Position numbers and translations under genes: made by a program. Below the pieces are notes generated by a model, which saw only the letters and a program-made list of their open reading frames with translations, did no database searches and was not told where the DNA came from. Source: Rhodoferax lacus (GTDB taxonomy: Bacteria; Pseudomonadota; Gammaproteobacteria; Burkholderiales; Burkholderiaceae_C). From it: a stretch of 64,000 nucleotides of DNA. This document shows, piece after piece, positions 1-64,000 of the stretch. The stretch covers positions 1 to 64,000 of the forward strand of contig NZ_QFZK01000016.1 in NCBI RefSeq assembly GCF_003415675.1, in the 5' to 3' direction. The stretch's first letter is position 1. Each line of letters opens with the position of its first letter.

Positions 1-584
1 AGAGGTAGGTGGTCTGCGTACTTGGCGACCAGCACCTGGGCCAGCAGTCCGGTGGTGGGGATGCCTTTGTCGATGACATGGGCCGGCACCGGGGCCTGCA
101 CAATGGTCTCGCATTGGCTGCAAGCCCACTTGCCACGGACATGGCGCTCCACGCTGAAGACACCGGGCACGTAGTCCAGCTTCTCGGCCACGTCCTCACC
201 AATGCGTTTCAATTGGCAGCCGCATTGGCAGGTCGTGGAATCGGGTTCGTGACGAATCTCACGGCGTGGGAGATTGGCCGGCAAGGGTTGACGTTTGGCT
301 TGTTGCTTGGTCTGCGGTGCCGAGGCTTGTTGGGTATTGAGCGCGTCGATGGCATCCGCCACAGCGGCCAGGTCGGCGTCAATCTCGTCTTCGAGCAAGC
401 TGCGTTGTTCGCTGTTGAAGCGCTCGGACTGGGCCGCAAACTTCATGCGCTTGAGCAGTGCGTTCTCGTAGCTGAGCTTCTCCAGCAGCGCACTCTGGTG
501 GCGCAGTTGCCCCATCAATCGCGCTGCCATCTCGCGCAGTTGCTCTGCGCTCAATTCGTCCAAGGAATGCTGATCCACCACCAT
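1..584 (-). CDS. tnpC: IS66 transposase TnpC, N-terminal part (truncated by window edge)
   Basis: An open minus-strand frame starts at ATG 584 (MVVDQHSLDELSAEQL) and runs off the left edge after 194 codons. The first ~60 residues form the leucine-rich coiled coil typical of IS66 TnpC (LLEKLSYENALLKRMKFAAQ). Next comes the IS66 zinc-binding segment, CQCGCQLKRIGEDVAEKLDY followed by a WACSQC pair. The DDE catalytic domain would lie outside the window. It starts about 80 bp downstream of tnpB on the same strand. Family assignment is firm; whether the transposase is intact cannot be judged. Confidence 0.88.
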   Translation of the reverse strand, partial: MVVDQHSLDELSAEQLREMAARLMGQLRHQSALLEKLSYENALLKRMKFAAQSERFNSEQRSLLEDEIDADLAAVADAIDALNTQQASAPQTKQQAKRQPLPANLPRREIRHEPDSTTCQCGCQLKRIGEDVAEKLDYVPGVFSVERHVRGKWACSQCETIVQAPVPAHVIDKGIPTTGLLAQVLVAKYADHLP

Positions 585-665
585 GGGCGCTACTGTGCCA
601 GTACAGCAGCACACCCACCATTGGCACATCTCCCAATTGGCAGCAGATACCAATACCTACGACGA

Positions 666-998
666 TCACACCACGGTAATGACACCTGCCTGCCCCACGC
701 GTTGCCACGGCAGGCCCAATACCAGCGCATCAAGCTGGACCCGCTCCAGGCTGCGGTGGGTGTCGCAGTCGGAAGCCCAGACAAACTTGCCCTGATGCAG
801 CCTGCGTGCTGCCAGCCAGATGCCAATGCCATCGTGCACCAGGATCTTGAGCCGGTTAGCTCGCTTGTTGGCAAACACATAGGCATGGTGCGGCTGGGCA
901 GCACCGAAGACGGCAACCACGCGGGCCAGTGCAGAGTCCGTCCCGGCGCGCATGTCCAGCGGCGCTGTCGCCAGCCAGGCCGAGTCGATACGGATCAA
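666..998 (-). CDS. tnpB: IS66 accessory protein TnpB (Orf2)
   Basis: A 110-residue protein of normal TnpB length with the family core: RIDSAWLATAPLDMRAGTDS, then VVAVFGAAQPHHAYVFANKR, HDGIGIWLAARRL and QGKFVW. The C-terminus LGLPWQRVGQAGVITVV is also characteristic. TnpB is required for transposition of IS66 elements, but its biochemical role is not settled. The start ATG overlaps the tnpA stop codon (ATGA), so the two are probably translationally coupled. Confidence 0.9.
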   Translation of the reverse strand: MIRIDSAWLATAPLDMRAGTDSALARVVAVFGAAQPHHAYVFANKRANRLKILVHDGIGIWLAARRLHQGKFVWASDCDTHRSLERVQLDALVLGLPWQRVGQAGVITVV

Positions 999-1411
999 CG
1001 CAGCAACTCACGCAGCACTTGAGCGCATTGGGCTGCACCAGAGAGTGGCCAGTGCACGCTCACCGTTGCGCCGCCACGTTGGATCTCGATGTGAATGGTC
1101 TGTGCGGTGGTATCAGGTTCGACCGGCCTTTGCAGGTTTGGGACTGAGCTTGAACCGGTAGCCGCTGAAGCCTGCAGCTGCAGCGGAACGAAGGCCGAGG
1201 CTGTTTGCTGCAAATCGATCAGCATCTGACGCTGTCGTTCCTCACGCATCCACCGGTGCACCATGTTCGGATTAATTCCATGGCCCAACGCAATGCCCGC
1301 CAGGGATGCACCCGGCTGGCGGCATTGCTCCAGCACCGATGCCTTGAACTCCACGCTGTACTCACGCCGGCGAGGGCGCGCCACTGTCGACACTTGATTC
1401 ATAGTCTCCAT
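995..1411 (-). CDS. tnpA: IS66 TnpA (helix-turn-helix Orf1 protein)
   Basis: A 138-residue protein beginning METMNQVSTVARPRRREYSV. Its N-terminal half carries the Tnp_1-like helix-turn-helix also seen in IS3 OrfA (FKASVLEQCRQPGASLAGIA, then GINPNMVHRWMREERQR). The C-terminal half is the variable IS66 extension. The start at 1411 is supported by an AAGGAG ribosome-binding site 5 nt upstream on the minus strand. It is the first gene of the tnpABC operon. No promoter or terminal repeat is recognisable upstream, where the truncated DUF1178 gene begins almost at once. Confidence 0.88.
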   Translation of the reverse strand: METMNQVSTVARPRRREYSVEFKASVLEQCRQPGASLAGIALGHGINPNMVHRWMREERQRQMLIDLQQTASAFVPLQLQASAATGSSSVPNLQRPVEPDTTAQTIHIEIQRGGATVSVHWPLSGAAQCAQVLRELLR

Positions 1412-1430
1412 GATCTCCTTCGTGGGGACG

Positions 1431-1760
1431 ATGCCTGATCATGGCGATCGATTCAACATGGGATTGCCGGACGCATACGGCCCGGCCACCCCTGCTGCCG
1501 GTGCCCAGGCTGTCGCTCTGGCCTCTGCCGATGCATCCCTCACCGCCGCCTGGTTGGAGCTGTCGCAACGCATTGTGGCCAGTACCCAGGACGTTGGCGA
1601 CAGCTTTGCCGAAGAGGCGCGCAAGATGCACTATGGCGAGACCGAGGAGCGTGCCATCCGGGGCCAGGCCACGGTGGATGAGGCGCGCGCCCTGGTGGAA
1701 GAGGGCATAGACATCCTGCCTGTAGCCCTGTCGCAGTCGCTGAAAAAAATCCTGCAATAA
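1431..1760 (+). pseudogene. DUF1178 family gene, 5' end lost at the IS66 junction
   Basis: The C-terminal half matches DUF1178: QDVGDSFAEEARKMHYGETE, then ERAIRGQATVDEARALVEEG and a short tail ending KKILQ. Family members have a further ~50 N-terminal residues with two CxxC-type pairs forming a zinc ribbon. These are absent, and the frame instead runs into the IS66 DNA. Family-like sequence seems to start near RFNMGLPDAY (about 1449). In-frame ATGs at 1410, 1431 and 1458 could still give a product without the zinc ribbon. The reading frame is otherwise clean, suggesting recent damage. The function of DUF1178 is unknown. Confidence 0.75.
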
Positions 1761-1797
1761 GGGGGCAGGGCCCAAGGGCCCCGCGACCCTCGCCCGC

Positions 1798-3126
1798 TCA
1801 GGGGTAGAGGCCGCGCAGCTCGCGTGCCCGCAGGATGCGGGTGCAGGCCACGATAAAGGTAGCAGTGCGCAGGCTCACCTTCTTGTCCTGCGCCACCTGC
1901 CAGACGCCGGTAAAGGCCTCCTTCATGATGCGCACCAGACGGGCGTTGATCTCGTCCTCGCTCCAGAAGAAGCTGGAGAAGTCCTGCACCCACTCAAAGT
2001 AGCTCACCGTCACACCGCCCGCATTGGCAATCACGTCAGGCAGTACCAGGATGTTGCGCGATTGCAGGATGTCATCGGCCTCAGGTGTAGTGGGGCCATT
2101 GGCACCTTCGATCACCATGCGCGCCTTAATGCGCCCGGCATTCGACGCGTTGATTTGCTGCTCCAGTGCCGCCGGAATCAGGATGTCGCAGTCCACGTCC
2201 CAGAAGGCATCGTTGGCCAGCACCTCGGCCTTGGCAAAGCCGGCCACTGTGCCCTTGGCTGCCACATGCTCCAGCAACAGGGGCACATCCAGGCCCGACT
2301 CCTGGTAAATGGTGCCGCCGTGGTCCTGCACCGCCACCACGCGCGCGCCAGCCTGTGCAAACAGCTTGGCGGCAATGCCCCCCACATTGCCAAAGCCCTG
2401 TACCGCCAAACGGGCATGGCTGATGTCCAGCTCAATGTGGCGCGCTGCCTCCACGCCCACGGTGAACACGCCGCGGCCGGTTGCCTCGCGCCGACCCAAC
2501 GAGCCGCCCAAGTCGACTGGCTTGCCGGTCACCACGCCAGTGGCGGTGGCGCCTTCGTTCATGGAGTAGGTGTCCATCATCCAGGCCATGATCTGCTCGT
2601 TGGTGTTGACGTCGGGTGCCGGAATGTCCTTGGTTGGCCCGATGATGATGCCGATCTCGCTGGTGTAGCGGCGCGTCATGCGCTCCAGCTCGCCGCGCGA
2701 CAGCGTCTTGGGGTCTACGCGAATCCCGCCCTTGGCGCCGCCGTAGGGCACGTTGACGGCCGCGTTCTTCACCGACATCCAGGCCGACAGGGCCATCACC
2801 TCGGACAGCGTCACGTCCTGGTGAAAGCGCACGCCGCCCTTGCCAGGGCCGCGCGACACATTGTGCTGTACCCGGTAGCCCTCGAAGTGGGCAATGGTGC
2901 CGTTGTCCAGTTCAATCGGCACATCCACAATCAGCGCGCGCTTGGGGCGCTTCAGGGTCTCGGCCCAGCGCGCCAGATGGCCCAGGTAGGGAATGACGCG
3001 GTCCACCTGTTGCAGGTAGACGCCCCAGGGGCCCAGGTTATCACTCTGCAAATACGAGGGCAGGGGGTGGCCGTAGGGGTTGGTGATAACGGCGGGCTTA
3101 TGGCCGCCGGGTGTGTCTGTTGTCAT
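1798..3126 (-). CDS. gdhA: Glu/Leu/Phe/Val dehydrogenase family: glutamate dehydrogenase
   Basis: 442 residues; reversible oxidative deamination of glutamate to 2-oxoglutarate and ammonia in the cytosol. The dimerisation/catalytic domain contains [13 protein letters not shown] with catalytic Lys132 and PAPDVNT with Asp172. The Rossmann domain has GFGNVGG at 244-250. The start is ATG 3126, preceded by AAGGAG 6 nt upstream; an in-frame upstream extension of 16 codons lacks an RBS. Length and sequence fit the hexameric catabolic-type enzymes; NAD versus NADP preference cannot be read safely. It stands alone, convergent with the DUF1178 remnant. A LysR-type dyad (3203-3229) lies about 80 bp upstream. 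Confidence 0.93.
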
Positions 3127-3202
3127 GCTGGCTCCTTGAAGTACGGGGGATAGCCAGCACTGTAGGCCTGCCAATTCAAGCTGTCCAAGGCCGTTTAAGG
3201 CT

Positions 3203-3229
3203 TCAACTATGCAAAATATTTATAGTTGA
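3203..3229. promoter_or_regulatory. candidate LysR-type operator upstream of gdhA
   Basis: Perfect 8-bp inverted arms, TCAACTAT and ATAGTTGA, are separated by 11 bp; a further base pair matches beyond one mismatch. The T-N11-A architecture is that of LysR-family regulators. It lies 77-103 bp upstream of the gdhA start, and the AT-rich spacer (CAAAATATTT) could also contain promoter elements. No LysR gene is in the window, so the regulator is unknown. Confidence 0.5.
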
Positions 3230-3259
3230 GGTTGTGTGCTTAGGGTGACCCTGTGGGCT

Positions 3260-3664
3260 TCAAACCGACTGGTTGACGAAGCGCCCCGTGCTGGGCGCCT
3301 GGCTGGTTTTTGACCAGGCCTCACTGGCCACTGCCTTGGCGCTGGCTGTCACGGTCAAAGGATTGGCCGCAGGCTTGCTGGCAGGTGCCAGGGCCGCCTC
3401 TGTTTGGTTGGTGGAGGCAGAAGCTATCTGCTTGCGCACTTGCGCGCTGTAGGTGTTCTCTGCCTGCGCTACTTGCGCGCCCACACTGCTGACCCTGGCC
3501 TGGCTCTGCTGCGCCTCCTGTTCGGCCTGTTCGGCCTCGGTGCGCAGTTGTCTGGCGTTGGCTTCGGCCTGGTCGGCATCCCTGCGTGCCTGCTCCAGCC
3601 GGGAGCGTCCCTGCCAGACCTGAGAGGGCGGCGTGGCGTAACTGGTGGCGGCGATGGCAACCAT
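3260..3664 (-). CDS. hypothetical protein with Ala/Gln/Glu-rich coiled coil
   Basis: 134 residues that I do not recognise. Residues ~20-75 form a highly charged heptad-like stretch (QARRDADQAEANARQLRTEA and QAEQEAQQSQARVSSVGAQV), predicted coiled coil. The C-terminal ~50 residues are Ala/Ser/Thr/Pro-rich and low in complexity. There is no signal peptide or membrane segment. It lies 29 bp downstream of another small unknown gene (3694-3906) on the same strand, so the two are probably co-transcribed. The frame is the only sensible one here, but the gene call rests on composition and context. Confidence 0.55.
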   Translation of the reverse strand: MVAIAATSYATPPSQVWQGRSRLEQARRDADQAEANARQLRTEAEQAEQEAQQSQARVSSVGAQVAQAENTYSAQVRKQIASASTNQTEAALAPASKPAANPLTVTASAKAVASEAWSKTSQAPSTGRFVNQSV

Positions 3665-3693
3665 GGTCTAAAGCCTGTCAGGCAAGAGCCAAC

Positions 3694-3906
3694 TCAGGCC
3701 TTCACGTTCAATAGCTGGCCCACGATCTCGCCCCGGGTGTTGACGGTGGCGCGAGGTGGTGGCTGCACTTCGGCCTTTTTGGCCGCAAGGGCTTGCGCCT
3801 GGGTTTCAGGGTTGGACCTTGGCTCGGTGCGCTCCGTGCGCTCGACGCGTTTGCTGGCTTGTGGGGCCTGCAGAGCCTGGCTGGATGAAGTTTTGACAGC
3901 TTCCAT
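3694..3906 (-). CDS. small hypothetical protein
   Basis: 70 residues from ATG 3906 (MEAVKTSSSQALQAPQASKR), preceded by an AGGAAGG ribosome-binding site. A longer frame begins at 3942 without such a site. The sequence is polar and charged, rich in Gln/Ala/Glu/Arg, and ends RGEIVGQLLNVKA. No domain is recognised. It lies immediately upstream of the coiled-coil gene and is transcribed away from the ABC exporter gene end. It may be restricted to related genera. Confidence 0.5.
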   Translation of the reverse strand: MEAVKTSSSQALQAPQASKRVERTERTEPRSNPETQAQALAAKKAEVQPPPRATVNTRGEIVGQLLNVKA

Positions 3907-4001
3907 GGAGAACCTTCCTTGGGCGTTTATCTGGTGCGACAAGTGTAGGGCGGCACCCTGCGGAATTCAAGCTCGCTTTCAATGAGGCCGGGTGGGACGC
4001 C

Positions 4002-5777
4002 TCAGACGTTGAACTGCAGTGCCGCCAGCCCGGCATACACGCCGCCCAGCGCGACCAGTTCGGCGTGCGTGCCTTGCTCCACCAGGCGGCCGTGGTCCAG
4101 CACCACAATCCGGTCGGCCTTTTGCACGGTGGCCAGACGGTGGGCAATCACCAGCGTCGTGCGGTCGCGCATGGCGGACTCCAGCGCGTCCTGCACCACG
4201 CGTTCGCTCTCGGCGTCCAGCGCGCTGGTGGCTTCGTCCAGCAGAAGCAGGGGCGGGTTCTTCAGCATGGCGCGCGCAATGGCAATGCGCTGGCGCTGTC
4301 CGCCCGAGAGGCGCACACCGCGCTCGCCCAGGAAGGTGTCATAACCCTCGGGCAGGGCGCGGATGAAGCTGTCGGCAAAGGCGGCCGTGGCGGCGGCGTG
4401 CACCTCGGCATCGCTGGCGTCCGGCCGGCCGTAGCGGATGTTCTCCAGCGCCGAGGTGGAGAAAATCACCGCGTCCTGCGGGACGATGCCCACGCGCTGG
4501 CGCAGCGCCTCCAATGACATCTGGCGCGTGTCCACACCGTCCAGGACAATGGCGCCGCTTTGTGGGTCATAAAAGCGCAGCAACAGCTGGAACACCGTGC
4601 TCTTGCCCGCACCGCTCGGCCCCACGATGGCCACTGTCTGGCCGGGTTCTATCTTGAGTGAAAAGTCGGAGAGTGCCGCCTGGTTGGGGCGCGACGGGTA
4701 GTTAAAGCCTATGTCCGCAAACTGGATGGCACTGCCCGCCACCGGCATGGCCGCCGTGACCGGATGCGCCGGCGAGGTGACCGGCGACTGCGTGCCCAAG
4801 AGTTCCATCAGGCGCTCGGTGGCACCGGCTGCGCGCAGCAGGTCGCCATAAACCTCGCCCAGCACCGCAAAGGCACCGGCCAGGATGATCACGTACACCA
4901 CCGTCTGCCCCAAGTGCCCGGCCGTAATCGTTCCAGCCATCACCGCCTGCGTGCCCTGGTACAGGCCCCATAGCAGCGCGGCCGAGGTGGCGATGATGAT
5001 GAAGGCCACCAGCACCGAGCGCGCACGGGTGCGGCGAATGGCGGTCTCAAAGGCGTTGCCGGTGGCGGTGTTGAAGCGGGCGGACTCGCGGCCTTCTGCG
5101 GTGTAGCTCTGCACCACGGGAATCGCGTTGAGCACCTCGGCGGCAATCGCGCTGGAGTCGGCAATGCGGTCCTGGCTGGCGCGCGAGAGCTTGCGCACGC
5201 GCCGGCCAAACCACAGGGCGGGCACCACGATGCACACCAGCACGCCGGCCACACCCAGCATCACCACCGGATTGGTCCAGACCAGAATGCCCAGGGCGCC
5301 CAGGCCCATCACCAGATTGCGCAGGCCCATGCTCAGAGAGGAGCCGACCACGGTCTGCACCAGCGTGGTGTCGGCCGACAGGCGCGAGAGCACCTCGCCG
5401 GTTTGCGTGGTCTCGAAGAACTCGGGGCTTTGGTGCAGCACATGGCTGTAGACGGCATTGCGCAGGTCAGCCGTGACGCGCTCGCCCAACCAGCTCACCA
5501 TATAAAAGCGCCCGGCCGAAAACACACCCAGGGCCACGGCCACGGCAAACAGCAAACCAAAGTGCTCGCGCAGGGCCATCACCTGGTCGCCCTTGTTGGC
5601 CTGCATCAGCCCGCTGTCTATCAGGCTGCGCAGCGCCAGCGGAAAGGCCAGCGTGGCCATGGCCGCCAGCACCAGAAAGCACAGGGCCAGTCCTATGCGT
5701 CCGCGGTAGGGTGTGAGGAACGGCAACAGGCCGGAGAGGGATTTGGGGTTGCTGGCCTTGGGGCGTTCTTTGGTCAT
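4002..5777 (-). CDS. MsbA-like ABC exporter (fused membrane and ATPase domains)
   Basis: 591 residues, the usual length of a half-size type IV ABC exporter. Residues ~15-310 hold six transmembrane helices (LALCFLVLAAMATLAFPLAL is the first). The nucleotide-binding domain follows, with Walker A GPSGAGKST, signature LSGGQRQR (~492) and Walker B LLLLDEATSALD, then the H-loop in VIAHRLATV. It would work as a homodimer in the inner membrane exporting a lipid or drug. Substrate cannot be deduced; it could equally be a multidrug exporter. It is monocistronic as far as visible, with no clear RBS before ATG 5777. Confidence 0.88.
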   Translation of the reverse strand: MTKERPKASNPKSLSGLLPFLTPYRGRIGLALCFLVLAAMATLAFPLALRSLIDSGLMQANKGDQVMALREHFGLLFAVAVALGVFSAGRFYMVSWLGERVTADLRNAVYSHVLHQSPEFFETTQTGEVLSRLSADTTLVQTVVGSSLSMGLRNLVMGLGALGILVWTNPVVMLGVAGVLVCIVVPALWFGRRVRKLSRASQDRIADSSAIAAEVLNAIPVVQSYTAEGRESARFNTATGNAFETAIRRTRARSVLVAFIIIATSAALLWGLYQGTQAVMAGTITAGHLGQTVVYVIILAGAFAVLGEVYGDLLRAAGATERLMELLGTQSPVTSPAHPVTAAMPVAGSAIQFADIGFNYPSRPNQAALSDFSLKIEPGQTVAIVGPSGAGKSTVFQLLLRFYDPQSGAIVLDGVDTRQMSLEALRQRVGIVPQDAVIFSTSALENIRYGRPDASDAEVHAAATAAFADSFIRALPEGYDTFLGERGVRLSGGQRQRIAIARAMLKNPPLLLLDEATSALDAESERVVQDALESAMRDRTTLVIAHRLATVQKADRIVVLDHGRLVEQGTHAELVALGGVYAGLAALQFNV

Positions 5778-5846
5778 GGGCTTTTATGTGAAGGCAGTGT
5801 TCAATTTTGCAAGCGGTGGGGGCAAAGCTTTCGCTTCCCGTGGGGG

Positions 5847-7019
5847 CTACATTTTCAGGGGCGCGGCGTAGCCGGTCATCTCCAGATAGCCGCGTCCCAC
5901 TTTGTGCCCATTGCTGTCCCACACCTCGCACAGGCCCTCCCAGTAAATCGCGCCGGTGGAGTTGCGGCTGTCGAGTTCCTGGTTGTCCACCAGGGCACGC
6001 ACCATATAGAAGTCGGCTGGTGTGCGCACCAGCCATTCCACCGGGTAACTGGCGCGGCTGCTCGGGCTGCGCCACAGGCGCTGGGGCTTGAAGGTCACCT
6101 CGCCGCGGCTGAAGGTGTACAGGCTGGTTCCCGCACGGAACGAGCCGCCGTCCCACAGCGCCGCACCGTTCTTGTCGCGCAGCTGGAAGGCGGTGAGCGC
6201 ACTGCCATCAAACAGGTTGATGCCCAGCCAGTCCCAGCCCACGGCGCCTGTGGGCAGCATCTCATCGCTCCACTCGTGGTCCAACCAGGCGGTGCTGCCT
6301 GCGCCAACGGCCAATGCCTTGCCCTGCAGGCTGAGGCTGCCGCTCACCTGCAGCTGCGGCAGGCTGTAGTAGTAGCTGGTCTGGCGCGGCTCGGGCCCCT
6401 TGCGCGACAGGCCTTGCTGGCCCTGCAGCAGCAGCGGCTGGGTGGCGGCAAAGCGCAGGTCCATGGCAAAGTCCTGGGTGCGCAACTGGGCACGCAGGTC
6501 CGCGCCATCACGCAGCAGCGACCAGTCGTTCAACACCACGCCGGTATTGAGCGCACTGGCCGAGGCGGTGTCCGCCGGGTTGTCTCCGGGTGCCTCACCC
6601 GACCAGCGCGCAATACGCTGGTCATGCCACAGGTGCGTGGCCCGCACATCGGTAATGGCCGCATGGGCAAACAGCAAGTGCCTGGCCGCCAGGCGCGACT
6701 GCAGGCCTTGCGTGGTGTCCACGCGGCTGCGAAAAAAAGTGATCTGGAAACCATAGGCCGCATCGGGCGCTGTGGCTGCGGCCGATTGGGCACTGCCCGA
6801 ACCAGCCGCGCTGGCCCAGCCGGTGAGGTACCACCACTCGGTCTGGAAATCCAGATGGGCCCCGGCATCGCGCGGAAACTTCAGCGTCCGGGGCTTGGCT
6901 TCTGCCGGGGCCGCCAGCGCGACTGCCTGCCCCAGGCCGCCGCCCAAGCCAAGCCCAGCACCAGCGGCCAGCCACTGGCGGCGGCTGGCAAAAAGACCCG
7001 TAGGCAGGGGCAAGCGCAC
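5847..7019 (-). CDS. Tat-exported lipocalin-like (CrtC/AttH-type) protein
   Basis: 390 residues from a GTG at 7019 that lies just inside the end of the upstream gene (stop at 7024), so the genes overlap. The N-terminus has a twin-arginine signal: SRRQWL at 12-17, a Gly/Ala-rich hydrophobic stretch and an ALAAPAEA cleavage region. The mature part resembles the lipocalin-like hydrolase family that includes carotenoid 1,2-hydratase and AttH, with FQTEWWYLTGW, AWLDHEWSDE and a C-terminal GYLEMTGY. In other proteobacteria AttH-like genes sit next to FtsX-type ABC transporters, as here. A carotenoid role is not indicated because no carotenoid genes are nearby. The substrate is probably an exported lipid-like molecule (inference). 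Confidence 0.75.
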   Translation of the reverse strand: MRLPLPTGLFASRRQWLAAGAGLGLGGGLGQAVALAAPAEAKPRTLKFPRDAGAHLDFQTEWWYLTGWASAAGSGSAQSAAATAPDAAYGFQITFFRSRVDTTQGLQSRLAARHLLFAHAAITDVRATHLWHDQRIARWSGEAPGDNPADTASASALNTGVVLNDWSLLRDGADLRAQLRTQDFAMDLRFAATQPLLLQGQQGLSRKGPEPRQTSYYYSLPQLQVSGSLSLQGKALAVGAGSTAWLDHEWSDEMLPTGAVGWDWLGINLFDGSALTAFQLRDKNGAALWDGGSFRAGTSLYTFSRGEVTFKPQRLWRSPSSRASYPVEWLVRTPADFYMVRALVDNQELDSRNSTGAIYWEGLCEVWDSNGHKVGRGYLEMTGYAAPLKM

Positions 7020-7023
7020 AGCT

Positions 7024-8139
7024 CTACCGCAGGGCTGCACGTATACGCGCCTGGGCTTCGCTGCAGTCACCCAGCTGCGCCTGCACCCAGGCGGCGTCGT
7101 GGTAGCTGGGCAGGTAGCGCTCACCGGCATCGCACAGCAGCGAGAGGATGGAACCCTGCTCCCCGCGCGCGCGCATCTCGGCTGCCAGCGTGAGCATGCC
7201 CACCAGATTGGTGCCGGTGGAGGGCCCGACCTTGCGCCCCAGCAGGGCTGAGAGTTCACGCATGGCGGCCACCGAATCCACATCGGCGACTTCGAGCATG
7301 CGGTCCACCACGCTGCGCACAAAGCTGGCCTCCACGCGCGGACGGCCTATGCCCTCGATGCGCGAGCCCGCACCCTTGAGTGTGCGGTCGCCGCTCCGGT
7401 GGTAGGCGCCAAACACCGAGCCCACCGGGTCCGGCACGCACAGCTGCGTGGCATGGCGCTGGTAGCGCAGGAAGCGGCCAATGGTGGCGCTGGTGCCGCC
7501 CGTTCCTGCACCCACCACCACCCAGCGTGGCACCGGATGGCGTTCATGCGCCATCTGGCTGAACATGCTTTGCGCGATGTTGTTGTTGCCGCGCCAGTCG
7601 GTGGCGCGCTCGGCGTAGGTGAACTGGTCCATGTAGTGGCCGCCGGTGGCGTCCGCTATGGCCTGTGCGCGGGCGTAGACCTCGGCTGCGGTGTCCACCA
7701 GCTCGCAGCGTCCGCCGTAAAAGGTGATCTGGGCAATCTTTTCAGGCGAGGTGCTGCGTGCCATCACCGCCACAAAGGGCAGGCCCAAGAGGCGCGCGAA
7801 GTAGGCTTCGCTCACAGCCGTGGAGCCGCTGGAGGCCTCCACGATGGTGGAGCCCGCATGCACCCAGCCATTGCACAGCGCATACAAAAAAAGCGAGCGC
7901 GCCAGCCGGTGCTTGAGGCTGCCGGTGGGGTGGGTGGACTCGTCCTTGAGGTACAGGTCAATGCCAGCCTCGGCCAGCACCGGCAGGGGCAGGGGAATCA
8001 GGTGGGTGTCGGCGCTGCGCTGGTAGTCGGCCTCGATGCGGCTGATGGCCTGGCTCAGCCAGGCCTGGGCCGCAGCTTCAGGCGTGGGCGCATTGCTGTC
8101 GTGGCGAAGAGGGTGGTCTGGCGGGCTGCGGTGGGGCAT
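7024..8139 (-). CDS. PLP-dependent cysteine synthase/cysteine desulfhydrase family (Cds1-like)
   Basis: 371 residues, fold-type II PLP enzyme. The PLP lysine is Lys76 in [24 protein letters not shown] binds the substrate carboxylate, and GAGTGGTS binds the cofactor phosphate. The segment [19 protein letters not shown] and the [13 protein letters not shown] motif are typical of the Cds1 group of L-cysteine desulfhydrases rather than of CysK or CysM. The likely reaction releases H2S, pyruvate and ammonia from cysteine. ATG 8139 was chosen; an upstream in-frame TTG at 8154 is possible. It lies between the lipocalin-like gene and the permease in one minus-strand cluster, an odd partner for a transporter. 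Confidence 0.8.
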
Positions 8140-8182
8140 TGCCCATCTTAGCAAGCGGCAAACGCCAACGCTGCCCCGGGGT

Positions 8183-10810
8183 CTACCAGTCTTCCTTCAC
8201 AGCCATCACCGCGTCATGCCCTGCGGCGGCCTGGCCTGCCAGCCAGGCCGTCACCGTGCCCGCTGCCACCACCGCAGCGGCCAGGCCCAGGAGGCGCAGC
8301 CAGGGCAGGCTGAGTTCCATGCTCCAGTGAAAGCTTTGCGGGTTCACCACGTGCACCAGCACCACCGCCACAGCCAGGCCCAGCGCCACTCCGGCGATGG
8401 CGCCCAGGCTGGTCCAGGCCGCACCTTCTGCCGCCACCACGCGCAGGATCTGGCTGCGCGTCAGGCCCAGGTGGGCCAGCAGGCCAAACTCCTTGCGGCG
8501 TGCCAGCACCTGCGCACTGAAGCTTGCCGCAATGCCAAACAGGCCAATGCCCACGGCCACCGCCTGCAGCCAATAGGTCACGGCAAAGCTGCGGTCAAAA
8601 ATTTTCAGGGTGGTGGCGCGTATCTGCGTGGCCGAACCAAACTCCAGCAGCTGCCCGGCCTGTCCATCGGGTGTGCCTGCCAGCTGGTCGGCCAGCGTGC
8701 GCAGGGCCTGCTCCACCGCCTCGGCATCGGTACCGGGCTGGAGCCAGAAGGCCAAGTCGTTGACGCGCCGGTCATCGCTCAGGCGCGCGTAGTCGGCGCT
8801 GTCCATGGCGATGGTGCCAAACTGGCGCGCGTAGTCGCGCCAGATGCCGGCCACGAAAAACATGGGTGCACCAGCGGTGTTCGTGCTGCCTGCAGCAAAT
8901 ACCTGTTGCAGCGGTGCAAAGTTCTGGCCCACCCGTGCGCCATACAGGTCCACCACGGCCTCGCTCACATAAATGCCAATGCGCCCCGCAGGCACGGCCA
9001 CGGCATCGCCCACCAAGGGCAGGCCCGCGGTGCGGCCCTGTGCATCCTGCAGGCTGCGCACCATCAGGGCCACGCCGGGCTTGGCTGCATCCAGCGTGAG
9101 CTGCAGGGTGCGCTGGGCCGACAGGCGCTGCACGCCGCCTACACGGGCTGCGGCCTGCACAAAAGCCGGATCGAAATACGCCAGCTCATTGGCGTTGCCG
9201 CTGCCCGCGCTGCGCACATACAGCGAAGCGGGCAGCACCGTGTCCAGCCAGGTGGTCACCGAATGGCGAAAGCTGCTCACCATCACCGTCAGGGCCACCG
9301 CCAGGCTGAGCGAGGCCACCACACCGCTGACCGCCACGGCCGCGCTCTGGCGCACACGCCGCGCGCGCTCCACCGCCAGCAAGGGCAGCAGCCGGTGGGC
9401 CAGCAGCGGCGCCACCCGGTCCAGCACCTGGCCGACCAGCCAGGGCAGGCAGGCAATGCCGCCCACCAGCAGCAGGGCCACGCTCAGGTAGGCGCCCAGT
9501 GGCATACCCCACAGCGGCGGCGTCATGGCCAGCAGGCCACCGGCCAGCAACAGGGCCGGGCCCATCCAGGCGGTATGGCGGTGGTCTTGCAAGGCGCCCA
9601 GGCCCTTGAGGGTTTGGGCCGGTGGCAGGGCCTGTGCCAGGCGGGCGGGCCACCAGGCGCCCACCAGGGCGGTTGCCACACCCAGGGCGGCAAACACCAG
9701 TGCGGCCAGCGTGCTCCACTGCAGGGGTGGCGCAGCACCGGCAAAGTAGCCGCCACCCAGGTCGCCTCCCAGCAGGGTGAGGGCCAGTGCCGCCAGCCCC
9801 GTGCCCAGGGCAATGCCCAGCGCGCTGCCAAGCAGCCCCAGCAGGCCGGCCTCCAGCAGCACCAGGTGCAGGCGCTGGGAACCGGTCAAACCCAGCACGC
9901 CCAGCAGGGCGAATTGCTGGGCCCTGCGCGTCACACTCAAAGCCAACACCGAGAACACCAGAAAGCCGCCGGTGAACAGCGCAATCAAAGCCAACACGGT
10001 CAGGTTCACGCGGTAGGCGCGCGACAAGTTGCCAATGCGTTCGGCCGCATCTCCGGGTTGGCTCAGCTTCCATTCGGCATTCCAGCCCGGTGTGCCCTCC
10101 AGGATGCGCGCCACGGCCTCGCGGTCGCTCCCAGGCTGCAGGCGAATGTCCACGCGGGTGAGCTGCCCGCGCTTGCCAAAAAAGTCCTGGGCCGCACCAA
10201 TGTCCATCACCGCCAGCGGGTTGCCAGGGGCGCGCACGCTGCCTTCCACTGCCGCCCTCTTGAGCTGCAGGCCTTGCTGCAACTGCACGCTGCCATCCCC
10301 CAGCGCCTGGCGCGCAGCGGCATTCAGAAACACGGTGTCGGGGGCAAACAAGGCCATGCGGTCTGCATCGCCGGTGGGCATAGGCATCAGGTCGGGCGCC
10401 AGGGTGGCCACTTGCAGGGCGTCCACACCCAGCACGCGCAGCAGCACGCGTTGGGTGGGCTTGGAAGGATCGGCGGGCTTGACCAAAGGCAGGGCGGGCA
10501 GGGCGTAGGTGCTCAGTTCCAGCACGGGCGAGGCCGTGGCCACAGCGGGGTTTTGCCGCAGAGTTTGCAACACCGCCTCATCCAGGCTGGCGCTGACTGA
10601 GCGGCTGCGCAGCTCCAGATCCGCCTGCCCGCCCACCGAGCGCAGCGCCTGCGAAAACTCGTCCAGCGCCGAGGCATTGATGAGGTGCACCGAAAAGGCC
10701 AGCGCCACACCCAGCATCACAGCCACCAACGCCGCCACGGTGCGCCAGGGATGGTGCAGCAGCTCTTGCAGGGAAAAGGTTTTGAGCAGGGGCCAGAGCA
10801 CGAAGGACAT
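8183..10810 (-). CDS. FtsX/MacB-type ABC transporter permease
   Basis: 875 residues starting [20 protein letters not shown]. The first membrane helix (~25-45) is followed by a large periplasmic MacB-type domain, then an FtsX domain with several helices around 260-500, a second periplasmic segment and a C-terminal FtsX domain. In the C-terminal domain [20 protein letters not shown] is the FtsX core. The duplicated layout is that of permeases that act on lipids or lipoproteins together with a LolD/MacB-type ATPase. The matching ATPase gene is at 11294-11944, separated by an unknown small gene. The cargo is unknown. Confidence 0.85.
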
Positions 10811-10872
10811 GGCCCGATTGTGACGACAGAGGGCTTGCGGGCGCAGCGGCCTGCCTTGAAACCCCAGCCGGT

Positions 10873-11214
10873 TTAACGGCGTCGGCGTGCGCTGGCGAAT
10901 TGCGCTTTGGGAATGTGGCCGCGAAACAGCGCAGTCAGGGTGTCTACCTTGATGGCTGCCAGGGTCTCGCCACAATGGTCACACAGCATGTGCATCAGGT
11001 CGCTGCGCAAAAACCACAGGCTCTGGATGTCATCGGCATACTGCACACGGGCCCAAACGGGTGGGCGTTCGGTCTTGGGGTTCAGGAACAATTCCATGCA
11101 GTCCAGCATCTCGTCACGGATGTGTTCCACATGGGCCACTGCCTCCGAATTGCGCGCAGGGTCACGCATCAGTCCCATCAGACTTGAAGAAAGGCGTGAC
11201 ATTTTCCAGCTCAT
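10873..11214 (-). CDS. conserved hypothetical protein inside the ABC transporter cluster
   Basis: 113 residues (MSWKMSRLSSSLMGLMRDPA), soluble, with no signal peptide. A C-terminal CDHCGE pair could bind a metal, but only two cysteines are close together. The basic tail is ASARRRR. It lies between the permease gene (62 bp downstream) and the ATPase gene (79 bp upstream), same strand. I do not recognise the family. Its position suggests a role linked to the transporter, or simple co-transcription. Confidence 0.65.
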   Translation of the reverse strand: MSWKMSRLSSSLMGLMRDPARNSEAVAHVEHIRDEMLDCMELFLNPKTERPPVWARVQYADDIQSLWFLRSDLMHMLCDHCGETLAAIKVDTLTALFRGHIPKAQFASARRRR

Positions 11215-11293
11215 GCGCCCATTGTTGTCTGGAAATATGACAAAGCTGCCTGCAAGGGCTGTCGGCCTTGTAACAGTCTGTGCGGTGGAGCGC

Positions 11294-11944
11294 TTAAGGC
11301 TGGCTTAAGCCGTCCGTGTCCAGGTGCAACACCCGGTCGGCTTTTTCGGTGGCTGCCGCCGAGTGGGTGACCAGCACCAGCGAGGTTCCGTGCGCGCGGC
11401 ATTGCTGCACCAGGGCCTGCATCACCAGGGCCGCGGTAGAGGGGTCCAGGTTGCCCGTGGGCTCGTCTGCGAGCAGCAGGCGCGGATTGTGGACCAGTGC
11501 CCGTGCAATCGCCACGCGCTGCAACTGCCCGCCGCTGAGTTGCTGTGGCAGGCGCGCGCCCAGCGCACCCAGGCCCACGGCCTCCAGCATGGCCTGTACC
11601 CGGTCCGCGTAGTCCTGGCCCAGCAGCATGAGGGGCAGGGCCACGTTCTGCATCACATCCAGATGCGGCAGCACATGAAAGGCCTGGAACACAAAGCCCA
11701 CTTTTTCGCGCCGCAGCAAGGCGCGCTGGTCTTCGTTCAAGGCGCCCACGTCCACGCCTTCAAGTTGCACCGTGCCCTGGTCCCAATGGTCCAGGCCGGC
11801 CATGCAGTTGAGCAGGGTGGATTTGCCCACCCCGGACTCCCCCACGATGGCCACGAACTCGCCCGGCACCACGTCCAGTGACACGTTGGCAAACACCGGC
11901 GTGCTGCCATAGTGTTTTGCCAAGTTGTGTATCTGGAGGGTCAT
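11294..11944 (-). CDS. ABC transporter ATP-binding protein (LolD/MacB type)
   Basis: 216 residues from ATG 11944. Walker A is GESGVGKST, the signature is LSGGQLQRVAIARAL, and Walker B is LLLADEPTGNLD, the form typical of LolD, MacB and FtsE ATPases. QAFHVLPHLDVMQNV is the Q-loop region. The longer frame upstream runs through the miaA 3' region and is not credible. It is the likely motor for the FtsX-type permease at 8183-10810 and is transcribed ahead of it, just downstream of miaA. Confidence 0.9.
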   Translation of the reverse strand: MTLQIHNLAKHYGSTPVFANVSLDVVPGEFVAIVGESGVGKSTLLNCMAGLDHWDQGTVQLEGVDVGALNEDQRALLRREKVGFVFQAFHVLPHLDVMQNVALPLMLLGQDYADRVQAMLEAVGLGALGARLPQQLSGGQLQRVAIARALVHNPRLLLADEPTGNLDPSTAALVMQALVQQCRAHGTSLVLVTHSAAATEKADRVLHLDTDGLSQP

Positions 11945-11973
11945 CGGTGGCGTGTTTGTAGCAGAGCCAGGCT

Positions 11974-12939
11974 TTAAGGTTGGGCCAAAGGGTTGTTCTG
12001 CAGGGCGGCGTGCACGTGCTGCAGCACCTGGTCCAGTGCTGCAGGGCTGTCGCTGGCCACGATCTGGCGCTGGGGCATGGAGCGCAGCCAGGTGATCTGG
12101 CGCTTGGCCAACTGGCGCGTGGCGAACACGCCCCGGTCGCGCAGTTCGGCCATGGGCCACAGCCCTTCGAGTGCCTCCCAGGCCTGGCGGTAGCCCACGC
12201 AGCGCATGGAGGGCAGGTCGGCATGCAGGTCGCCGCGTGCACGTAAGCGCTGCACCTCGTCCAGAAAATGGTCTGCCAGCATGGCCTCAAAGCGCTGGGC
12301 AATGCGCGCATGCAGCCAGGCGCGCTCGGTGGGCTCCAGCGATACCAGCAGGCTGTTGCCCACCGCGCTGCGATCACGTTTGGCTGCATGGAAGTGCGAC
12401 AGTGGCAGGCCGCTGACGCGGTACACCTCCAGGGCGCGCTGCACGCGCTGGCTGTCGGCCGGGGCCAGACGCTGCGCGGTCACAGGGTCTGCTGTGGCCA
12501 GCAGTGCGTGCATGGCGGGCCAGCCCAATGTGGCGGCTTCCTGCGCAATCGCTTCGCGCACCTGGGCGTCGGCGGGGGGCATGTCGTCCAGCCCTTCAGC
12601 CAGGGCCTTGAAGTACAGCATGGTGCCGCCCACCAGCAGGGGCAGCTTGCCGCGCGCATGGATGGCGTGGATCAGCACGGTGGCATCGCGCACAAAGTCG
12701 GCCGCGCTATAGGCCTGCAACGGGTCGCGGATGTCGATCAGGTGGTGCACCACGGCGGCCTGCTCGGCGGCACTGGGCTTGGCCGTGCCGATGTCCATGC
12801 CGCGGTAGACCAGGGCCGAATCCACGCTGATGATTTCCACGTCCCAGCGCCGGGCAATCTCCAGCGCGGCCGCAGTCTTGCCGCAGGCCGTGGGTCCGGC
12901 CAAGGCGATGTGAAAGGGCAGGGCAGCTTGTGTTTGCAT
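11974..12939 (-). CDS. miaA: tRNA dimethylallyltransferase
   Basis: 321 residues. It transfers a dimethylallyl group to N6 of adenosine 37 in tRNAs reading UNN codons. The P-loop is [12 protein letters not shown] with Lys21, followed by the substrate-binding [20 protein letters not shown] and the [14 protein letters not shown] region. Length and motif order are normal. The stop lies 29 bp before the ABC ATPase start, so co-transcription is possible. The MATE gene ends 15 bp upstream on the same strand. Confidence 0.95.
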
Positions 12940-12954
12940 CAGGCTATGGTGCCA

Positions 12955-14373
12955 TCAGACGGCAGCCAGGTGCTTGCGCGTGACACGGCTGAGCATGACC
13001 AACAGGCCGCCTGCGGCCACGCTCAGGCCCACAACAAGCGCAATCCAGAAGCCCTGTGCCTGCATGGGCACTGCCGGCGCAAAAGGCACCCATTGCGGCG
13101 CCAGGCCCAGCACGCAACCCAGTGGCAGGCAGATGCCCCAAAAGGCCGCCAGATGCAGCACCATGGGCGGGCGCGTGACCTTGTAGGCGCGTATGGCGCA
13201 GCTGATCACCACTTGCGTACAGTCCGAGAGCTGGAACAGGGCCGCGAACACCAGCAGTTGCGCGGCCAGCATGGCCACCTGCGGGTCGCTGGTGTAGGCC
13301 TGTGCAATCGGCATGCGCCACCACGCAATGCCCACAGCTGACAACACGGAAAAAACCAGCGTCAAGCCCACGCCCACCCAGGCCCGAAAGCGCGCGGTCA
13401 GCGGGTCATCCGCGCCCAGGCTCTGGCCCACGCGGGGCAGCAATGCCAGCCCCAGGCTCAAGGGCACCATGAAGGTCAGCGAGGTGAAGTTCAGCGCAAT
13501 CGCGTGTGCCGCCACCGGTGCGCTGCCAAAACGGGCCAGCAGCAGGGCGATCAGGCTGAAGGCGGTGGTCTCGGCGAAATAGGTCACGCCAATGGGCAGG
13601 CCGAGTTTGAACAGGCTGCGCAGCATCGGCCAGTGCGGTGCCTCGTAATGGTCAAAGGGCCAGGTGCGGCGGTAGGCCGGGGCCAGACGCATCCACGCCA
13701 GCATGGCGCCCAGGCTGAACCAGACGCACAGCATGGTGGACCAGGCACAGCCCAGGCCGCCCATGGCCGCAAAGCCCCAGTTGCCAAACACCAGCACCCA
13801 GTTGATCAACGCATTGAGCAGCAGGGCCGCCAGCGCGATCACCATCATGGGCTTGGTCTGGTTGATGCTGGTGCTGTAGCCATACAGCACCCGGTAACAG
13901 CTGAAGGCCGGCAGGCTGAAGCTGGCCACATGCACAAAGCCCTTGGCCACGTCGCGTACGGCGGGCTCCAGGTCCATGTGGTCAAAGACTTCGGCGGCAA
14001 GGTTGGCCAGCACAAAGGCCAGCAGGCCCGCGGCCAGCGCCTTCCACAGGCCCTGGCGCACCACATGGGGCACGGCGTCGAGCTCGCCAGCGCCCACATG
14101 CTGGGCCACCACCGGGCTGACCGCCATCAGCAGCCCCATCAGGGTGAGGATGGTCATGTTCCAGATCGAGACCCCGAGTGAGACGCCGGCCAGGTCCTGT
14201 GCCGAGGCATGGCCGGCCATGGCCACATCGGTCACAGACATGCCAATGGTGGCCAGTTGGCCAATCAGGATGGGCCAGGCCAGTTGCCAGAGGGAGCGTG
14301 TTTCGGTCAGTACGCGTCGGCTTCGGGATGGGGCAGCGCGCAGGGGCGTTGTAGAGTCTGGGGCAGGGGTCAT
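12955..14373 (-). CDS. MATE-family multidrug/sodium antiporter (NorM-like)
   Basis: 472 residues from ATG 14373 with about twelve hydrophobic helices in two six-helix bundles, as in NorM. Characteristic segments are LAWPILIGQLATIGMSVTDV, AGHASAQDLAGVSLG and, in the second half, LGLPIGVTYFAETTAFSLIA. It should export cationic compounds in exchange for H+ or Na+. Substrates cannot be inferred. A -10-like TAGAAT lies 10 nt upstream of the ATG. An SMR exporter gene starts 46 bp away on the opposite strand. Confidence 0.9.
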   Translation of the reverse strand: MTPAPDSTTPLRAAPSRSRRVLTETRSLWQLAWPILIGQLATIGMSVTDVAMAGHASAQDLAGVSLGVSIWNMTILTLMGLLMAVSPVVAQHVGAGELDAVPHVVRQGLWKALAAGLLAFVLANLAAEVFDHMDLEPAVRDVAKGFVHVASFSLPAFSCYRVLYGYSTSINQTKPMMVIALAALLLNALINWVLVFGNWGFAAMGGLGCAWSTMLCVWFSLGAMLAWMRLAPAYRRTWPFDHYEAPHWPMLRSLFKLGLPIGVTYFAETTAFSLIALLLARFGSAPVAAHAIALNFTSLTFMVPLSLGLALLPRVGQSLGADDPLTARFRAWVGVGLTLVFSVLSAVGIAWWRMPIAQAYTSDPQVAMLAAQLLVFAALFQLSDCTQVVISCAIRAYKVTRPPMVLHLAAFWGICLPLGCVLGLAPQWVPFAPAVPMQAQGFWIALVVGLSVAAGGLLVMLSRVTRKHLAAV

Positions 14374-14383
14374 CAGCCAGATG

Positions 14384-14389
14384 ATTCTA
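14384..14389 (-). promoter_or_regulatory. -10-like element for the MATE gene, almost leaderless
   Basis: TAGAAT on the minus strand; expected transcription start near 14377, about 4 nt before the ATG at 14373. No convincing -35 was identified. Confidence 0.4.
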
Positions 14390-14419
14390 AGGCTGAGGGT
14401 GTTTTTTTCGGGGGCTTGT

Positions 14420-14749
14420 ATGAACTGGGTGTATCTGTCGGTCGCTATCGTCCTGGAAGTGGTCGCCACCTCGGCCCTCAAGGCCTCTGATGGCTTTACG
14501 CGCCTGCTGCCCTCAGTGGTGGTGGTGGTCGGGTACGCGGCGGCCTTCTACACCCTGTCCATCACACTGCGCACCATGCCGGTGGGGGTGGTCTACGCCG
14601 TGTGGTCTGGCGTGGGGGTGGTGCTGATCACCCTGGTGGGCTGGTTGCTGTTCAACCAGAAGCTCGATGCGCCCGCATTTTTGGGCATTGCCCTGATATC
14701 GGCCGGGGTCATCGTGCTGAATTTTTTCTCCCAATCCGTGACGCACTAA
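14420..14749 (+). CDS. small multidrug resistance (EmrE/Sug-type) exporter
   Basis: 109 residues with four transmembrane helices. The essential membrane glutamate is Glu13 (AIVLEVVATSALKAS). The loop YTLSITLRTMPVGVVYAVWSGVG matches EmrE/QacE proteins rather than the SugE branch. It should work as an antiparallel dimer exporting quaternary ammonium-type cations against protons. The start ATG at 14420 follows a GGGGGC stretch. It is divergent from the MATE exporter, so two drug-efflux genes share this short intergenic region. Confidence 0.92.
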   Translation: MNWVYLSVAIVLEVVATSALKASDGFTRLLPSVVVVVGYAAAFYTLSITLRTMPVGVVYAVWSGVGVVLITLVGWLLFNQKLDAPAFLGIALISAGVIVLNFFSQSVTH

Positions 14750-15005
14750 GGCGGTGCTTTTTACTGCCAAGACAAAGGGTTAACCCTAGGAAATTTGCAT
14801 GAATAAATTTTTTGGGTTTGGGCCTGAAAATTCTTCATCGCGAATGGGCCTGTTTAGCTGACGGCATGCTGAATACGGCCCGGAATGTGGGGCAAACGCC
14901 TATAGATTACGGCCTGACCCGTGCATAGACTCGGGCTCACGCGGCGGCGATCTGCAAGCAGCTTGCTCAGCGTCGTAGGACCTATTTTTCAAATACGGAG
15001 ACAAC

Positions 15006-16253
15006 ATGAAATTTCACTTCGCCAAACTCGCATCCCGAATCGCCCTGTCCGCAGCGGTACTGAGCCTCTCTGGCCTGGCCCTGGCAGCGGACCCCATCAA
15101 GATCGGTGTCTCCGGCCCCTTCACCGGCGGCTCTTCCTCCATGGGCGTGAGCATGCGCGACGGCGTCAAGCTGGCCGTGGATGAAATCAACAAGTCCGGT
15201 GGCGTCATCGGCCGCCAGCTGCAAATCATCGAGCGCGATGATGAAGCCAAGAACGAGCGCGGCGTGCAAATCGCCCAGGAACTGATCAACAAGGAAAAAG
15301 TCGCCGCCACCGTCGGCTTCATCAACACCGGTGTGGCCCTGGCCTCGCAGCGCTTCTACCAGGAAGCCAAGATCCCGGTCATGAACAACGTGGCCACCGG
15401 CTCGCTGGTTACGCACCAGTTCGATGACCAGCCCGAGAACTACATCTTCCGCAATGCGGCGCACGACAGCATCCAGGCGCCCATGATTGTGGAAGAGGCC
15501 ATTGTCAAGCGCGGCTTCAAGAAAGTCGCCATCCTGTCCGACTCCACCAACTACGGCCAGCTCGGCCGCGCTGACCTGGAAAAGGCACTGGAGCTCAAGG
15601 GCATCAAGGCCGTGGCTGTCGAGAAGTTCAACGTCAAGGACGTGGACATGACGGCCCAGTTGCTCAAGGCCAAGGAAGCCGGCGCCGAAGCCATCCTGAC
15701 CTACGCCATCGGACCCGAGCTGGCACAGATTGCCAACGGCATGACCAAGCTGGGCTGGAAGGTTCCCATGGTCGGCAGCTGGACCCTGTCCATGGCCAAC
15801 TTCATTGACAACGCAGGCCCTGGCGGTGAAGGCGCGCGCATGCCGCAAACCTTTATCCAGGCGCCCACGACCCCGAAGCGCCAGTCCTTCATCATCAACT
15901 ACCTGAAGACCTTCAACCCCAAGAATGGCCGTATTGATTCGCCCGTGTCGGCGGCGCAAGGCTATGACTCCATCTACCTGCTCGCAGCTGCCATCAAGCA
16001 GGCCAACTCCACCGATGGCCCGAAGATCAAGGCCGCACTGGAAGACCTGAAGACCCCGGTGGACGGTGTGGTCACCACCTACAAGACACCATTCACTGCC
16101 AAGGACCATGAGGCCATCACCGTGAACATTCCGGTGTTCGGTGAGGTCAAGAACGGCAAGGTGGATTACGCCTACCCTGAAGACCAGAAGAAGGCTTCCG
16201 AAGTGCGCGTGAAGGATGCCAACGCCAAGGGCGCTCTGACCATCAAGAAGTAA
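15006..16253 (+). CDS. livK: branched-chain amino acid ABC transporter, periplasmic binding protein
   Basis: 415 residues. A Sec signal peptide covers the first ~27 residues (MKFHFAKLASRIALSAAVLS, cleavage near GLALA-AD). The mature Peripla_BP_6 fold begins DPIKIGVSGPFTGGSSSMGV. The start is supported by GGAGA 5 nt upstream of the ATG. It is first in a four-gene transport operon and is separated from livH by a hairpin followed by seven Ts. Ligand is probably branched-chain or related hydrophobic amino acids, but Liv-type binding proteins vary widely and other acids are possible. Confidence 0.9.
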   Translation: MKFHFAKLASRIALSAAVLSLSGLALAADPIKIGVSGPFTGGSSSMGVSMRDGVKLAVDEINKSGGVIGRQLQIIERDDEAKNERGVQIAQELINKEKVAATVGFINTGVALASQRFYQEAKIPVMNNVATGSLVTHQFDDQPENYIFRNAAHDSIQAPMIVEEAIVKRGFKKVAILSDSTNYGQLGRADLEKALELKGIKAVAVEKFNVKDVDMTAQLLKAKEAGAEAILTYAIGPELAQIANGMTKLGWKVPMVGSWTLSMANFIDNAGPGGEGARMPQTFIQAPTTPKRQSFIINYLKTFNPKNGRIDSPVSAAQGYDSIYLLAAAIKQANSTDGPKIKAALEDLKTPVDGVVTTYKTPFTAKDHEAITVNIPVFGEVKNGKVDYAYPEDQKKASEVRVKDANAKGALTIKK

Positions 16254-16272
16254 GCGGCGCTTTGCGCAGCAG

Positions 16273-16312
16273 GCATCGCCCCGGTCCTGGTGACTGGCGC
16301 GGTGCTTTTTTT
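16273..16312 (+). terminator. hairpin with T-run between livK and livH
   Basis: A two-part stem (GCATCGC with GCGGTGC, then CCGGTC with GACTGG, one C-C mismatch and a 5-nt loop) is followed directly by seven Ts. It has the form of an intrinsic terminator. Because livH-MG-F lie downstream without an obvious new promoter, partial read-through would give more binding protein than permease. Confidence 0.65.
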
Positions 16313-16359
16313 AGGCCGCAATGCGGCGTTATCAACGGTATTTTTTTAAGGACCCTTTC

Positions 16360-17235
16360 ATGGAAATCCTGTTACAGCTTGTGTACAGCGGTATTGCCAT
16401 GGGCATGATTTACGCAGTCATCGCCTTTGGTTACCAACTGACCTTTCAAACATCGGACACCCTGAACTTCGGCCAGGGTGACGCCCTTATGCTGGGCGCC
16501 ATGGTGGGTCTCACCCTGGTCAACATGGGTGTCAATTATTGGCTCATGCTGCCCATCGTGATTGTTTTCGGCCTGGTGCAGGGCGCCTTTGTCGAGCGCA
16601 TCGGTGTGGCACCGGCCATCAAGATCAAGAGCGAATTTGGCTGGATCATGTCCACCATCGCGCTGGGTATTATTTTCAAGAATGTGGCTGAGAACGTATG
16701 GGGACGCGACGACCTCAAGTTCCCCTCGCCCTTGTCAGAATCCCCCATGAAATTTCTGGGCGCCAATGTGCTGCCCATGGAAATCCTGGTGGTGATCGGC
16801 GCCATCGCCATGATGTTGGCGGTGGAGTTTTTCAACCGCAAGACGATTTACGGCAAGGCCGTGGTGGCCACCTTCAATGACCGCGATGCGGCCAAGCTCA
16901 TGGGCATCAACACCGCCCTGGTGATCACCTTCTCGTATGCCCTTTCGTCCGCGTCCGCTGCCTTTGCCGGCGCGCTGATTGCGCCGCTCACGCTGACCGG
17001 CGCCACCATGGGCGCGGTGCTGGGCCTCAAGGCCTTTGCCGTGGCCATCATCGGCGGCCTGACCAGCGGTATGGGCATCATTGTGGGCGGCATCATTCTG
17101 GGCGTGGCTGAAACCACCACCGGCTTCTACCTCTCCACCGGCTACAAGGATGTGCCCGGCCTGGTGCTGCTTCTGCTGGTGCTGGCCTTCAAGCCATCCG
17201 GCCTGTTCGGCAAATCCGCGATCAAGAAAGTCTGA
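16360..17235 (+). CDS. livH: branched-chain amino acid ABC transporter permease LivH
   Basis: 291 residues from ATG 16360, preceded by AAGGA. The hydrophobic, multi-helix sequence matches LivH: YSGIAMGMIYAVIAFGYQLT, TLNFGQGDALMLGA and the ABC-contacting loop DRDAAKLMGINTALVITFSY. It forms the inner-membrane channel together with the LivM half of the next gene, which starts 2 bp after this stop. The upstream in-frame ATG at 16321 lacks an RBS and was not chosen. Confidence 0.92.
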   Translation: MEILLQLVYSGIAMGMIYAVIAFGYQLTFQTSDTLNFGQGDALMLGAMVGLTLVNMGVNYWLMLPIVIVFGLVQGAFVERIGVAPAIKIKSEFGWIMSTIALGIIFKNVAENVWGRDDLKFPSPLSESPMKFLGANVLPMEILVVIGAIAMMLAVEFFNRKTIYGKAVVATFNDRDAAKLMGINTALVITFSYALSSASAAFAGALIAPLTLTGATMGAVLGLKAFAVAIIGGLTSGMGIIVGGIILGVAETTTGFYLSTGYKDVPGLVLLLLVLAFKPSGLFGKSAIKKV

Positions 17236-17237
17236 AC

Positions 17238-19166
17238 ATGAACCGCAAGTCTCTTATTGCCGGCGTTATCGGCTTTGGCATCCTGGCGGTGGCACCACTG
17301 CTGTCCCACAACCCGTACTACATCCACATGATCGGCACGATCATGATCTACGCCATCCTGCTGTTTGGCCTGGACATTGTGGTGGGCTACACGGGCCAAG
17401 TGTCGCTGGGCCATGCCGGTCTGTTCGGCGTGGGCTCCTACACCGCAGGTGTGTTGTTCCTCAAACTGGGTCTGCCGCTCTGGATGATCCTGCCCGCCAG
17501 CGTGCTGGTGACTGCAGGCTTTGGCGCGTTGCTGGCGCTGCCCGCGCTGCGTGTGAGCGGGCCTTATCTGGCCATGGTGACCCTGGCGTTTGGCACCATC
17601 ATCCAGATCCTGATCAACGAGATGGACTTCCTCACCGAAGGCCCCTTGGGCATCAAGATTCCCAAGCCTTCGCTGGGTGGCATGCAACTGAGTGAAGACG
17701 CCTTCTACTGGATGGTGCTGGTGCTGATGATCATCTCGCTGGTGGTGGTGGACCGCATCCTGAAATCCCAGTTGGGCCGTGCCTTTGAAGCGCTGCGCGG
17801 CAGCCCCGTGGCCTCCGACTGTATGGGTGTCTCGGTGTACCGCTACAAGGTCTATGCCTTCGTGATCAGCGCCGGCTTTGCCGGTCTTGCAGGCAGCCTG
17901 TACAGCTATTCCGAGCAGTACATCTCTCCCAACACCTACAACTTCGAGCTCACGGTGTTGTTCCTGCTGGCAGTGATCATGGGCGGACGCAAGAGCCGTG
18001 TGGGCTCCATGCTGGGTGCGGCCATCATTGTGATTCTGCCCAAGTTGCTCGATGACCTGGAGATGTTCCGCGTCGTCGCGTCTGTTCTGGCGGTGCTGAT
18101 GTTGGTGGGTGGCGCTATTGCCGTGTCCAAGAAGATGACCACGCCCAGGGCCATGGCCCTGCCGGTGGTGGGCACGGCCGCCCTGGCCGGCTTCTCGTTC
18201 TGGCTGCAGTCCATTACCGATTGGCGCCTGTCCGTCTTCGGCCTCATGATTTTGTTCGTGGTGTATTACCTGCAGGACGGCATCGTGGGCTTTGTGCGCA
18301 ACCTGTTTGTACGCAAGAGCGTGGCCAGCGGCCGTGCCGTGGTGCTCTCTGGTGGTATCCACAAGGATGCCATCATGAATGCCTCACGCACCGGTGGCGG
18401 TGAAGAGCTGCTGATTGCCAAGGGCGTGTTGATGCAGTTTGGCGGCTTGAAGGCCATCAACCAGGTGGACCTGTTCGTCAAGCGCGGCACCATCCACGGC
18501 CTGATTGGCCCCAACGGATCGGGCAAGAGCACGATGATGAACGTGTTGACCGGCATTTATGTGCCTACTGCCGGCTCCATAGAGTTCGCTGGCCGCTCGG
18601 TGGTGGGTCGCACGTCCTCGGACATTGCGCTCTCCGGCATTGCCCGCACATTCCAGAACGTGCAACTCTTTGGCGAGATGACGGCGCTGCAAAACGTGCA
18701 GGTCGGCCTGCACCACAGCTTTGCCAGCAACATCGTTGATGTGGCCCTGCACACTTCGCGCTACACCCGCGAAGAGGCTGCCTCTGTAGAGCGCGGACTG
18801 GGTCTGATCGAGTTCGTCGGTCTGTCCGATCTGGCCAATGAAGAAGCGCGCAACCTGCCCTACGGCAAGCAGCGCCTGCTGGAAATTGCCCGCGCGCTGG
18901 CGCTGGACCCGCAACTGCTGCTGCTGGACGAGCCGGCTGCGGGCCTGACCGCCCCCGACATCAAGGAACTGATCACCATCATCCGCAAGATCCGCGACCA
19001 CGGCATCACCGTGATCCTGATCGAGCACCACATGGATGTGGTCATGGGCGTGTGTGACAACGTCTCGGTGCTGGACTTTGGCCAGAAGATTGCCGAGGGC
19101 AAGCCCGCCGAAGTACAGGCCGACGAGAAGGTGATTGAAGCCTACCTCGGTGGCACCGCCACATAA
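17238..19166 (+). CDS. livM-livG: fused LivM permease and LivG ATPase
   Basis: 642 residues joining two normally separate subunits. Residues ~1-370 are LivM, with MIYAILLFGLDIVVGYTGQV, SLGHAGLFGVGSY and the coupling loop EALRGSPVASDCMGVSVYRY. Residues ~390-642 are LivG: Walker A GPNGSGKST at about 424, signature-type NLPYGKQRLLEIARALALDP and Walker B LLLLDEPAAGL near 561. No frameshift or internal stop separates the halves. Such fusions occur in other betaproteobacteria. The ATPase is thereby tied one-to-one to the LivM side of the heterodimer. Confidence 0.92.
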   Translation: MNRKSLIAGVIGFGILAVAPLLSHNPYYIHMIGTIMIYAILLFGLDIVVGYTGQVSLGHAGLFGVGSYTAGVLFLKLGLPLWMILPASVLVTAGFGALLALPALRVSGPYLAMVTLAFGTIIQILINEMDFLTEGPLGIKIPKPSLGGMQLSEDAFYWMVLVLMIISLVVVDRILKSQLGRAFEALRGSPVASDCMGVSVYRYKVYAFVISAGFAGLAGSLYSYSEQYISPNTYNFELTVLFLLAVIMGGRKSRVGSMLGAAIIVILPKLLDDLEMFRVVASVLAVLMLVGGAIAVSKKMTTPRAMALPVVGTAALAGFSFWLQSITDWRLSVFGLMILFVVYYLQDGIVGFVRNLFVRKSVASGRAVVLSGGIHKDAIMNASRTGGGEELLIAKGVLMQFGGLKAINQVDLFVKRGTIHGLIGPNGSGKSTMMNVLTGIYVPTAGSIEFAGRSVVGRTSSDIALSGIARTFQNVQLFGEMTALQNVQVGLHHSFASNIVDVALHTSRYTREEAASVERGLGLIEFVGLSDLANEEARNLPYGKQRLLEIARALALDPQLLLLDEPAAGLTAPDIKELITIIRKIRDHGITVILIEHHMDVVMGVCDNVSVLDFGQKIAEGKPAEVQADEKVIEAYLGGTAT

Positions 19167-19181
19167 GAACAGGACCCGACA

Positions 19182-19904
19182 ATGTTGCAAATCAAAAATC
19201 TGGAAGCCGGTTACGGCAAGGTGCAGGTCCTGCACGGCATCTCCATGGAGGTGCCCAAGGGCAAGGTGGTCACGCTCATCGGCTCCAACGGCGCTGGCAA
19301 GACCACCACCATGCGTGCCATCTCGGGAATGATCAAGGCCAGCAGTGGCGAAATCACCCTGAGTGGCAAGCGCATCGATGGCCTGGAGTCCTACACCATT
19401 GCCAAGCTGGGCCTGGCCCACTCGCCCGAAGGCCGGCGCGTGTTTGCCACCATGACAGTGACGGATAACCTGATTCTGGGCGCCTTCCCGCGTCTGACCG
19501 GCAGCCGCCCCAAGGGCGACGTGGCCGGTGATCTGGACCGGGCACTGGAGCTGTTTCCACGCCTCAAGGAGCGGCGCACCCAGCTGGCTGGCACCCTGTC
19601 GGGTGGCGAGCAGCAAATGCTGGCCATGGCCCGCGCGGTGATGCTCAACCCGGACATCGTGCTGCTGGATGAGCCCTCCATGGGACTGGCGCCTATCCTG
19701 GTGGAAGAAGTCTTCCGCATCATCGAAGACCTGAAGTCCCGCGGTGTGACCATGCTGCTGGTGGAGCAGTTTGCGGCGGCCGCGCTGAAGGTTGCGGACT
19801 ATGGCTATGTGCTGGAGAACGGGCGTATCTCGGTGCACGGGCCGGCTACGCAGTTGCGGGATGATCCTGCGGTGAAGGCGGCTTATTTGGGTGGTGGGCA
19901 CTGA
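19182..19904 (+). CDS. livF: branched-chain amino acid ABC transporter ATPase LivF
   Basis: 240 residues. Walker A is GSNGAGKTT, the signature LSGGEQQMLAMARA and Walker B IVLLDEPSMGLAP, the form typical of LivF. It pairs with the LivG domain of the preceding fusion. It begins 15 bp after the fusion gene and closes the operon. A strong hairpin 58 bp downstream (19962-19988) is the probable end of transcription. Confidence 0.94.
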   Translation: MLQIKNLEAGYGKVQVLHGISMEVPKGKVVTLIGSNGAGKTTTMRAISGMIKASSGEITLSGKRIDGLESYTIAKLGLAHSPEGRRVFATMTVTDNLILGAFPRLTGSRPKGDVAGDLDRALELFPRLKERRTQLAGTLSGGEQQMLAMARAVMLNPDIVLLDEPSMGLAPILVEEVFRIIEDLKSRGVTMLLVEQFAAAALKVADYGYVLENGRISVHGPATQLRDDPAVKAAYLGGGH

Positions 19905-19961
19905 TTTGGCTTCGGTGGCTATTTAGCCCCTCTACCTTTTTTAACTCCCCCATCCCCCCCG

Positions 19962-19988
19962 CCCCTTACCCCCCGTCGGGGTAAGGGG
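19962..19988. terminator. GC-rich hairpin downstream of livF (repeat-associated)
   Basis: A perfect 11-bp stem, CCCCTTACCCC with GGGGTAAGGGG, around a 5-nt loop CCGTC. It lacks a T-run, so it is probably a repeat unit that also acts as a transcription barrier at the end of the liv operon. Confidence 0.5.
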
Positions 19989-19996
19989 TGCCTGGA

Positions 19997-20153
19997 GCGG
20001 ACAGCCGATTTGGTTGCCTCGCTTCGGCCACCGCCTTACTGGCGTGCGTCTAAATTCCATGCAGGTTGCTTGCGCTCACGGAAAAGAAGAACCGTAGCGG
20101 CATTCCGTTTGTAATTCCGTATTCGGCGCGCAGAAGCCAAATCGGCTGTCCGC
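19997..20153. repeat. 17-bp inverted repeat pair with ~123-bp spacer
   Basis: GCGGACAGCCGATTTGG (19997-20013) recurs exactly in reverse complement as CCAAATCGGCTGTCCGC (20137-20153). The arms lie just inside the two GC-rich hairpins, so the whole block is symmetric like a miniature inverted-repeat element or paired REP unit. Confidence 0.7.
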
Positions 20154-20160
20154 TTTGGCT

Positions 20161-20188
20161 CCCCCTCGCCCCGGCGGGGGCGAGGGGG
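20161..20188. repeat. GC-rich palindrome (REP-like)
   Basis: A 12-bp perfect stem, CCCCCTCGCCCC with GGGGCGAGGGGG, around loop GGCG, followed by a G-rich tail. It is the mirror partner of the hairpin at 19962-19988. Confidence 0.65.
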
Positions 20189-20337
20189 TTGGGGGGAGGG
20201 GGGACTACAAAAGCCCCGCAGGGGAATTGCACGATCCCCGAAGGGAAATTGCACAAGTCTCTCAGGAATATTCGCCCCTCCGGCTCAGATTCAGCGGGTA
20301 TGCTTCGGCTCTCATTCAGAGCCTTGAAGGAAAGCCC

Positions 20338-21549
20338 ATGTCCTCCGGAAAAATTCTTGTAGCCCAGGGTGGCGGCCCCACCGCTGTGATCAACCAGTCC
20401 CTCGTCGGTGTGGCCCTGGAGGCGCGGCGCTTCCAGCAAGTGCAGCACATCTACGGCGCCATGCATGGCGTGCGCGGCATCGTCAACGAAGAGTTTCTGG
20501 ACCTCACCCAGGAGACCAGCCACAACCTGGAGCTGGTGGCCAGCACGCCGTCCAGCGCGCTGGGCTCCACCCGCGACAAGCCGGATGTGCCCTACTGCAA
20601 GGAGATCTTCAAGGTGCTGCGCGCACACCAGATAGGCCACTTCTTCTACATCGGTGGCAACGATTCTTCAGACACGGTGCGCATCGTGTCGGAAGAGGCG
20701 CACAAGGCCGGCTACCCCCTGCGCGCCATCCATATCCCGAAGACCATTGACAACGACCTGGTGGGCAACGACCACACGCCGGGCTTTCCCTCGGCGGCGC
20801 GTTTTGTGGCGCAGGCTTTTGCCGGTGCCAACCTGGACAACGCGGCCTTGCCTGGTGTGTATGTGGGCGTGGTGATGGGGCGGCACGCCGGGTTTTTGAC
20901 GGCGGCATCGGCCCTGGGCAAGAAATTTCCGGACGACGGCCCGCACCTGATTTACCTGCCTGAGCGCACCTTTGTGCTGGAGAAGTTTCTGGCCGATGTA
21001 AAGGCCACTTACGAGCGCTATGGCCGCTGCGTGATTGCCGTGTCCGAGGGCATCCACGACGCCTCGGGCCAACCCATTGCAGCCCTGCTGGCCAAGGACC
21101 TGGAGCACGATGCCCACGGCAATGTGCAGCTCAGCGGCAACGGCGCGCTGGCCGATCTGCTGTGCGAGGAAATCAAGGCCAAGCTACAGATCAAGCGCGT
21201 GCGCGGCGACACCTTTGGCTACCTGCAGCGCTCTTTTATTGGTTGCGTGTCGGATGTGGACCAGCGCGAAGCGCGCGAGGTGGGCGAGAAGGCCGTGCAG
21301 TTCGCCATGTGGGGCACCACCGACGGTTCGGTGGCCATCAAGCGCACCGGCTTCTATTCGGTGGACTACGAGCTGCTGCCACTGGACGCGGTGGCCGGCA
21401 AGACCCGCGTGATGGAAGACGAATTCATTGATGCGGCGGGCACCGGTGTTACCGACGCCTTTCGCATGTACCTGCGCCCGCTGCTGGGCTCGGGCATGCC
21501 GGACGCCTTCCGGCTGCGCAACAACCGCGTGCCCAAGGTATTGGGTTGA
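20338..21549 (+). CDS. pfp: pyrophosphate-type 6-phosphofructokinase
   Basis: 403 residues from ATG 20338, preceded by GAAGGAAA. The phosphoryl-donor region reads IGGNDSSDT, where ATP-dependent enzymes have GGDGS. The catalytic segment is PKTIDNDL with Lys instead of the Gly of ATP enzymes (PGTIDND). Both point to PPi as donor. MGRHAGFLTAASAL and the C-terminal GYLQRSFIGC are also present. PPi-PFK works reversibly between fructose-6-phosphate and fructose-1,6-bisphosphate. Donor specificity is inferred from motifs only. It stands alone between repeat-rich DNA and an acyltransferase. Confidence 0.88.
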   Translation: MSSGKILVAQGGGPTAVINQSLVGVALEARRFQQVQHIYGAMHGVRGIVNEEFLDLTQETSHNLELVASTPSSALGSTRDKPDVPYCKEIFKVLRAHQIGHFFYIGGNDSSDTVRIVSEEAHKAGYPLRAIHIPKTIDNDLVGNDHTPGFPSAARFVAQAFAGANLDNAALPGVYVGVVMGRHAGFLTAASALGKKFPDDGPHLIYLPERTFVLEKFLADVKATYERYGRCVIAVSEGIHDASGQPIAALLAKDLEHDAHGNVQLSGNGALADLLCEEIKAKLQIKRVRGDTFGYLQRSFIGCVSDVDQREAREVGEKAVQFAMWGTTDGSVAIKRTGFYSVDYELLPLDAVAGKTRVMEDEFIDAAGTGVTDAFRMYLRPLLGSGMPDAFRLRNNRVPKVLG

Positions 21550-21712
21550 CTGAGTCCTCAAGTCGCTGGCCTGGCGGCGAAGGCTGGCCCGCAGGTCCTG
21601 CGCGGGCTTTGCCAGGTACGCAGGCTGAAACGATGTCCGTCGACCCGGGGCATGCTGGGTTCCTGTGTCCGGCACACCAGGGGGTGGGCTCCGGTATCCA
21701 AACAAGTCAATA

Positions 21713-23677
21713 ATGCAGAACGTACATCCCGTTTACCGGCCCGAGATTGATGGCCTGCGCGCCCTTGCCATATTGGCCGTCGTTGCGTTTCACGCATTCC
21801 CCGAAAGTCTTCACGGCGGTTTCATCGGTGTCGACATCTTCTTTGTCATCTCCGGCTACCTGATTTCCAACATCGTATTCAGGAGCCTGCAGCGCGGCGA
21901 TTTCCGTTTTTCCGAGTTCTATGTCCGCCGCGTTTTGCGCATCTTTCCGGCCCTCGCGCTGGTGCTGCTGGCCTCCTACGCCTATGGCTGGCTGGTGCTG
22001 CTGCCAGATGAATTCAAGCAGTTGGGCAAGCAGATGGCGGGTGGCGCGGGATTCGCCCAAAATTTTGTTTTGAGCGCGGAGGCCGGATATTTCGACACCG
22101 CCTCGGAATTGAAGCCGTTGATGCACCTCTGGTCACTGTCCATAGAGGAGCAGTTTTACCTGTTTTTTCCCTTGTTGATGTGGGCGGCCTGGCGCTTTGG
22201 CCTGGGTGCCCTGGCGCTCGTGACGATGCTGCTGGTGCTGTCGTTTGGCATCAATATCGCCAGCGTAGAGCTGTACCCTACGCAGGCTTTTTTCATGCTC
22301 CACACCCGCTGTTGGGAGTTGCTGGCGGGTTCGCTGCTGGCCTACATGCAAATGCGCAAAGCCCCTGCAGTCGCACGAACGGAACGGGTCAACAACCTGT
22401 TTGCCGGCGGAGGCCTGCTGCTTATCGTGCTGGCCGCTGTTGGCCTGCACAAGGGTAATCTGTATCCAGGGGGGTGGGCCTTGTTTCCGGTGCTGGGCGC
22501 CTGTCTGCTGATTGCGGCGGGTCCGGCTGCCTGGTTGAACCGCACCATTTTTGCCAGCCGCCTGATGGTGGCCATCGGACTGATCAGCTACCCGCTTTAT
22601 TTGTGGCACTGGCCGCTGCTGTCCTTTGCCAACATCATTGAGGGTGCCACACCCTCCGTACCGTTTCGGTTTGCCCTCATGGTCATGGGCTTTTTGCTGG
22701 CCTGGCTGACCTACCGGATGGTCGAGCGTCCCCTGCGAACCTGGAGCAATCCTGCCGGCAAAACCACGGCTTTGTGCCTGTTGGTCGGTTTGCTTGGCGC
22801 CCTGGGGTTGAACGCATACCAGCGCGATGGCCTGGCGTTTCGCATACCCACCACCTCAGAAGATGCGCAACTGATCCAGAAAATCTCCGAGGCCTGGCGT
22901 TACAAGCGCTATCCCGAACCCAAGGGCTACCACCGTGACGCGGAATACGGCTATATGACGCTGGGCCCTGGCGGTGATGCCCGGGTCTTGTTTGTGGGTG
23001 ACAGCCATGCCCAGCAATACTGGAATACGGTGAGCGCGGTACTGGAGCGCACGCCTTCGACCCAAGTCAGCGTCATGTTCGCCGAGCCCGACTTCCCGCC
23101 CCAAATGGACAGCCGGGTCGTCGCGGACAGGCGCATCCAGGTGGTGGTTTTTTCCTACTTCTGGGCCTACAAATATGGCAGCGACAGGGTGGACCAATCC
23201 ATGCGCTGTTGCGGCGCCGGCAAAGGCGGGCGCAAGGGGATTTTTGACCTGCCATTGCAATCGCCGGCCCAGATGGATGGGGTCGATCGCACCATTCGAC
23301 ACACGATCGAGACCCTCAAGCGCGCAGGCAAGCGGGTTGTCATTGTTTTGGACAATCCCTTCGGCGACGAACTGGATGCTCACTCCAAGATGAGTCGCAG
23401 TTTCCTGGGCGATATCCGGCTTTCCCTGCCGCCGGCCTTGCCCTTGTCAGTGGCCATCGAGCGAAGCCAGCCGGTACGATCCAGACTGCTGCAGATTGCT
23501 GCAAACACTGGCGCCGAGGTGATCGATCCCATGCAATTTTTGTGCAGCGACAAAATCTGCCCCAGCCTGTCCAACGGGGGCGAGTGGATGTACAAGGATT
23601 ATGACCACCTGTCGTTCAACGCTGCGACCCACGAGGTTCACTACCTGGATGCAATCTTTGTCTCTCCTCTCAAGTGA
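21713..23677 (+). CDS. acyltransferase 3 with C-terminal SGNH domain (OatA/O-antigen acetylase type)
   Basis: 654 residues. The N-terminal ~370 residues are a multi-helix acyltransferase_3 domain: PEIDGLRALAILAVVAFHAF with the catalytic-type His, FIGVDIFFVISGYLI, and LWSLSIEEQFYLFFPLL. The C-terminal ~250 residues form an SGNH hydrolase domain with GDSHAQQYW near 430 and a C-terminal DYDHLSFN. This layout O-acetylates lipopolysaccharide O-antigen, peptidoglycan or exopolysaccharide, using cytoplasmic acetyl-CoA. The acceptor is unknown. ATG 21713 was chosen by homology (MQNVHPVYRPEIDGLR); its RBS is weak. Confidence 0.88.
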   Translation: MQNVHPVYRPEIDGLRALAILAVVAFHAFPESLHGGFIGVDIFFVISGYLISNIVFRSLQRGDFRFSEFYVRRVLRIFPALALVLLASYAYGWLVLLPDEFKQLGKQMAGGAGFAQNFVLSAEAGYFDTASELKPLMHLWSLSIEEQFYLFFPLLMWAAWRFGLGALALVTMLLVLSFGINIASVELYPTQAFFMLHTRCWELLAGSLLAYMQMRKAPAVARTERVNNLFAGGGLLLIVLAAVGLHKGNLYPGGWALFPVLGACLLIAAGPAAWLNRTIFASRLMVAIGLISYPLYLWHWPLLSFANIIEGATPSVPFRFALMVMGFLLAWLTYRMVERPLRTWSNPAGKTTALCLLVGLLGALGLNAYQRDGLAFRIPTTSEDAQLIQKISEAWRYKRYPEPKGYHRDAEYGYMTLGPGGDARVLFVGDSHAQQYWNTVSAVLERTPSTQVSVMFAEPDFPPQMDSRVVADRRIQVVVFSYFWAYKYGSDRVDQSMRCCGAGKGGRKGIFDLPLQSPAQMDGVDRTIRHTIETLKRAGKRVVIVLDNPFGDELDAHSKMSRSFLGDIRLSLPPALPLSVAIERSQPVRSRLLQIAANTGAEVIDPMQFLCSDKICPSLSNGGEWMYKDYDHLSFNAATHEVHYLDAIFVSPLK

Positions 23678-23714
23678 TCACAAAGGAATAGTCAAGAGCC
23701 GTCTTGGTGACTAG

Positions 23715-23975
23715 TTATCGGCCCCGCAAAAGCAACGCGTCCAGCGCCTTCAGGCTGATCTGCCGCCAGCTCGGCCGGCCATAGGTGCATTGGTCGCTGC
23801 GCTCGGTGGCTTCCCCGTAGCGCAAGAGTCCGTTCATTTCTTTCCAGGGCCAGCTTGCGATTGGCGCGTATGGCGCCATGACAGGCCAGGGTGTCGGCGT
23901 GGGACTCGGCCCAGGCAACTTCGATGGGGGTGGCGGCATAGGTCACGGGGATCCGCAGGCACTGACCGCTAAGCA
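23715..23975 (-). pseudogene. mutL (fragment): relic of a mutL 3' end
   Basis: The minus strand encodes a decayed copy of the MutL C-terminus found intact at 28276-30336. In one frame it reads [20 protein letters not shown] and then directly [12 protein letters not shown], which skips exactly the 60 residues lying between those segments in the intact protein. After a frameshift it continues [20 protein letters not shown] and [20 protein letters not shown] to a stop at 23715. The rest of mutL is missing. Nucleotide identity to the intact gene is obvious but far from complete, so it is either an old duplication or a remnant from another strain. Confidence 0.85.
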
Positions 23976-23984
23976 GCACACCAG

Positions 23985-24188
23985 GCGCAAGAAGCGCTGT
24001 GGGATATACGCCAATTGCTGGCCCAGAACGACCCTGGTACCACGGAGCTGTGTGCGCTGTAGGCCAATCTGCTGCAGTCAGTACATCCCCATGCCGCAGA
24101 GGCAGGAGGCCTCATAGCCAGCTTTGATTTTGACGAGGCGCTGCGCCTCCCGGAGCGCGACCCGGCGAACGCTGCCGAGACCCCTTAG
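23985..24188 (+). pseudogene. relic of a hybrid sensor kinase C-terminus (Hpt-like)
   Basis: A plus-strand frame reads AQEALWDIRQLLAQNDPGTT, ELCAL, an in-frame TAG at 24060-24062, then ANLLQSVHPHAAEAGGLIAS, FDFDEALRL and a stop at 24186-24188. The pattern LLAQNDPxxxEL...ANLL...IASFDFDEALRL resembles the C-terminal tail of hybrid sensor kinases carrying response-regulator and Hpt-like domains. No start or upstream domain remains. Family assignment is from memory of such tails and is moderate. Confidence 0.5.
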
Positions 24189-24305
24189 CCACCCCCTCGC
24201 CCACTGGCGGGCTATCCACTTGCGTTAGGATCGGTCGCAGTAGGCTGCCGGCCGCCATACCAAGCGACTCCAGCAGGCAGCAAGCCCGCCACACCCTCAT
24301 TGAAA

Positions 24306-25361
24306 ATGCATACCTTGACATCCTCACGCTACACCCGCGCCCAGCAACTGCCCGGCATTCTGGATCAGCGCATCGCCATCCTCGACGGCGCCATGGGCAC
24401 CATGATCCAGCGCTTCAAGCTCGGTGAAGCGCAGTACCGGGGCGAGCGATTCAAGGACTTCCACCGCGATGTGAAGGGCAACAACGAGCTGCTCAGCCTG
24501 ACCCGCCCGGACATCATTTCTGACATCCACGAAAGCTATCTGGCGGCCGGCGCCGACCTGATCGAAACCAACACCTTTGGCGCCACAACAATAGCCCAGG
24601 CCGACTACGACATGGCCGATCTGGCTGTGGAGATGAACCTCGTCTCCGCCCGCCTGGCGCGTGCCGCCTGCGACGCCTATTCCACCCCCGAGAAGCCGCG
24701 CTTTGTGGTGGGTGCATTGGGCCCCACGCCCAAGACTGCCAGCATCAGCCCGGATGTGAATGACCCCGGTGCGCGCAACATCAGTTTCGAGCAGCTCAAC
24801 GTGGCCTACTACGAACAAACCAAAGCCCTCGTGGAAGGCGGTGCCGATGTGCTGCTGGTGGAAACCATTTTTGACACCCTGAACGCCAAAGCCGCGCTGT
24901 TTGCCATCGACAGCTATTTCGAGGCCTCGGGCGAGCGCCTGCCGCTCATCATCAGCGGCACGGTGACGGACGCTTCGGGGCGCATCCTGAGCGGCCAGAC
25001 GGTCACCGCCTTTTGGTACAGCGTGCGCCACGCACAGCCCCTGGCCATCGGCCTGAACTGCGCTTTGGGCGCGGCCCTGATGCGCCCCTACATCCAGGAA
25101 CTGCACCGCGTGGCACCTGATACTTTTATCAGCTGCTACCCCAACGCCGGCCTGCCCAACCCCATGGCCGAGACCGGCTTTGATGAGACGCCGGATGTCA
25201 CCAGCCGCCTGCTGCACGAGTTTGCGCAGGAAGGCCTGGTCAACATCGTGGGTGGCTGCTGTGGCACCACGCCCGAACACATTGCGGCCATTGGCTCGGC
25301 GGTCAGCCCACTGGCTCCCCGCGCCCTGCATTTGCCGGCCGCCTACCCCAAATACGGCTGA
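24306..25361 (+). CDS. metH: methionine synthase, homocysteine-binding half (MetH N-terminal module)
   Basis: 351 residues corresponding to only the first module of E. coli MetH, the homocysteine S-methyltransferase barrel. Seen: [16 protein letters not shown] at the start, [16 protein letters not shown], and the zinc cysteines in [10 protein letters not shown] (~252) and [11 protein letters not shown] (~317-318). The ATG at 24306 is preceded in frame by a TTG at 24300; neither has a strong RBS. The remaining MetH modules are a separate gene 162 bp downstream, an arrangement seen in other Burkholderiales. Both must act together to make methionine from homocysteine and methyl-tetrahydrofolate. 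Confidence 0.93.
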
Positions 25362-25389
25362 GCCTCAGGGCTACACCAGGAGTGTCAAA

Positions 25390-25409
25390 AGCGCCCTCTG
25401 GAGGGCGCT
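25390..25409. promoter_or_regulatory. short inverted repeat between the metH genes, abutting a -10-like box
   Basis: AGCGCCCTC and GAGGGCGCT are separated by TG, giving a 9-bp stem. On the plus strand it is followed by TAAAAT (25409-25414), a good -10 match that would start a transcript just ahead of the SAH riboswitch. On the minus strand the stem is followed by TTTTG. It could end transcription from either side or bind a regulator. No clear -35 is seen. Confidence 0.35.
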
Positions 25410-25420
25410 AAAATACAGCC

Positions 25421-25519
25421 TGTCCAAGGAGCGTTGCAGTGCGGGAACTTCCCCACCAGGCTTGGACAACGCATACCCTGCAACGACGCTCACCTGATAT
25501 CCCCAGATAGATCGGTGAG
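25421..25519 (+). ncRNA. S-adenosylhomocysteine (SAH) riboswitch with RBS-sequestering platform
   Basis: The sequence fits the SAH riboswitch consensus (GAGGAGCGCUGC ... CAGGCUCGG ... CGGCGCUCACC). P1 pairs GTCCAAG (25422-25428) with CTTGGAC (25461-25467). GGAGCGTTGCAG (25428-25439) is followed by CCAGG and then CTGCAACGACGCTCACC (25479-25494), with GTTGCAG/CTGCAAC as the second stem and GAGCG/CGCTC available for the pseudoknot. CTCACC (25489-25494) can alternatively pair with GGTGAG (25514-25519), the ribosome-binding site 4 nt before the metH start. SAH binding would tie up CTCACC and free the RBS, an ON switch as known for this class. Confidence 0.85.
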
Positions 25520-25523
25520 TTCC

Positions 25524-28262
25524 ATGTTTCGTTCGCAAATTCCCACCCCCATGATGCTGTCCGGCCTGGAGCCGGTGGTCATCAACGCCGACACCCTGTT
25601 CGTCAATATCGGCGAGCGCACCAACGTGACCGGCTCCAAGGCCTTCGCCCGCATGATCCTCAACGGCGAGTTCGAGAAGGCCCTGGCCGTGGCGCGCCAG
25701 CAGGTGGAGAACGGCGCCCAGATCATCGACATCAACATGGACGAGGCCATGCTCGACAGCCAGGCCGCCATGGTGCGCTTTCTGCAGCTGATTGCCAGTG
25801 AGCCTGACATCTCGCGCGTGCCCATCATGGTGGACTCCAGCAAGTGGAGCGTGATCGAGGCCGGCCTGCGCTGCGTACAGGGCAAAGCCATCGTCAACTC
25901 CATCAGCATGAAAGAGGGTGTGGAGCAGTTCAAGCAGCAGGCCCGCCTGGTGCGCCGCTATGGCGCTGCCGCCGTGGTCATGGCCTTTGATGAAAAAGGC
26001 CAGGCCGACACCTACCAGCGCAAGATCGAGATCTGCGCGCGGGCCTACGGCATTCTGGTCAACGAGCTGGACTTTCCCGCTGAAGACATTATTTTTGACC
26101 CCAACATCTTTGCCATTGCCACGGGTATTGAGGAGCACAACAACTACGCGGTGGACTTCATCGAGGCCACGCGCTGGATCAAGCAGAACCTGCCAGGCGC
26201 CAAGGTGTCGGGCGGTGTGTCGAATGTGAGCTTTTCCTTCCGCGGCAATGACCCGGTGCGCGAAGCCATCCACACCGTGTTCCTGTACCACGCCATCCTG
26301 GCGGGCATGGACATGGGCATTGTGAATGCCGGCATGGTGGGCGTGTACGACGACCTGGAGCCGGGCCTGCGCGAGCGCGTGGAAGACGTGGTCCTCAACC
26401 GCCGCCCCGACGCCGGCGAGCGCCTGGTGGAAATTGCCGAGAGCGCCCAGGGTGCGGCGCGCGACGAGAGCCGCAAGCTCGACTGGCGCGGCACGGCAGA
26501 CGCCCCCGTGGTCGTGGGCCAGCGCCTGAGCCACGCGCTGGTGCATGGCATCACCGACTTCATTTCTGAAGACACCGAGGAAGCGTACCGGGCCATCCTG
26601 GCGCAGGGCGGGCGCCCCTTGCATGTGATCGAAGGGCCGCTGATGGACGGCATGAATGTGGTGGGCGACCTGTTCGGCCAGGGCAAGATGTTCCTGCCCC
26701 AGGTGGTGAAGAGTGCCCGCGTGATGAAGCAGGCCGTGGCCCATTTGCTGCCTTACATCGAGGCCGAAAAAGCCGCCATGGTGGAGGCGGGTGGCGAGGC
26801 CAAGCCCAAGGGCAAGATCGTGATTGCCACGGTGAAGGGCGATGTGCACGACATCGGCAAGAACATCGTCACCGTGGTGCTCCAGTGCAACAACTTCGAG
26901 GTGGTGAACATGGGCGTGATGGTCCCTTGCCACGAAATCCTGGCGCGTGCCAAGGCCGAGGGTGCGGACATCATTGGCCTGTCGGGCCTGATCACCCCCA
27001 GCCTGGAAGAGATGGCCTATGTGGCCGGTGAGATGCAGAAGGATGAATACTTCCGCCTGCGCAAAATGCCGTTGCTGATCGGTGGCGCCACTACCAGCCG
27101 CGTGCACACCGCCGTGAAGATCGCGCCGCATTACGACGGCCCCGTGGTCTATGTGCCCGACGCCTCCCGCAGCGTGGGCGTGGCGCAAAGCCTGCTGGGC
27201 GAGCAGGCTGCGGGCTTCCTGCAGACCTTGGCTGTGGACTACGACACGGTGCGCCTGCAGCACGCCAACAAGAAGCAGGTTCCCTTGTGGCCGCTGGCGC
27301 GTGCCCGCGCCAACAAGACGCCGGTGGACTGGTCTGCCTACCAGCCCACGGTCCCGAAGTTCCTGGGCCGGCGCGTGTTGCGCAATTTTGATCTGACCGA
27401 GCTGGCGCGCTTCATTGATTGGGGCCCCTTCTTCCAGACCTGGGACCTGGCGGGTCCTTACCCGGCCATCCTGACGGACGAGGTAGTGGGGGTGGAGGCG
27501 CAAAAGGTGCTGGCGGATGGCCAGGCCCTGCTCAAGCGCGCGATTGACGGGCGCTGGCTCACGGCCAACGCGGTGGTGGGCCTGTATCCGGCCAACACGG
27601 TGGATGACGATGACATCGCCTTCTACACCGATACATCGCGCAGCCAGGTGGCCATGACCTGGTACGGCCTGCGCCAGCAAACCGAGAAGCAGGAGATCGA
27701 TGGCGTCATGCGGCCCAGCCGCTGCCTGGCCGACTTCGTGGCCCCCGTGGGTGTGGCGCAGGACTATGCCGGGCTGTTTGCAGTGACCGCCGGCATTGGC
27801 GCGGAGAAGCGCGACCAGATTTTCATGGATGCCAACGACGACTACAGCGCCATCCTGTTCAAGGCCATTGCCGACCGCCTGGCCGAGGCCTTTGCCGAGT
27901 GCCTGCACTACCGTGTGCGCACCGACTGGTGGGGTTATGCACCCGATGAGCCCCTGGACCTGACCGCCATGATCAGCGAACGCTACCGCGGCGTGCGCCC
28001 GGCACCGGGCTACCCGGCCTGCCCGGACCACAGCCCCAAGCAGGACATGTTCGCGCTGCTGCAGTGCGCAGACATTGGCATGACGCTGACCGAGAGCCTG
28101 GCCATGTCGCCGGCCGCCAGTGTCAGCGGCTTCTACCTGGGCCACCCCGACAGCTGCTACTTCAATGTCGGAAAAATTGGCGATGACCAGCTGCACGACC
28201 TGGCCCGCCGCCGTGGCGTGGAACCGGCGGCACTGCAGAGGCTGCTGGCGCCCAATCTGTAA
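25524..28262 (+). CDS. metH: methionine synthase, folate-, cobalamin- and activation modules (MetH C-terminal part)
   Basis: 912 residues covering modules 2-4 of MetH. The pterin-binding barrel has [14 protein letters not shown] near the start. The cobalamin domain has the axial histidine in [11 protein letters not shown] (~441). The C-terminal AdoMet activation domain contains [32 protein letters not shown] and [14 protein letters not shown] 25524 follows a GGTGAG ribosome-binding site that belongs to the SAH riboswitch platform; an upstream frame extension from 25434 crosses the aptamer and is not credible. Together with the 351-residue gene upstream it forms a complete B12-dependent enzyme. 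Confidence 0.95.
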
Positions 28263-28275
28263 GCACCCCGCCGCC

Positions 28276-30336
28276 TTAGCGGCCGCGCAGAAACAGCGTA
28301 TCCAATTCCCGCAGGCTGATCTGGCGCCAGGTCGGCCGGCCGTGGTTGCACTGGTCGCTGCGCTCGGTGGCTTCCATGTCGCGCAGGAGGCCGTTCATTT
28401 CCTCGATGGTGAGTTTGCGGTTGGCGCGCACGGCGCCGTGGCAGGCCATGGTGGCCAGCAGTTCGTTTTGTGCGCGCTGGATCACAGTGCTGGCCTCGTG
28501 TTGGCCCAGCTCGGCCAGCACGCTGCGCGCCAGCTCTACCGCGTCGCCCTGCGCCAGTGCACTGGGCACGGCGCGCACGGCCAGTGTCCTGGGCGAGAAA
28601 GGTGATATTTCCAGGCCCAGGGTGTGCAGGGTCCCGGCATGGGCCTCGGCGGTGGCCACTTCGGTGGGTGTTGCGGCAAAGGTCACGGGGATCAGCAGGG
28701 GCTGACTGGACAGGCCTTGCAGCAGGCCTTCGCCGGTGCTGGCCGAGCCCAACTGGTGCTTCAGGCGCTCGTAGACGATGCGCTCGTGCGCTGCGTGCAT
28801 GTCCACCACCACCAGGCCCTGCGTGTTTTCGGCCAGGATGTAGACACCCTGCAACTGCGCCAGGGCGCGGCCCAGCGGCCAGTGGCCTTCCGGCATGGCG
28901 ACGGGTGCCGTGGACGCACCTGTCCCTGCTTCGACCCGGGGGCTGGGCGGCACAGCGCTCTGCTCCGTGTCCCCCGCCCGCTGCGCGGGCTCCGCCTTTT
29001 CCTGCGCAGAGCGCTGTGCCGCCCAGCCCCCTGCGTTGCTGGTTGCGGGCTGCCAGAGCGCGCCTAGTTCGCTGACCTTGTGGCCGGGTCGCACAGGCGG
29101 GGCGAATTGCATGGCGGGTTGCGCCGAATACAGGGGTGCCGCAGGTACGCGGCTTGGTGTGAGGCCCAAGGCGGGCTCACCCTGCGTCTGCACAGTGCCG
29201 TGTGCACCTGCCGCCTCTGCCGCATCAGCCGCCGCCTGCGCCCGTGGCACGGCCAGCGTGTCTTCCACCGCATGGCGCAGGGCCTGGTGCACCTCGCGGC
29301 TGTCGCGAAAGCGCACCTCGATCTTGGTGGGGTGCACGTTCACATCCACCCGGGTCGGGTCCATGGCCAGGTACAGGGCATAGACCGGCTGGCGGTTGCC
29401 GTGCAGCACGTCTTCGTAGGCGCTGCGGGCGGCGTGGGTGATGACCTTGTCACGCACAAAGCGGCCGTTCACATAGGCAAACTGCTGGTCCGCCCGTGAG
29501 CGCGCCGCATCTGGTATGCCCGCACGGCCCCATACGCGCATGCTGGGCGCGGCGTCCAGGCGCGCCATCTGTGCGGCCTTGCTGCCCGACCAGTTGACGC
29601 GCACGCTGTTGGCCACAAAGTCGGCGCCCAGCACGTCGTAGAGGCGCTGGTCCAGCGCGTCCAGCGCTTCGGGTGTGGCGTCGAACAAAAGACCACCCGT
29701 CAGCGCACCACATTTTCGCCATTGCTCCACCAGTCGGCCTTCGTGCCAGATGGCAAAGCCCACGTCCGGGCGGGCCAGGGCGTGGCGGCGTACCGACTCG
29801 ATGCAGTGCGCAAGCTCGGTGGCATCGGTCTTCAAAAATTTGCGCCGGGCCGGGGTGCTGTAAAACAGCTCCTTGACTTCCACTGTGGTGCCGGGGCTGC
29901 GTGCCACGGGGCGCAGTTCTCCAGTGCGGCCGTCCAGCAAAAAGGCTTCAGACAGGCCGTGGGCACGCGACAGGATGGCACAGTCGGCAATCGCGTTGAT
30001 GGCGGCCAGCGCCTCGCCTCGAAAGCCCATGGTGGCCACCGACTCCAGATCCTGCAGGCTGCCGATCTTGCTGGTGGCGTGGCGCCTGAAGGCAATGGGC
30101 AACTCCTCGCGCAGGATGCCCAGGCCGTCGTCCTCCACACTGATCAGACGCACGCCACCGGCCAGCAGTCGCACGGTGATCTGCGTGGCGCCGGCATCCA
30201 GCGCGTTGTCCACCAACTCGCGCACCACCGAGGCCGGTCGCTCCACCACTTCACCCGCGGCGATCTGGCTGATCAACTCATCGGGCAGGTCACGGATGGG
30301 GCGGCGCAGGGGGGTGGGGGGCAGGGTGTCATTCAC
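28276..30336 (-). CDS. mutL: DNA mismatch repair protein MutL
   Basis: 686 residues. The N-terminal GHKL ATPase has ELVDNALDAGATQI, EDDGLGI and TMGFRGEAL. The C-terminal domain carries an endonuclease-type metal motif DMHAAHERIVYE (~512), matching DQHA-x2-E-x4-E with Met for Gln. It also has ACHGAVRANRKL and CNHGRPT, as expected for MutL proteins of bacteria without MutH. The start is a GTG at 30336; a -10-like TAAAAT ends 7 nt away, so the mRNA may begin at the start codon itself. It converges on metH with 13 bp between the stops. A decayed copy of its 3' end lies at 23715-23975. Confidence 0.95.
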   Translation of the reverse strand: MNDTLPPTPLRRPIRDLPDELISQIAAGEVVERPASVVRELVDNALDAGATQITVRLLAGGVRLISVEDDGLGILREELPIAFRRHATSKIGSLQDLESVATMGFRGEALAAINAIADCAILSRAHGLSEAFLLDGRTGELRPVARSPGTTVEVKELFYSTPARRKFLKTDATELAHCIESVRRHALARPDVGFAIWHEGRLVEQWRKCGALTGGLLFDATPEALDALDQRLYDVLGADFVANSVRVNWSGSKAAQMARLDAAPSMRVWGRAGIPDAARSRADQQFAYVNGRFVRDKVITHAARSAYEDVLHGNRQPVYALYLAMDPTRVDVNVHPTKIEVRFRDSREVHQALRHAVEDTLAVPRAQAAADAAEAAGAHGTVQTQGEPALGLTPSRVPAAPLYSAQPAMQFAPPVRPGHKVSELGALWQPATSNAGGWAAQRSAQEKAEPAQRAGDTEQSAVPPSPRVEAGTGASTAPVAMPEGHWPLGRALAQLQGVYILAENTQGLVVVDMHAAHERIVYERLKHQLGSASTGEGLLQGLSSQPLLIPVTFAATPTEVATAEAHAGTLHTLGLEISPFSPRTLAVRAVPSALAQGDAVELARSVLAELGQHEASTVIQRAQNELLATMACHGAVRANRKLTIEEMNGLLRDMEATERSDQCNHGRPTWRQISLRELDTLFLRGR

Positions 30337-30342
30337 CCAATC

Positions 30343-30348
30343 ATTTTA
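30343..30348 (-). promoter_or_regulatory. -10 element for mutL, predicted leaderless
   Basis: TAAAAT on the minus strand. Counting 7 nt from its last base places transcription start at about 30336, the first base of the GTG start codon. The -35 is not obvious. Confidence 0.45.
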
Positions 30349-30378
30349 GGGTGCGGCCTGCCTGTCACGGTTGGCAGG

Positions 30379-30384
30379 GATAAT
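30379..30384 (+). promoter_or_regulatory. -10 element for the DedA gene, predicted leaderless
   Basis: GATAAT, with expected transcription start near 30391, one base before the ATG at 30392. It is divergent from the mutL -10 with 30 bp between them. Confidence 0.45.
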
Positions 30385-30391
30385 CCAGTGC

Positions 30392-31036
30392 ATGGACTTT
30401 ATTCCCCAACTCATTGATTTCATTTTGCATGTGGACAAGCACCTGGAGCTGTTCATCCAGAACTACGGACTGTGGGTCTATGCGCTCTTGTTCCTGATCA
30501 TTTTTGTGGAGACCGGTGTGGTGGTCATGCCCTTTTTGCCGGGCGACTCGCTGCTGTTTGTGGTGGGTGCCATGTGTGGTGCCGGGCTGATGCATTACGG
30601 CCTGTCGGTGGGCCTGCTGCTGGCTGCGGCCATTCTGGGTAACCAGTGCAACTACACCATTGGCCGCTTCATTGGCCCCAAGGTGTTCGGGTGGGAAGAC
30701 TCGCGCCTGTTCAACAAAAAGGCCTTCAACCAGGCCCACGCCTTTTATGAGAAGTACGGCGGCATCACCATCGTTGCGGCGCGCTTCATGCCTTTCCTGC
30801 GTACCTTCGCGCCCTTTGTGGCCGGTGTGGCACAGATGACGCGCTCGCGCTTCCTGTTCTTTGACGTGCTGGGCGGCACGCTGTGGGTGGTGGGCATCAT
30901 CAGTGTGGGCTACTTTTTTGGCAACATCCCCTGGGTCAAGCTGCACCTGGACAAGATCATCTGGGCCATGATTCTGGTGCCCGGCCTGCTGATCCTGTTT
31001 GGCGCCTGGAAGTCCCGCAGCAAGGCCGCCGCGTGA
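30392..31036 (+). CDS. DedA family membrane protein
   Basis: 214 residues with about five hydrophobic helices. Family motifs are visible: IIFVETGVVVMPFLPGDSLL with the acidic membrane residue, the GNQCNYTIGRFIGPK segment, and FEKYGG-type FYEKYGGITIVAARFMPFLR containing the essential arginine. DedA proteins act in the inner membrane in lipid or proton-motive-force homeostasis, some as undecaprenyl-phosphate flippases. Which role applies here is not clear. The stop overlaps the GTG start of the next gene by 4 bp (GTGA). Confidence 0.9.
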   Translation: MDFIPQLIDFILHVDKHLELFIQNYGLWVYALLFLIIFVETGVVVMPFLPGDSLLFVVGAMCGAGLMHYGLSVGLLLAAAILGNQCNYTIGRFIGPKVFGWEDSRLFNKKAFNQAHAFYEKYGGITIVAARFMPFLRTFAPFVAGVAQMTRSRFLFFDVLGGTLWVVGIISVGYFFGNIPWVKLHLDKIIWAMILVPGLLILFGAWKSRSKAAA

Positions 31037-32256
31037 GGGCTGCCGCTCTGGCCGCGCCCTCTCTGCTGCAGCGCCTGGGCCTTTCCATGCCGCAGCACCG
31101 CAGGGTATTTGCCTGCTTCTTTCTGTACTCGTTTTGCATGGGTGGCTTCTTCCCCCGGTTGGCCGAAATCCAGCGTGGCATGGGCGTGGGTGAGGGCGCG
31201 CTGGGCCTGGCACTGATCGGTGTGGCCGCGGGCACGCTGATCTCCCTGAGCTTTGGTGCGCACGTCATCGAGCGCATGGGCCACCGCCGGGTGCTGCTCT
31301 GGATCCTGCCGGTGCTGCCGGTGTTCTATGCGCTGGCCTCGCACGCCACCTCGCCGCTTCTGATGTTCTTGTGCCTGTTTCCTGCTGGCATCCTGATTGG
31401 CGCCGTGGAGGTGGTGGTGAACCTGGAGGCTGACCGCGCCGAGCACCAGAGTGGCCGCCGGCTCATGAACCGCTCGCACGCCTTCTGGAGCATCGGCTTT
31501 TTCTCGGCGGCTGCCCTGGGCGCGCTGATGGCCTGGCTGGGGGTCAGCCCGCAGTGGCATCTGGCCGGTGTGGTGCTGCTGTCGGTTGCGGGCACCGCCT
31601 TGTTGCTGGGCCAGTTTGAAGCCGCCCCGCTGCGCGCGGCCGACCACAGCCATGCCGATGCCCAGGCGCCGCGCTTTGCCACGCCCTCCGCTGCCATCCT
31701 GGTGCTGGTGGTGGTGACGCTGCCGGCCATGGTGCTCGAAGGCGCGGGCTTTGACTGGTCGGCCATCTACATGCGCGATGTGTTTGGCTCCAGCGCCTTT
31801 CTGGGCGGCGTGGCCGTGGCCACCGGGGCTGCCGCGCAGGCCATCACCCGCTACTTTGCCGATGGCTTTGTCGAGCGCCACAGCCCCGTGCTGGTGGCGC
31901 GCATTCTGCTCAGCGTGCTGGCCCTGGGCTGCGCCCTGGTGTTCTTCTCGGGCTCAGCCGTGGTATCGCTGCTGGGCTTTGCCCTGATGGGCGTGGGCAG
32001 CAGCGCCATCTTTCCGCTGGCCATGTCGGCTGCGGCCCAACGCACGGACCGGCCCTCCACGGTGAACGTGGCGGCACTGGCGCAAACCGCGTTTGTGTCT
32101 TTTTTGCTGGCGCCGCCGCTCTTGGGGCTTGTGGCGCAACAGTTTGGCATCCGCTGGTCGTTTGGCATTGCACTGCCGCTGGTGGCCTGGGCGCTGTGGC
32201 TGTCCTCGGCCTTGGGTGCGTCTGGCGTGCGTGCGCGCAGCGGCACGCCGGGCTGA
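31033..32256 (+). CDS. MFS transporter
   Basis: 407 residues from the GTG at 31033, which overlaps the DedA stop; ATG 31084 (MPQHRRVFACFF) is an alternative. About twelve hydrophobic helices are present. The loop between helices 2 and 3 reads GAHVIERMGHRRVLLWILPV, the major-facilitator GxxxDRxGRR-like motif. It resembles the FucP/YfkF-like sugar or unknown-substrate exporters, but the substrate cannot be assigned. It ends 15 bp from the convergent aldehyde dehydrogenase gene. Confidence 0.82.
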   Translation: MRAAALAAPSLLQRLGLSMPQHRRVFACFFLYSFCMGGFFPRLAEIQRGMGVGEGALGLALIGVAAGTLISLSFGAHVIERMGHRRVLLWILPVLPVFYALASHATSPLLMFLCLFPAGILIGAVEVVVNLEADRAEHQSGRRLMNRSHAFWSIGFFSAAALGALMAWLGVSPQWHLAGVVLLSVAGTALLLGQFEAAPLRAADHSHADAQAPRFATPSAAILVLVVVTLPAMVLEGAGFDWSAIYMRDVFGSSAFLGGVAVATGAAAQAITRYFADGFVERHSPVLVARILLSVLALGCALVFFSGSAVVSLLGFALMGVGSSAIFPLAMSAAAQRTDRPSTVNVAALAQTAFVSFLLAPPLLGLVAQQFGIRWSFGIALPLVAWALWLSSALGASGVRARSGTPG

Positions 32257-32271
32257 GCCCACGCCCGCGCA

Positions 32272-34008
32272 TCAGCCCCTGAGCGCGTGGTAAACAATAC
32301 GCGGCAGCTTCCACAGGCTGGGCCGGTACTGGAAGGCCAGCAGCAGGCGGCCCAGGGTGCGGGCGCGGCGGTGGGTGATGAACCAGGGTGGGCGTGGCAA
32401 GAGCGTGAATGACAGGCCCAGCAGGTTGCGCGGGAAGGGCCGAAACGGTGCCTCCACCACATTGCGTTCGGTGCGGTCCAGCAAGAAGGTGTTGTGCACC
32501 ACGCCCATGCCGCTCTGCACATCGGCCAGCGTATGCCCCGGAAAAGCTCCCCAGGCCGCCTGCCCCAACAGAAAACCCAGCCCGGCCCAGGCATTGATGC
32601 CAATGGTGCCGTAGTGCAGCTCTGAAAGTATGCTCTCAAAACGCGCGCGCCCCATGGCGGCCAGGGTGGCGGGGTGGATCACGATGTTGGCGCCCAGCGT
32701 GCCCGCCAGCGCGGTGTTGGCAAAGTGGATGGCGGCCCGCAGATAGGCCTCTGCATCGCCGCCACTGATTTCGGTGACCGACAGGGCCGGGCCAAAGACT
32801 TCGGTGGAGCGGGCCGCCGCGCTGCCCGGCTCCAGCGGCGCCAGCAGCACCTCCTGCGCACCGGGGCGCGCCAGGGACTTGCTGTGCGGGTGCTGGGCCT
32901 TGAAGGCCTGCAGCCGTTCGCCCACCCCGGGGTAGTAGAGCCTGCGCACTTCCCACTGTGCCATGGCCTGCTCCAGCGCGGCCACAAAGGCCTCCTTCTG
33001 GTCCCAGTCGGCGGGTAGCACCAGCACCTGGCAGGCGATGCAGTTGAAGCCGCAGTTGTGCAGCTTCTGGGTGGCCACGTGCTCGGCCTGGTAGCGGATG
33101 TCCGCGTCCGACCAGGGGCCGGGCACCACGATGGTGGGGCAGACGGCGCCCAGCTCCGAGGTGATGGGGCGCGTGTTGACGGGTGTGTTGCGGGCCTTGT
33201 TGGCCTGGGCTTGGGCACCGGTGCCCCAGACAATCGCATCATGCGAGGCGCCCGAGCCGGTGATGTGCAGCGTCTCCACCAGCGGGTGCTGGCACAGGTA
33301 CTGGCCCACGTCGGCCGCGCCGCGGACTATGCGCAGCACGCCCCGGTCCAGCAGGGGCTTGAAGGCGGCGGCAAACACCTCCAGCAGGTAGTCATTGACC
33401 GGGTTGAGCTTGAGCAGCACGACTTCGTTTTCGGCAAACAGCTTGTGCAGGGCGTCCAGCGGCGCGATGGCATTGATGTTGCCCGCACCCAGCACCAGGG
33501 CCAGCCGGCCGGTCTTGTGCAGCGGGTTGGCGGGGTCATAGGCTGCGGCAGCGTCGTGGCGCAGGGTCTGTGCGGTAACGCCGGGCTGCATCCACACATC
33601 CACCGTCACACCACTGAACAGCAGGCGGTCCCACAGCGTGTTGGGCATCACGCGTGCGGCCAGTTGGCCGGTAGGCAGCGCACGCAGGGGCACGCGGTCC
33701 AGATAGGCCTTGTCCCGCATCCCTGCGAGGGTCTGCTGCATCAGCTTGCAGTAGGTCACGATGGCATAGGGGCCGGACAGCCATTCCTCGCCTTCGAGCG
33801 CCGAGCCCTCTGCAATGCCCTTGCTGCGGCAGGCCAGTTCCACCCAGCGCTGTGCCACCGGCATCAGTGCGTCCTGGATGGCGCCCAGGATGGCGATGCG
33901 CCCGGCCACCGGGGTCTGCACCCAGGCGCTGCGTTGGCCCGCCAGGGTGTCCAGGTCGGCATCCAGGCTAGCCTGGGCTAGTTGCAGGGGGGCGGGTGCG
34001 TTGTCCAT
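32272..34008 (-). CDS. aldehyde dehydrogenase family protein, atypical
   Basis: 578 residues from ATG 34008, longer than the usual ~480-500. Aldehyde dehydrogenase features can be seen: a Rossmann-type segment LALVLGAGNINAIAPLDALH, ITGSGASHDAIV, SELGAVCPTIVVPGPW and the Cys-containing NCGFNCIACQVLVLP. The C-terminal ~60 residues (RNLLGLSFTLLPRPPWFITH and onward) are an unusual hydrophobic and basic tail that may touch the membrane. Substrate is unknown. It lies 7 bp downstream of amiC on the same strand, so it may be the last gene of the tsaE-amiC operon. Confidence 0.78.
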   Translation of the reverse strand: MDNAPAPLQLAQASLDADLDTLAGQRSAWVQTPVAGRIAILGAIQDALMPVAQRWVELACRSKGIAEGSALEGEEWLSGPYAIVTYCKLMQQTLAGMRDKAYLDRVPLRALPTGQLAARVMPNTLWDRLLFSGVTVDVWMQPGVTAQTLRHDAAAAYDPANPLHKTGRLALVLGAGNINAIAPLDALHKLFAENEVVLLKLNPVNDYLLEVFAAAFKPLLDRGVLRIVRGAADVGQYLCQHPLVETLHITGSGASHDAIVWGTGAQAQANKARNTPVNTRPITSELGAVCPTIVVPGPWSDADIRYQAEHVATQKLHNCGFNCIACQVLVLPADWDQKEAFVAALEQAMAQWEVRRLYYPGVGERLQAFKAQHPHSKSLARPGAQEVLLAPLEPGSAAARSTEVFGPALSVTEISGGDAEAYLRAAIHFANTALAGTLGANIVIHPATLAAMGRARFESILSELHYGTIGINAWAGLGFLLGQAAWGAFPGHTLADVQSGMGVVHNTFLLDRTERNVVEAPFRPFPRNLLGLSFTLLPRPPWFITHRRARTLGRLLLAFQYRPSLWKLPRIVYHALRG

Positions 34009-34015
34009 GCGTGAT

Positions 34016-35437
34016 TCAGCTGCTGATGCGCACCCGCGAGAGCGGCGGGTTCTTGGCAAAATAGCCCTGGATGCCGCGCATCAACGCGTCGGCCAATTTG
34101 TTTAAAAACGCGTCGCTGTTGAGCTTGGCTTCTTCGGTGGGGTTGCTGATGAAGGCGGCCTCCACCAGCACGCTGGGGATGTCCGGGGCCTTGAGCACCG
34201 CAAACGAAGCCTGTTCCACCGAGCCCTTGTGCAGCTTGCCCACGCGCTTGATTTCGCCCAGCAGATTCTTGCCCAGCTTCAGGCTGTCGTTGATCTGCGC
34301 GGTGGTGCTCATGTCCAGCAGGGCGCGCTGCACCGTGGCGTCTTTGGCGCGCACGTTCAGGCCACCTATCAGGTCGGCCTTGTTTTCTTTGGCCGCCATC
34401 CAGCGTGCGGCGCTGCTGGAAGCACCGCCCTGGCTGAGCGCAAACACGCTGGCGCCCTGCGGGTCGGGGGTGAAGAAGGCATCGGCATGCAGGCTCACAA
34501 ACAGGTCGGCCTGCACGCGGCGCGCCTTTTGCACGCGCACGCCCAAGGGCACAAAGAAGTCGGCATCGCGCGTCAGAAAAGCGCGCATGGCATTGCCCTT
34601 GACGGTGGTCTCGTTGATGCGCTCACGCAGCATGTGGGCCAGGCGCAGCACCACGTCCTTCTCGCGCGTGCCACCCGGGCCGACAGCGCCGGGATCTTCG
34701 CCGCCGTGGCCGGGGTCCAGGGCGATGATGATCAGGCGGTCGGTGCCGGGGCCTGCGGTCAGCAGGCGCGGGTCTTCCTTGTCTGGCTCTGGCGTGGCGT
34801 TGGCGTTGGCACCCGGGCTGCTGGAGATGCCTGGGCTGCCCGGGGTAGCGGTCTCGGTCCGTGGCTTGCCCGGCTTTTGCGTTTGGCGCGCCATCAATTC
34901 GCCCAGCGGGTCAGCAGGCTGCGGGGCAGGGGCTGTGCGTGTGGGGGCGGGCAGAGTAGCTGTGCCGTCGCGCGCCTTCTCGTTGAACTTCTCGCTGATC
35001 AGCGCGTCCAGCGGGTCCAGCTCCTGTTCGGGGTAGAGGTCAAACACCAGCCTGTGCTGGTAGGCCCCCACGGGTTTCAGGGTGAACACCTGCGGGCGTA
35101 TGGCTTTTTTCAGGTCCACCACCAGGCGCACCACATCCGGGCTGAACTGGCCCACGCGGATGCCGGCGATATTGGGGTCTTCGGGCTGCACCTTGGCCAC
35201 CAGCTCCTTGAGCGTGGGGCTCAAGCTCAGGCCGGTGATGTCCACCGCCAGGCGCGGCGGGTTGGCCACAAAGGACTGGGTGGCCGTGAGTGCCGTGTCG
35301 GACTCGATGGTCACGCGCGAGTACTCGGGTGCGGGCCAGACGCGCACGCTCACGATGGTGGCGCCGCGCACGATGTCGGGCAGGGTCAGGGCCAGCACGA
35401 TGCTGCCCGAGCGGATCAGCGCTTCGCGCCGCTTCAT
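34016..35437 (-). CDS. amiC: N-acetylmuramoyl-L-alanine amidase AmiC
   Basis: 473 residues. The N-terminus MKRREALIRSGSIVLALTLP contains a twin-arginine-like export signal, consistent with AmiC being Tat-exported. Residues ~27-135 form the AMIN domain that targets the septum, followed by a Pro/Ala-rich linker. The Amidase_3 domain (~237-465) has zinc ligands in ALDPGHGGEDPGA, TREKDVVLRLA and FVSLHADAF, and the catalytic Glu in VLVEAAFISN. It cleaves septal peptidoglycan during cell separation. The start overlaps the tsaE stop by 4 bp. Confidence 0.93.
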   Translation of the reverse strand: MKRREALIRSGSIVLALTLPDIVRGATIVSVRVWPAPEYSRVTIESDTALTATQSFVANPPRLAVDITGLSLSPTLKELVAKVQPEDPNIAGIRVGQFSPDVVRLVVDLKKAIRPQVFTLKPVGAYQHRLVFDLYPEQELDPLDALISEKFNEKARDGTATLPAPTRTAPAPQPADPLGELMARQTQKPGKPRTETATPGSPGISSSPGANANATPEPDKEDPRLLTAGPGTDRLIIIALDPGHGGEDPGAVGPGGTREKDVVLRLAHMLRERINETTVKGNAMRAFLTRDADFFVPLGVRVQKARRVQADLFVSLHADAFFTPDPQGASVFALSQGGASSSAARWMAAKENKADLIGGLNVRAKDATVQRALLDMSTTAQINDSLKLGKNLLGEIKRVGKLHKGSVEQASFAVLKAPDIPSVLVEAAFISNPTEEAKLNSDAFLNKLADALMRGIQGYFAKNPPLSRVRISS

Positions 35438-35928
35438 GCGGCAGGCCCGGTAGCGCCCAGCGTGCTGAGGCTTTGCAGCAGGGCCGCGCCCAGTGGCGTG
35501 TGGCTGTGCAGCGTGGCCTGGCGGGCCGATTCATTGAAGGTCTGCAAAGCAATCTCCAGGTCGGCCTGGGGCAACAGGCCTTCGGCCTTTTGCGGCCACT
35601 CCACCAGCTTCAGGCCGGGACTGGCAAAAATGTCCCGAAAGCCCGCGTCCTCCCACTCCTGCGGATCATTGAAGCGGTAGAAGTCAAAGTGCCAGATGGG
35701 GAAGGCCTCGGTCTCATACGATTCCACAATCGCATAGGTGGGGCTCTTGATGCGGCCGGTCACGCCCAGGGCCTGCAACAGGTGGCGCGCCAGCGTGGTC
35801 TTGCCCGCGCCCAGATCGCCCTGCAGGGTGATGAAGGCCTGGCCCAGTTCGGGCAGGCGTGCCAGCGTTTGCGCAAAGGCTTGCGTGGCCGACTCGTCGG
35901 GCCACTGCAGTTGCAGAGGGGCCTGCAT
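35434..35928 (-). CDS. tsaE: tRNA threonylcarbamoyladenosine biosynthesis ATPase TsaE
   Basis: 164 residues from ATG 35928 (MQAPLQLQWPDESATQAFAQ). The P-loop is LQGDLGAGKTTLARHLL, and the TsaE signature SPTYAIVESYE and HFDFYRFNDPQEWEDAGF are complete. TsaE supports TsaB/TsaD in making t6A37 of tRNAs reading ANN codons. The longer frame upstream overlaps queG and was rejected. It is divergent from queG and followed by amiC, a common betaproteobacterial order. Confidence 0.94.
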   Translation of the reverse strand: MQAPLQLQWPDESATQAFAQTLARLPELGQAFITLQGDLGAGKTTLARHLLQALGVTGRIKSPTYAIVESYETEAFPIWHFDFYRFNDPQEWEDAGFRDIFASPGLKLVEWPQKAEGLLPQADLEIALQTFNESARQATLHSHTPLGAALLQSLSTLGATGPAA

Positions 35929-35964
35929 GGCCCCTGCGACCAAGGCGGTTTTGGCTTCGCTTCC

Positions 35965-35970
35965 TACAAT
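35965..35970 (+). promoter_or_regulatory. -10 element for queG, nearly leaderless
   Basis: TACAAT, with expected start near 35977 and the queG ATG at 35980, leaving no room for a ribosome-binding site. Confidence 0.45.
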
Positions 35971-35979
35971 AGGCAATTG

Positions 35980-37095
35980 ATGATCCACAGCGCTCCATTC
36001 GACAACACATTGCTTGCGCACCTGCGCGCAAGCGCTCTTCTGCTTGGATTCTCCCAAATTGGCGTGGCCGGTGTGGATTTATCGTCCGCAGAGCCCGGAT
36101 TGCTGGCCTGGCTGGCCCAGGGATTCCATGGCGACATGCACTACATGGCCAGCCACGGCCTCAAGCGCGCGCGTCCGGCCGAGCTGGTGCCGGGCACCGT
36201 GAGCGTGATCACCGCGCGCATGGATTACCTGCCCGCCGACACACCCGCCGACTGGCAAGCCCTTGAGCTGCAGCGTTTGCACAGGCCGGGCGAGGGCGTG
36301 GTGTCGCTGTATGCGCGGGGGCGGGACTACCACAAGGTCTTGCGCAGCCGACTGCAAAAGCTGGCCGATGTGCTGAGCGCGCAGGTGGGCCCGCTGGGCT
36401 ACCGCGTGTTTACCGACTCGGCCCCGGTGCTGGAGGCCGAGCTGGCCAGCCGCAGCGGCCAGGGCTGGCGCGGCAAGCACACCCTGGTGCTGAACCGCGA
36501 AGCCGGCTCGATGTTTTTTCTGGGTGAAATCTATGTGGACCTGGCGTTGCCTGCGACCTCTTCCGTGCAGGACCATTGCGGCAGCTGCAGCGCCTGCATC
36601 AGCGTCTGCCCCACGCAGGCCATTTTGGGCCCGCACCGGCTGGACGCGCGGCGTTGCATTTCGTACCTGACGATTGAACACGCGGGCAGCATTGACCTTG
36701 CCTTGCGGCCGCTGATTGGCAACCGCATCTACGGCTGCGACGACTGCCAGCTGGTCTGCCCCTGGAACAAGTTTGCCCAGCGCGCCAGTCTGCCCGACTT
36801 TGATGCCCGAGGTGGCTTGGCCGGGCAGGACCTGTGCGCGCTGCTGGGCTGGAGCGAGGCGCAGTTTTTGCAGCGCACCGAGGGCAGCCCCCTACGCCGC
36901 ATAGGCCATGCGCGCTGGCTGCGCAATGTGGCATTGGCCTTGGGCAATGCGCTGCGGGTGACCCTGGATACCGCAGAGCGCCGGCGCCTGCAGGCCGCGC
37001 TGCAAAGCCGCCTGGGCCACGAGAGCGAGGTGGTGCGCGAGCAGGTGCAATGGGCATTGGAACAAGGCAATCACTTTGAAGGAGCAACCCCATGA
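35980..37095 (+). CDS. queG: epoxyqueuosine reductase QueG
   Basis: 371 residues from ATG 35980. It performs the last step of queuosine synthesis in tRNA with a cobalamin and two [4Fe-4S] clusters. The cluster cysteines are in HCGSCSACISVCPTQAI (~200) and GCDDCQLVCPWNKFA (~255). RARPAELVPGTVSVI and YARGRDYHKVLRSRL belong to the N-terminal cobalamin-binding domain. Upstream frame extensions cross tsaE and are shadows. Its stop overlaps the next start by 4 bp (ATGA). Confidence 0.94.
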   Translation: MIHSAPFDNTLLAHLRASALLLGFSQIGVAGVDLSSAEPGLLAWLAQGFHGDMHYMASHGLKRARPAELVPGTVSVITARMDYLPADTPADWQALELQRLHRPGEGVVSLYARGRDYHKVLRSRLQKLADVLSAQVGPLGYRVFTDSAPVLEAELASRSGQGWRGKHTLVLNREAGSMFFLGEIYVDLALPATSSVQDHCGSCSACISVCPTQAILGPHRLDARRCISYLTIEHAGSIDLALRPLIGNRIYGCDDCQLVCPWNKFAQRASLPDFDARGGLAGQDLCALLGWSEAQFLQRTEGSPLRRIGHARWLRNVALALGNALRVTLDTAERRRLQAALQSRLGHESEVVREQVQWALEQGNHFEGATP

Positions 37096-37907
37096 ATTCA
37101 GAGACCACGAACCACTACGACCTGCTGGTGATAGACCCGCAAAACGACTTCCTGGACATAGCCGGTGCCACGCTGCCCGTGGTTGGAGCCAACGCCGACA
37201 TGCAGCGCCTGGCCGACTGGCTGCTGGCGCATTGGGCGCAGGTGCAATCCATCACCGTCACCCTGGACTCGCATGCCAGCGTGGGCGTGGAGCGCACCAG
37301 CTTCTGGCAGGACGCGCAGGGTCAGCCGCTGCCGCCCTTCACGCTGGTTGCCGCCGCTGACGTGCAGGCCGGCCGCTACCTGCCGCGCCATGCCGCGCAC
37401 ACGGCCGAGGTGCTGCGCTACCTGCAGGCACTGGAGTCCGGCGGCCAGCGCCAGCTCATCGTGTGGCCGGTGCACTGCGTGGTGGGCACCTGGGGCCACA
37501 ACATCCACAGCGGTTTGGCAGAGGCCCTTGCCGCATGGGAGGCGCAGTCCGGCCAGGTCTGCAACAAGGTGCTCAAGGGGCAGCACCCGCTGACCGAACA
37601 GTACAGCGCCTTTCGCGCCGAAGTGCCGCGCGCTGACGATGCACGCACCCAGCTCAACCAGGCCTTGCTGCAGCAACTCGCCGCTTCACCGAACACCCTG
37701 CTGGTGGCCGGTGAAGCGCTCAGCCATTGCGTCGCCTGTTCAGTGGATGACCTGCTGGCGCACCTGCCACCAGAGCGCCTGCGGCACACCGTGCTGCTGA
37801 CCGACTGCATGAGCCCGGTGAGTGGCTTTGAGGCTGCTGGCCAGGCCTTTTTGCAGCGTGCGCGTGCGGGCGGCCTACAGACCCAGCGGCTGGCAGAGCT
37901 TGCGTGA
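37092..37907 (+). CDS. isochorismatase-like cysteine hydrolase
   Basis: 271 residues with the nicotinamidase/isochorismatase fold. The catalytic triad can be placed at Asp15 (LVIDPQNDF), the Lys in KVLKGQHPLTEQYSAF and the Cys of GEALSHCVACSV (~213). VWPVHCVVGTWG is the usual metal-side loop. Length is close to nicotinamidases, but the region after the Lys is diverged. Substrate could be nicotinamide or another amide. It is translationally coupled to queG. Confidence 0.78.
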   Translation: MNSETTNHYDLLVIDPQNDFLDIAGATLPVVGANADMQRLADWLLAHWAQVQSITVTLDSHASVGVERTSFWQDAQGQPLPPFTLVAAADVQAGRYLPRHAAHTAEVLRYLQALESGGQRQLIVWPVHCVVGTWGHNIHSGLAEALAAWEAQSGQVCNKVLKGQHPLTEQYSAFRAEVPRADDARTQLNQALLQQLAASPNTLLVAGEALSHCVACSVDDLLAHLPPERLRHTVLLTDCMSPVSGFEAAGQAFLQRARAGGLQTQRLAELA

Positions 37908-37946
37908 GCGGGCGGCACGTTGGCTGGTGAGGGTGCTTGCTGCTTT

Positions 37947-38864
37947 CTACAAGGGCAGTAGCCGCAGCACACCCAGCGCAAACGACAGGCTGGCCATGCC
38001 CAGGAGGGTGGACAGCGTGACCAGCCCGGCCACATAGGCGCCGTCATAGCCCATGCGCGCGGCCAGTACATAGGCGGTGGAGGCTGTGGGCAGGGCCGAG
38101 AAGGCCAGCAGGATGGTGGTTTGCAGGGCGTTCAGGCCGAACAGCTGGGCCAGCGCCCAGGCCACCAGGGGCATGATGAAGTGACGTATGGCCAGCACCG
38201 CCAGCCCAAGAGCCTTGCCGCGCGACAGTGCGCCCAGCTGCATGCCAGCCCCGGCGGCCATCAGGCCCAGTGCCAGGGCCGCTGCGCCCACCCGGTTGAC
38301 CGTGGGCTCGGCCCAGTGCGGCAGGTGCAGGCCCAGCACATTGGCAAGCAGACCGGCTGCCGTTCCCAGTACCAGCGGGTTGCGCAGCAACTCGTGCCAG
38401 AAGCCGCGCTCGGCATGGCGCGCCATGGGCCACACGGCAGCCATGTTGAACAGGGGCACGCACACGCCAATCAGCACCGCAATCAGCAGCAGGCCCTCGG
38501 GGCCGGCCAGCTTGTCGGCAAGGGCCAGGCCGATAAAGGAGTTGAAGCGAAACGCCACCTGCGCACTGGCCGCATGCTGGCGCCTGTCGATATGGCGGCC
38601 CAGCAGGGGCACAAAGGGCAGGGCATAGGCCAGGGCGATGCCCACCAGGCCCAGGGCCCAGCCCGCGCCAATCAGGCTGGAGGCCGCGCGCAAGTCCAGC
38701 GTGGTCTTGGAAATGGACTGGAACAGCAGCACCGGAAACAGGAAGAAATACACCAGCGCATCCACCTGTTGCCAGACGGTGCGGTTCAGGCTGGTGAAGC
38801 GGCAGACCAGAAAGCCGCAGAGGATGAGCGAGAAATCGGGGAAGAGCAGTTGCGCGTAATTCAC
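37947..38864 (-). CDS. AEC (auxin efflux carrier) family transporter
   Basis: 305 residues from a GTG at 38864, giving MNYAQLLFPDFSLILCGFL as the N-terminus, the form expected for the family. GGAGG is only 1 nt from the GTG, and an in-frame TTG at 38888 is the alternative. There are about ten hydrophobic helices in two five-helix halves; the second half includes LGTAAGLLANVLGLHLPHWA and LAFSALPTASTAYVLAARMG. AEC proteins export organic acids or other solutes. Substrate is unknown. Confidence 0.8.
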   Translation of the reverse strand: MNYAQLLFPDFSLILCGFLVCRFTSLNRTVWQQVDALVYFFLFPVLLFQSISKTTLDLRAASSLIGAGWALGLVGIALAYALPFVPLLGRHIDRRQHAASAQVAFRFNSFIGLALADKLAGPEGLLLIAVLIGVCVPLFNMAAVWPMARHAERGFWHELLRNPLVLGTAAGLLANVLGLHLPHWAEPTVNRVGAAALALGLMAAGAGMQLGALSRGKALGLAVLAIRHFIMPLVAWALAQLFGLNALQTTILLAFSALPTASTAYVLAARMGYDGAYVAGLVTLSTLLGMASLSFALGVLRLLPL

Positions 38865-38911
38865 GCCTCCAGAATACCAGCGAAGCAATGCGTGCCTGCC
38901 GCCATGGCGCT

Positions 38912-38917
38912 TAAACT
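38912..38917 (+). promoter_or_regulatory. -10-like element for xerD, nearly leaderless
   Basis: TAAACT, with expected start near 38924 and the ATG at 38927. Confidence 0.35.
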
Positions 38918-38926
38918 GCAGCGGCC

Positions 38927-39847
38927 ATGTCCACCACCCACTTTGACGCCAGCCAGAACGCCATTGACACTTTCATCGACGCCATCTGGCTGGAAGAAGG
39001 CTTGTCCAAAAACACGCTGGCCGCCTACCGCCGCGATCTGACGCTGTACGGCAAATGGCTGTCGGAGCAGGGGCGCACGCTCAACGACACGGCCGAGGTG
39101 GATTTGCAGGCTTACTTTGCGCACCGGCACACCCCGGGCAGCAAGGCCACCAGCGCCAACCGGCGCCTGACCGTCTTCAAGCGCTACTTCCGCTGGGCCC
39201 TGCGCGAGAGCCAGACCAGCGCGGACCCCACGCTCAAGCTGCAGTCCGCCAAGCAGGCCCTGCGCGTGCCCAAGACCCTGACCGAGGCGCAGGTGGAAGC
39301 CCTGCTGGCCGCACCCGACACCTCCAACGCACTGGGTGTGCGTGACCGCACCATGCTGGAGCTCATGTATGCCAGCGGCCTGCGCGTGAGTGAACTGGTG
39401 GACTTGCGGGTGTTCAACGTCAGCCTGAACGACAACGTGCTGCGCGTGCTGGGCAAGGGCTCCAAGGAGCGCCTGGTGCCCTTTGGCGAGGTGGCAGCCC
39501 TCTGGTTGCGCCAGTACCTGGGCGCACCGCGCCAGGAACTGTTGGCCGGCAAGCAGACCGAGGACCTGTTCATCACCTCGCGCGGCGCGAACGCCGGCAG
39601 CGCCATGTCACGCGTGATGTTCTGGATGCTGGTGAGAAAGTACGCCCTGGCGGCGGGCATCACGCAAAAACTCTCACCCCACACCCTGCGCCACGCCTTT
39701 GCCACCCATTTGCTCAACCACGGCGCCGACCTGCGCGCGGTGCAAATGCTGCTGGGCCACGCCGACATATCCACCACCACGATTTACACCCATGTGGCGC
39801 GTGAACGCCTGGCGCAGCTGCACGCGGCGCACCACCCGCGGGGCTAG
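38927..39847 (+). CDS. xerD: site-specific tyrosine recombinase XerD
   Basis: 306 residues. All catalytic residues are present with XerD spacing: Arg153 (SGLRVSEL), Lys177 (GKGSKER), His252 and Arg255 (PHTLRHAF), His278 (LLGHADI) and Tyr287 (TIYTHV). The N-terminal SAM-like DNA-binding domain covers ~11-95. With XerC it resolves chromosome dimers at dif. It stands alone as an ORF and is followed by tandem 82-bp repeats. No dif-like site was recognised nearby. Confidence 0.95.
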
Positions 39848-39854
39848 ACAGCCA

Positions 39855-40041
39855 CACGCAGTGGCAAGCGTGGGGGCCGCGTCCCGCCGCCGGGCCGCCC
39901 CAAGGCGGGACAGCCCCCTTGGGGGGCAGCGCAGCACACGCAGTGGCAAGCGTGGGGGCCGCGTCCCGCCGCCGGGCCGCCCCAAGGCGGGACGGCCCCC
40001 TTGGGGGGCAGCGCAGCACACGCAGTGGCAAGCGTGGGGGT
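39855..40041. repeat. tandem 82-bp GC-rich repeat, 2.3 copies
   Basis: The unit begins CACGCAGTGGCAAGCGTGGG and ends GGCAGCGCAGCA. Copies are 39855-39936 and 39937-40018, plus a partial copy 40019-40041, with a single visible mismatch (GGGACAGCC versus GGGACGGCC). Each unit contains inverted segments (GGCCGCCCCAAGGCGGGAC and CCCCCTTGGGGGG). A related, inverted and diverged copy lies between kdsA and pyrG (46744-46815). This looks like a dispersed intergenic repeat that has duplicated locally. Confidence 0.9.
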
Positions 40042-41298
40042 CTAATTCGCCAGAGTTTCGGCCCAGGCCAGGGCTTGCAGGTGCGCCCAGTTGACCTGGT
40101 TGCTGCTCAGGTCCAGGGCCGCGATGGCGCTGGCAAAGCTTTTTTCGTCCGAGGATTCACAGGCCACGGTGACCTTCAGAAAGGCCGCCAACGGCCCCGT
40201 TCCGTGCAGCAGGGCGTCGCTGACTTGCTGCGGCAGGGTCACAGCAGCCAGCGCTGCCTCCATGGAAATCCCCAGCATGGTGTCCAGCAGCGAGAAGACG
40301 CCCACCACAAAGGCGTTGTCGCAGTCTTCGGCCGAAAGCTTCTCCAGCGCCAGCAGTTCCATCAGGCGGCCACGCACCACCGCCGTGGTGGCAACCGCTG
40401 GCGGCATGTTCGACGCGGCGGAGGTGGTCATCAGCAGTGCGGCCCACTTGAACAGGCGGTTGAGCCCCAGCAGCATCACGGCGTGCTTGAAGGACGTCAC
40501 CTCGGTGCGCATGCCAAAGCCGGCCGAATTGATGAAGCGCAGCAGGTTGAAGGACAGCATGGCATCGTGCTTGAGCAGTTCCTCGATCTCGGCGGTGCTG
40601 GACTGTTTGCGCACCAGGTCGATCAACCGCATGATGTTGACCTGTGAAGGGCTCATGCGCTGGCCTTCCAGGATCACCGGCTTGGCAAACCAGAAGCCTT
40701 GGTACAAGGTGATGCCCAGGTCCTTGAGCAACAGGAATTGCGCTTCGGTCTCGACCTTTTCCGCTATCAATACGGCCTGGGACTTGGAGGTCGCCAGTTT
40801 GACAAACCCAGCTACCGCTTCGGGTTTGAGTACCGATAAATCAAACTTGATGAAGGCCGCCAGTGGCAGCCAGGACTCGTAGGAGCGCGTCAACACCGAG
40901 TATTCAAAAGCCATTTTGAAGCCGCGCTGCTTGAGTTGCTGCAGTTTGGGCACATGGTTGATGATCTCATCCACCTGGGACAGGGGCAGTGCGGGCACTT
41001 CCAGTACTACGCGCTCGGGCACCACCAGATCCAGATGGCCACCGGCCAGGCTGTCGTGGGTGCAGTTGATGAAGATGGTTTTGTTGCTGGCCAGGGAGTC
41101 GTTCTCGGCCATGGAGAGGGCATTGAACAGCAACTGCGCGTCGCTGGCGGCAGTGTGCGCGCTGGCGTTCAAGGAGCGGTCAAACAGCTCGTACCCATAC
41201 ACACGGCGGTCAATGTCCAGAATCGCCTGCCGCGCAATAGCCCGGCCTGGGCCTGAAGTCGAAGGCGTCAGCGGCATGGGGACGGTGGTTTCATTCAT
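40042..41298 (-). CDS. EAL-HDOD domain signalling protein (YuxH-like)
   Basis: 418 residues. The N-terminal ~200 residues resemble an EAL domain, but the EAL signature is degenerate ([38 protein letters not shown]). Metal-binding residues for c-di-GMP hydrolysis are therefore probably missing. The C-terminal ~200 residues are an HDOD domain ([40 protein letters not shown], and [16 protein letters not shown]). Such proteins are regulatory scaffolds in motility or second-messenger signalling. The gene is monocistronic. Its 3' end abuts the 82-bp repeats. Confidence 0.88.
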
Positions 41299-41380
41299 GG
41301 ATGCATGTTCTCAAACTGGCTCTGCGCATCATTCTAGACCGCGCATCCTCAAAGGTGCAGCTTTGTGGACCTGAATGGCC

Positions 41381-42184
41381 TCAGGCGGGAGTTGGCGGCA
41401 GGGCGTCCAGTTCAGCCTGTGTAAACCCCGCCGCCTTGCGGGCCGCCAGATTGAAGGGTGGCTTGAGGCTGGGGCCGCCATGCTGGCTGGCCATCTGCGC
41501 ATGGAAGCTGGCGCTGTCCAGGCCATCGCGCTGGCACAGCCAGTGGTACCAGTGGTTGCCAATGGCCACATGGCCCACCTCTTCGCGCAGGATGGTGTCC
41601 AGAATCTCGACGGCCTGCAGGGCCGCCACCGTGCCCACTTTACGCAGCTTGGCCTGGATGATGGGTGTTGCGTCCAGGCCGCGCGCCTCCAGCGTGCGTG
41701 GTACCAGGGCCATGCGTGCGGCCACGTCGTGGCGGGTGTTCTCGGCCATGGTCCACAGGCCGTCGTGGGCCGGGAAGTCGCCATAGGTGTGGCCCACGCT
41801 GGCCAGGTGGTCGGCCAGCAGGCTGTAATGCTGTGACTCTTCAAAGGCCACGCGCAGCCAGTCGCGGTAGTAGGCCTCGGGCAGGGCGGCAAAGCGCCAG
41901 ATGGCGTCCAGTGCGAGATTGATGGCGTTGAACTCGATGTGGGCGATGGAATGCACCAGCGAGGCGTGGCCCAGTGGTGTGAACGGCGAGCGCCGTGGTA
42001 CTTCTTTGGGCAGGACCAAAACGGGTTGCGCTGGCCGCCCTGGGTGCTGGGGCGGATTGAATGTGGCCGTGGTGTCCACAGTCAGCGCTTCGCGCTCTTG
42101 CCACAGGGCCTGCACGGCCGCGACCTTGGCGGCGGGGTCTGCCAGGGTGAATGCGGCGAGTGCGCCGCGTCGGAGTTCCATCAT
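41381..42184 (-). CDS. DUF455 ferritin-like protein
   Basis: 267 residues starting with two consecutive methionines (42184, 42181). The core has ferritin-like iron ligands: AHIEFNAINLALDAIWRFA, FEESQHYSLLADHL and EVGHVAIGNHWYHWLC, the E-ExxH pattern typical of DUF455. The family's function is not established; a redox or hydroxylase role is possible. A -10-like TAGAAT ends 8 nt from the ATG and overlaps the -10 of the divergent carbonic anhydrase gene. Confidence 0.85.
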   Translation of the reverse strand: MMELRRGALAAFTLADPAAKVAAVQALWQEREALTVDTTATFNPPQHPGRPAQPVLVLPKEVPRRSPFTPLGHASLVHSIAHIEFNAINLALDAIWRFAALPEAYYRDWLRVAFEESQHYSLLADHLASVGHTYGDFPAHDGLWTMAENTRHDVAARMALVPRTLEARGLDATPIIQAKLRKVGTVAALQAVEILDTILREEVGHVAIGNHWYHWLCQRDGLDSASFHAQMASQHGGPSLKPPFNLAARKAAGFTQAELDALPPTPA

Positions 42185-42187
42185 CCC

Positions 42188-42197
42188 TACAATTCTA
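42188..42197. promoter_or_regulatory. overlapping divergent -10 boxes of the DUF455 and gamma-carbonic anhydrase genes
   Basis: The decamer TACAATTCTA holds TACAAT for the plus strand (42188-42193) and TAGAAT for the minus strand (42197-42192). Predicted starts are 42200 (plus, 24-nt leader with an RBS) and 42185 (minus, leaderless DUF455). Confidence 0.5.
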
Positions 42198-42223
42198 GGC
42201 ATAGCGGAACCAAGGAAGTAAAA

Positions 42224-42751
42224 ATGGCAGTGTATGAGTTGGACCAGGTCGCGCCCCGCGTGGCTGCAAGTGCGTGGATTGCCGACAGCGCGCAAGTGAT
42301 GGGCAATGTGGAACTGGGCGAAGACGTGAGCATCTGGTTTGGCACTGTGGTGCGCGGAGACACCGAAACCATCACGGTGGGCCGCGGCAGCAACATCCAG
42401 GACGGCAGCGTGCTGCATGCCGACGCCGGCAAGCCTCTGGTGATTGGCGAGAACGTCACCGTGGGCCACAAGGTGATGCTGCATGGCTGCACCGTGGGCG
42501 ACGGCTCGCTGATCGGCATAGGCGCCATCGTGCTCAATGGCGCGAAGATCGGGCGCGGCTGCCTTGTGGGTGCCGGTGCCCTGGTGACCGAGGGCAAGGA
42601 GTTTCCCGACGGCAGCATGATCATCGGCAGCCCGGCCAAGGCGGTGCGCCAACTCACGCCGGAGCAGCAGCAGGGCCTGCTCAACAGTGCCCAGCACTAC
42701 ATAGCCAACGCCGCACGCTTTCGCAGCGGCCTGAAAAAAATCAAGGAGTAG
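42224..42751 (+). CDS. gamma-carbonic anhydrase family protein (YrdA/CaiE-like)
   Basis: 175 residues forming a left-handed beta-helix of hexapeptide repeats (SIWFGTVVRGDTETITVGRG, NIQDGSVLHADAG, NVTVGHKVMLHGCTVGDGSL). The three metal histidines are in LHADAG, VGHKVM and LHGCTV. The start has AAGGAAG 5 nt upstream. Family members bind zinc or iron; many, such as YrdA, show little or no carbonic anhydrase activity. It is followed 3 bp later by hslO, so they form an operon. Confidence 0.9.
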   Translation: MAVYELDQVAPRVAASAWIADSAQVMGNVELGEDVSIWFGTVVRGDTETITVGRGSNIQDGSVLHADAGKPLVIGENVTVGHKVMLHGCTVGDGSLIGIGAIVLNGAKIGRGCLVGAGALVTEGKEFPDGSMIIGSPAKAVRQLTPEQQQGLLNSAQHYIANAARFRSGLKKIKE

Positions 42752-42754
42752 TGC

Positions 42755-43756
42755 ATGTCTGAACTGCACAAGTTTTTATTTGACGGTCTGCCGGTGCGCG
42801 GCGTGATCGTGCGCCTGACGGATGCCTGGACCGAAATCCTGCGCCGCCGCGCCACCAACACCGACACCGGCGCCTATGCAGAGCCCGTGCGGGACATGCT
42901 GGGCGAGATGACGGCCGCAGCCGCGCTGATGCAGGCCAACATCAAGTTCGATGGCTCGCTGGTGCTGCAGATTTTTGGCGACGGCCCGGTCAAGGTGGCG
43001 GTGGTGGAAGTGCAGTCGGACTTGGCCCTGCGCGCCACGGCCACGGTGCAACTGCAAGGTGGTGCGGCCCTGGGTGCCCACACCACGCTCAGCCAGATGG
43101 TCAATGCCCATAACAAGGGCCGCTGCGCCATCACGCTGGATGCCAACACCAAGTTCCCCGGCCAGCAGCCCTACCAGGGCGTGGTGCCCCTGTTTGATGA
43201 CCACGGCCAGCCGATAGAAAAACTCAGTGAGGTGCTGGAGCATTACATGCTGCAAAGCGAGCAGCTCGACACCACCCTGGTGCTGGCCGCCGATGACACG
43301 GTGGCTGCGGGCCTGTTGATCCAGCGCCTGCCCATGGCCGGTGTGGGCAATCTGGCGGGCAGCATGGTTTCCAAGGAGACCGAAGACCAGATCGGCCGCA
43401 ACGAAGACTACAACCGCATCGCCGTGCTGGCCTCCAGCCTCAAGCGCGAGGAGTTGCTGACGCTGGATGTGGACACCATCCTGCGACGCCTGTTCTGGGA
43501 AGAGGCCATTACCCGCTTCGAGCCCTTGGTGGGCGACACTGCCCCGCGCTTTCGCTGCAACTGCAGCCGCGAGCGCGTGGGCCGCATGATTGTCGGCCTG
43601 GGGCGCGAAGAGGCCGAGGAGATCCTGACCGAGCGTGCCGAAATCGAAGTGGGCTGCGAGTTCTGCGGCCTGCAATACCGCTTTGACCCGGTGGATGCGG
43701 CCCTGCTGTTTGTGGAGCCGGTGCAGATGGTGAGTGGCAGCGGCGAGGCGCAGTAG
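42755..43756 (+). CDS. hslO: redox-regulated chaperone Hsp33
   Basis: 333 residues. The redox switch cysteines are arranged as CNCS (near 268/270) and CEFC (near 301/304), which bind zinc when reduced and form disulfides on oxidation, activating holdase activity. The N-terminal substrate-binding domain includes LLGEMTAAAALMQANIKFDG. Length is slightly above E. coli Hsp33 (292). It is the second gene of a two-gene operon with the carbonic anhydrase homologue. Confidence 0.93.
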   Translation: MSELHKFLFDGLPVRGVIVRLTDAWTEILRRRATNTDTGAYAEPVRDMLGEMTAAAALMQANIKFDGSLVLQIFGDGPVKVAVVEVQSDLALRATATVQLQGGAALGAHTTLSQMVNAHNKGRCAITLDANTKFPGQQPYQGVVPLFDDHGQPIEKLSEVLEHYMLQSEQLDTTLVLAADDTVAAGLLIQRLPMAGVGNLAGSMVSKETEDQIGRNEDYNRIAVLASSLKREELLTLDVDTILRRLFWEEAITRFEPLVGDTAPRFRCNCSRERVGRMIVGLGREEAEEILTERAEIEVGCEFCGLQYRFDPVDAALLFVEPVQMVSGSGEAQ

Positions 43757-43776
43757 CGCCTTTTCCCTCCACGTGC

Positions 43777-44220
43777 TTATTCGGCAGGCTTTAGCAGCGC
43801 ACTGAACAGGCGGTGCTCGCATTCCGGGTCCGAGCACTTCTCACAGGGCCAGCGCCAAAGGCTGGGTGGCTGCGCCAGGCTGGCGGTGTCACGCGCATGG
43901 AAACGGATGGCCTGTAGCGCGCTATTGCAGCGCGCATCTGCCGAGCCATACAGCAGGGTGAAGGCCCATGCCTGCTGGGTCAGCCTGGTGCGCAGGGCTT
44001 GGTACGCGGCGAGGTGTTCTGCGGAGGCATCGGGGTCCGGGGTACAGAGCAAGACCAGGTCCATGCTGGCAAGCGCCTGCACAGCGTCCGGGGTCGGCTC
44101 CGCATCGGAAAAACCGATGTCCACCAGGCGGTAGTTGTCTGAGGGCGAGAGTGAGGATTGAAGCTGTGCCGCCAGTGCGGACAGGCCGACGCCGGGCGAA
44201 CCCACCAGGGCAATCTTCAT
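43777..44220 (-). CDS. hypothetical P-loop-like protein with C-terminal Cys/His cluster
   Basis: 147 residues from ATG 44220. The N-terminus MKIALVGSPGVGLSALAAQL resembles a Walker A loop, but the usual Lys before Ser/Thr is replaced by Leu. A VDIGF segment and LVLLCTPDPDASAEHL follow as in P-loop GTPases or deviant ATPases. The C-terminus has a compact WPCEKCSDPECEHRLF cluster (Cys-x2-Cys-x4-Cys-x-His) that could hold zinc or an iron-sulfur cluster. I do not recognise the family. It lies 33 bp downstream of ftsB on the same strand. Confidence 0.7.
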   Translation of the reverse strand: MKIALVGSPGVGLSALAAQLQSSLSPSDNYRLVDIGFSDAEPTPDAVQALASMDLVLLCTPDPDASAEHLAAYQALRTRLTQQAWAFTLLYGSADARCNSALQAIRFHARDTASLAQPPSLWRWPCEKCSDPECEHRLFSALLKPAE

Positions 44221-44253
44221 GGCAGGCAAACCCCGTACCAGCGAGGGAGCAGC

Positions 44254-44529
44254 CTAGTGTGCAACCTGCACAAAGATTTCGTTGTTCTTGACCATGCCCA
44301 GCTCGCTGCGGGCTTTTTCTTCCACGATTTCCAGACCTTCTTTCAGGTCGCGGATTTCCGCAGACAGGCGGTCATTGGCCAGAGCCGCCTGTGCGTTTTT
44401 CTGCTTTTGTATGTCCAGCGCGCTTTGCAGCTCGCTGACCTTGGGCACGCTGCCCCGCCCAAACCACAGCTGCCCGTGCAGGATGACCAGCAGGGCAATC
44501 AACAGAATGGGAACGAAGCGCTTGCCCAT
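44254..44529 (-). CDS. ftsB: cell division protein FtsB
   Basis: 91 residues. A short cytoplasmic start (MGKRF) leads into one transmembrane helix (VPILLIALLVILHGQLWFG), then a periplasmic coiled coil (VSELQSALDIQKQKNAQAAL, RLSAEIRDLKEGLEIVEEKA). The C-terminal RSELGMVKNNEIFVQV is the DivIC/FtsB signature. It forms the FtsQLB complex at the septum. It follows eno by 12 bp, the standard eno-ftsB order. Confidence 0.93.
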   Translation of the reverse strand: MGKRFVPILLIALLVILHGQLWFGRGSVPKVSELQSALDIQKQKNAQAALANDRLSAEIRDLKEGLEIVEEKARSELGMVKNNEIFVQVAH

Positions 44530-44541
44530 GGGCTCAGACGG

Positions 44542-46741
<2,200 letters not shown>

Positions 46742-46743
46742 AG

Positions 46744-46815
46744 GACCCCCACGCTTCTCGCTGCGCGTAGTGCGCTGCCCCCCAAGGGGGCCGTCGCACC
46801 TTGGAGCGGTCCGGC
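46744..46815. repeat. dispersed copy of the 82-bp GC-rich repeat, inverted
   Basis: CCCCCACGCTTCTCGCTGCG, GTGCGCTGCCCCCCAAGGGG and CCGTCGCACCTTGGAGCGG match the reverse complement of the repeat at 39855-40041, rotated and diverged. It fills most of the 82-bp gap between pyrG and kdsA, so it is transcribed within the operon. Confidence 0.75.
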
Positions 46816-46823
46816 GGTGCTCA

Positions 46824-48581
<1,758 letters not shown>

Positions 48582-49205
48582 TCACACGGTCTTCTTGTTG
48601 CGCACCGCCTTGCTCGGCTTGGACTTGTCTTCGGGTGGCACAAAGCCGATGGGGCGTTTGGGGGGCTCTGGTGGCTGGGTCAGCTCACGCAAGGCCTCAA
48701 AAACCTGGCGGAGCTGATTGCGCGCATTGCGGCTAAACGCATCGTGCGACATGGCCAGAGCTTCCGTTTTTTCCTCCAGACTGGCAAGCCGTTCCGCCAG
48801 GTCCTTGTGCAGGAGCGCTGCCTCACGCAGGCGCACAGAGGCTCGTACCACGTAGACCGACACCTCAACTGCACGCGGGCTACCCAGCACCATGGCGGCC
48901 ATGATGGCGCCATGTTCGGTAAAGGCATAGGGCAGGTATTTGCGGTGCTGACCGCGCCCGGACTTTAAGGTCGCAATTTGCGACCTTAAAGAGTCGAATT
49001 CGTCCGCACTGAGCTGGAACATAAAGTCCGCTGGAAACCGTGCGCTGTTGCGCTTGACTTGTTCGTTGAATCGCTTGGTCTCCACGCCGTACAACGCTGC
49101 CAAATCCGCATCCAGAATGATTCGCTGTCCGCGCACATGGGCAATAGCCAAGGATATGGCTTGTATGGCAGGCGCGTCCAATACCGGCTCGGTGCTGTGA
49201 GTCAT
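48582..49205 (-). CDS. ORF6N domain protein (phage antirepressor-like)
   Basis: 207 residues. The N-terminal ~100 residues are an ORF6N DNA-binding domain: VRGQRIILDADLAALYGVET, RFNEQVKRNSARFPADFMFQ, and YAFTEHGAIMAAMVL. A coiled coil (LLHKDLAERLASLEEKTEAL) and a basic tail follow. Such genes come from phages and plasmids. It is isolated here between pyrG and coaBC with no other phage gene. The start has AGAGGC upstream of ATG 49205. Its role in the chromosome is unknown. Confidence 0.88.
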   Translation of the reverse strand: MTHSTEPVLDAPAIQAISLAIAHVRGQRIILDADLAALYGVETKRFNEQVKRNSARFPADFMFQLSADEFDSLRSQIATLKSGRGQHRKYLPYAFTEHGAIMAAMVLGSPRAVEVSVYVVRASVRLREAALLHKDLAERLASLEEKTEALAMSHDAFSRNARNQLRQVFEALRELTQPPEPPKRPIGFVPPEDKSKPSKAVRNKKTV

Positions 49206-49337
49206 AAAGTGCCTCTTGGTGGGCTTTCGTTAGTCCTGGCTGGTTCAATACAGCATGCGAGGATTCTAGACCCGTAGCCCTGACCGCTCTGCTACATTGC
49301 GTTGCATCTGCACACCGCGCCTGCAAGCGCAAAAGCC

Positions 49338-50558
49338 ATGGATTTGAACGGCAAACACATTGTTCTGGGACTCACTGGCGGCATTGCCTGTTACAAGGCG
49401 GCCGAGCTGTGCCGCGCGCTGATCAAGGAGGGCGCCACGGTGCAGGTGGTGATGACGGAAGCTGCGGCCCAGTTCATCACGCCGGTGACCATGCAGGCTC
49501 TCTCCAACCGGCCGGTGTATGGCTCGCAGTGGGACGCGCGCGAGCCCAATAACATGGCGCACATCAACCTCAGCCGCGAGGCCGATGCCATCCTGATTGC
49601 CCCCTGCAGCGCCGACTTCATGGCCAAGCTGTTGCACGGCCGTGCCGACGATTTGCTCAGCCTGATGTGCCTGGCCCGTCCGATAGAACGTGTGCCACTG
49701 CTGGTTGCTCCGGCCATGAACCGCGAGATGTGGGCGCACCCGGCCACCCAGCGCAATATGGCGCAGCTGCGCGCGGACGGCACGCATCTTTTGGGCGTGG
49801 GCCGCGGCGAGCAAGCCTGCGGTGAGAGTGGGGACGGCCGCATGCTGGAGCCGCAGGAGTTGCTGCAGGATGTCATTGCTTTTTTCCAGCCCAAGAGCTT
49901 GGTCGGTCAGCATGTACTGGTAAGCGCAGGCCCCACCTTTGAGGCCATAGACCCGGTGCGAGGCATCACCAATCTGTCCAGCGGCAAGATGGGTTTTGCG
50001 ATTGCCCGCGCTGCCCAGGAGGCGGGAGCCGAGGTGACGCTGGTGGCGGGGCCGGTGGCGCTGGCCACACCGCGTGGCGTGCGCCGTATCGATGTGGTCT
50101 CAGCCCTTGAGATGATGCAGGCCTGTGTGGCTGAGGCCGATCAGGCCCATGTCTTCATTGCCACAGCCGCCGTCGCCGACTGGCGTCCGGACAGCGCGGC
50201 CACTCAGAAGATCAAGAAGGATGGCTCGGGACAGACGCCGACGCTGGGCTTTGTCGAGAACCCGGACATCCTGGCCACGCTGGCGCAGTCGCCACGTGGC
50301 GTATCCGGTGACCTGTTTTGCGTCGGCTTTGCCGCCGAGAGCCACGACCTGCTGGCGCACGCCACGGCCAAACGTGCGCGCAAAAAGGTGCCGCTGCTGG
50401 TGGGCAATATCGGCCCGGCCACCTTTGGCCAGGACGACAATGCGCTGCTGCTGGTTGATGCCCAGGGTGCCAAAGAAATTCCGCGCAACAGCAAGCTCGC
50501 ACTCGCGCGTTTGCTCATTGCTGATATTGCTGCCCGACTGGCTTCTCAGTCTGCTTGA
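49338..50558 (+). CDS. coaBC: bifunctional phosphopantothenoylcysteine decarboxylase/phosphopantothenate-cysteine ligase
   Basis: 406 residues from ATG 49338. The CoaC flavoprotein domain (~1-190) has [24 protein letters not shown] and the catalytic Cys in [10 protein letters not shown]. The CoaB domain has [20 protein letters not shown] and NSKLA-type ligase motifs ([12 protein letters not shown]). It carries out two steps of coenzyme A synthesis. It precedes dut by 14 bp, the widely conserved coaBC-dut pair. Confidence 0.95.
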
Positions 50559-50572
50559 ATAGAAACAACCCC

Positions 50573-51019
50573 ATGCAAATTGACGTCAAAATTCTGGATC
50601 CGCGCATGAACGACAACCTGCCCGCCTACGCCACACCGGGCAGCGCCGGTCTGGATCTGCGCGCCTGCCTGGACGCACCGCTCACCCTGGAGCCCAACGC
50701 CTGGCAACTGGTGCCCACCGGTATGGCCATTTACCTGGAAGACCCGGGCTTTGCCGCACTCATCCTGCCGCGCTCGGGCTTGGGCCACAAGCATGGCATC
50801 GTGCTCGGCAACTTGGTGGGCCTGATTGACAGCGACTACCAGGGCCAACTGATGGTCAGTGCCTGGAACCGCAGCAGCACCGCCTTCACCATCGAGCCCA
50901 TGGAGCGCATCGCGCAGCTGGTGGTGGTGCCGGTGGTGCAGGCGCAGTTCAAGGTGGTGCAGGAGTTCCCTGCCTCGCAGCGTGGCGAGGGCGGTTACGG
51001 CTCTACCGGAAAAGCCTGA
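50573..51019 (+). CDS. dut: dUTP diphosphatase (trimeric dUTPase)
   Basis: 148 residues from ATG 50573. The five dUTPase motifs are visible, including [51 protein letters not shown] and the C-terminal [11 protein letters not shown] arm. It hydrolyses dUTP to dUMP, keeping uracil out of DNA and feeding dTMP synthesis. An in-frame TTG upstream at 50555 overlaps the coaBC end and was not chosen. Confidence 0.95.
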
Positions 51020-51021
51020 CC

Positions 51022-51555
51022 CTAGTGCAGCGTGTCGCCGTCGGGCAGCTGCTCGTGGTACGGCTGGACGCGAAAAAAGCCGGTGCCGGTCGAGCCGCGG
51101 CCGATTTCCTCTTCGGTGGCTTCGCGCACACCTTCCACGCGCAGGGATAGGCGAATGGCAATGCCGGCCAGCGGGTGGTTGCCGTCCAGCACCACGTGCT
51201 CTGGGTAGATTTCGCTTACCGAATACAGCGCGTCCTTGGGGGCATCGGGGTTGCAGCCTTCGGGCAGGGCAAAGCCCTCTATGGTCTGGCCCACTTCCAG
51301 TTCGGGCGGGAACAGCTCGCGTGGTTCCAAAAACAGCAGCTGGTCATTGAAGTCGCCAAAGCCCTGCTCGGGTTCGATCTGCAGCTGCAGGGTGGAGCCC
51401 GCCGCGTGGCCCATCAGGGCTTCTTCGATGACGGGCAGCAGGTCCTGGCCGCCAATCAAGAATTCCACCGGATCGTCCAGTACGTCCAGTTCTTCGCCCA
51501 AGGTGTCTTTCAGCGTCCATGTGAGGGCAACGACGCATTGTTCAGAAATTTCCAT
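51022..51555 (-). CDS. slpA: FKBP-type peptidyl-prolyl isomerase SlpA-like
   Basis: 177 residues. The SlyD/SlpA pattern is clear: VVALTWTLKDTLGEELDVLD, a FLIGGQDLLPVIEEALMG FKBP core, an inserted IF domain (GFGDFNDQLLFLEP through FALPEGC), and VVLDGNHPLAGIAIRLSLRV. It lacks the His-rich tail of SlyD, so it is closer to SlpA/FkpB. ATG 51555 was chosen. Its -10-like GACAAT ends 6 nt from the start and overlaps the divergent roxA promoter. Confidence 0.9.
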   Translation of the reverse strand: MEISEQCVVALTWTLKDTLGEELDVLDDPVEFLIGGQDLLPVIEEALMGHAAGSTLQLQIEPEQGFGDFNDQLLFLEPRELFPPELEVGQTIEGFALPEGCNPDAPKDALYSVSEIYPEHVVLDGNHPLAGIAIRLSLRVEGVREATEEEIGRGSTGTGFFRVQPYHEQLPDGDTLH

Positions 51556-51557
51556 GC

Positions 51558-51567
51558 AAGAATTGTC
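51558..51567. promoter_or_regulatory. overlapping divergent -10-like boxes of slpA and roxA
   Basis: The decamer AAGAATTGTC holds AAGAAT for the plus strand (51558-51563) and GACAAT for the minus strand (51567-51562). Predicted starts are near 51570 (roxA ATG at 51572) and 51555 (exactly the slpA ATG). Only 16 bp separate the two start codons, so neither mRNA can have a normal leader unless promoters lie inside the opposing genes. Confidence 0.45.
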
Positions 51568-51571
51568 CCAT

Positions 51572-52705
51572 ATGGACATCAATACCCCCCTTCAGCTGCT
51601 TGGCGGCATCTCACCCGAAACCTTTATGCGCCGTTACTGGGAGAAAAAGCCGCTGCTCATCCGCGCGGCCATTCCCGGATTCAAACCCTTGCTGGACCGC
51701 GCCGAGCTGATTGACCTGGCCGCGCAGGACGATGTGGAGTCGCGCCTTGTGGTGTCGGCACAGGCCGACAAAAAAGGCCAGTGGCGCCTGAAGCACGGAC
51801 CCTTTGCCCGCAAGGATTTGCCGCCCTTCAAGCAGGCCGGCTGGACCGTGCTGGTGCAGGGCGTGGACCTGCATGACGAGCGCGTGCACCAGCTCATGAA
51901 CCAGTTCCGCTTTGTGCCCGACGCGCGCCTGGACGATGTGATGATCAGCTATGCGTCAGACACTGGCGGCGTGGGCCCGCACTTTGACAGCTACGACGTG
52001 TTCCTGCTACAGGCCCATGGCCGCAGGCGCTGGCGCATTGGCCGCCAAAAGGACTTGAGTCTGGTGCCCGATATGCCGGTGAAGATACTGGCCAACTTTG
52101 TGCCCGAGCAGGAGTTTGTGCTGGAGCCCGGCGACATGCTCTACCTGCCGCCGCAGTGGGCGCATGATGGCATTGCCGAGGGCGAGTGCATGACCTACTC
52201 CATTGGTTTCCGCTCCCCCGTGAAAGGCGAGATCGCACGCGAGCTTCTGCAATGCCTGGCCGAGCAGGCGGCCGATGATGTGGGCCCGGCCATTTACCGC
52301 GACCCCGAACAGCCAGCAGTCAGCGGCAGCGGCGAAATCCCGGCCGGGCTGCTGCAGTTTGCCAAGGAGGCGCTGGACGCGGCCCTGAAGGACCCGCTGG
52401 CGTTGCAGCGCTCGCTGGGCGAAATCATGACCGAGCCCAAGGCCCATGTTTGGTTCCATGGCAACCAGGAGTTGGAAGAGGGCGTGGGCGTGCGCCTGGA
52501 CCGTCGCACCCGCATGATGTATGACGCCAAGCACGTCTTCATCAACGGCGAAAGTTTCCGGGCAGCGGGCAGCGATGCCAAGCGCATGCGCAAACTTGCG
52601 GACGAGCGTGAGCTCAATGCTGCTGAGGTGAGCAAACTGAGCGAGCCCGCGCGTGAGCTCTTGCTGCAATGGGGCGAGGACGGCTGGCTGTATGGCCTTG
52701 TCTGA
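51572..52705 (+). CDS. roxA: ribosomal protein uL16 arginine hydroxylase-like JmjC/cupin protein (YcfD/RoxA)
   Basis: 377 residues from ATG 51572. The cupin_4/JmjC fold shows the iron ligands His and Asp in GGVGPHFDSYDVFLLQ and the distal His in YLPPQWAHDGIAEGE. RRYWEKKPLLIRAAIPGF is the N-terminal signature, and a C-terminal winged-helix-like dimerisation region follows. The family hydroxylates an arginine of ribosomal protein L16 using 2-oxoglutarate and O2. It is divergent from slpA, and the next gene begins inside its 3' end. Confidence 0.88.
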   Translation: MDINTPLQLLGGISPETFMRRYWEKKPLLIRAAIPGFKPLLDRAELIDLAAQDDVESRLVVSAQADKKGQWRLKHGPFARKDLPPFKQAGWTVLVQGVDLHDERVHQLMNQFRFVPDARLDDVMISYASDTGGVGPHFDSYDVFLLQAHGRRRWRIGRQKDLSLVPDMPVKILANFVPEQEFVLEPGDMLYLPPQWAHDGIAEGECMTYSIGFRSPVKGEIARELLQCLAEQAADDVGPAIYRDPEQPAVSGSGEIPAGLLQFAKEALDAALKDPLALQRSLGEIMTEPKAHVWFHGNQELEEGVGVRLDRRTRMMYDAKHVFINGESFRAAGSDAKRMRKLADERELNAAEVSKLSEPARELLLQWGEDGWLYGLV

Positions 52706-53219
52706 TTTGCCTGCTGGCGAAGGAGGGGGCGCATTGCCCACCTTGCACCAAGGCCCCTTTGTGGGACCGACGGCCTTCACCGGTATCATCCGCAATGCTC
52801 TGGTGCAGGCGGACCATGCGGGCTGGTCCGAGATGGTCTGGTCTGATGCCAGCTTTGAGGACTGGCCCCTGTATGAGAAGGCGGTGGTGGAGGCCTTGAA
52901 TGACTGGGCGCGCAAGGGCCGCAAGCTCACCCTGCTGGCGCACCACTTCGATGCCATGCACCGCATTCACCACCGCTTTGTGGCCTGGCGCATACGCTGG
53001 GACCATCTGCTGGAATGCCGTGTATGCAAGGGTGTGGATGCGAGCGAATTCCCCAGTGCACTGTGGACGCCCACATGGGCCATGCGGCGCTTGGATCCGG
53101 TGCGTTGCACCGGTGTGGCCAGTGTGGAGCCACGCATGCGCCTCTTGTTGCGCGAAGAACTGGAAGAGCGCAAACGCCAAAGTTCGCCGGGCTTTGCTGC
53201 CAGCACTTTGGGCCTTTGA
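52692..53219 (+). CDS. hypothetical protein overlapping roxA
   Basis: 175 residues from ATG 52692, overlapping the roxA stop by 14 bp in another frame. The sequence is soluble and rich in Trp, Arg and His: VWSDASFEDWPLYEKAVVEA, LLAHHFDAMHRIHHRFVAWR and a LECRVCKGV Cys pair. No domain is recognised. The overlap suggests translational coupling with the hydroxylase gene. Similar genes probably exist in related genomes, but this cannot be checked here. Confidence 0.7.
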   Translation: MALSDLPAGEGGGALPTLHQGPFVGPTAFTGIIRNALVQADHAGWSEMVWSDASFEDWPLYEKAVVEALNDWARKGRKLTLLAHHFDAMHRIHHRFVAWRIRWDHLLECRVCKGVDASEFPSALWTPTWAMRRLDPVRCTGVASVEPRMRLLLREELEERKRQSSPGFAASTLGL

Positions 53220-53252
53220 ACAGGGCTCTAAATTGGTGCTAAAGGGTTTTCC

Positions 53253-53280
53253 CGGACACGATTTTGAAACATTGTATAAT
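53253..53280 (+). promoter_or_regulatory. promoter for the mini-lipoprotein gene
   Basis: A perfect -10 TATAAT (53275-53280) lies 16 bp after CGGACA (53253-53258), a 4/6 match to -35. The resulting leader is about 104 nt and contains an 18-bp palindrome. Confidence 0.55.
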
Positions 53281-53343
53281 TCGGGGCTCTGGCAAAAAGA
53301 GATCGAATGCTTCTTGTCGGGGTCTTGACAGCTTGCTGGCAAG

Positions 53344-53361
53344 ACAATTTCCGGAAATTGT
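53344..53361. promoter_or_regulatory. 18-bp perfect palindrome in the mini-lipoprotein leader
   Basis: ACAATTTCCGGAAATTGT, located 30 bp before the start codon. As RNA the arms can pair but leave no loop; as DNA it has the shape of a dimeric-regulator site. Confidence 0.55.
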
Positions 53362-53390
53362 TTCGTTAACTCACTTTAGTCTAAAAAACC

Positions 53391-53570
53391 ATGAACAAAT
53401 CACTCGTACTGGCAGCCATCATTGCTGCTGCTGCCCTCGCTGCTTGCGGTAAAAAAGAAGAAGCTCCTGCTGCTGCACCCGCACCTGCTGCTGCTGCACC
53501 TGCTGCCCCTGCTGCTGACGCATCGGCTCCTGCCGCTGCTCCCGCTGCTGACGCATCGGCTGCCAAGTAA
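53391..53570 (+). CDS. tiny Ala/Pro-rich lipoprotein
   Basis: 59 residues: MNKSLVLAAIIAAAALAACG contains a type II signal peptide with lipobox ALAAC (Cys19). The mature peptide is only ~41 residues, KKEEAP then repeated Ala/Pro blocks punctuated by DASA (PAADASAPAA and PAADASAAK). It has a strong -10 upstream, a ~100-nt leader with an 18-bp palindrome, and its own UUCG-loop terminator, so it is a well-delimited single-gene transcript. Function unknown; low-complexity Ala/Pro lipoproteins are common in betaproteobacteria. The mature part resembles a periplasmic spacer. Confidence 0.75.
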   Translation: MNKSLVLAAIIAAAALAACGKKEEAPAAAPAPAAAAPAAPAADASAPAAAPAADASAAK

Positions 53571-53588
53571 TTCGTTACTTACGCAAAT

Positions 53589-53616
53589 AAAAAAGCCACC
53601 TTCGGGTGGCTTTTTT
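53589..53616. terminator. bidirectional intrinsic terminator
   Basis: Six As, GCCACC, a TTCG tetraloop, GGTGGC and six Ts. The symmetry lets it stop the mini-lipoprotein transcript from the left and the dapA-bamC transcript from the right. Confidence 0.92.
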
Positions 53617-53657
53617 ATTGCCCATTCCGTACCAGGCACGGAATGGGGGGCACCGAC

Positions 53658-54746
53658 CTACTTGATGTCGTCCGCAAGCACTTTGGTGATGCGTTGGGCA
53701 CTGGCAGATGTATCTGGTGCGCCATTGCTGTCCAGCACCGAGACCACAGTCGCTTCGCCCTGGCTTTTGACAGCAATCTGGAATTTGGAGGCTTCAGCTG
53801 GCTTGGGTGAACTGCTGAACAGCTTGCTGAAGAAACCCGGCTCCGTATTCTGGGCTTCTGTTGCCACATAGCGCACAAAGTAAATCCCCCGCTTGCGGTC
53901 CCGGTCTTCCACCGTAAAGCCGGTGCGGTCCAGGGCCAAACCAACACGGCGCCAGGCGCGGTCAAAGCCTTCAGAAATTTGCACTACCGGTCGGCCATCG
54001 ACCGTTGCCGCAACAGCCACTGACTTGGCAGCTCCGGCAGTCGCCATGACCGCTTTGGCCTGCTCGGGGCTGGAGCCCAGGCTGACCATCAAGCGGCGCA
54101 AAAACTCGGCTTCCAGTTCAGGATCGGAAGGACGCGGTTGCCAAACGGTTTGGTCCGATCGCTCCTTGGTGTAGACCTCGGACACGCCGCGGTGGCTGAT
54201 GAAAATTTCGGTTTCGCCGGCTGCGTTGGTTTCCAGACGCGTGCGGAATTTGTCGCGCTCAGCGGTGGAATACAGCGAGTCGAACAATTTTCCCAGCGAG
54301 CTGCGAATCATGTCCTGTGGAATCTTGGCGCGGTTTTCAGCCCAGTCGGTTTCCATAATGCCGAGGCTGGCCTGGTCCATGGCGAGCAAGAAGCCGTTTT
54401 CCTGCCAGAAGTCCTTGATGGGGTCCCACAGCTTGTCAGCCGGGCGCTTGACCACCAGCCAGCGCTGGTTGCCCGAGCGTTCGATACGCACATCACCCAA
54501 GGCTGTCGTAGCTACCGGGTCCTTGGCGTTGGCTGTTTGGCCAGGCTTGTAGCCCGAAGCGGAAACGGCGCCATCCACCACCGTGTAGCGGGTGTCCTTG
54601 CTGAGTTGAGTCAGGTCCGGTGGCACCATCAGGGACGGAGCCTTGACGGTGCTGCTGCGGTAGTCCACCTTGTCAGACTGCAGTGCGGAGCATCCTGCCA
54701 AAGCCAGGGCAGTGCCCAAAGCCGTCACTTGAATAATCGATTTCAC
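53658..54746 (-). CDS. bamC: outer membrane protein assembly factor BamC (NlpB)
   Basis: 362 residues from a GTG at 54746 with AGGAA upstream. The lipoprotein signal is MKSIIQVTALGTALALAGCS with lipobox LAGC (Cys19). Residues soon after the Cys (VDYRSSTVKAPSLMVPPDLT) match the BamC segment that binds BamD. Two helix-grip domains follow (NQRWLVVKRPADKLWDPIKD and GFDRAWRRVGLALDRTGFTV). It is an accessory lipoprotein of the BAM complex. dapA-bamC order is conserved; bamC follows dapA by 25 bp. Confidence 0.92.
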   Translation of the reverse strand: MKSIIQVTALGTALALAGCSALQSDKVDYRSSTVKAPSLMVPPDLTQLSKDTRYTVVDGAVSASGYKPGQTANAKDPVATTALGDVRIERSGNQRWLVVKRPADKLWDPIKDFWQENGFLLAMDQASLGIMETDWAENRAKIPQDMIRSSLGKLFDSLYSTAERDKFRTRLETNAAGETEIFISHRGVSEVYTKERSDQTVWQPRPSDPELEAEFLRRLMVSLGSSPEQAKAVMATAGAAKSVAVAATVDGRPVVQISEGFDRAWRRVGLALDRTGFTVEDRDRKRGIYFVRYVATEAQNTEPGFFSKLFSSSPKPAEASKFQIAVKSQGEATVVSVLDSNGAPDTSASAQRITKVLADDIK

Positions 54747-54771
54747 AACATTCCTCTTTTCAACGCGGCGC

Positions 54772-55665
54772 TCAGACCAGGCCGGTGGCTTGCATCACCC
54801 GCTCCAGCATCTGCTGGCTGGGTTCTGTCAGGGTGGTAAGCGGCAGGCGCAGAGCGCCCTGGCTATGGCCCATGCGGGCCACAGCCCACTTCACGGGAAT
54901 GGGATTGGACTCCACAAACAGCGCCTTGTGCAGGGGCAGCAGCTTGAACTGGATTTCCATGGCGCGCTGGACATCACCTGCCATGGCGGCCACGCACAAC
55001 TCGTGCATCAAACGCGGCGCCACATTGGCTGTCACGCTGACATTGCCGTGTCCACCGCACAGCATCAGGGCCACGGCGGTGGGGTCGTCGCCCGAGTAAA
55101 TCGCGAAGTCCTTGGGGGCTTCCTTGATCAGCCACTGGGCGCGTTCGATGTTACCGGTGGCTTCCTTGATGCCGACGATGCCGGGCACCTCGGCCAGACG
55201 CAACACCGTGTCATGGGCCATATCGGCCACCGAGCGGCCGGGCACGTTGTACAGGATCACGGGCAGGTCCACCGCTTCGGCAATCGCCTTGAAGTGCTGG
55301 TACTGGCCTTCCTGCGTGGGCTTGTTGTAGTAGGGCACTACCTGCAGCTGGCTGTCGGCACCGACCTTCTTGGCAAACTGCGCCAGGTTGATGGCCTCGC
55401 GGGTGGAGTTGGCACCGCATCCGGCCATGATGGGCACGCGGCCTGCAGCCTGCTCCACCGACACGCGGATGATCTCGCAGTGCTCTTCCACGCTCACCGT
55501 GGGGGACTCGCCAGTAGTGCCGACCACGCCAATGCAGTCGGTGCCCTCGGCGATGTGCCAGTCGATCAGCTTTCGCAAGGCCGGGTAGTCCACAGCGCCA
55601 TCGGCGAGCATGGGGGTGACCAGGGCGACTATGCTGCCCCGCAAGGGACCGTGTGAAGATTTCAT
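54772..55665 (-). CDS. dapA: 4-hydroxy-tetrahydrodipicolinate synthase
   Basis: 297 residues. The Schiff-base lysine is Lys167 (IVGIKEATG), the catalytic tyrosine is Tyr139 (VILYNVPGR), and the substrate loop is GTTGESPT (49-56). It condenses pyruvate and aspartate semialdehyde in lysine and diaminopimelate synthesis. It is first in the dapA-bamC operon. A -10-like TAAAAT lies 28 nt upstream. Confidence 0.96.
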
Positions 55666-55692
55666 GGCGTGCCAGTAGTTCGGTAAACAAGC

Positions 55693-55698
55693 ATTTTA
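55693..55698 (-). promoter_or_regulatory. -10-like element for dapA
   Basis: TAAAAT on the minus strand in the 34-bp gap between the methyltransferase and dapA genes; expected start near 55686, a ~20-nt leader. Confidence 0.35.
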
Positions 55699-55699
55699 A

Positions 55700-56290
55700 C
55701 TAGAGAGTGTGCCTGGGAATTGCAGCCCCGCTGCCAAGCGGTAAAGCTGGGGCAAACGCAGCCACGCGTTGTACAAAGCGCTCGGGGTTTGGCAGGTAGC
55801 CGTTTTCATACGCAACCACCTGCAAGCCTGCGCAGACCTGCAGCAATTCGCCCGGTTGCAGCAGGAAGTCCGGCCGTGCCGGGCGCCCCACGGTCTCATT
55901 GCCCGCAGCAAAGGTTTCATACAGCAGCAGCCCGCCCGGCGCCAGGCTTTGCAGCAAGATGGGCAGCAGGGGCCGCCACAGGTAGTTGGTAACTACCACG
56001 GCGCCAAACTGCCGCGGGCCATTGGGGGTGTTCAAAGGCCAGGGCCCGTTCTCGATATCCGCCCCCACCAGCTGCGCTCCGGGCACATGGGCGCGGGCAG
56101 AAGCCACATCCTTGTCCACACCCCAGACCGCGTGGCCACGTGCGGCAAACCACTGCAAATGGCGCCCGCTGCCGCAGGCCACGTCCAGCACCTCGCAGTC
56201 GGGGGGCAGCAGATGCGACCAGCGGGTGATCCAGGCGGAAGGTGCGCTCAAGGCATGGGCTTGGGCGGTATCGGTGTTGGGAACGGGCAT
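55700..56290 (-). CDS. class I SAM-dependent methyltransferase
   Basis: 196 residues. Motif I is VLDVACGSGRHLQWFAARGH, followed by the acidic VWGVDKD, then LVGADIENGPWPL, VVVTNYLWRPLLPILLQSL and APGGLLLYETF, a small methyltransferase_11/TehB-like fold without extra domains. Substrate unknown. It precedes dapA on the same strand and follows a 41-residue membrane peptide gene. Confidence 0.85.
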   Translation of the reverse strand: MPVPNTDTAQAHALSAPSAWITRWSHLLPPDCEVLDVACGSGRHLQWFAARGHAVWGVDKDVASARAHVPGAQLVGADIENGPWPLNTPNGPRQFGAVVVTNYLWRPLLPILLQSLAPGGLLLYETFAAGNETVGRPARPDFLLQPGELLQVCAGLQVVAYENGYLPNPERFVQRVAAFAPALPLGSGAAIPRHTL

Positions 56291-56304
56291 GGGGGTGCGG
56301 AGAT

Positions 56305-56430
56305 TTAAAAACAGGCCCAGATCTGGTTGCTCAGCTGCACCAGAAAGTCGGGCCGGGTGTAGAGCATGAACACGGCCACCAGGGCTGCTATTGCCAGTAG
56401 TGCCAGGGCCAGCCTCTGTTTGCCGTGCAT
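56305..56430 (-). CDS. 41-residue single-helix membrane peptide
   Basis: The frame reads MHGKQRLALALLAIAALVAV, FMLYTRPDFLVQLSNQIWAC and a final F. A basic N-terminus leads into one transmembrane helix (~7-24), and the end TRPDFLVQLSNQIWACF is unlike random sequence. It fits exactly between the MFS gene (24 bp upstream) and the methyltransferase gene (14 bp downstream), same strand. I believe similar short peptides ending in WACF occur in relatives, but this is from memory. Function unknown. Confidence 0.6.
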   Translation of the reverse strand: MHGKQRLALALLAIAALVAVFMLYTRPDFLVQLSNQIWACF

Positions 56431-56454
56431 GGACGCTTCTGCAAGGCCAGGGCT

Positions 56455-57675
56455 TCAGGCGGGCTGCGGCTGCGCCGTGCGCGCAATCGCCGCTTCCTTG
56501 ATGGGCAGGTTGATCAGCGCTGCCGCCACGCCCAGTGCAATGGCGATGTACCAGACCATATCGTAGCTGCCGGTCTTGTCATACAGATAGCCACCCAGCC
56601 AGGCGCCCAGGAAGGAGCCGATTTGGTGGCTGAAGAACACCATGCCGCTGAGCATGGACAGATGCGCCACGCCAAAGATCTGCGCCACCATCGAATTGGT
56701 CACCGGCACGGTGGACAACCACAGCAAGCCCATGACGCTGGCGAACACATAGACCGACACCGGGCTGAGCGGCGCCAGCAGGAACAGGCTGATGGCAGCG
56801 GCGCGCGCCAGGTAAATAAAGGCCAGCAGTTTGCGCTTGGCAATGTTCTGCCCCAGGACACCGGCCGCATAGGTGCCAAACACATTGAAGAGGCCGATCA
56901 GCGCCAGCGCGTAACTGGCCACCTCGGGCGACAGCCCCTTGTCCTTGAGGTAGCTGGGCATGTGTACGGCGATGAACACCACCTGGAACCCGCAGACAAA
57001 GTAGCCGGCCGTGAGCCACTGGAAGCTGCGGTAGCGCAAGGCCTCACGCATGGCTTGCACGATGGACTGCTGGCGCGGCAGCACTGCCTTGCCTGCAAAT
57101 CCAGGCTCGCGCAGGCCCCAGGCCAGGGGGGCAATCAGCAAGGCGGCAAAGCCCAGCAGGACCAGTGCCTGCTGCCAGCCGAAGTGGCTGATCAAAAAAC
57201 CTTCGGTGGGCACCATCAGAAACTGTCCGAAGGAGCCGGCCGCAGCCGTGATGCCCATGGCCCAGGAGCGTTTGTCGGCCGGCACATTGCGACCAATGAC
57301 GCCATACACCACGGCATAGGTGGTGCCAGCCTGGGCCACACCAATCAGCACCCCGGTCGTGATGAAAAAAACGAGTGGCGTGTCCGCATAGGCCATGCCC
57401 ATCAGCCCCAGGCAGTAGGCCAAGGTGCCCATCAGGATGACGCGAAAGGCACCGAAGCGGTCTGCCAGCATGCCGGCAAAAATGCCACTCACGCCCCAGG
57501 ACAGGTTCTGGATGGCAATGGCCAGGCCAAAACTCTGGCGCGTCCAGCCATGGGCCTGGGTAAGGGGCTGCAGCCACAGGCCAAAGCCGTGGCGAATGCC
57601 CATGGACAGCGTGACAATGGTGGCGCCACAGATCAGCAGCTGGGTAAATGAGAGCCGGGCGTTCGTTTCAGGCAT
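56455..57675 (-). CDS. MFS transporter (monocarboxylate/OFA-like)
   Basis: 406 residues with twelve predicted helices. The loop 2-3 motif is GMLADRFGAFRVILMGTLAY. RSWAMGITAAAGSFGQFLMV and the C-terminal FFSHQIGSFLGAWLGGYLYD (a motif of the monocarboxylate and oxalate/formate-type families) support an organic-anion carrier. Substrate is not deducible. A -10-like TACATT ends 8 nt from the ATG at 57675, so the transcript may be nearly leaderless. Confidence 0.85.
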   Translation of the reverse strand: MPETNARLSFTQLLICGATIVTLSMGIRHGFGLWLQPLTQAHGWTRQSFGLAIAIQNLSWGVSGIFAGMLADRFGAFRVILMGTLAYCLGLMGMAYADTPLVFFITTGVLIGVAQAGTTYAVVYGVIGRNVPADKRSWAMGITAAAGSFGQFLMVPTEGFLISHFGWQQALVLLGFAALLIAPLAWGLREPGFAGKAVLPRQQSIVQAMREALRYRSFQWLTAGYFVCGFQVVFIAVHMPSYLKDKGLSPEVASYALALIGLFNVFGTYAAGVLGQNIAKRKLLAFIYLARAAAISLFLLAPLSPVSVYVFASVMGLLWLSTVPVTNSMVAQIFGVAHLSMLSGMVFFSHQIGSFLGAWLGGYLYDKTGSYDMVWYIAIALGVAAALINLPIKEAAIARTAQPQPA

Positions 57676-57683
57676 AGGCAGCT

Positions 57684-57689
57684 AATGTA
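57684..57689 (-). promoter_or_regulatory. -10-like element for the MFS gene, nearly leaderless
   Basis: TACATT on the minus strand; expected start near 57677, ATG at 57675. Confidence 0.4.
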
Positions 57690-57782
57690 GCCAATCCATA
57701 CCAGGTGTGTTGCAGGGTGCCCGCAATCCGTTCTCATCCGGTGGGGGCTGTCTATTTGTACAGCTAAATGGATTTCGCCGTC

Positions 57783-57788
57783 TACAAT
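57783..57788 (+). promoter_or_regulatory. -10 element for parE, predicted leaderless
   Basis: TACAAT overlaps an in-frame ATG at 57787. Expected start near 57795, one base before ATG 57796, which argues that the second ATG is the real start. Confidence 0.45.
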
Positions 57789-57795
57789 GCGCGCC

Positions 57796-59805
57796 ATGTC
57801 AGCCAAACCCCCAACTCCCAATACCGAATATTCCGAAGGCTCTATCCGCGTCCTCAAGGGCCTGGAGCCGGTCAAGCAGCGCCCGGGGATGTACACCCGC
57901 ACGGACAACCCGCTGCATGTCATCCAGGAAGTACTGGACAACGCCGCCGACGAGGCTCTGGCCGGCCACGGCAAGAAGATCAAGGTGACGCTGCACACTG
58001 ACGGTTCGGTGTCGATTGAAGACGACGGCCGCGGCATCCCCTTTGGCATGCACCCGGAAGAAAAAGCCCCGGTGATCGAACTGGTGTTCACCCGCCTGCA
58101 TGCGGGCGGCAAGTTTGACAAGGGCAAGGGCGGCGCCTACAGCTTCTCTGGCGGCCTGCACGGCGTGGGCGTGAGCGTCACCAATGCCCTGGGCAAACGC
58201 CTGGAGGCCACTAGCTACCGCGAAGGGTCGGTGGCGCGCATTGTGTTTGGCGGTGGTGATGTGATCGAGCCGCTGGTGATCCGCAAGGCGGGCGCCACCG
58301 AAAACGGCGATGCGGCAGAAGGCCCGCGCGACCGCAAGTCCGGCACCACGGTGCGGGTCTGGCCGGATGCCAAGTATTTCGAATCGGCAGTGCTCCCCAT
58401 GGCCGAGCTGACGCATTTGCTGCGCAGCAAGGCCGTGCTTATGCCCGGCGTGACGGTGACCCTGCTGACCGAGAAAACCAAGGAAAGCCAGACCTGGCTG
58501 TACAAGGGCGGACTGTCCGACTACCTGATGCAGTCGCTCAACGGCGAGCCGGTGATTCCGCTGTTTGCCGGTGAAGGCTTTGCCGACGCCCAGAGCGAGC
58601 AGTTTGCAGACGGCGAAGGTGCCTCCTGGTGCGTGGCCTTTACTGAAGACGGCCAACCGGTGCGCGAGAGCTATGTCAACCTGATCCCCACCAGCGCCGG
58701 TGGCACGCACGAGAGCGGCCTGCGCGATGGTCTGTTTACCGCGGTGAAGAGTTTTATCGAGCTGCACAGCCTGCTGCCCAAAGGCGTGAAGCTGATGCCC
58801 GAGGACGTGTTCGCCCGCGCCAGCTATGTGCTCTCGGCCAAGGTGCTGGATCCGCAGTTCCAGGGCCAGATCAAGGAGCGCCTGAACTCGCGCGACGCGG
58901 TGCGACTGGTCTCCGGCTTTGTGCGCCCCGCGTTGGAGTTGTGGCTGAACCAGCACGTGGACTACGGAAAGAAGCTGGCCGAGCTGGCTATCAAGGCGGC
59001 GCAAACCCGCCAGCGCGCTGGCCAAAAAGTGGAAAAGCGCAAGAGCAGCGGTGTGGCGGTATTGCCCGGCAAGCTGACCGATTGCGAGAGCCGCGACATT
59101 CTGTACAACGAGGTGTTTCTGGTCGAGGGCGACTCGGCCGGTGGCAGCGCCAAGATGGGCCGCGACAAGGAAAACCAGGCCGTGCTGCCCCTGCGCGGCA
59201 AGGTGCTCAACACCTGGGAAGTGGACCGCGACCGCCTGTTTGCCAACACCGAAATCCACGATATCTCGGTGGCCATCGGCGTGGACCCGCACGGCCCCAA
59301 CGACACACCCGACATGAGTGGCCTGCGCTACGGCAAGGTCTGCATTCTGAGTGATGCGGACGTGGACGGCTCGCACATCCAGGTGCTGTTGCTCACACTC
59401 TTCTTCCGCCACTTTCCCAAGCTGATCGAGACCGGCCATGTGTTCGTGGCGCGCCCCCCGCTGTTCCGGGTGGATGCCCCGGCCCGCGGCAAGAAGCCCG
59501 CGAGCAAGGCCTATGCCTTGGACGATGGCGAACTCACCGTCATCTTGGACAAGCTGCGCAAGGAAGGCGTGCGCGAGGGTGCTTGGACGATCAGCCGCTT
59601 CAAGGGCCTGGGCGAGATGAATGCCGAGCAGTTGTGGGACACCACGCTCAACCCAGACACCCGCCGCTTGCTACCGGTAGCCCTGGGCGCTATCGACTTC
59701 GGCCAGACCGAGGCCCTGATCACCAAGCTCATGGGCAAAGGCGAGGCCGCTTCCCGGCGTGAACTCATGGAGTTGCATGGTGACTCGGTCGAGGTGGACG
59801 TATGA
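57796..59805 (+). CDS. parE: DNA topoisomerase IV subunit B
   Basis: 669 residues from ATG 57796 (MSAKPPTPNTEYSEGSIRVL). The GHKL ATPase has EVLDNAADEALAGH, EDDGRGIPFGMH and GGLHGVGVSVTNAL. The TOPRIM region has FLVEGDSAGGSAKMGRD and ILSDADVDGSHI. Length and sequence are those of ParE rather than GyrB (no long GyrB insert). With ParC it decatenates daughter chromosomes. The stop overlaps the lytic transglycosylase start by 4 bp. parC follows 1.6 kb downstream, separated by three genes. Confidence 0.95.
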   Translation: MSAKPPTPNTEYSEGSIRVLKGLEPVKQRPGMYTRTDNPLHVIQEVLDNAADEALAGHGKKIKVTLHTDGSVSIEDDGRGIPFGMHPEEKAPVIELVFTRLHAGGKFDKGKGGAYSFSGGLHGVGVSVTNALGKRLEATSYREGSVARIVFGGGDVIEPLVIRKAGATENGDAAEGPRDRKSGTTVRVWPDAKYFESAVLPMAELTHLLRSKAVLMPGVTVTLLTEKTKESQTWLYKGGLSDYLMQSLNGEPVIPLFAGEGFADAQSEQFADGEGASWCVAFTEDGQPVRESYVNLIPTSAGGTHESGLRDGLFTAVKSFIELHSLLPKGVKLMPEDVFARASYVLSAKVLDPQFQGQIKERLNSRDAVRLVSGFVRPALELWLNQHVDYGKKLAELAIKAAQTRQRAGQKVEKRKSSGVAVLPGKLTDCESRDILYNEVFLVEGDSAGGSAKMGRDKENQAVLPLRGKVLNTWEVDRDRLFANTEIHDISVAIGVDPHGPNDTPDMSGLRYGKVCILSDADVDGSHIQVLLLTLFFRHFPKLIETGHVFVARPPLFRVDAPARGKKPASKAYALDDGELTVILDKLRKEGVREGAWTISRFKGLGEMNAEQLWDTTLNPDTRRLLPVALGAIDFGQTEALITKLMGKGEAASRRELMELHGDSVEVDV

Positions 59806-60482
59806 ACGCGGCGCTGCGGCGCAGCCTGGGCCGGGCTTGGGTGCTCGCCTTGTTGGTGCCCGGCCTGGTATGGGCCGACGAGGTGGCCGAGAGCGTGCCT
59901 GCACCGCTGGCCCCGGTCAGCGTGCAGGCTCTGGAAGCTGAAGCCGAGGCCACGGCCGCGGCCGCAACTTCCAGCGTGCCCTGGTACCAGCACATCAAGC
60001 AGGCCGCGCGCGCCTACGGGGTGGACGTGCACCTGCTGCAGGCGGTGGTGGCCGTGGAGTCCAACTTTGATGCGAATGCGGTGTCGCGCTCCGGCGCCAT
60101 CGGGCTGATGCAAATCATGCCAGCCACGGCGGCGGGTTACATCGGCCTGCGCGGCACCAGCCAGTCGCTGCGTCTGCAACTGCAAGACCCGTCTATCAAC
60201 GTGCACGCAGGCGCCCTGTACCTGCGCGACCTGCTGGACACTTTTTCGTCCCGGGTGGACCTGGCCCTGGCGGCCTACAACGCGGGCTCTGGCAATGTAC
60301 GCAAGGCCGGCAACCGCGTTCCCAAAAACGGCGAAACACCACAGTTCGTGAGCAAAGTGACCTCGCTCTACAGCAGCCTGAAAGCTGCGGCCCAGTCCGC
60401 AGAAGCCAAAGCCGCCAATGCGGTCAAGGCCAGCGAGGAGGCCGTCCTCAGCCCGGGCCAGCCCGTGTTTGCGCCGCAGTGA
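59802..60482 (+). CDS. lytic transglycosylase (SLT domain)
   Basis: 226 residues. A Sec signal peptide (RAWVLALLVPGLVWA) and an Ala/Glu-rich linker come first. The SLT domain follows: catalytic Glu in AVVAVESNFDANAV, then SRSGAIGLMQIMPATAAGYI, INVHAGALYLRDLLDTF and ALAAYNAGSGNV. It cleaves the MurNAc-GlcNAc bond of peptidoglycan in the periplasm, forming 1,6-anhydroMurNAc. It is translationally coupled to parE by an ATGA overlap. The C-terminal Ala-rich tail is unstructured. Confidence 0.92.
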   Translation: MNAALRRSLGRAWVLALLVPGLVWADEVAESVPAPLAPVSVQALEAEAEATAAAATSSVPWYQHIKQAARAYGVDVHLLQAVVAVESNFDANAVSRSGAIGLMQIMPATAAGYIGLRGTSQSLRLQLQDPSINVHAGALYLRDLLDTFSSRVDLALAAYNAGSGNVRKAGNRVPKNGETPQFVSKVTSLYSSLKAAAQSAEAKAANAVKASEEAVLSPGQPVFAPQ

Positions 60483-60542
60483 GATGGACACCCCGGCGCA
60501 AGTGACAACATGCCATGGCTTGTAGGCCCTTATCTTGACTTG

Positions 60543-60567
60543 ATGTATCTACTTTTTGTGTGTACAT
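60543..60567. promoter_or_regulatory. candidate operator dyad upstream of vapB
   Basis: ATGTA (60543-60547) and TACAT (60563-60567) flank an AC-TTTTT-GT core, giving a 25-bp imperfect dyad 30 bp before the vapB start. A TTGACT -35-like box lies at 60535-60540. The position fits autoregulation by VapBC. Confidence 0.35.
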
Positions 60568-60596
60568 TTGGCCATTCTTTTCTTCAGGAGAACCCC

Positions 60597-60875
60597 ATGG
60601 AAGCGACCGCTAAAGTGTTTACCAATGGCAACAGCCAAGCGGTGCGCCTGCCCAAAGCCTTTCGGGTGGAGACGTCCGAAATGTGGATCAGCCGCAACGA
60701 GGAAACCGGCGATATCGTCCTGCGCCCAAAACCCAGTGAGGCCGAGCGCCAAGCGCAACTGCGCGAATTGCTGGCACTGATTGCCGGCAACACGGATCGC
60801 ACGGAATTTCTGCCAGAGCGCTCCCAGGAGCTGCCACGCAACCCGTTGGGTGAACCGGAGACCCACCGGGCATGA
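60597..60875 (+). CDS. vapB: VapB-type antitoxin (AbrB/SpoVT fold)
   Basis: 92 residues from ATG 60597 with AGGAG upstream. The N-terminal swapped-hairpin DNA-binding domain reads EATAKVFTNGNSQAVRLPKA with the VagC/VapB pattern and FRVETSEMWISRNEETGDIV. The C-terminal half is the toxin-binding tail. It overlaps the toxin gene by 4 bp (ATGA), as usual for toxin-antitoxin pairs. A dyad upstream could be its operator. Confidence 0.9.
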   Translation: MEATAKVFTNGNSQAVRLPKAFRVETSEMWISRNEETGDIVLRPKPSEAERQAQLRELLALIAGNTDRTEFLPERSQELPRNPLGEPETHRA

Positions 60876-61291
60876 CTGCGCGCTACCTTGTCGACAGCAA
60901 CATCCTGAGCTACTTCATACGCGGGGGCTATGCCCACTTGCACGCCCGCATGGGCGAGGAACTGGCGCGCCAGAGCGTGGTCACCTCCTCCATCTGCCGG
61001 GCCGAGCTGCGTTTTGGGCAAAGCGGCCTGGGTGCCCAAGACAAGCGCCAACGCATGATTGACCTGTGCCTGCTGCAAGTGCCCGCACTGCCCTGGACCG
61101 ATGCCGTGGCCGACACGTATGGCCCACTGGCCCAGAAGCTGCGCCAAAAGGGGCGCCCGATAGGCGCCATGGACACCCTCATTGCAGCCCACGCGCTGGC
61201 AGAAGGCTTGGTGTTGGTGAGCCATAACACCCGGCACTTTGAAGACATCGAGGGCCTGCTGTTGGAAGACTGGGCCTTGCCCCAGCCTTGA
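60872..61291 (+). CDS. vapC: VapC-type PIN-domain ribonuclease toxin
   Basis: 139 residues. The PIN acidic cluster is visible: Asp8 (YLVDSNILSYF), Glu45 (CRAELRFGQ) and Asp101 (GAMDTLIAAHAL), followed by SHNTRHFEDIEGL. VapC enzymes cleave specific RNAs, often initiator tRNA or rRNA, when freed from VapB. All catalytic positions look intact. The pair lies between the transglycosylase and parC, so it probably inserted into an older parE-parC neighbourhood. Confidence 0.92.
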   Translation: MTARYLVDSNILSYFIRGGYAHLHARMGEELARQSVVTSSICRAELRFGQSGLGAQDKRQRMIDLCLLQVPALPWTDAVADTYGPLAQKLRQKGRPIGAMDTLIAAHALAEGLVLVSHNTRHFEDIEGLLLEDWALPQP

Positions 61292-61361
61292 GGTTTGCAG
61301 ATTCGCCTCACCTTCACATGCCTGCTAACGAATTGACAGCGTTCCCAACTGAAATCACCGA

Positions 61362-63767
61362 ATGACCGACGACCTTTTGCCCCCCCTGAACCCGCCGAAC
61401 CCACCCGCAGACGGTGATGACGGCCTGAACCTGGCTACCTACGCGCAGCGCGCCTACCTCGAGTACGCCCTCTCGGTGGTCAAGGGCCGCGCGCTGCCCG
61501 ATGTGTGCGATGGCCAAAAGCCCGTGCAGCGGCGCATTCTGTACTCCATGTCGCGCATGGGCTTGGGCTTTGGCGGAGCCAATGGCAATACCGGCGCCAA
61601 GCCCGTCAAGTGCGCGCGTGTGGTGGGTGACGTGCTGGGCCGCTTCCATCCGCATGGCGACCAGGCGGCGTATGAAGCGCTGGTGCGCATGGCGCAGGAC
61701 TTTTCGCAGCGCTACCCGCTCATCGACGGCCAGGGCAACTTCGGCTCGCGTGATGGCGACGGCGCGGCGGCCATGCGCTACACCGAGGCACGGCTGGCCA
61801 AGATCACCTCGCTCTTGCTGGACGAAATCGACCAGGGCACGGTGGACTTCCAGCCCAACTACGACGGCTCTACTGAGGAGCCCAAGCAGTTGCCCGCACG
61901 CCTGCCGTTTGCGCTGCTCAATGGCGCCAGCGGCATTGCCGTGGGCCTGGCCACCGAGATCCCCAGCCACAACCTGCGCGAAATTGCCGAGGCCTGTGTG
62001 GCCCTGATCAAAACCCCGCAGCTCAGTGACGAAGAGCTGTACGCCCTGGTGCCCGGCCCGGACTTCCCTGGCGGCGCGCAAATCATCAGCCCGGCCTCGG
62101 ACATTGCCGACGCCTACCGCACGGGCCGCGGCTCACTCAAGTGCCGGGCGCGTTGGAAGATTGAAGACCTGGCGCGCGGCCAGTGGCAATTGGTGGTGAC
62201 GGAGTTGCCACCGGGTGTGAGCACCCAGCGCGTGCTCGAAGAAATTGAGGAGCTCACCAACCCCAAGGTCAAGGCCGGCAAGAAGGCCCTCTCGCAAGAC
62301 CAGACCCAGCTCAAGGCCAGCATTCTGGCCGTGCTGGACGTGGTGCGTGACGAGTCCGGCAAGGAGAACGCCGTGCGCCTGGTGTTCGAGCCCAAGACCA
62401 GCCGCATCGAACAGCAGGAACTCATCACCGCCCTCTTGGCGCACACCAGCCTGGAGTCGTCCTCGCCCATCAACCTGACCATGGTCGGGCTGGACGGTCG
62501 GCCCACCCAAAAATCCTTCCGCCAGATGCTGATGGAGTGGATCAGCTTCCGCCAGACCACCATTGAACGCCGGTCCCGCCACCGCCTGGCCAAGGTACTG
62601 GACCGCATCCACATCCTCGAAGGGCGGCAGACGGTGCTGCTCAATATCGACGAGGTGATTGCCATCATTCGCCAGAGCGACGAGCCCAAGGCGGCGCTGA
62701 TTGCGCGCTTCAATTTGAGCGACCGGCAGGCTGAGGACATCCTCGAAATCCGCTTGCGCCAGCTGGCGCGCCTGGAAGCCATCAAGATCGAGCAGGAGCT
62801 GTCTGAGTTGCGCATCGAGCAGGGCAAGCTCGAAGAAATCATCAACAGCCCGGCCGCCCTGCGCCGCCTCATGGTCAAGGAAATCGAGGCGGATGCCAAG
62901 ACCTTTGGCGATGCCCGCCGCACGCTGATCCAGACCGAGAAAAAAGCCGTCGCCGAGGTCAAGGTGGTGGACGAGCCGGTTACCGTGGTGGTGAGCCAAA
63001 AGGGCTGGGTGCGCACACGCGGCGGCCACGGCCATGAGGCCAGCACCTTTGCCTTCAAGGCCGGTGACGGCCTGTACGACACCTTTGAGTGCCGCAGCGT
63101 GGACACGCTGCTGGTGTTTGGCTCCAACGGGCGCGTGTACTCGGTAGCGGTGTCGCTGCTGCCGGGCGGGCGCGGCGATGGCCAGCCTGTCACCACGCTG
63201 ATCGAGCTGGAAAGTGGCACGCAGCTGCTGTATTACTTTGCCGGCCCGGCAGCTGCCACGCTGCTGCTCAGCAGCACCGCGGCCTATGGCTTCATGGCCA
63301 CGGTTGCCAATATGGTGTCGCGCCAGAAGGCAGGCAAGGCCTTTGTCACCTGCAACGAGGGCGACACGCTGTGCAAACCCTCGCTGGTGAGCGGTGCGCA
63401 GGGCAGGGTGCCTACCTCAGGTACATCGGGTACACCCGGCACGGCCGCCGCACTGGTGGCACCGGCTACCCACGTGGCCTGTGCATCGACGGGTGGACGC
63501 ATCCTGACCTTCGAGATTGGCGAACTCAAATCCATGGCCACTGGTGGACGCGGCCTGATGCTCCTGGACCTGGAGCCCAAGGACACGCTGGCCGGTGCTG
63601 CGGCCTATACCCGCAGTGTGCGCATCGAAGGCATTGGGCGCGGCGGCAAGGAGCGTGAAGAGACGCTGGAAATCAGAAGCCTCAACAATGCCCGCGCGCT
63701 GCGTGGGCGCAAGGGCAAGGCCGCGGATCTGGGCTTCAAACCCACGGGTGTCACGCGGGTGGAATAA
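61362..63767 (+). CDS. parC: DNA topoisomerase IV subunit A
   Basis: 801 residues. The winged-helix catalytic region contains [40 protein letters not shown] and the DNA-linking tyrosine Tyr140 in [10 protein letters not shown]. The position of E. coli Ser80 is Gln101, while the Glu84 equivalent (Glu105) is kept. The C-terminal beta-pinwheel follows (~530-800) with [12 protein letters not shown]. About 30 low-complexity residues ([16 protein letters not shown]) lie in the pinwheel near 690. It lacks the GyrA-box, consistent with ParC. Confidence 0.95.
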
Positions 63768-63851
63768 GAGGCGCGCTGGTCCCTATCCATCACTTGATGC
63801 CGCTCAAAAACGGTGTCAGTTAAGAAAAAGATCAGCGTCCCACAATGGGCC

Positions 63852-64000
63852 ATGGATAAACATCTGTTGATTTCCGGCGGCGGCATTGGCGGCCTGGCTG
63901 CAGCCCTGGCCACGGCCCGCGCGGGCTGGCAGGTCGCGTTGCTGGAGCAGTCGCCCGTCTTTGGCGAGGTAGGCGCGGGCATCCAGCTGGGGCCCAATGT
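63852..64000 (+). CDS. FAD-dependent monooxygenase, N-terminal part (truncated by window edge)
   Basis: 49 codons are visible from ATG 63852. The Rossmann dinucleotide-binding motif GGGIGGLAAALATARAG is followed by a basic/acidic strand end (VALLEQSP) and EVGAGIQLGPN. This is the start of the salicylate hydroxylase/3-hydroxybenzoate 6-monooxygenase family of aromatic hydroxylases. The substrate-binding domain lies outside the window. The AATGGGCC stretch before it is not a clear RBS. Confidence 0.8.
   Translation, partial: MDKHLLISGGGIGGLAAALATARAGWQVALLEQSPVFGEVGAGIQLGPN

Follow-up and report, generated by a model that had tools for sequence, protein, structure and literature searches.

The bidirectional promoters described by Warman, Grainger and colleagues have divergent transcription starts and overlapping -10 elements, and RNA polymerase bound in one orientation excludes the other (PMC10268837, PMC12825309). 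The starts usually lie 18 bp apart with positions -7 and -11 reciprocally paired (PMC10268837), and separations of 10 and 23 bp are common too (PMC12825309). Basal activity was reported as too low for competition at five tested E. coli bidirectional promoters, where competition can appear once one direction is activated (PMC12825309). Leaderless genes have been mapped by RNA sequencing in relatives of the organism studied here. In Burkholderia cenocepacia, 72 genes have their transcription start precisely on the codon and another 42 have it within 10 nt, 24 of these genes encoding tRNAs, and a promoter motif takes the place of the Shine-Dalgarno (SD) sequence directly upstream (PMC4603805). 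Leaderless messages are given as 4.67% of primary starts in Cupriavidus metallidurans (PMC7563307), and leaderless mRNAs in general are described as being loaded mostly by intact 70S ribosomes (PMC9031893).

The locus analyzed here lies in the window, the whole 64,000-nucleotide stretch of the Rhodoferax lacus contig. The slpA gene on the minus strand and the roxA gene on the plus strand are divergent, and their start codons are separated by exactly 16 bp, as the original prediction held. The features of the locus are as follows.

51022–51555, minus strand: slpA, FKBP-type peptidyl-prolyl isomerase of the SlyD/SlpA kind, 177 aa
51553–51555, minus strand: slpA ATG (complement of CAT), from the sequence
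51554–51556, plus strand: in-frame upstream ATG for roxA, present in few relatives
51555, minus strand: predicted +1 of slpA, on the A of its start codon, from the position of the -10
51555–51557, plus strand: TGC, extended -10 facing roxA, with its T paired to the A of the slpA start codon
51556–51571, no strand: 16-bp spacer GCAAGAATTGTCCCAT between the start codons, from the sequence
51558–51567, no strand: shared core AAGAATTGTC, common family form GASAATTSTC, from the sequence and relatives
51558–51563, plus strand: roxA-directed -10, AAGAAT, 8 nt from the roxA ATG
51562–51567, minus strand: slpA-directed -10, GACAAT, 6 nt from the slpA ATG; conserved position -12 to -7
51568–51570, minus strand: TGG, extended -10 for the slpA direction; TGn precedes the -10 in relatives
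51570, plus strand: predicted roxA transcription start, 2 nt 5' of the roxA ATG, from the position of the -10
51572–51574, plus strand: roxA ATG, from the sequence
51572–52705, plus strand: roxA, JmjC_2 and ROXA-like winged helix, ribosomal-oxygenase-like, 377 aa
51577–51579, minus strand: in-frame upstream ATG for slpA, within roxA, present in a minority of relatives

The slpA product carries the domain of the SlpA/SlyD proteins, with a score of 22.6 bits against Pfam FKBP_C that narrowly passes the cut-off of 21.1. The best NCBIfam model was PRK10737 (58.7 bits versus a cut-off of 174), and PRK15095 scored 32.8 versus 125. The name slpA is used loosely because these equivalog cut-offs are not reached. 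RoxA/YcfD ribosomal oxygenases hydroxylate ribosomal protein uL16, and like them the roxA product has a JmjC_2 domain (133.5 bits) and a ROXA-like winged helix (ROXA-like_wH, 47.5 bits), each over its cut-off (22); it had no NCBIfam match. The translation contains H-F-D and a later H, which we take to be the pattern expected for this enzyme class. From its domains, the roxA product is likely a ribosome-modifying enzyme. Judged by roxA, the closest named matches of this genome came from uncultured beta-proteobacterial and Comamonadaceae genomes, followed by Curvibacter and Rhodoferax. The in-frame upstream ATGs are not general for either gene because, in a 40-locus short-gap set chosen in part by the presence of AATT, they occur in 3/40 for roxA (within 8 codons) and 12/40 for slpA (within 10 codons). 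In many other Burkholderiales families slpA and roxA are also divergent neighbors, with gaps of tens to several hundred bp.

The best explanation, to which we assign a probability of about 0.78, is that the spacer would be a minimal bidirectional promoter with two facing -10 elements and that both mRNAs would be leaderless or nearly so. Its grounds in sequence, conservation and spacing are observed; from them we infer the starts, polymerase exclusion and leaderless translation. The spacer would form a sigma-70-type promoter in which the two -10 elements overlap by 2 bp, each preceded in the window by an upstream TG. RNA polymerase would bind in either orientation but not in both together, an exclusion expected because the hexamers share 2 bp. 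Such exclusion would not have to couple the two genes strongly, since the basal activity of the five E. coli bidirectional promoters tested is reported as too low for competition (PMC12825309). The slpA transcript would begin with the A of its AUG, the roxA transcript 2 nt before its AUG. Both messages would be translated without an SD sequence, by ribosomes loading on the bare AUG.

The window sequence has the arrangement that this explanation calls for. A -10-like hexamer had been proposed for each strand, and both were found, GACAAT on the minus strand, at a position conserved in relatives, and AAGAAT on the plus strand, the two overlapping on opposite strands as in bidirectional promoters. 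The plus strand reads TGC-AAGAAT at 51555–51563 followed by 6 nt to the predicted +1, and the minus strand reads TGG-GACAAT at 51570–51562 followed by 6 nt to the predicted +1. The -10 elements of leaderless genes lie 5–9 nt from the start codon, and the distances here are 6 nt for slpA and 8 nt for roxA, with no SD sequence before either gene in the window. Starts had been predicted at both start codons; the hexamer positions agree for slpA, whose start falls on the A of its ATG, and shift that of roxA to 2 nt upstream, giving a predicted separation of 15 bp. A single palindromic core had also been claimed. The shared core held up, conserved as GASAATTSTC, and the palindrome did not, since AAGAATTGTC self-pairs weakly in the window (3/5 pairs). 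When the flanking TG/CA (51555–51556 and 51569–51570) is included, the self-complementary positions on each strand are -15T, -14G, -11A, -9A and -8A/-7T, and the positions unpaired between the elements of the two strands are -13, -12 and -10. The roxA-directed AAGAAT matches the consensus at 4/6 positions only and has no accompanying -35, which counts against the best explanation. A consensus scan of 50800–52400 found no full sigma-70 promoter (-35 plus -10), and the aligned slpA upstream regions, shown from -32, contained no conserved -35. Facing pairs of this quality occurred at 12/2650 CAT-N10-20-ATG sites in 861 kb of the genome, the site in the window included, and in 1139/200,000 random 16-bp gaps (roughly 0.5%). 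The window sequence by itself proves little, because chance facing pairs are uncommon yet not decisive; the case exceeds chance because the core is conserved among relatives.

The locus resembles the bidirectional promoters of Warman, Grainger and colleagues in its divergent starts, predicted here, its overlapping -10 elements and the exclusion of one orientation by the other (PMC10268837, PMC12825309). It differs from them in the predicted start separation of 15 bp and the pairing of -7 with -8, although the separations of 18, 10 and 23 bp are usual rather than defining. It also differs in that the predicted starts coincide with or adjoin the start codons of two protein-coding genes, and in that loci from several genera retain the shared core. 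As with leaderless genes of B. cenocepacia and C. metallidurans, the messages are predicted to begin at or near the start codon, and as described for B. cenocepacia (PMC4603805) a promoter motif lies directly upstream instead of an SD sequence; those starts were mapped by RNA sequencing, whereas the two facing slpA/roxA starts are predicted from sequence. Bidirectional promoters and leaderless mRNAs are each already known, and it is their proposed fusion at slpA/roxA that is new. A literature search covering mainly papers free of subscription found neither the combination at one conserved locus nor a paper containing both 'leaderless' and 'ribosomal oxygenase'.

Conservation was measured from the slpA start codon. 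The first alignment held 78 distinct loci with genes ≤61 bp apart and 24 more with a wider gap or one gene missing, and the extended set held 169 distinct slpA loci. Collapsing loci >88% alike over 170 nt gave non-redundant sets of 118 close-family and 30 distant-subgroup loci, which omit loci lying too close to an edge and those lacking an ATG where the start was expected. Conservation of the 16-bp spacing had been offered as a check on the original prediction. The gap itself is not kept, ranging from 13 bp to >100 bp among relatives, while the bases adjoining the slpA ATG vary little and the hexamer-to-ATG spacing mostly stays at 6 nt. Information in the 118 loci peaks at -15T, -14G, -11A (0.89), -9A, -8A, -7T (0.80) and -6T, and positions beyond -22 are nearly free. 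A -10-like hexamer is present 3–12 nt before the slpA ATG in 104/118 close-family loci (shifted control windows, 10, 7 and 3), at exactly 6 nt in 84/118, and TGn precedes 96 of the 104. The hexamer is absent from 14/118, and 9 of these 14 have roxA >120 bp away. In the distant subgroup 25/30 loci have the hexamer (19 at 6 nt and 6 at 7 nt; controls 2, 2 and 0), mostly as GATCAT, AACAAT, GATGAT or GACAAT with TG in front in 25/25, and 5/30 lack it. SD-like bases precede slpA in 2/118 close-family and 0/30 distant-subgroup loci, compared with 24% of 591 first-ATG gene calls of this genome. The motif [TG]A[TCG]AAT lies 3–10 nt before the first ATG in 12/591 gene calls (861 kb), versus 3 for the 21 positions at 11–31 nt. 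For slpA, the predicted absence or near absence of a leader gains support from the constant 6-nt distance, the rarity of SD sequences and the drift of the sequence farther upstream.

An earlier short-gap roxA set, chosen in part by AATT and thus biased, was replaced by one in which a gap of ≤20 bp was the sole criterion; its 60 loci became 39 after near copies were removed. A roxA-directed -10-like hexamer lies 6–10 nt before the roxA ATG in 39/39 of these loci (controls 2, 0 and 0) and at exactly 6 nt in 29/39, and TGn precedes it in 9/39. The commonest close-packed form, a 14-bp spacer (18/39), would carry both promoters and replace both leaders. At gaps just above 20 bp a -10 is near the roxA ATG in 3/13 loci and an SD sequence in 7/13, and in this lineage no -10 peak near the roxA ATG appeared among the 107 loci classed as long-gap or other. 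Because wide-gap loci lack this peak, a leaderless roxA is not a feature of the whole lineage to which the window belongs. If these wide-gap relatives use the same core, roxA is predicted to have a leader a few tens of nt long. Across this wider lineage the two promoters would be fused in one core, with roxA leaderless at a short gap and leadered at a wide one. In the distant subgroup a roxA hexamer lies at 3–12 nt in 23/28 loci, 20 of them at 5–7 nt (controls 6, 1 and 3), and most are separate from the slpA hexamer as read from the printed sequences.

The main alternative is that slpA alone uses the core and that roxA transcription starts inside slpA, with AGGAG-like bases near the slpA start serving as the roxA SD sequence where they are present. 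Such bases occur at -16 to -5 of roxA in 13/39 short-gap loci and could act as an SD sequence if transcription began further upstream, and the roxA-directed hexamer of the window is the weaker of the two. AGGAG is not present in the window, however, and it remains beside slpA where roxA is 50–60 bp distant, so it cannot be the roxA SD sequence there. The roxA-directed hexamer also persists where slpA is distant or missing. In genomes with the genes >120 bp apart, or with roxA but no slpA, 17/22 roxA loci (24 minus 2 without a roxA start) keep NASAAT beginning 38–53 nt upstream, a count that does not represent 17 independent cases because several loci are close relatives (Delftia, Comamonas). 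Outside the family a -10 often stands 5–8 nt before roxA, and SD sequences are rare (4/79). Taken together, these observations make a promoter for slpA alone quite improbable.

A single operator for a dimeric regulator of slpA and roxA, in place of a pair of -10 elements, would account for the near or full palindrome GASAATTSTC, which is present in 71/118 close-family loci. The core is conserved across several genera, for example Rhodoferax, Acidovorax, Polaromonas and Curvibacter, and a roxA-directed NANAAT overlaps by 2 bp in 94/101 slpA hexamers of the GACAAT type; in the other 7/101, roxA lies at a distance of 56–69 nt or was not found close to slpA. An operator does not explain why the core mostly keeps a 6-nt distance to the slpA ATG with TGn in front, or why the distant-subgroup hexamer becomes GATCAT or AACAAT and retains -11A, -7T and a distance of 6–7 nt. 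The halves of the core also survive alone in separated genes. Two promoters are preferred over one operator because each half can persist on its own once the genes are well separated. A search of this genome located GASAATTSTC at 4 sites (reversed control, 1), and the site in the window is not among them because its first base differs. From this genome search and the behavior of the halves, the operator was not favored, and we consider it very unlikely. By eye, in printed sequences, GACAAT was seen 6 nt from slpA in 0/15 genomes with separated genes, many of them Delftia and Comamonas. In loci of Delftia, Comamonas, Curvibacter and Paracidovorax, slpA and roxA have moved apart, by as much as 2.9 kb or more.

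That the hexamers are chance AT-rich matches between crowded genes, with the true promoters elsewhere, is scarcely credible: such facing pairs do arise by chance at the rate given above, but conservation over 118 + 30 non-redundant loci with low counts in control windows already makes this unlikely.

If the two-promoter explanation is true, slpA/roxA would be a two-way gene switch of near-minimal size, conserved in nature, and a clean test both of polymerase orientation choice and of leaderless message use. Close packing requires at least 17 changes on a FastTree of 139 roxA proteins, 3 of them forced by well-supported branches. Tight packing was gained or lost more than once, because the tree needs multiple changes.

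Matching roxA genes were found in 121 Burkholderiales genomes, 117 of them outside the family, and 82 were taken, giving 85 loci and, without 3 repeats and 3 loci lacking an ATG, 79. A match of at least 5/6 to TATAAT lies 5–8 nt before the ATG in 35/79 loci from 17/40 other families, and eleven 4-wide control windows gave 0–5. A looser test (4/6 at 3–12 nt) found 45/79 (10-wide controls, 9, 14, 12 and 10) and left 34/79 without a -10-like hexamer. No conserved -35 was present upstream of TATAAT in this set. For slpA in other Burkholderiales families, SD sequences are present in 31/56, and a hexamer is near the ATG in 8/56, not above the controls of 9, 13 and 14. Gammaproteobacteria outside the order gave no leaderless roxA signal, with 7/24 versus controls of 3, 7, 3 and 2 (28 loci, 4 without an ATG). 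As far as its upstream regions tell, roxA looks leaderless in part of the Burkholderiales, a pattern suggesting that many families of one order may have retained leaderless translation of an enzyme that modifies ribosomes. Tight space is not the sole setting of leaderless roxA, because roxA looks leaderless too in other families with a wide gap to slpA. Leaderless roxA appears older than leaderless slpA because in the other families the hexamer is near roxA and slpA is mostly SD-led. Within the order, roxA was probably leaderless first, and slpA probably became so later in this family.

Other genes of this genome have the slpA arrangement. TGNGACAATN6ATG has 8 matches versus 0 for the reversed control, and 7 open long frames, including RimO and RlmD. 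GACAATN6ATG has 32 matches versus 2 for the reversed control, and, of 30 retrieved, 24 open frames 91 codons or longer. Of these 24, 16 were identified or scanned, 2 of them having no family match. In the genome, rimO and rlmD have TGnGACAAT 6 nt before the ATG. They were compared in a selection of 30 genomes, of which 29 belong to the family, and from these 1/30 rimO and 2/30 rlmD were dropped for lack of an ATG. The hexamer is at 6–8 nt in 19/29 usable rimO loci (controls 2, 2, 1 and 1) and at 5–9 nt in 22/28 usable rlmD loci (controls 0, 0, 0 and 0), with no SD sequence in either case. A bolder proposal is that Burkholderiales ribosome-modifying enzymes (RoxA, RimO, RlmD and perhaps RlmI) are made from leaderless mRNAs loaded directly by 70S ribosomes, so that output would track ribosome state, and that slpA/roxA adds a reversible polymerase site setting folding helper versus ribosome oxygenase. 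We regard this as speculative and unlikely; the recurrence of ribosome-modifying enzymes is striking but was noticed post hoc with few genes, and pyrC, hisI, murB, moaA and others are in the same list. One GACAATN6ATG frame is RlmI-like and falls under its curated cut-off. The candidate leaderless set from GACAATN6ATG includes oxyR-like, pyrC, hisI, moaA, murB, oligoribonuclease, selO-like and rlmI-like genes.
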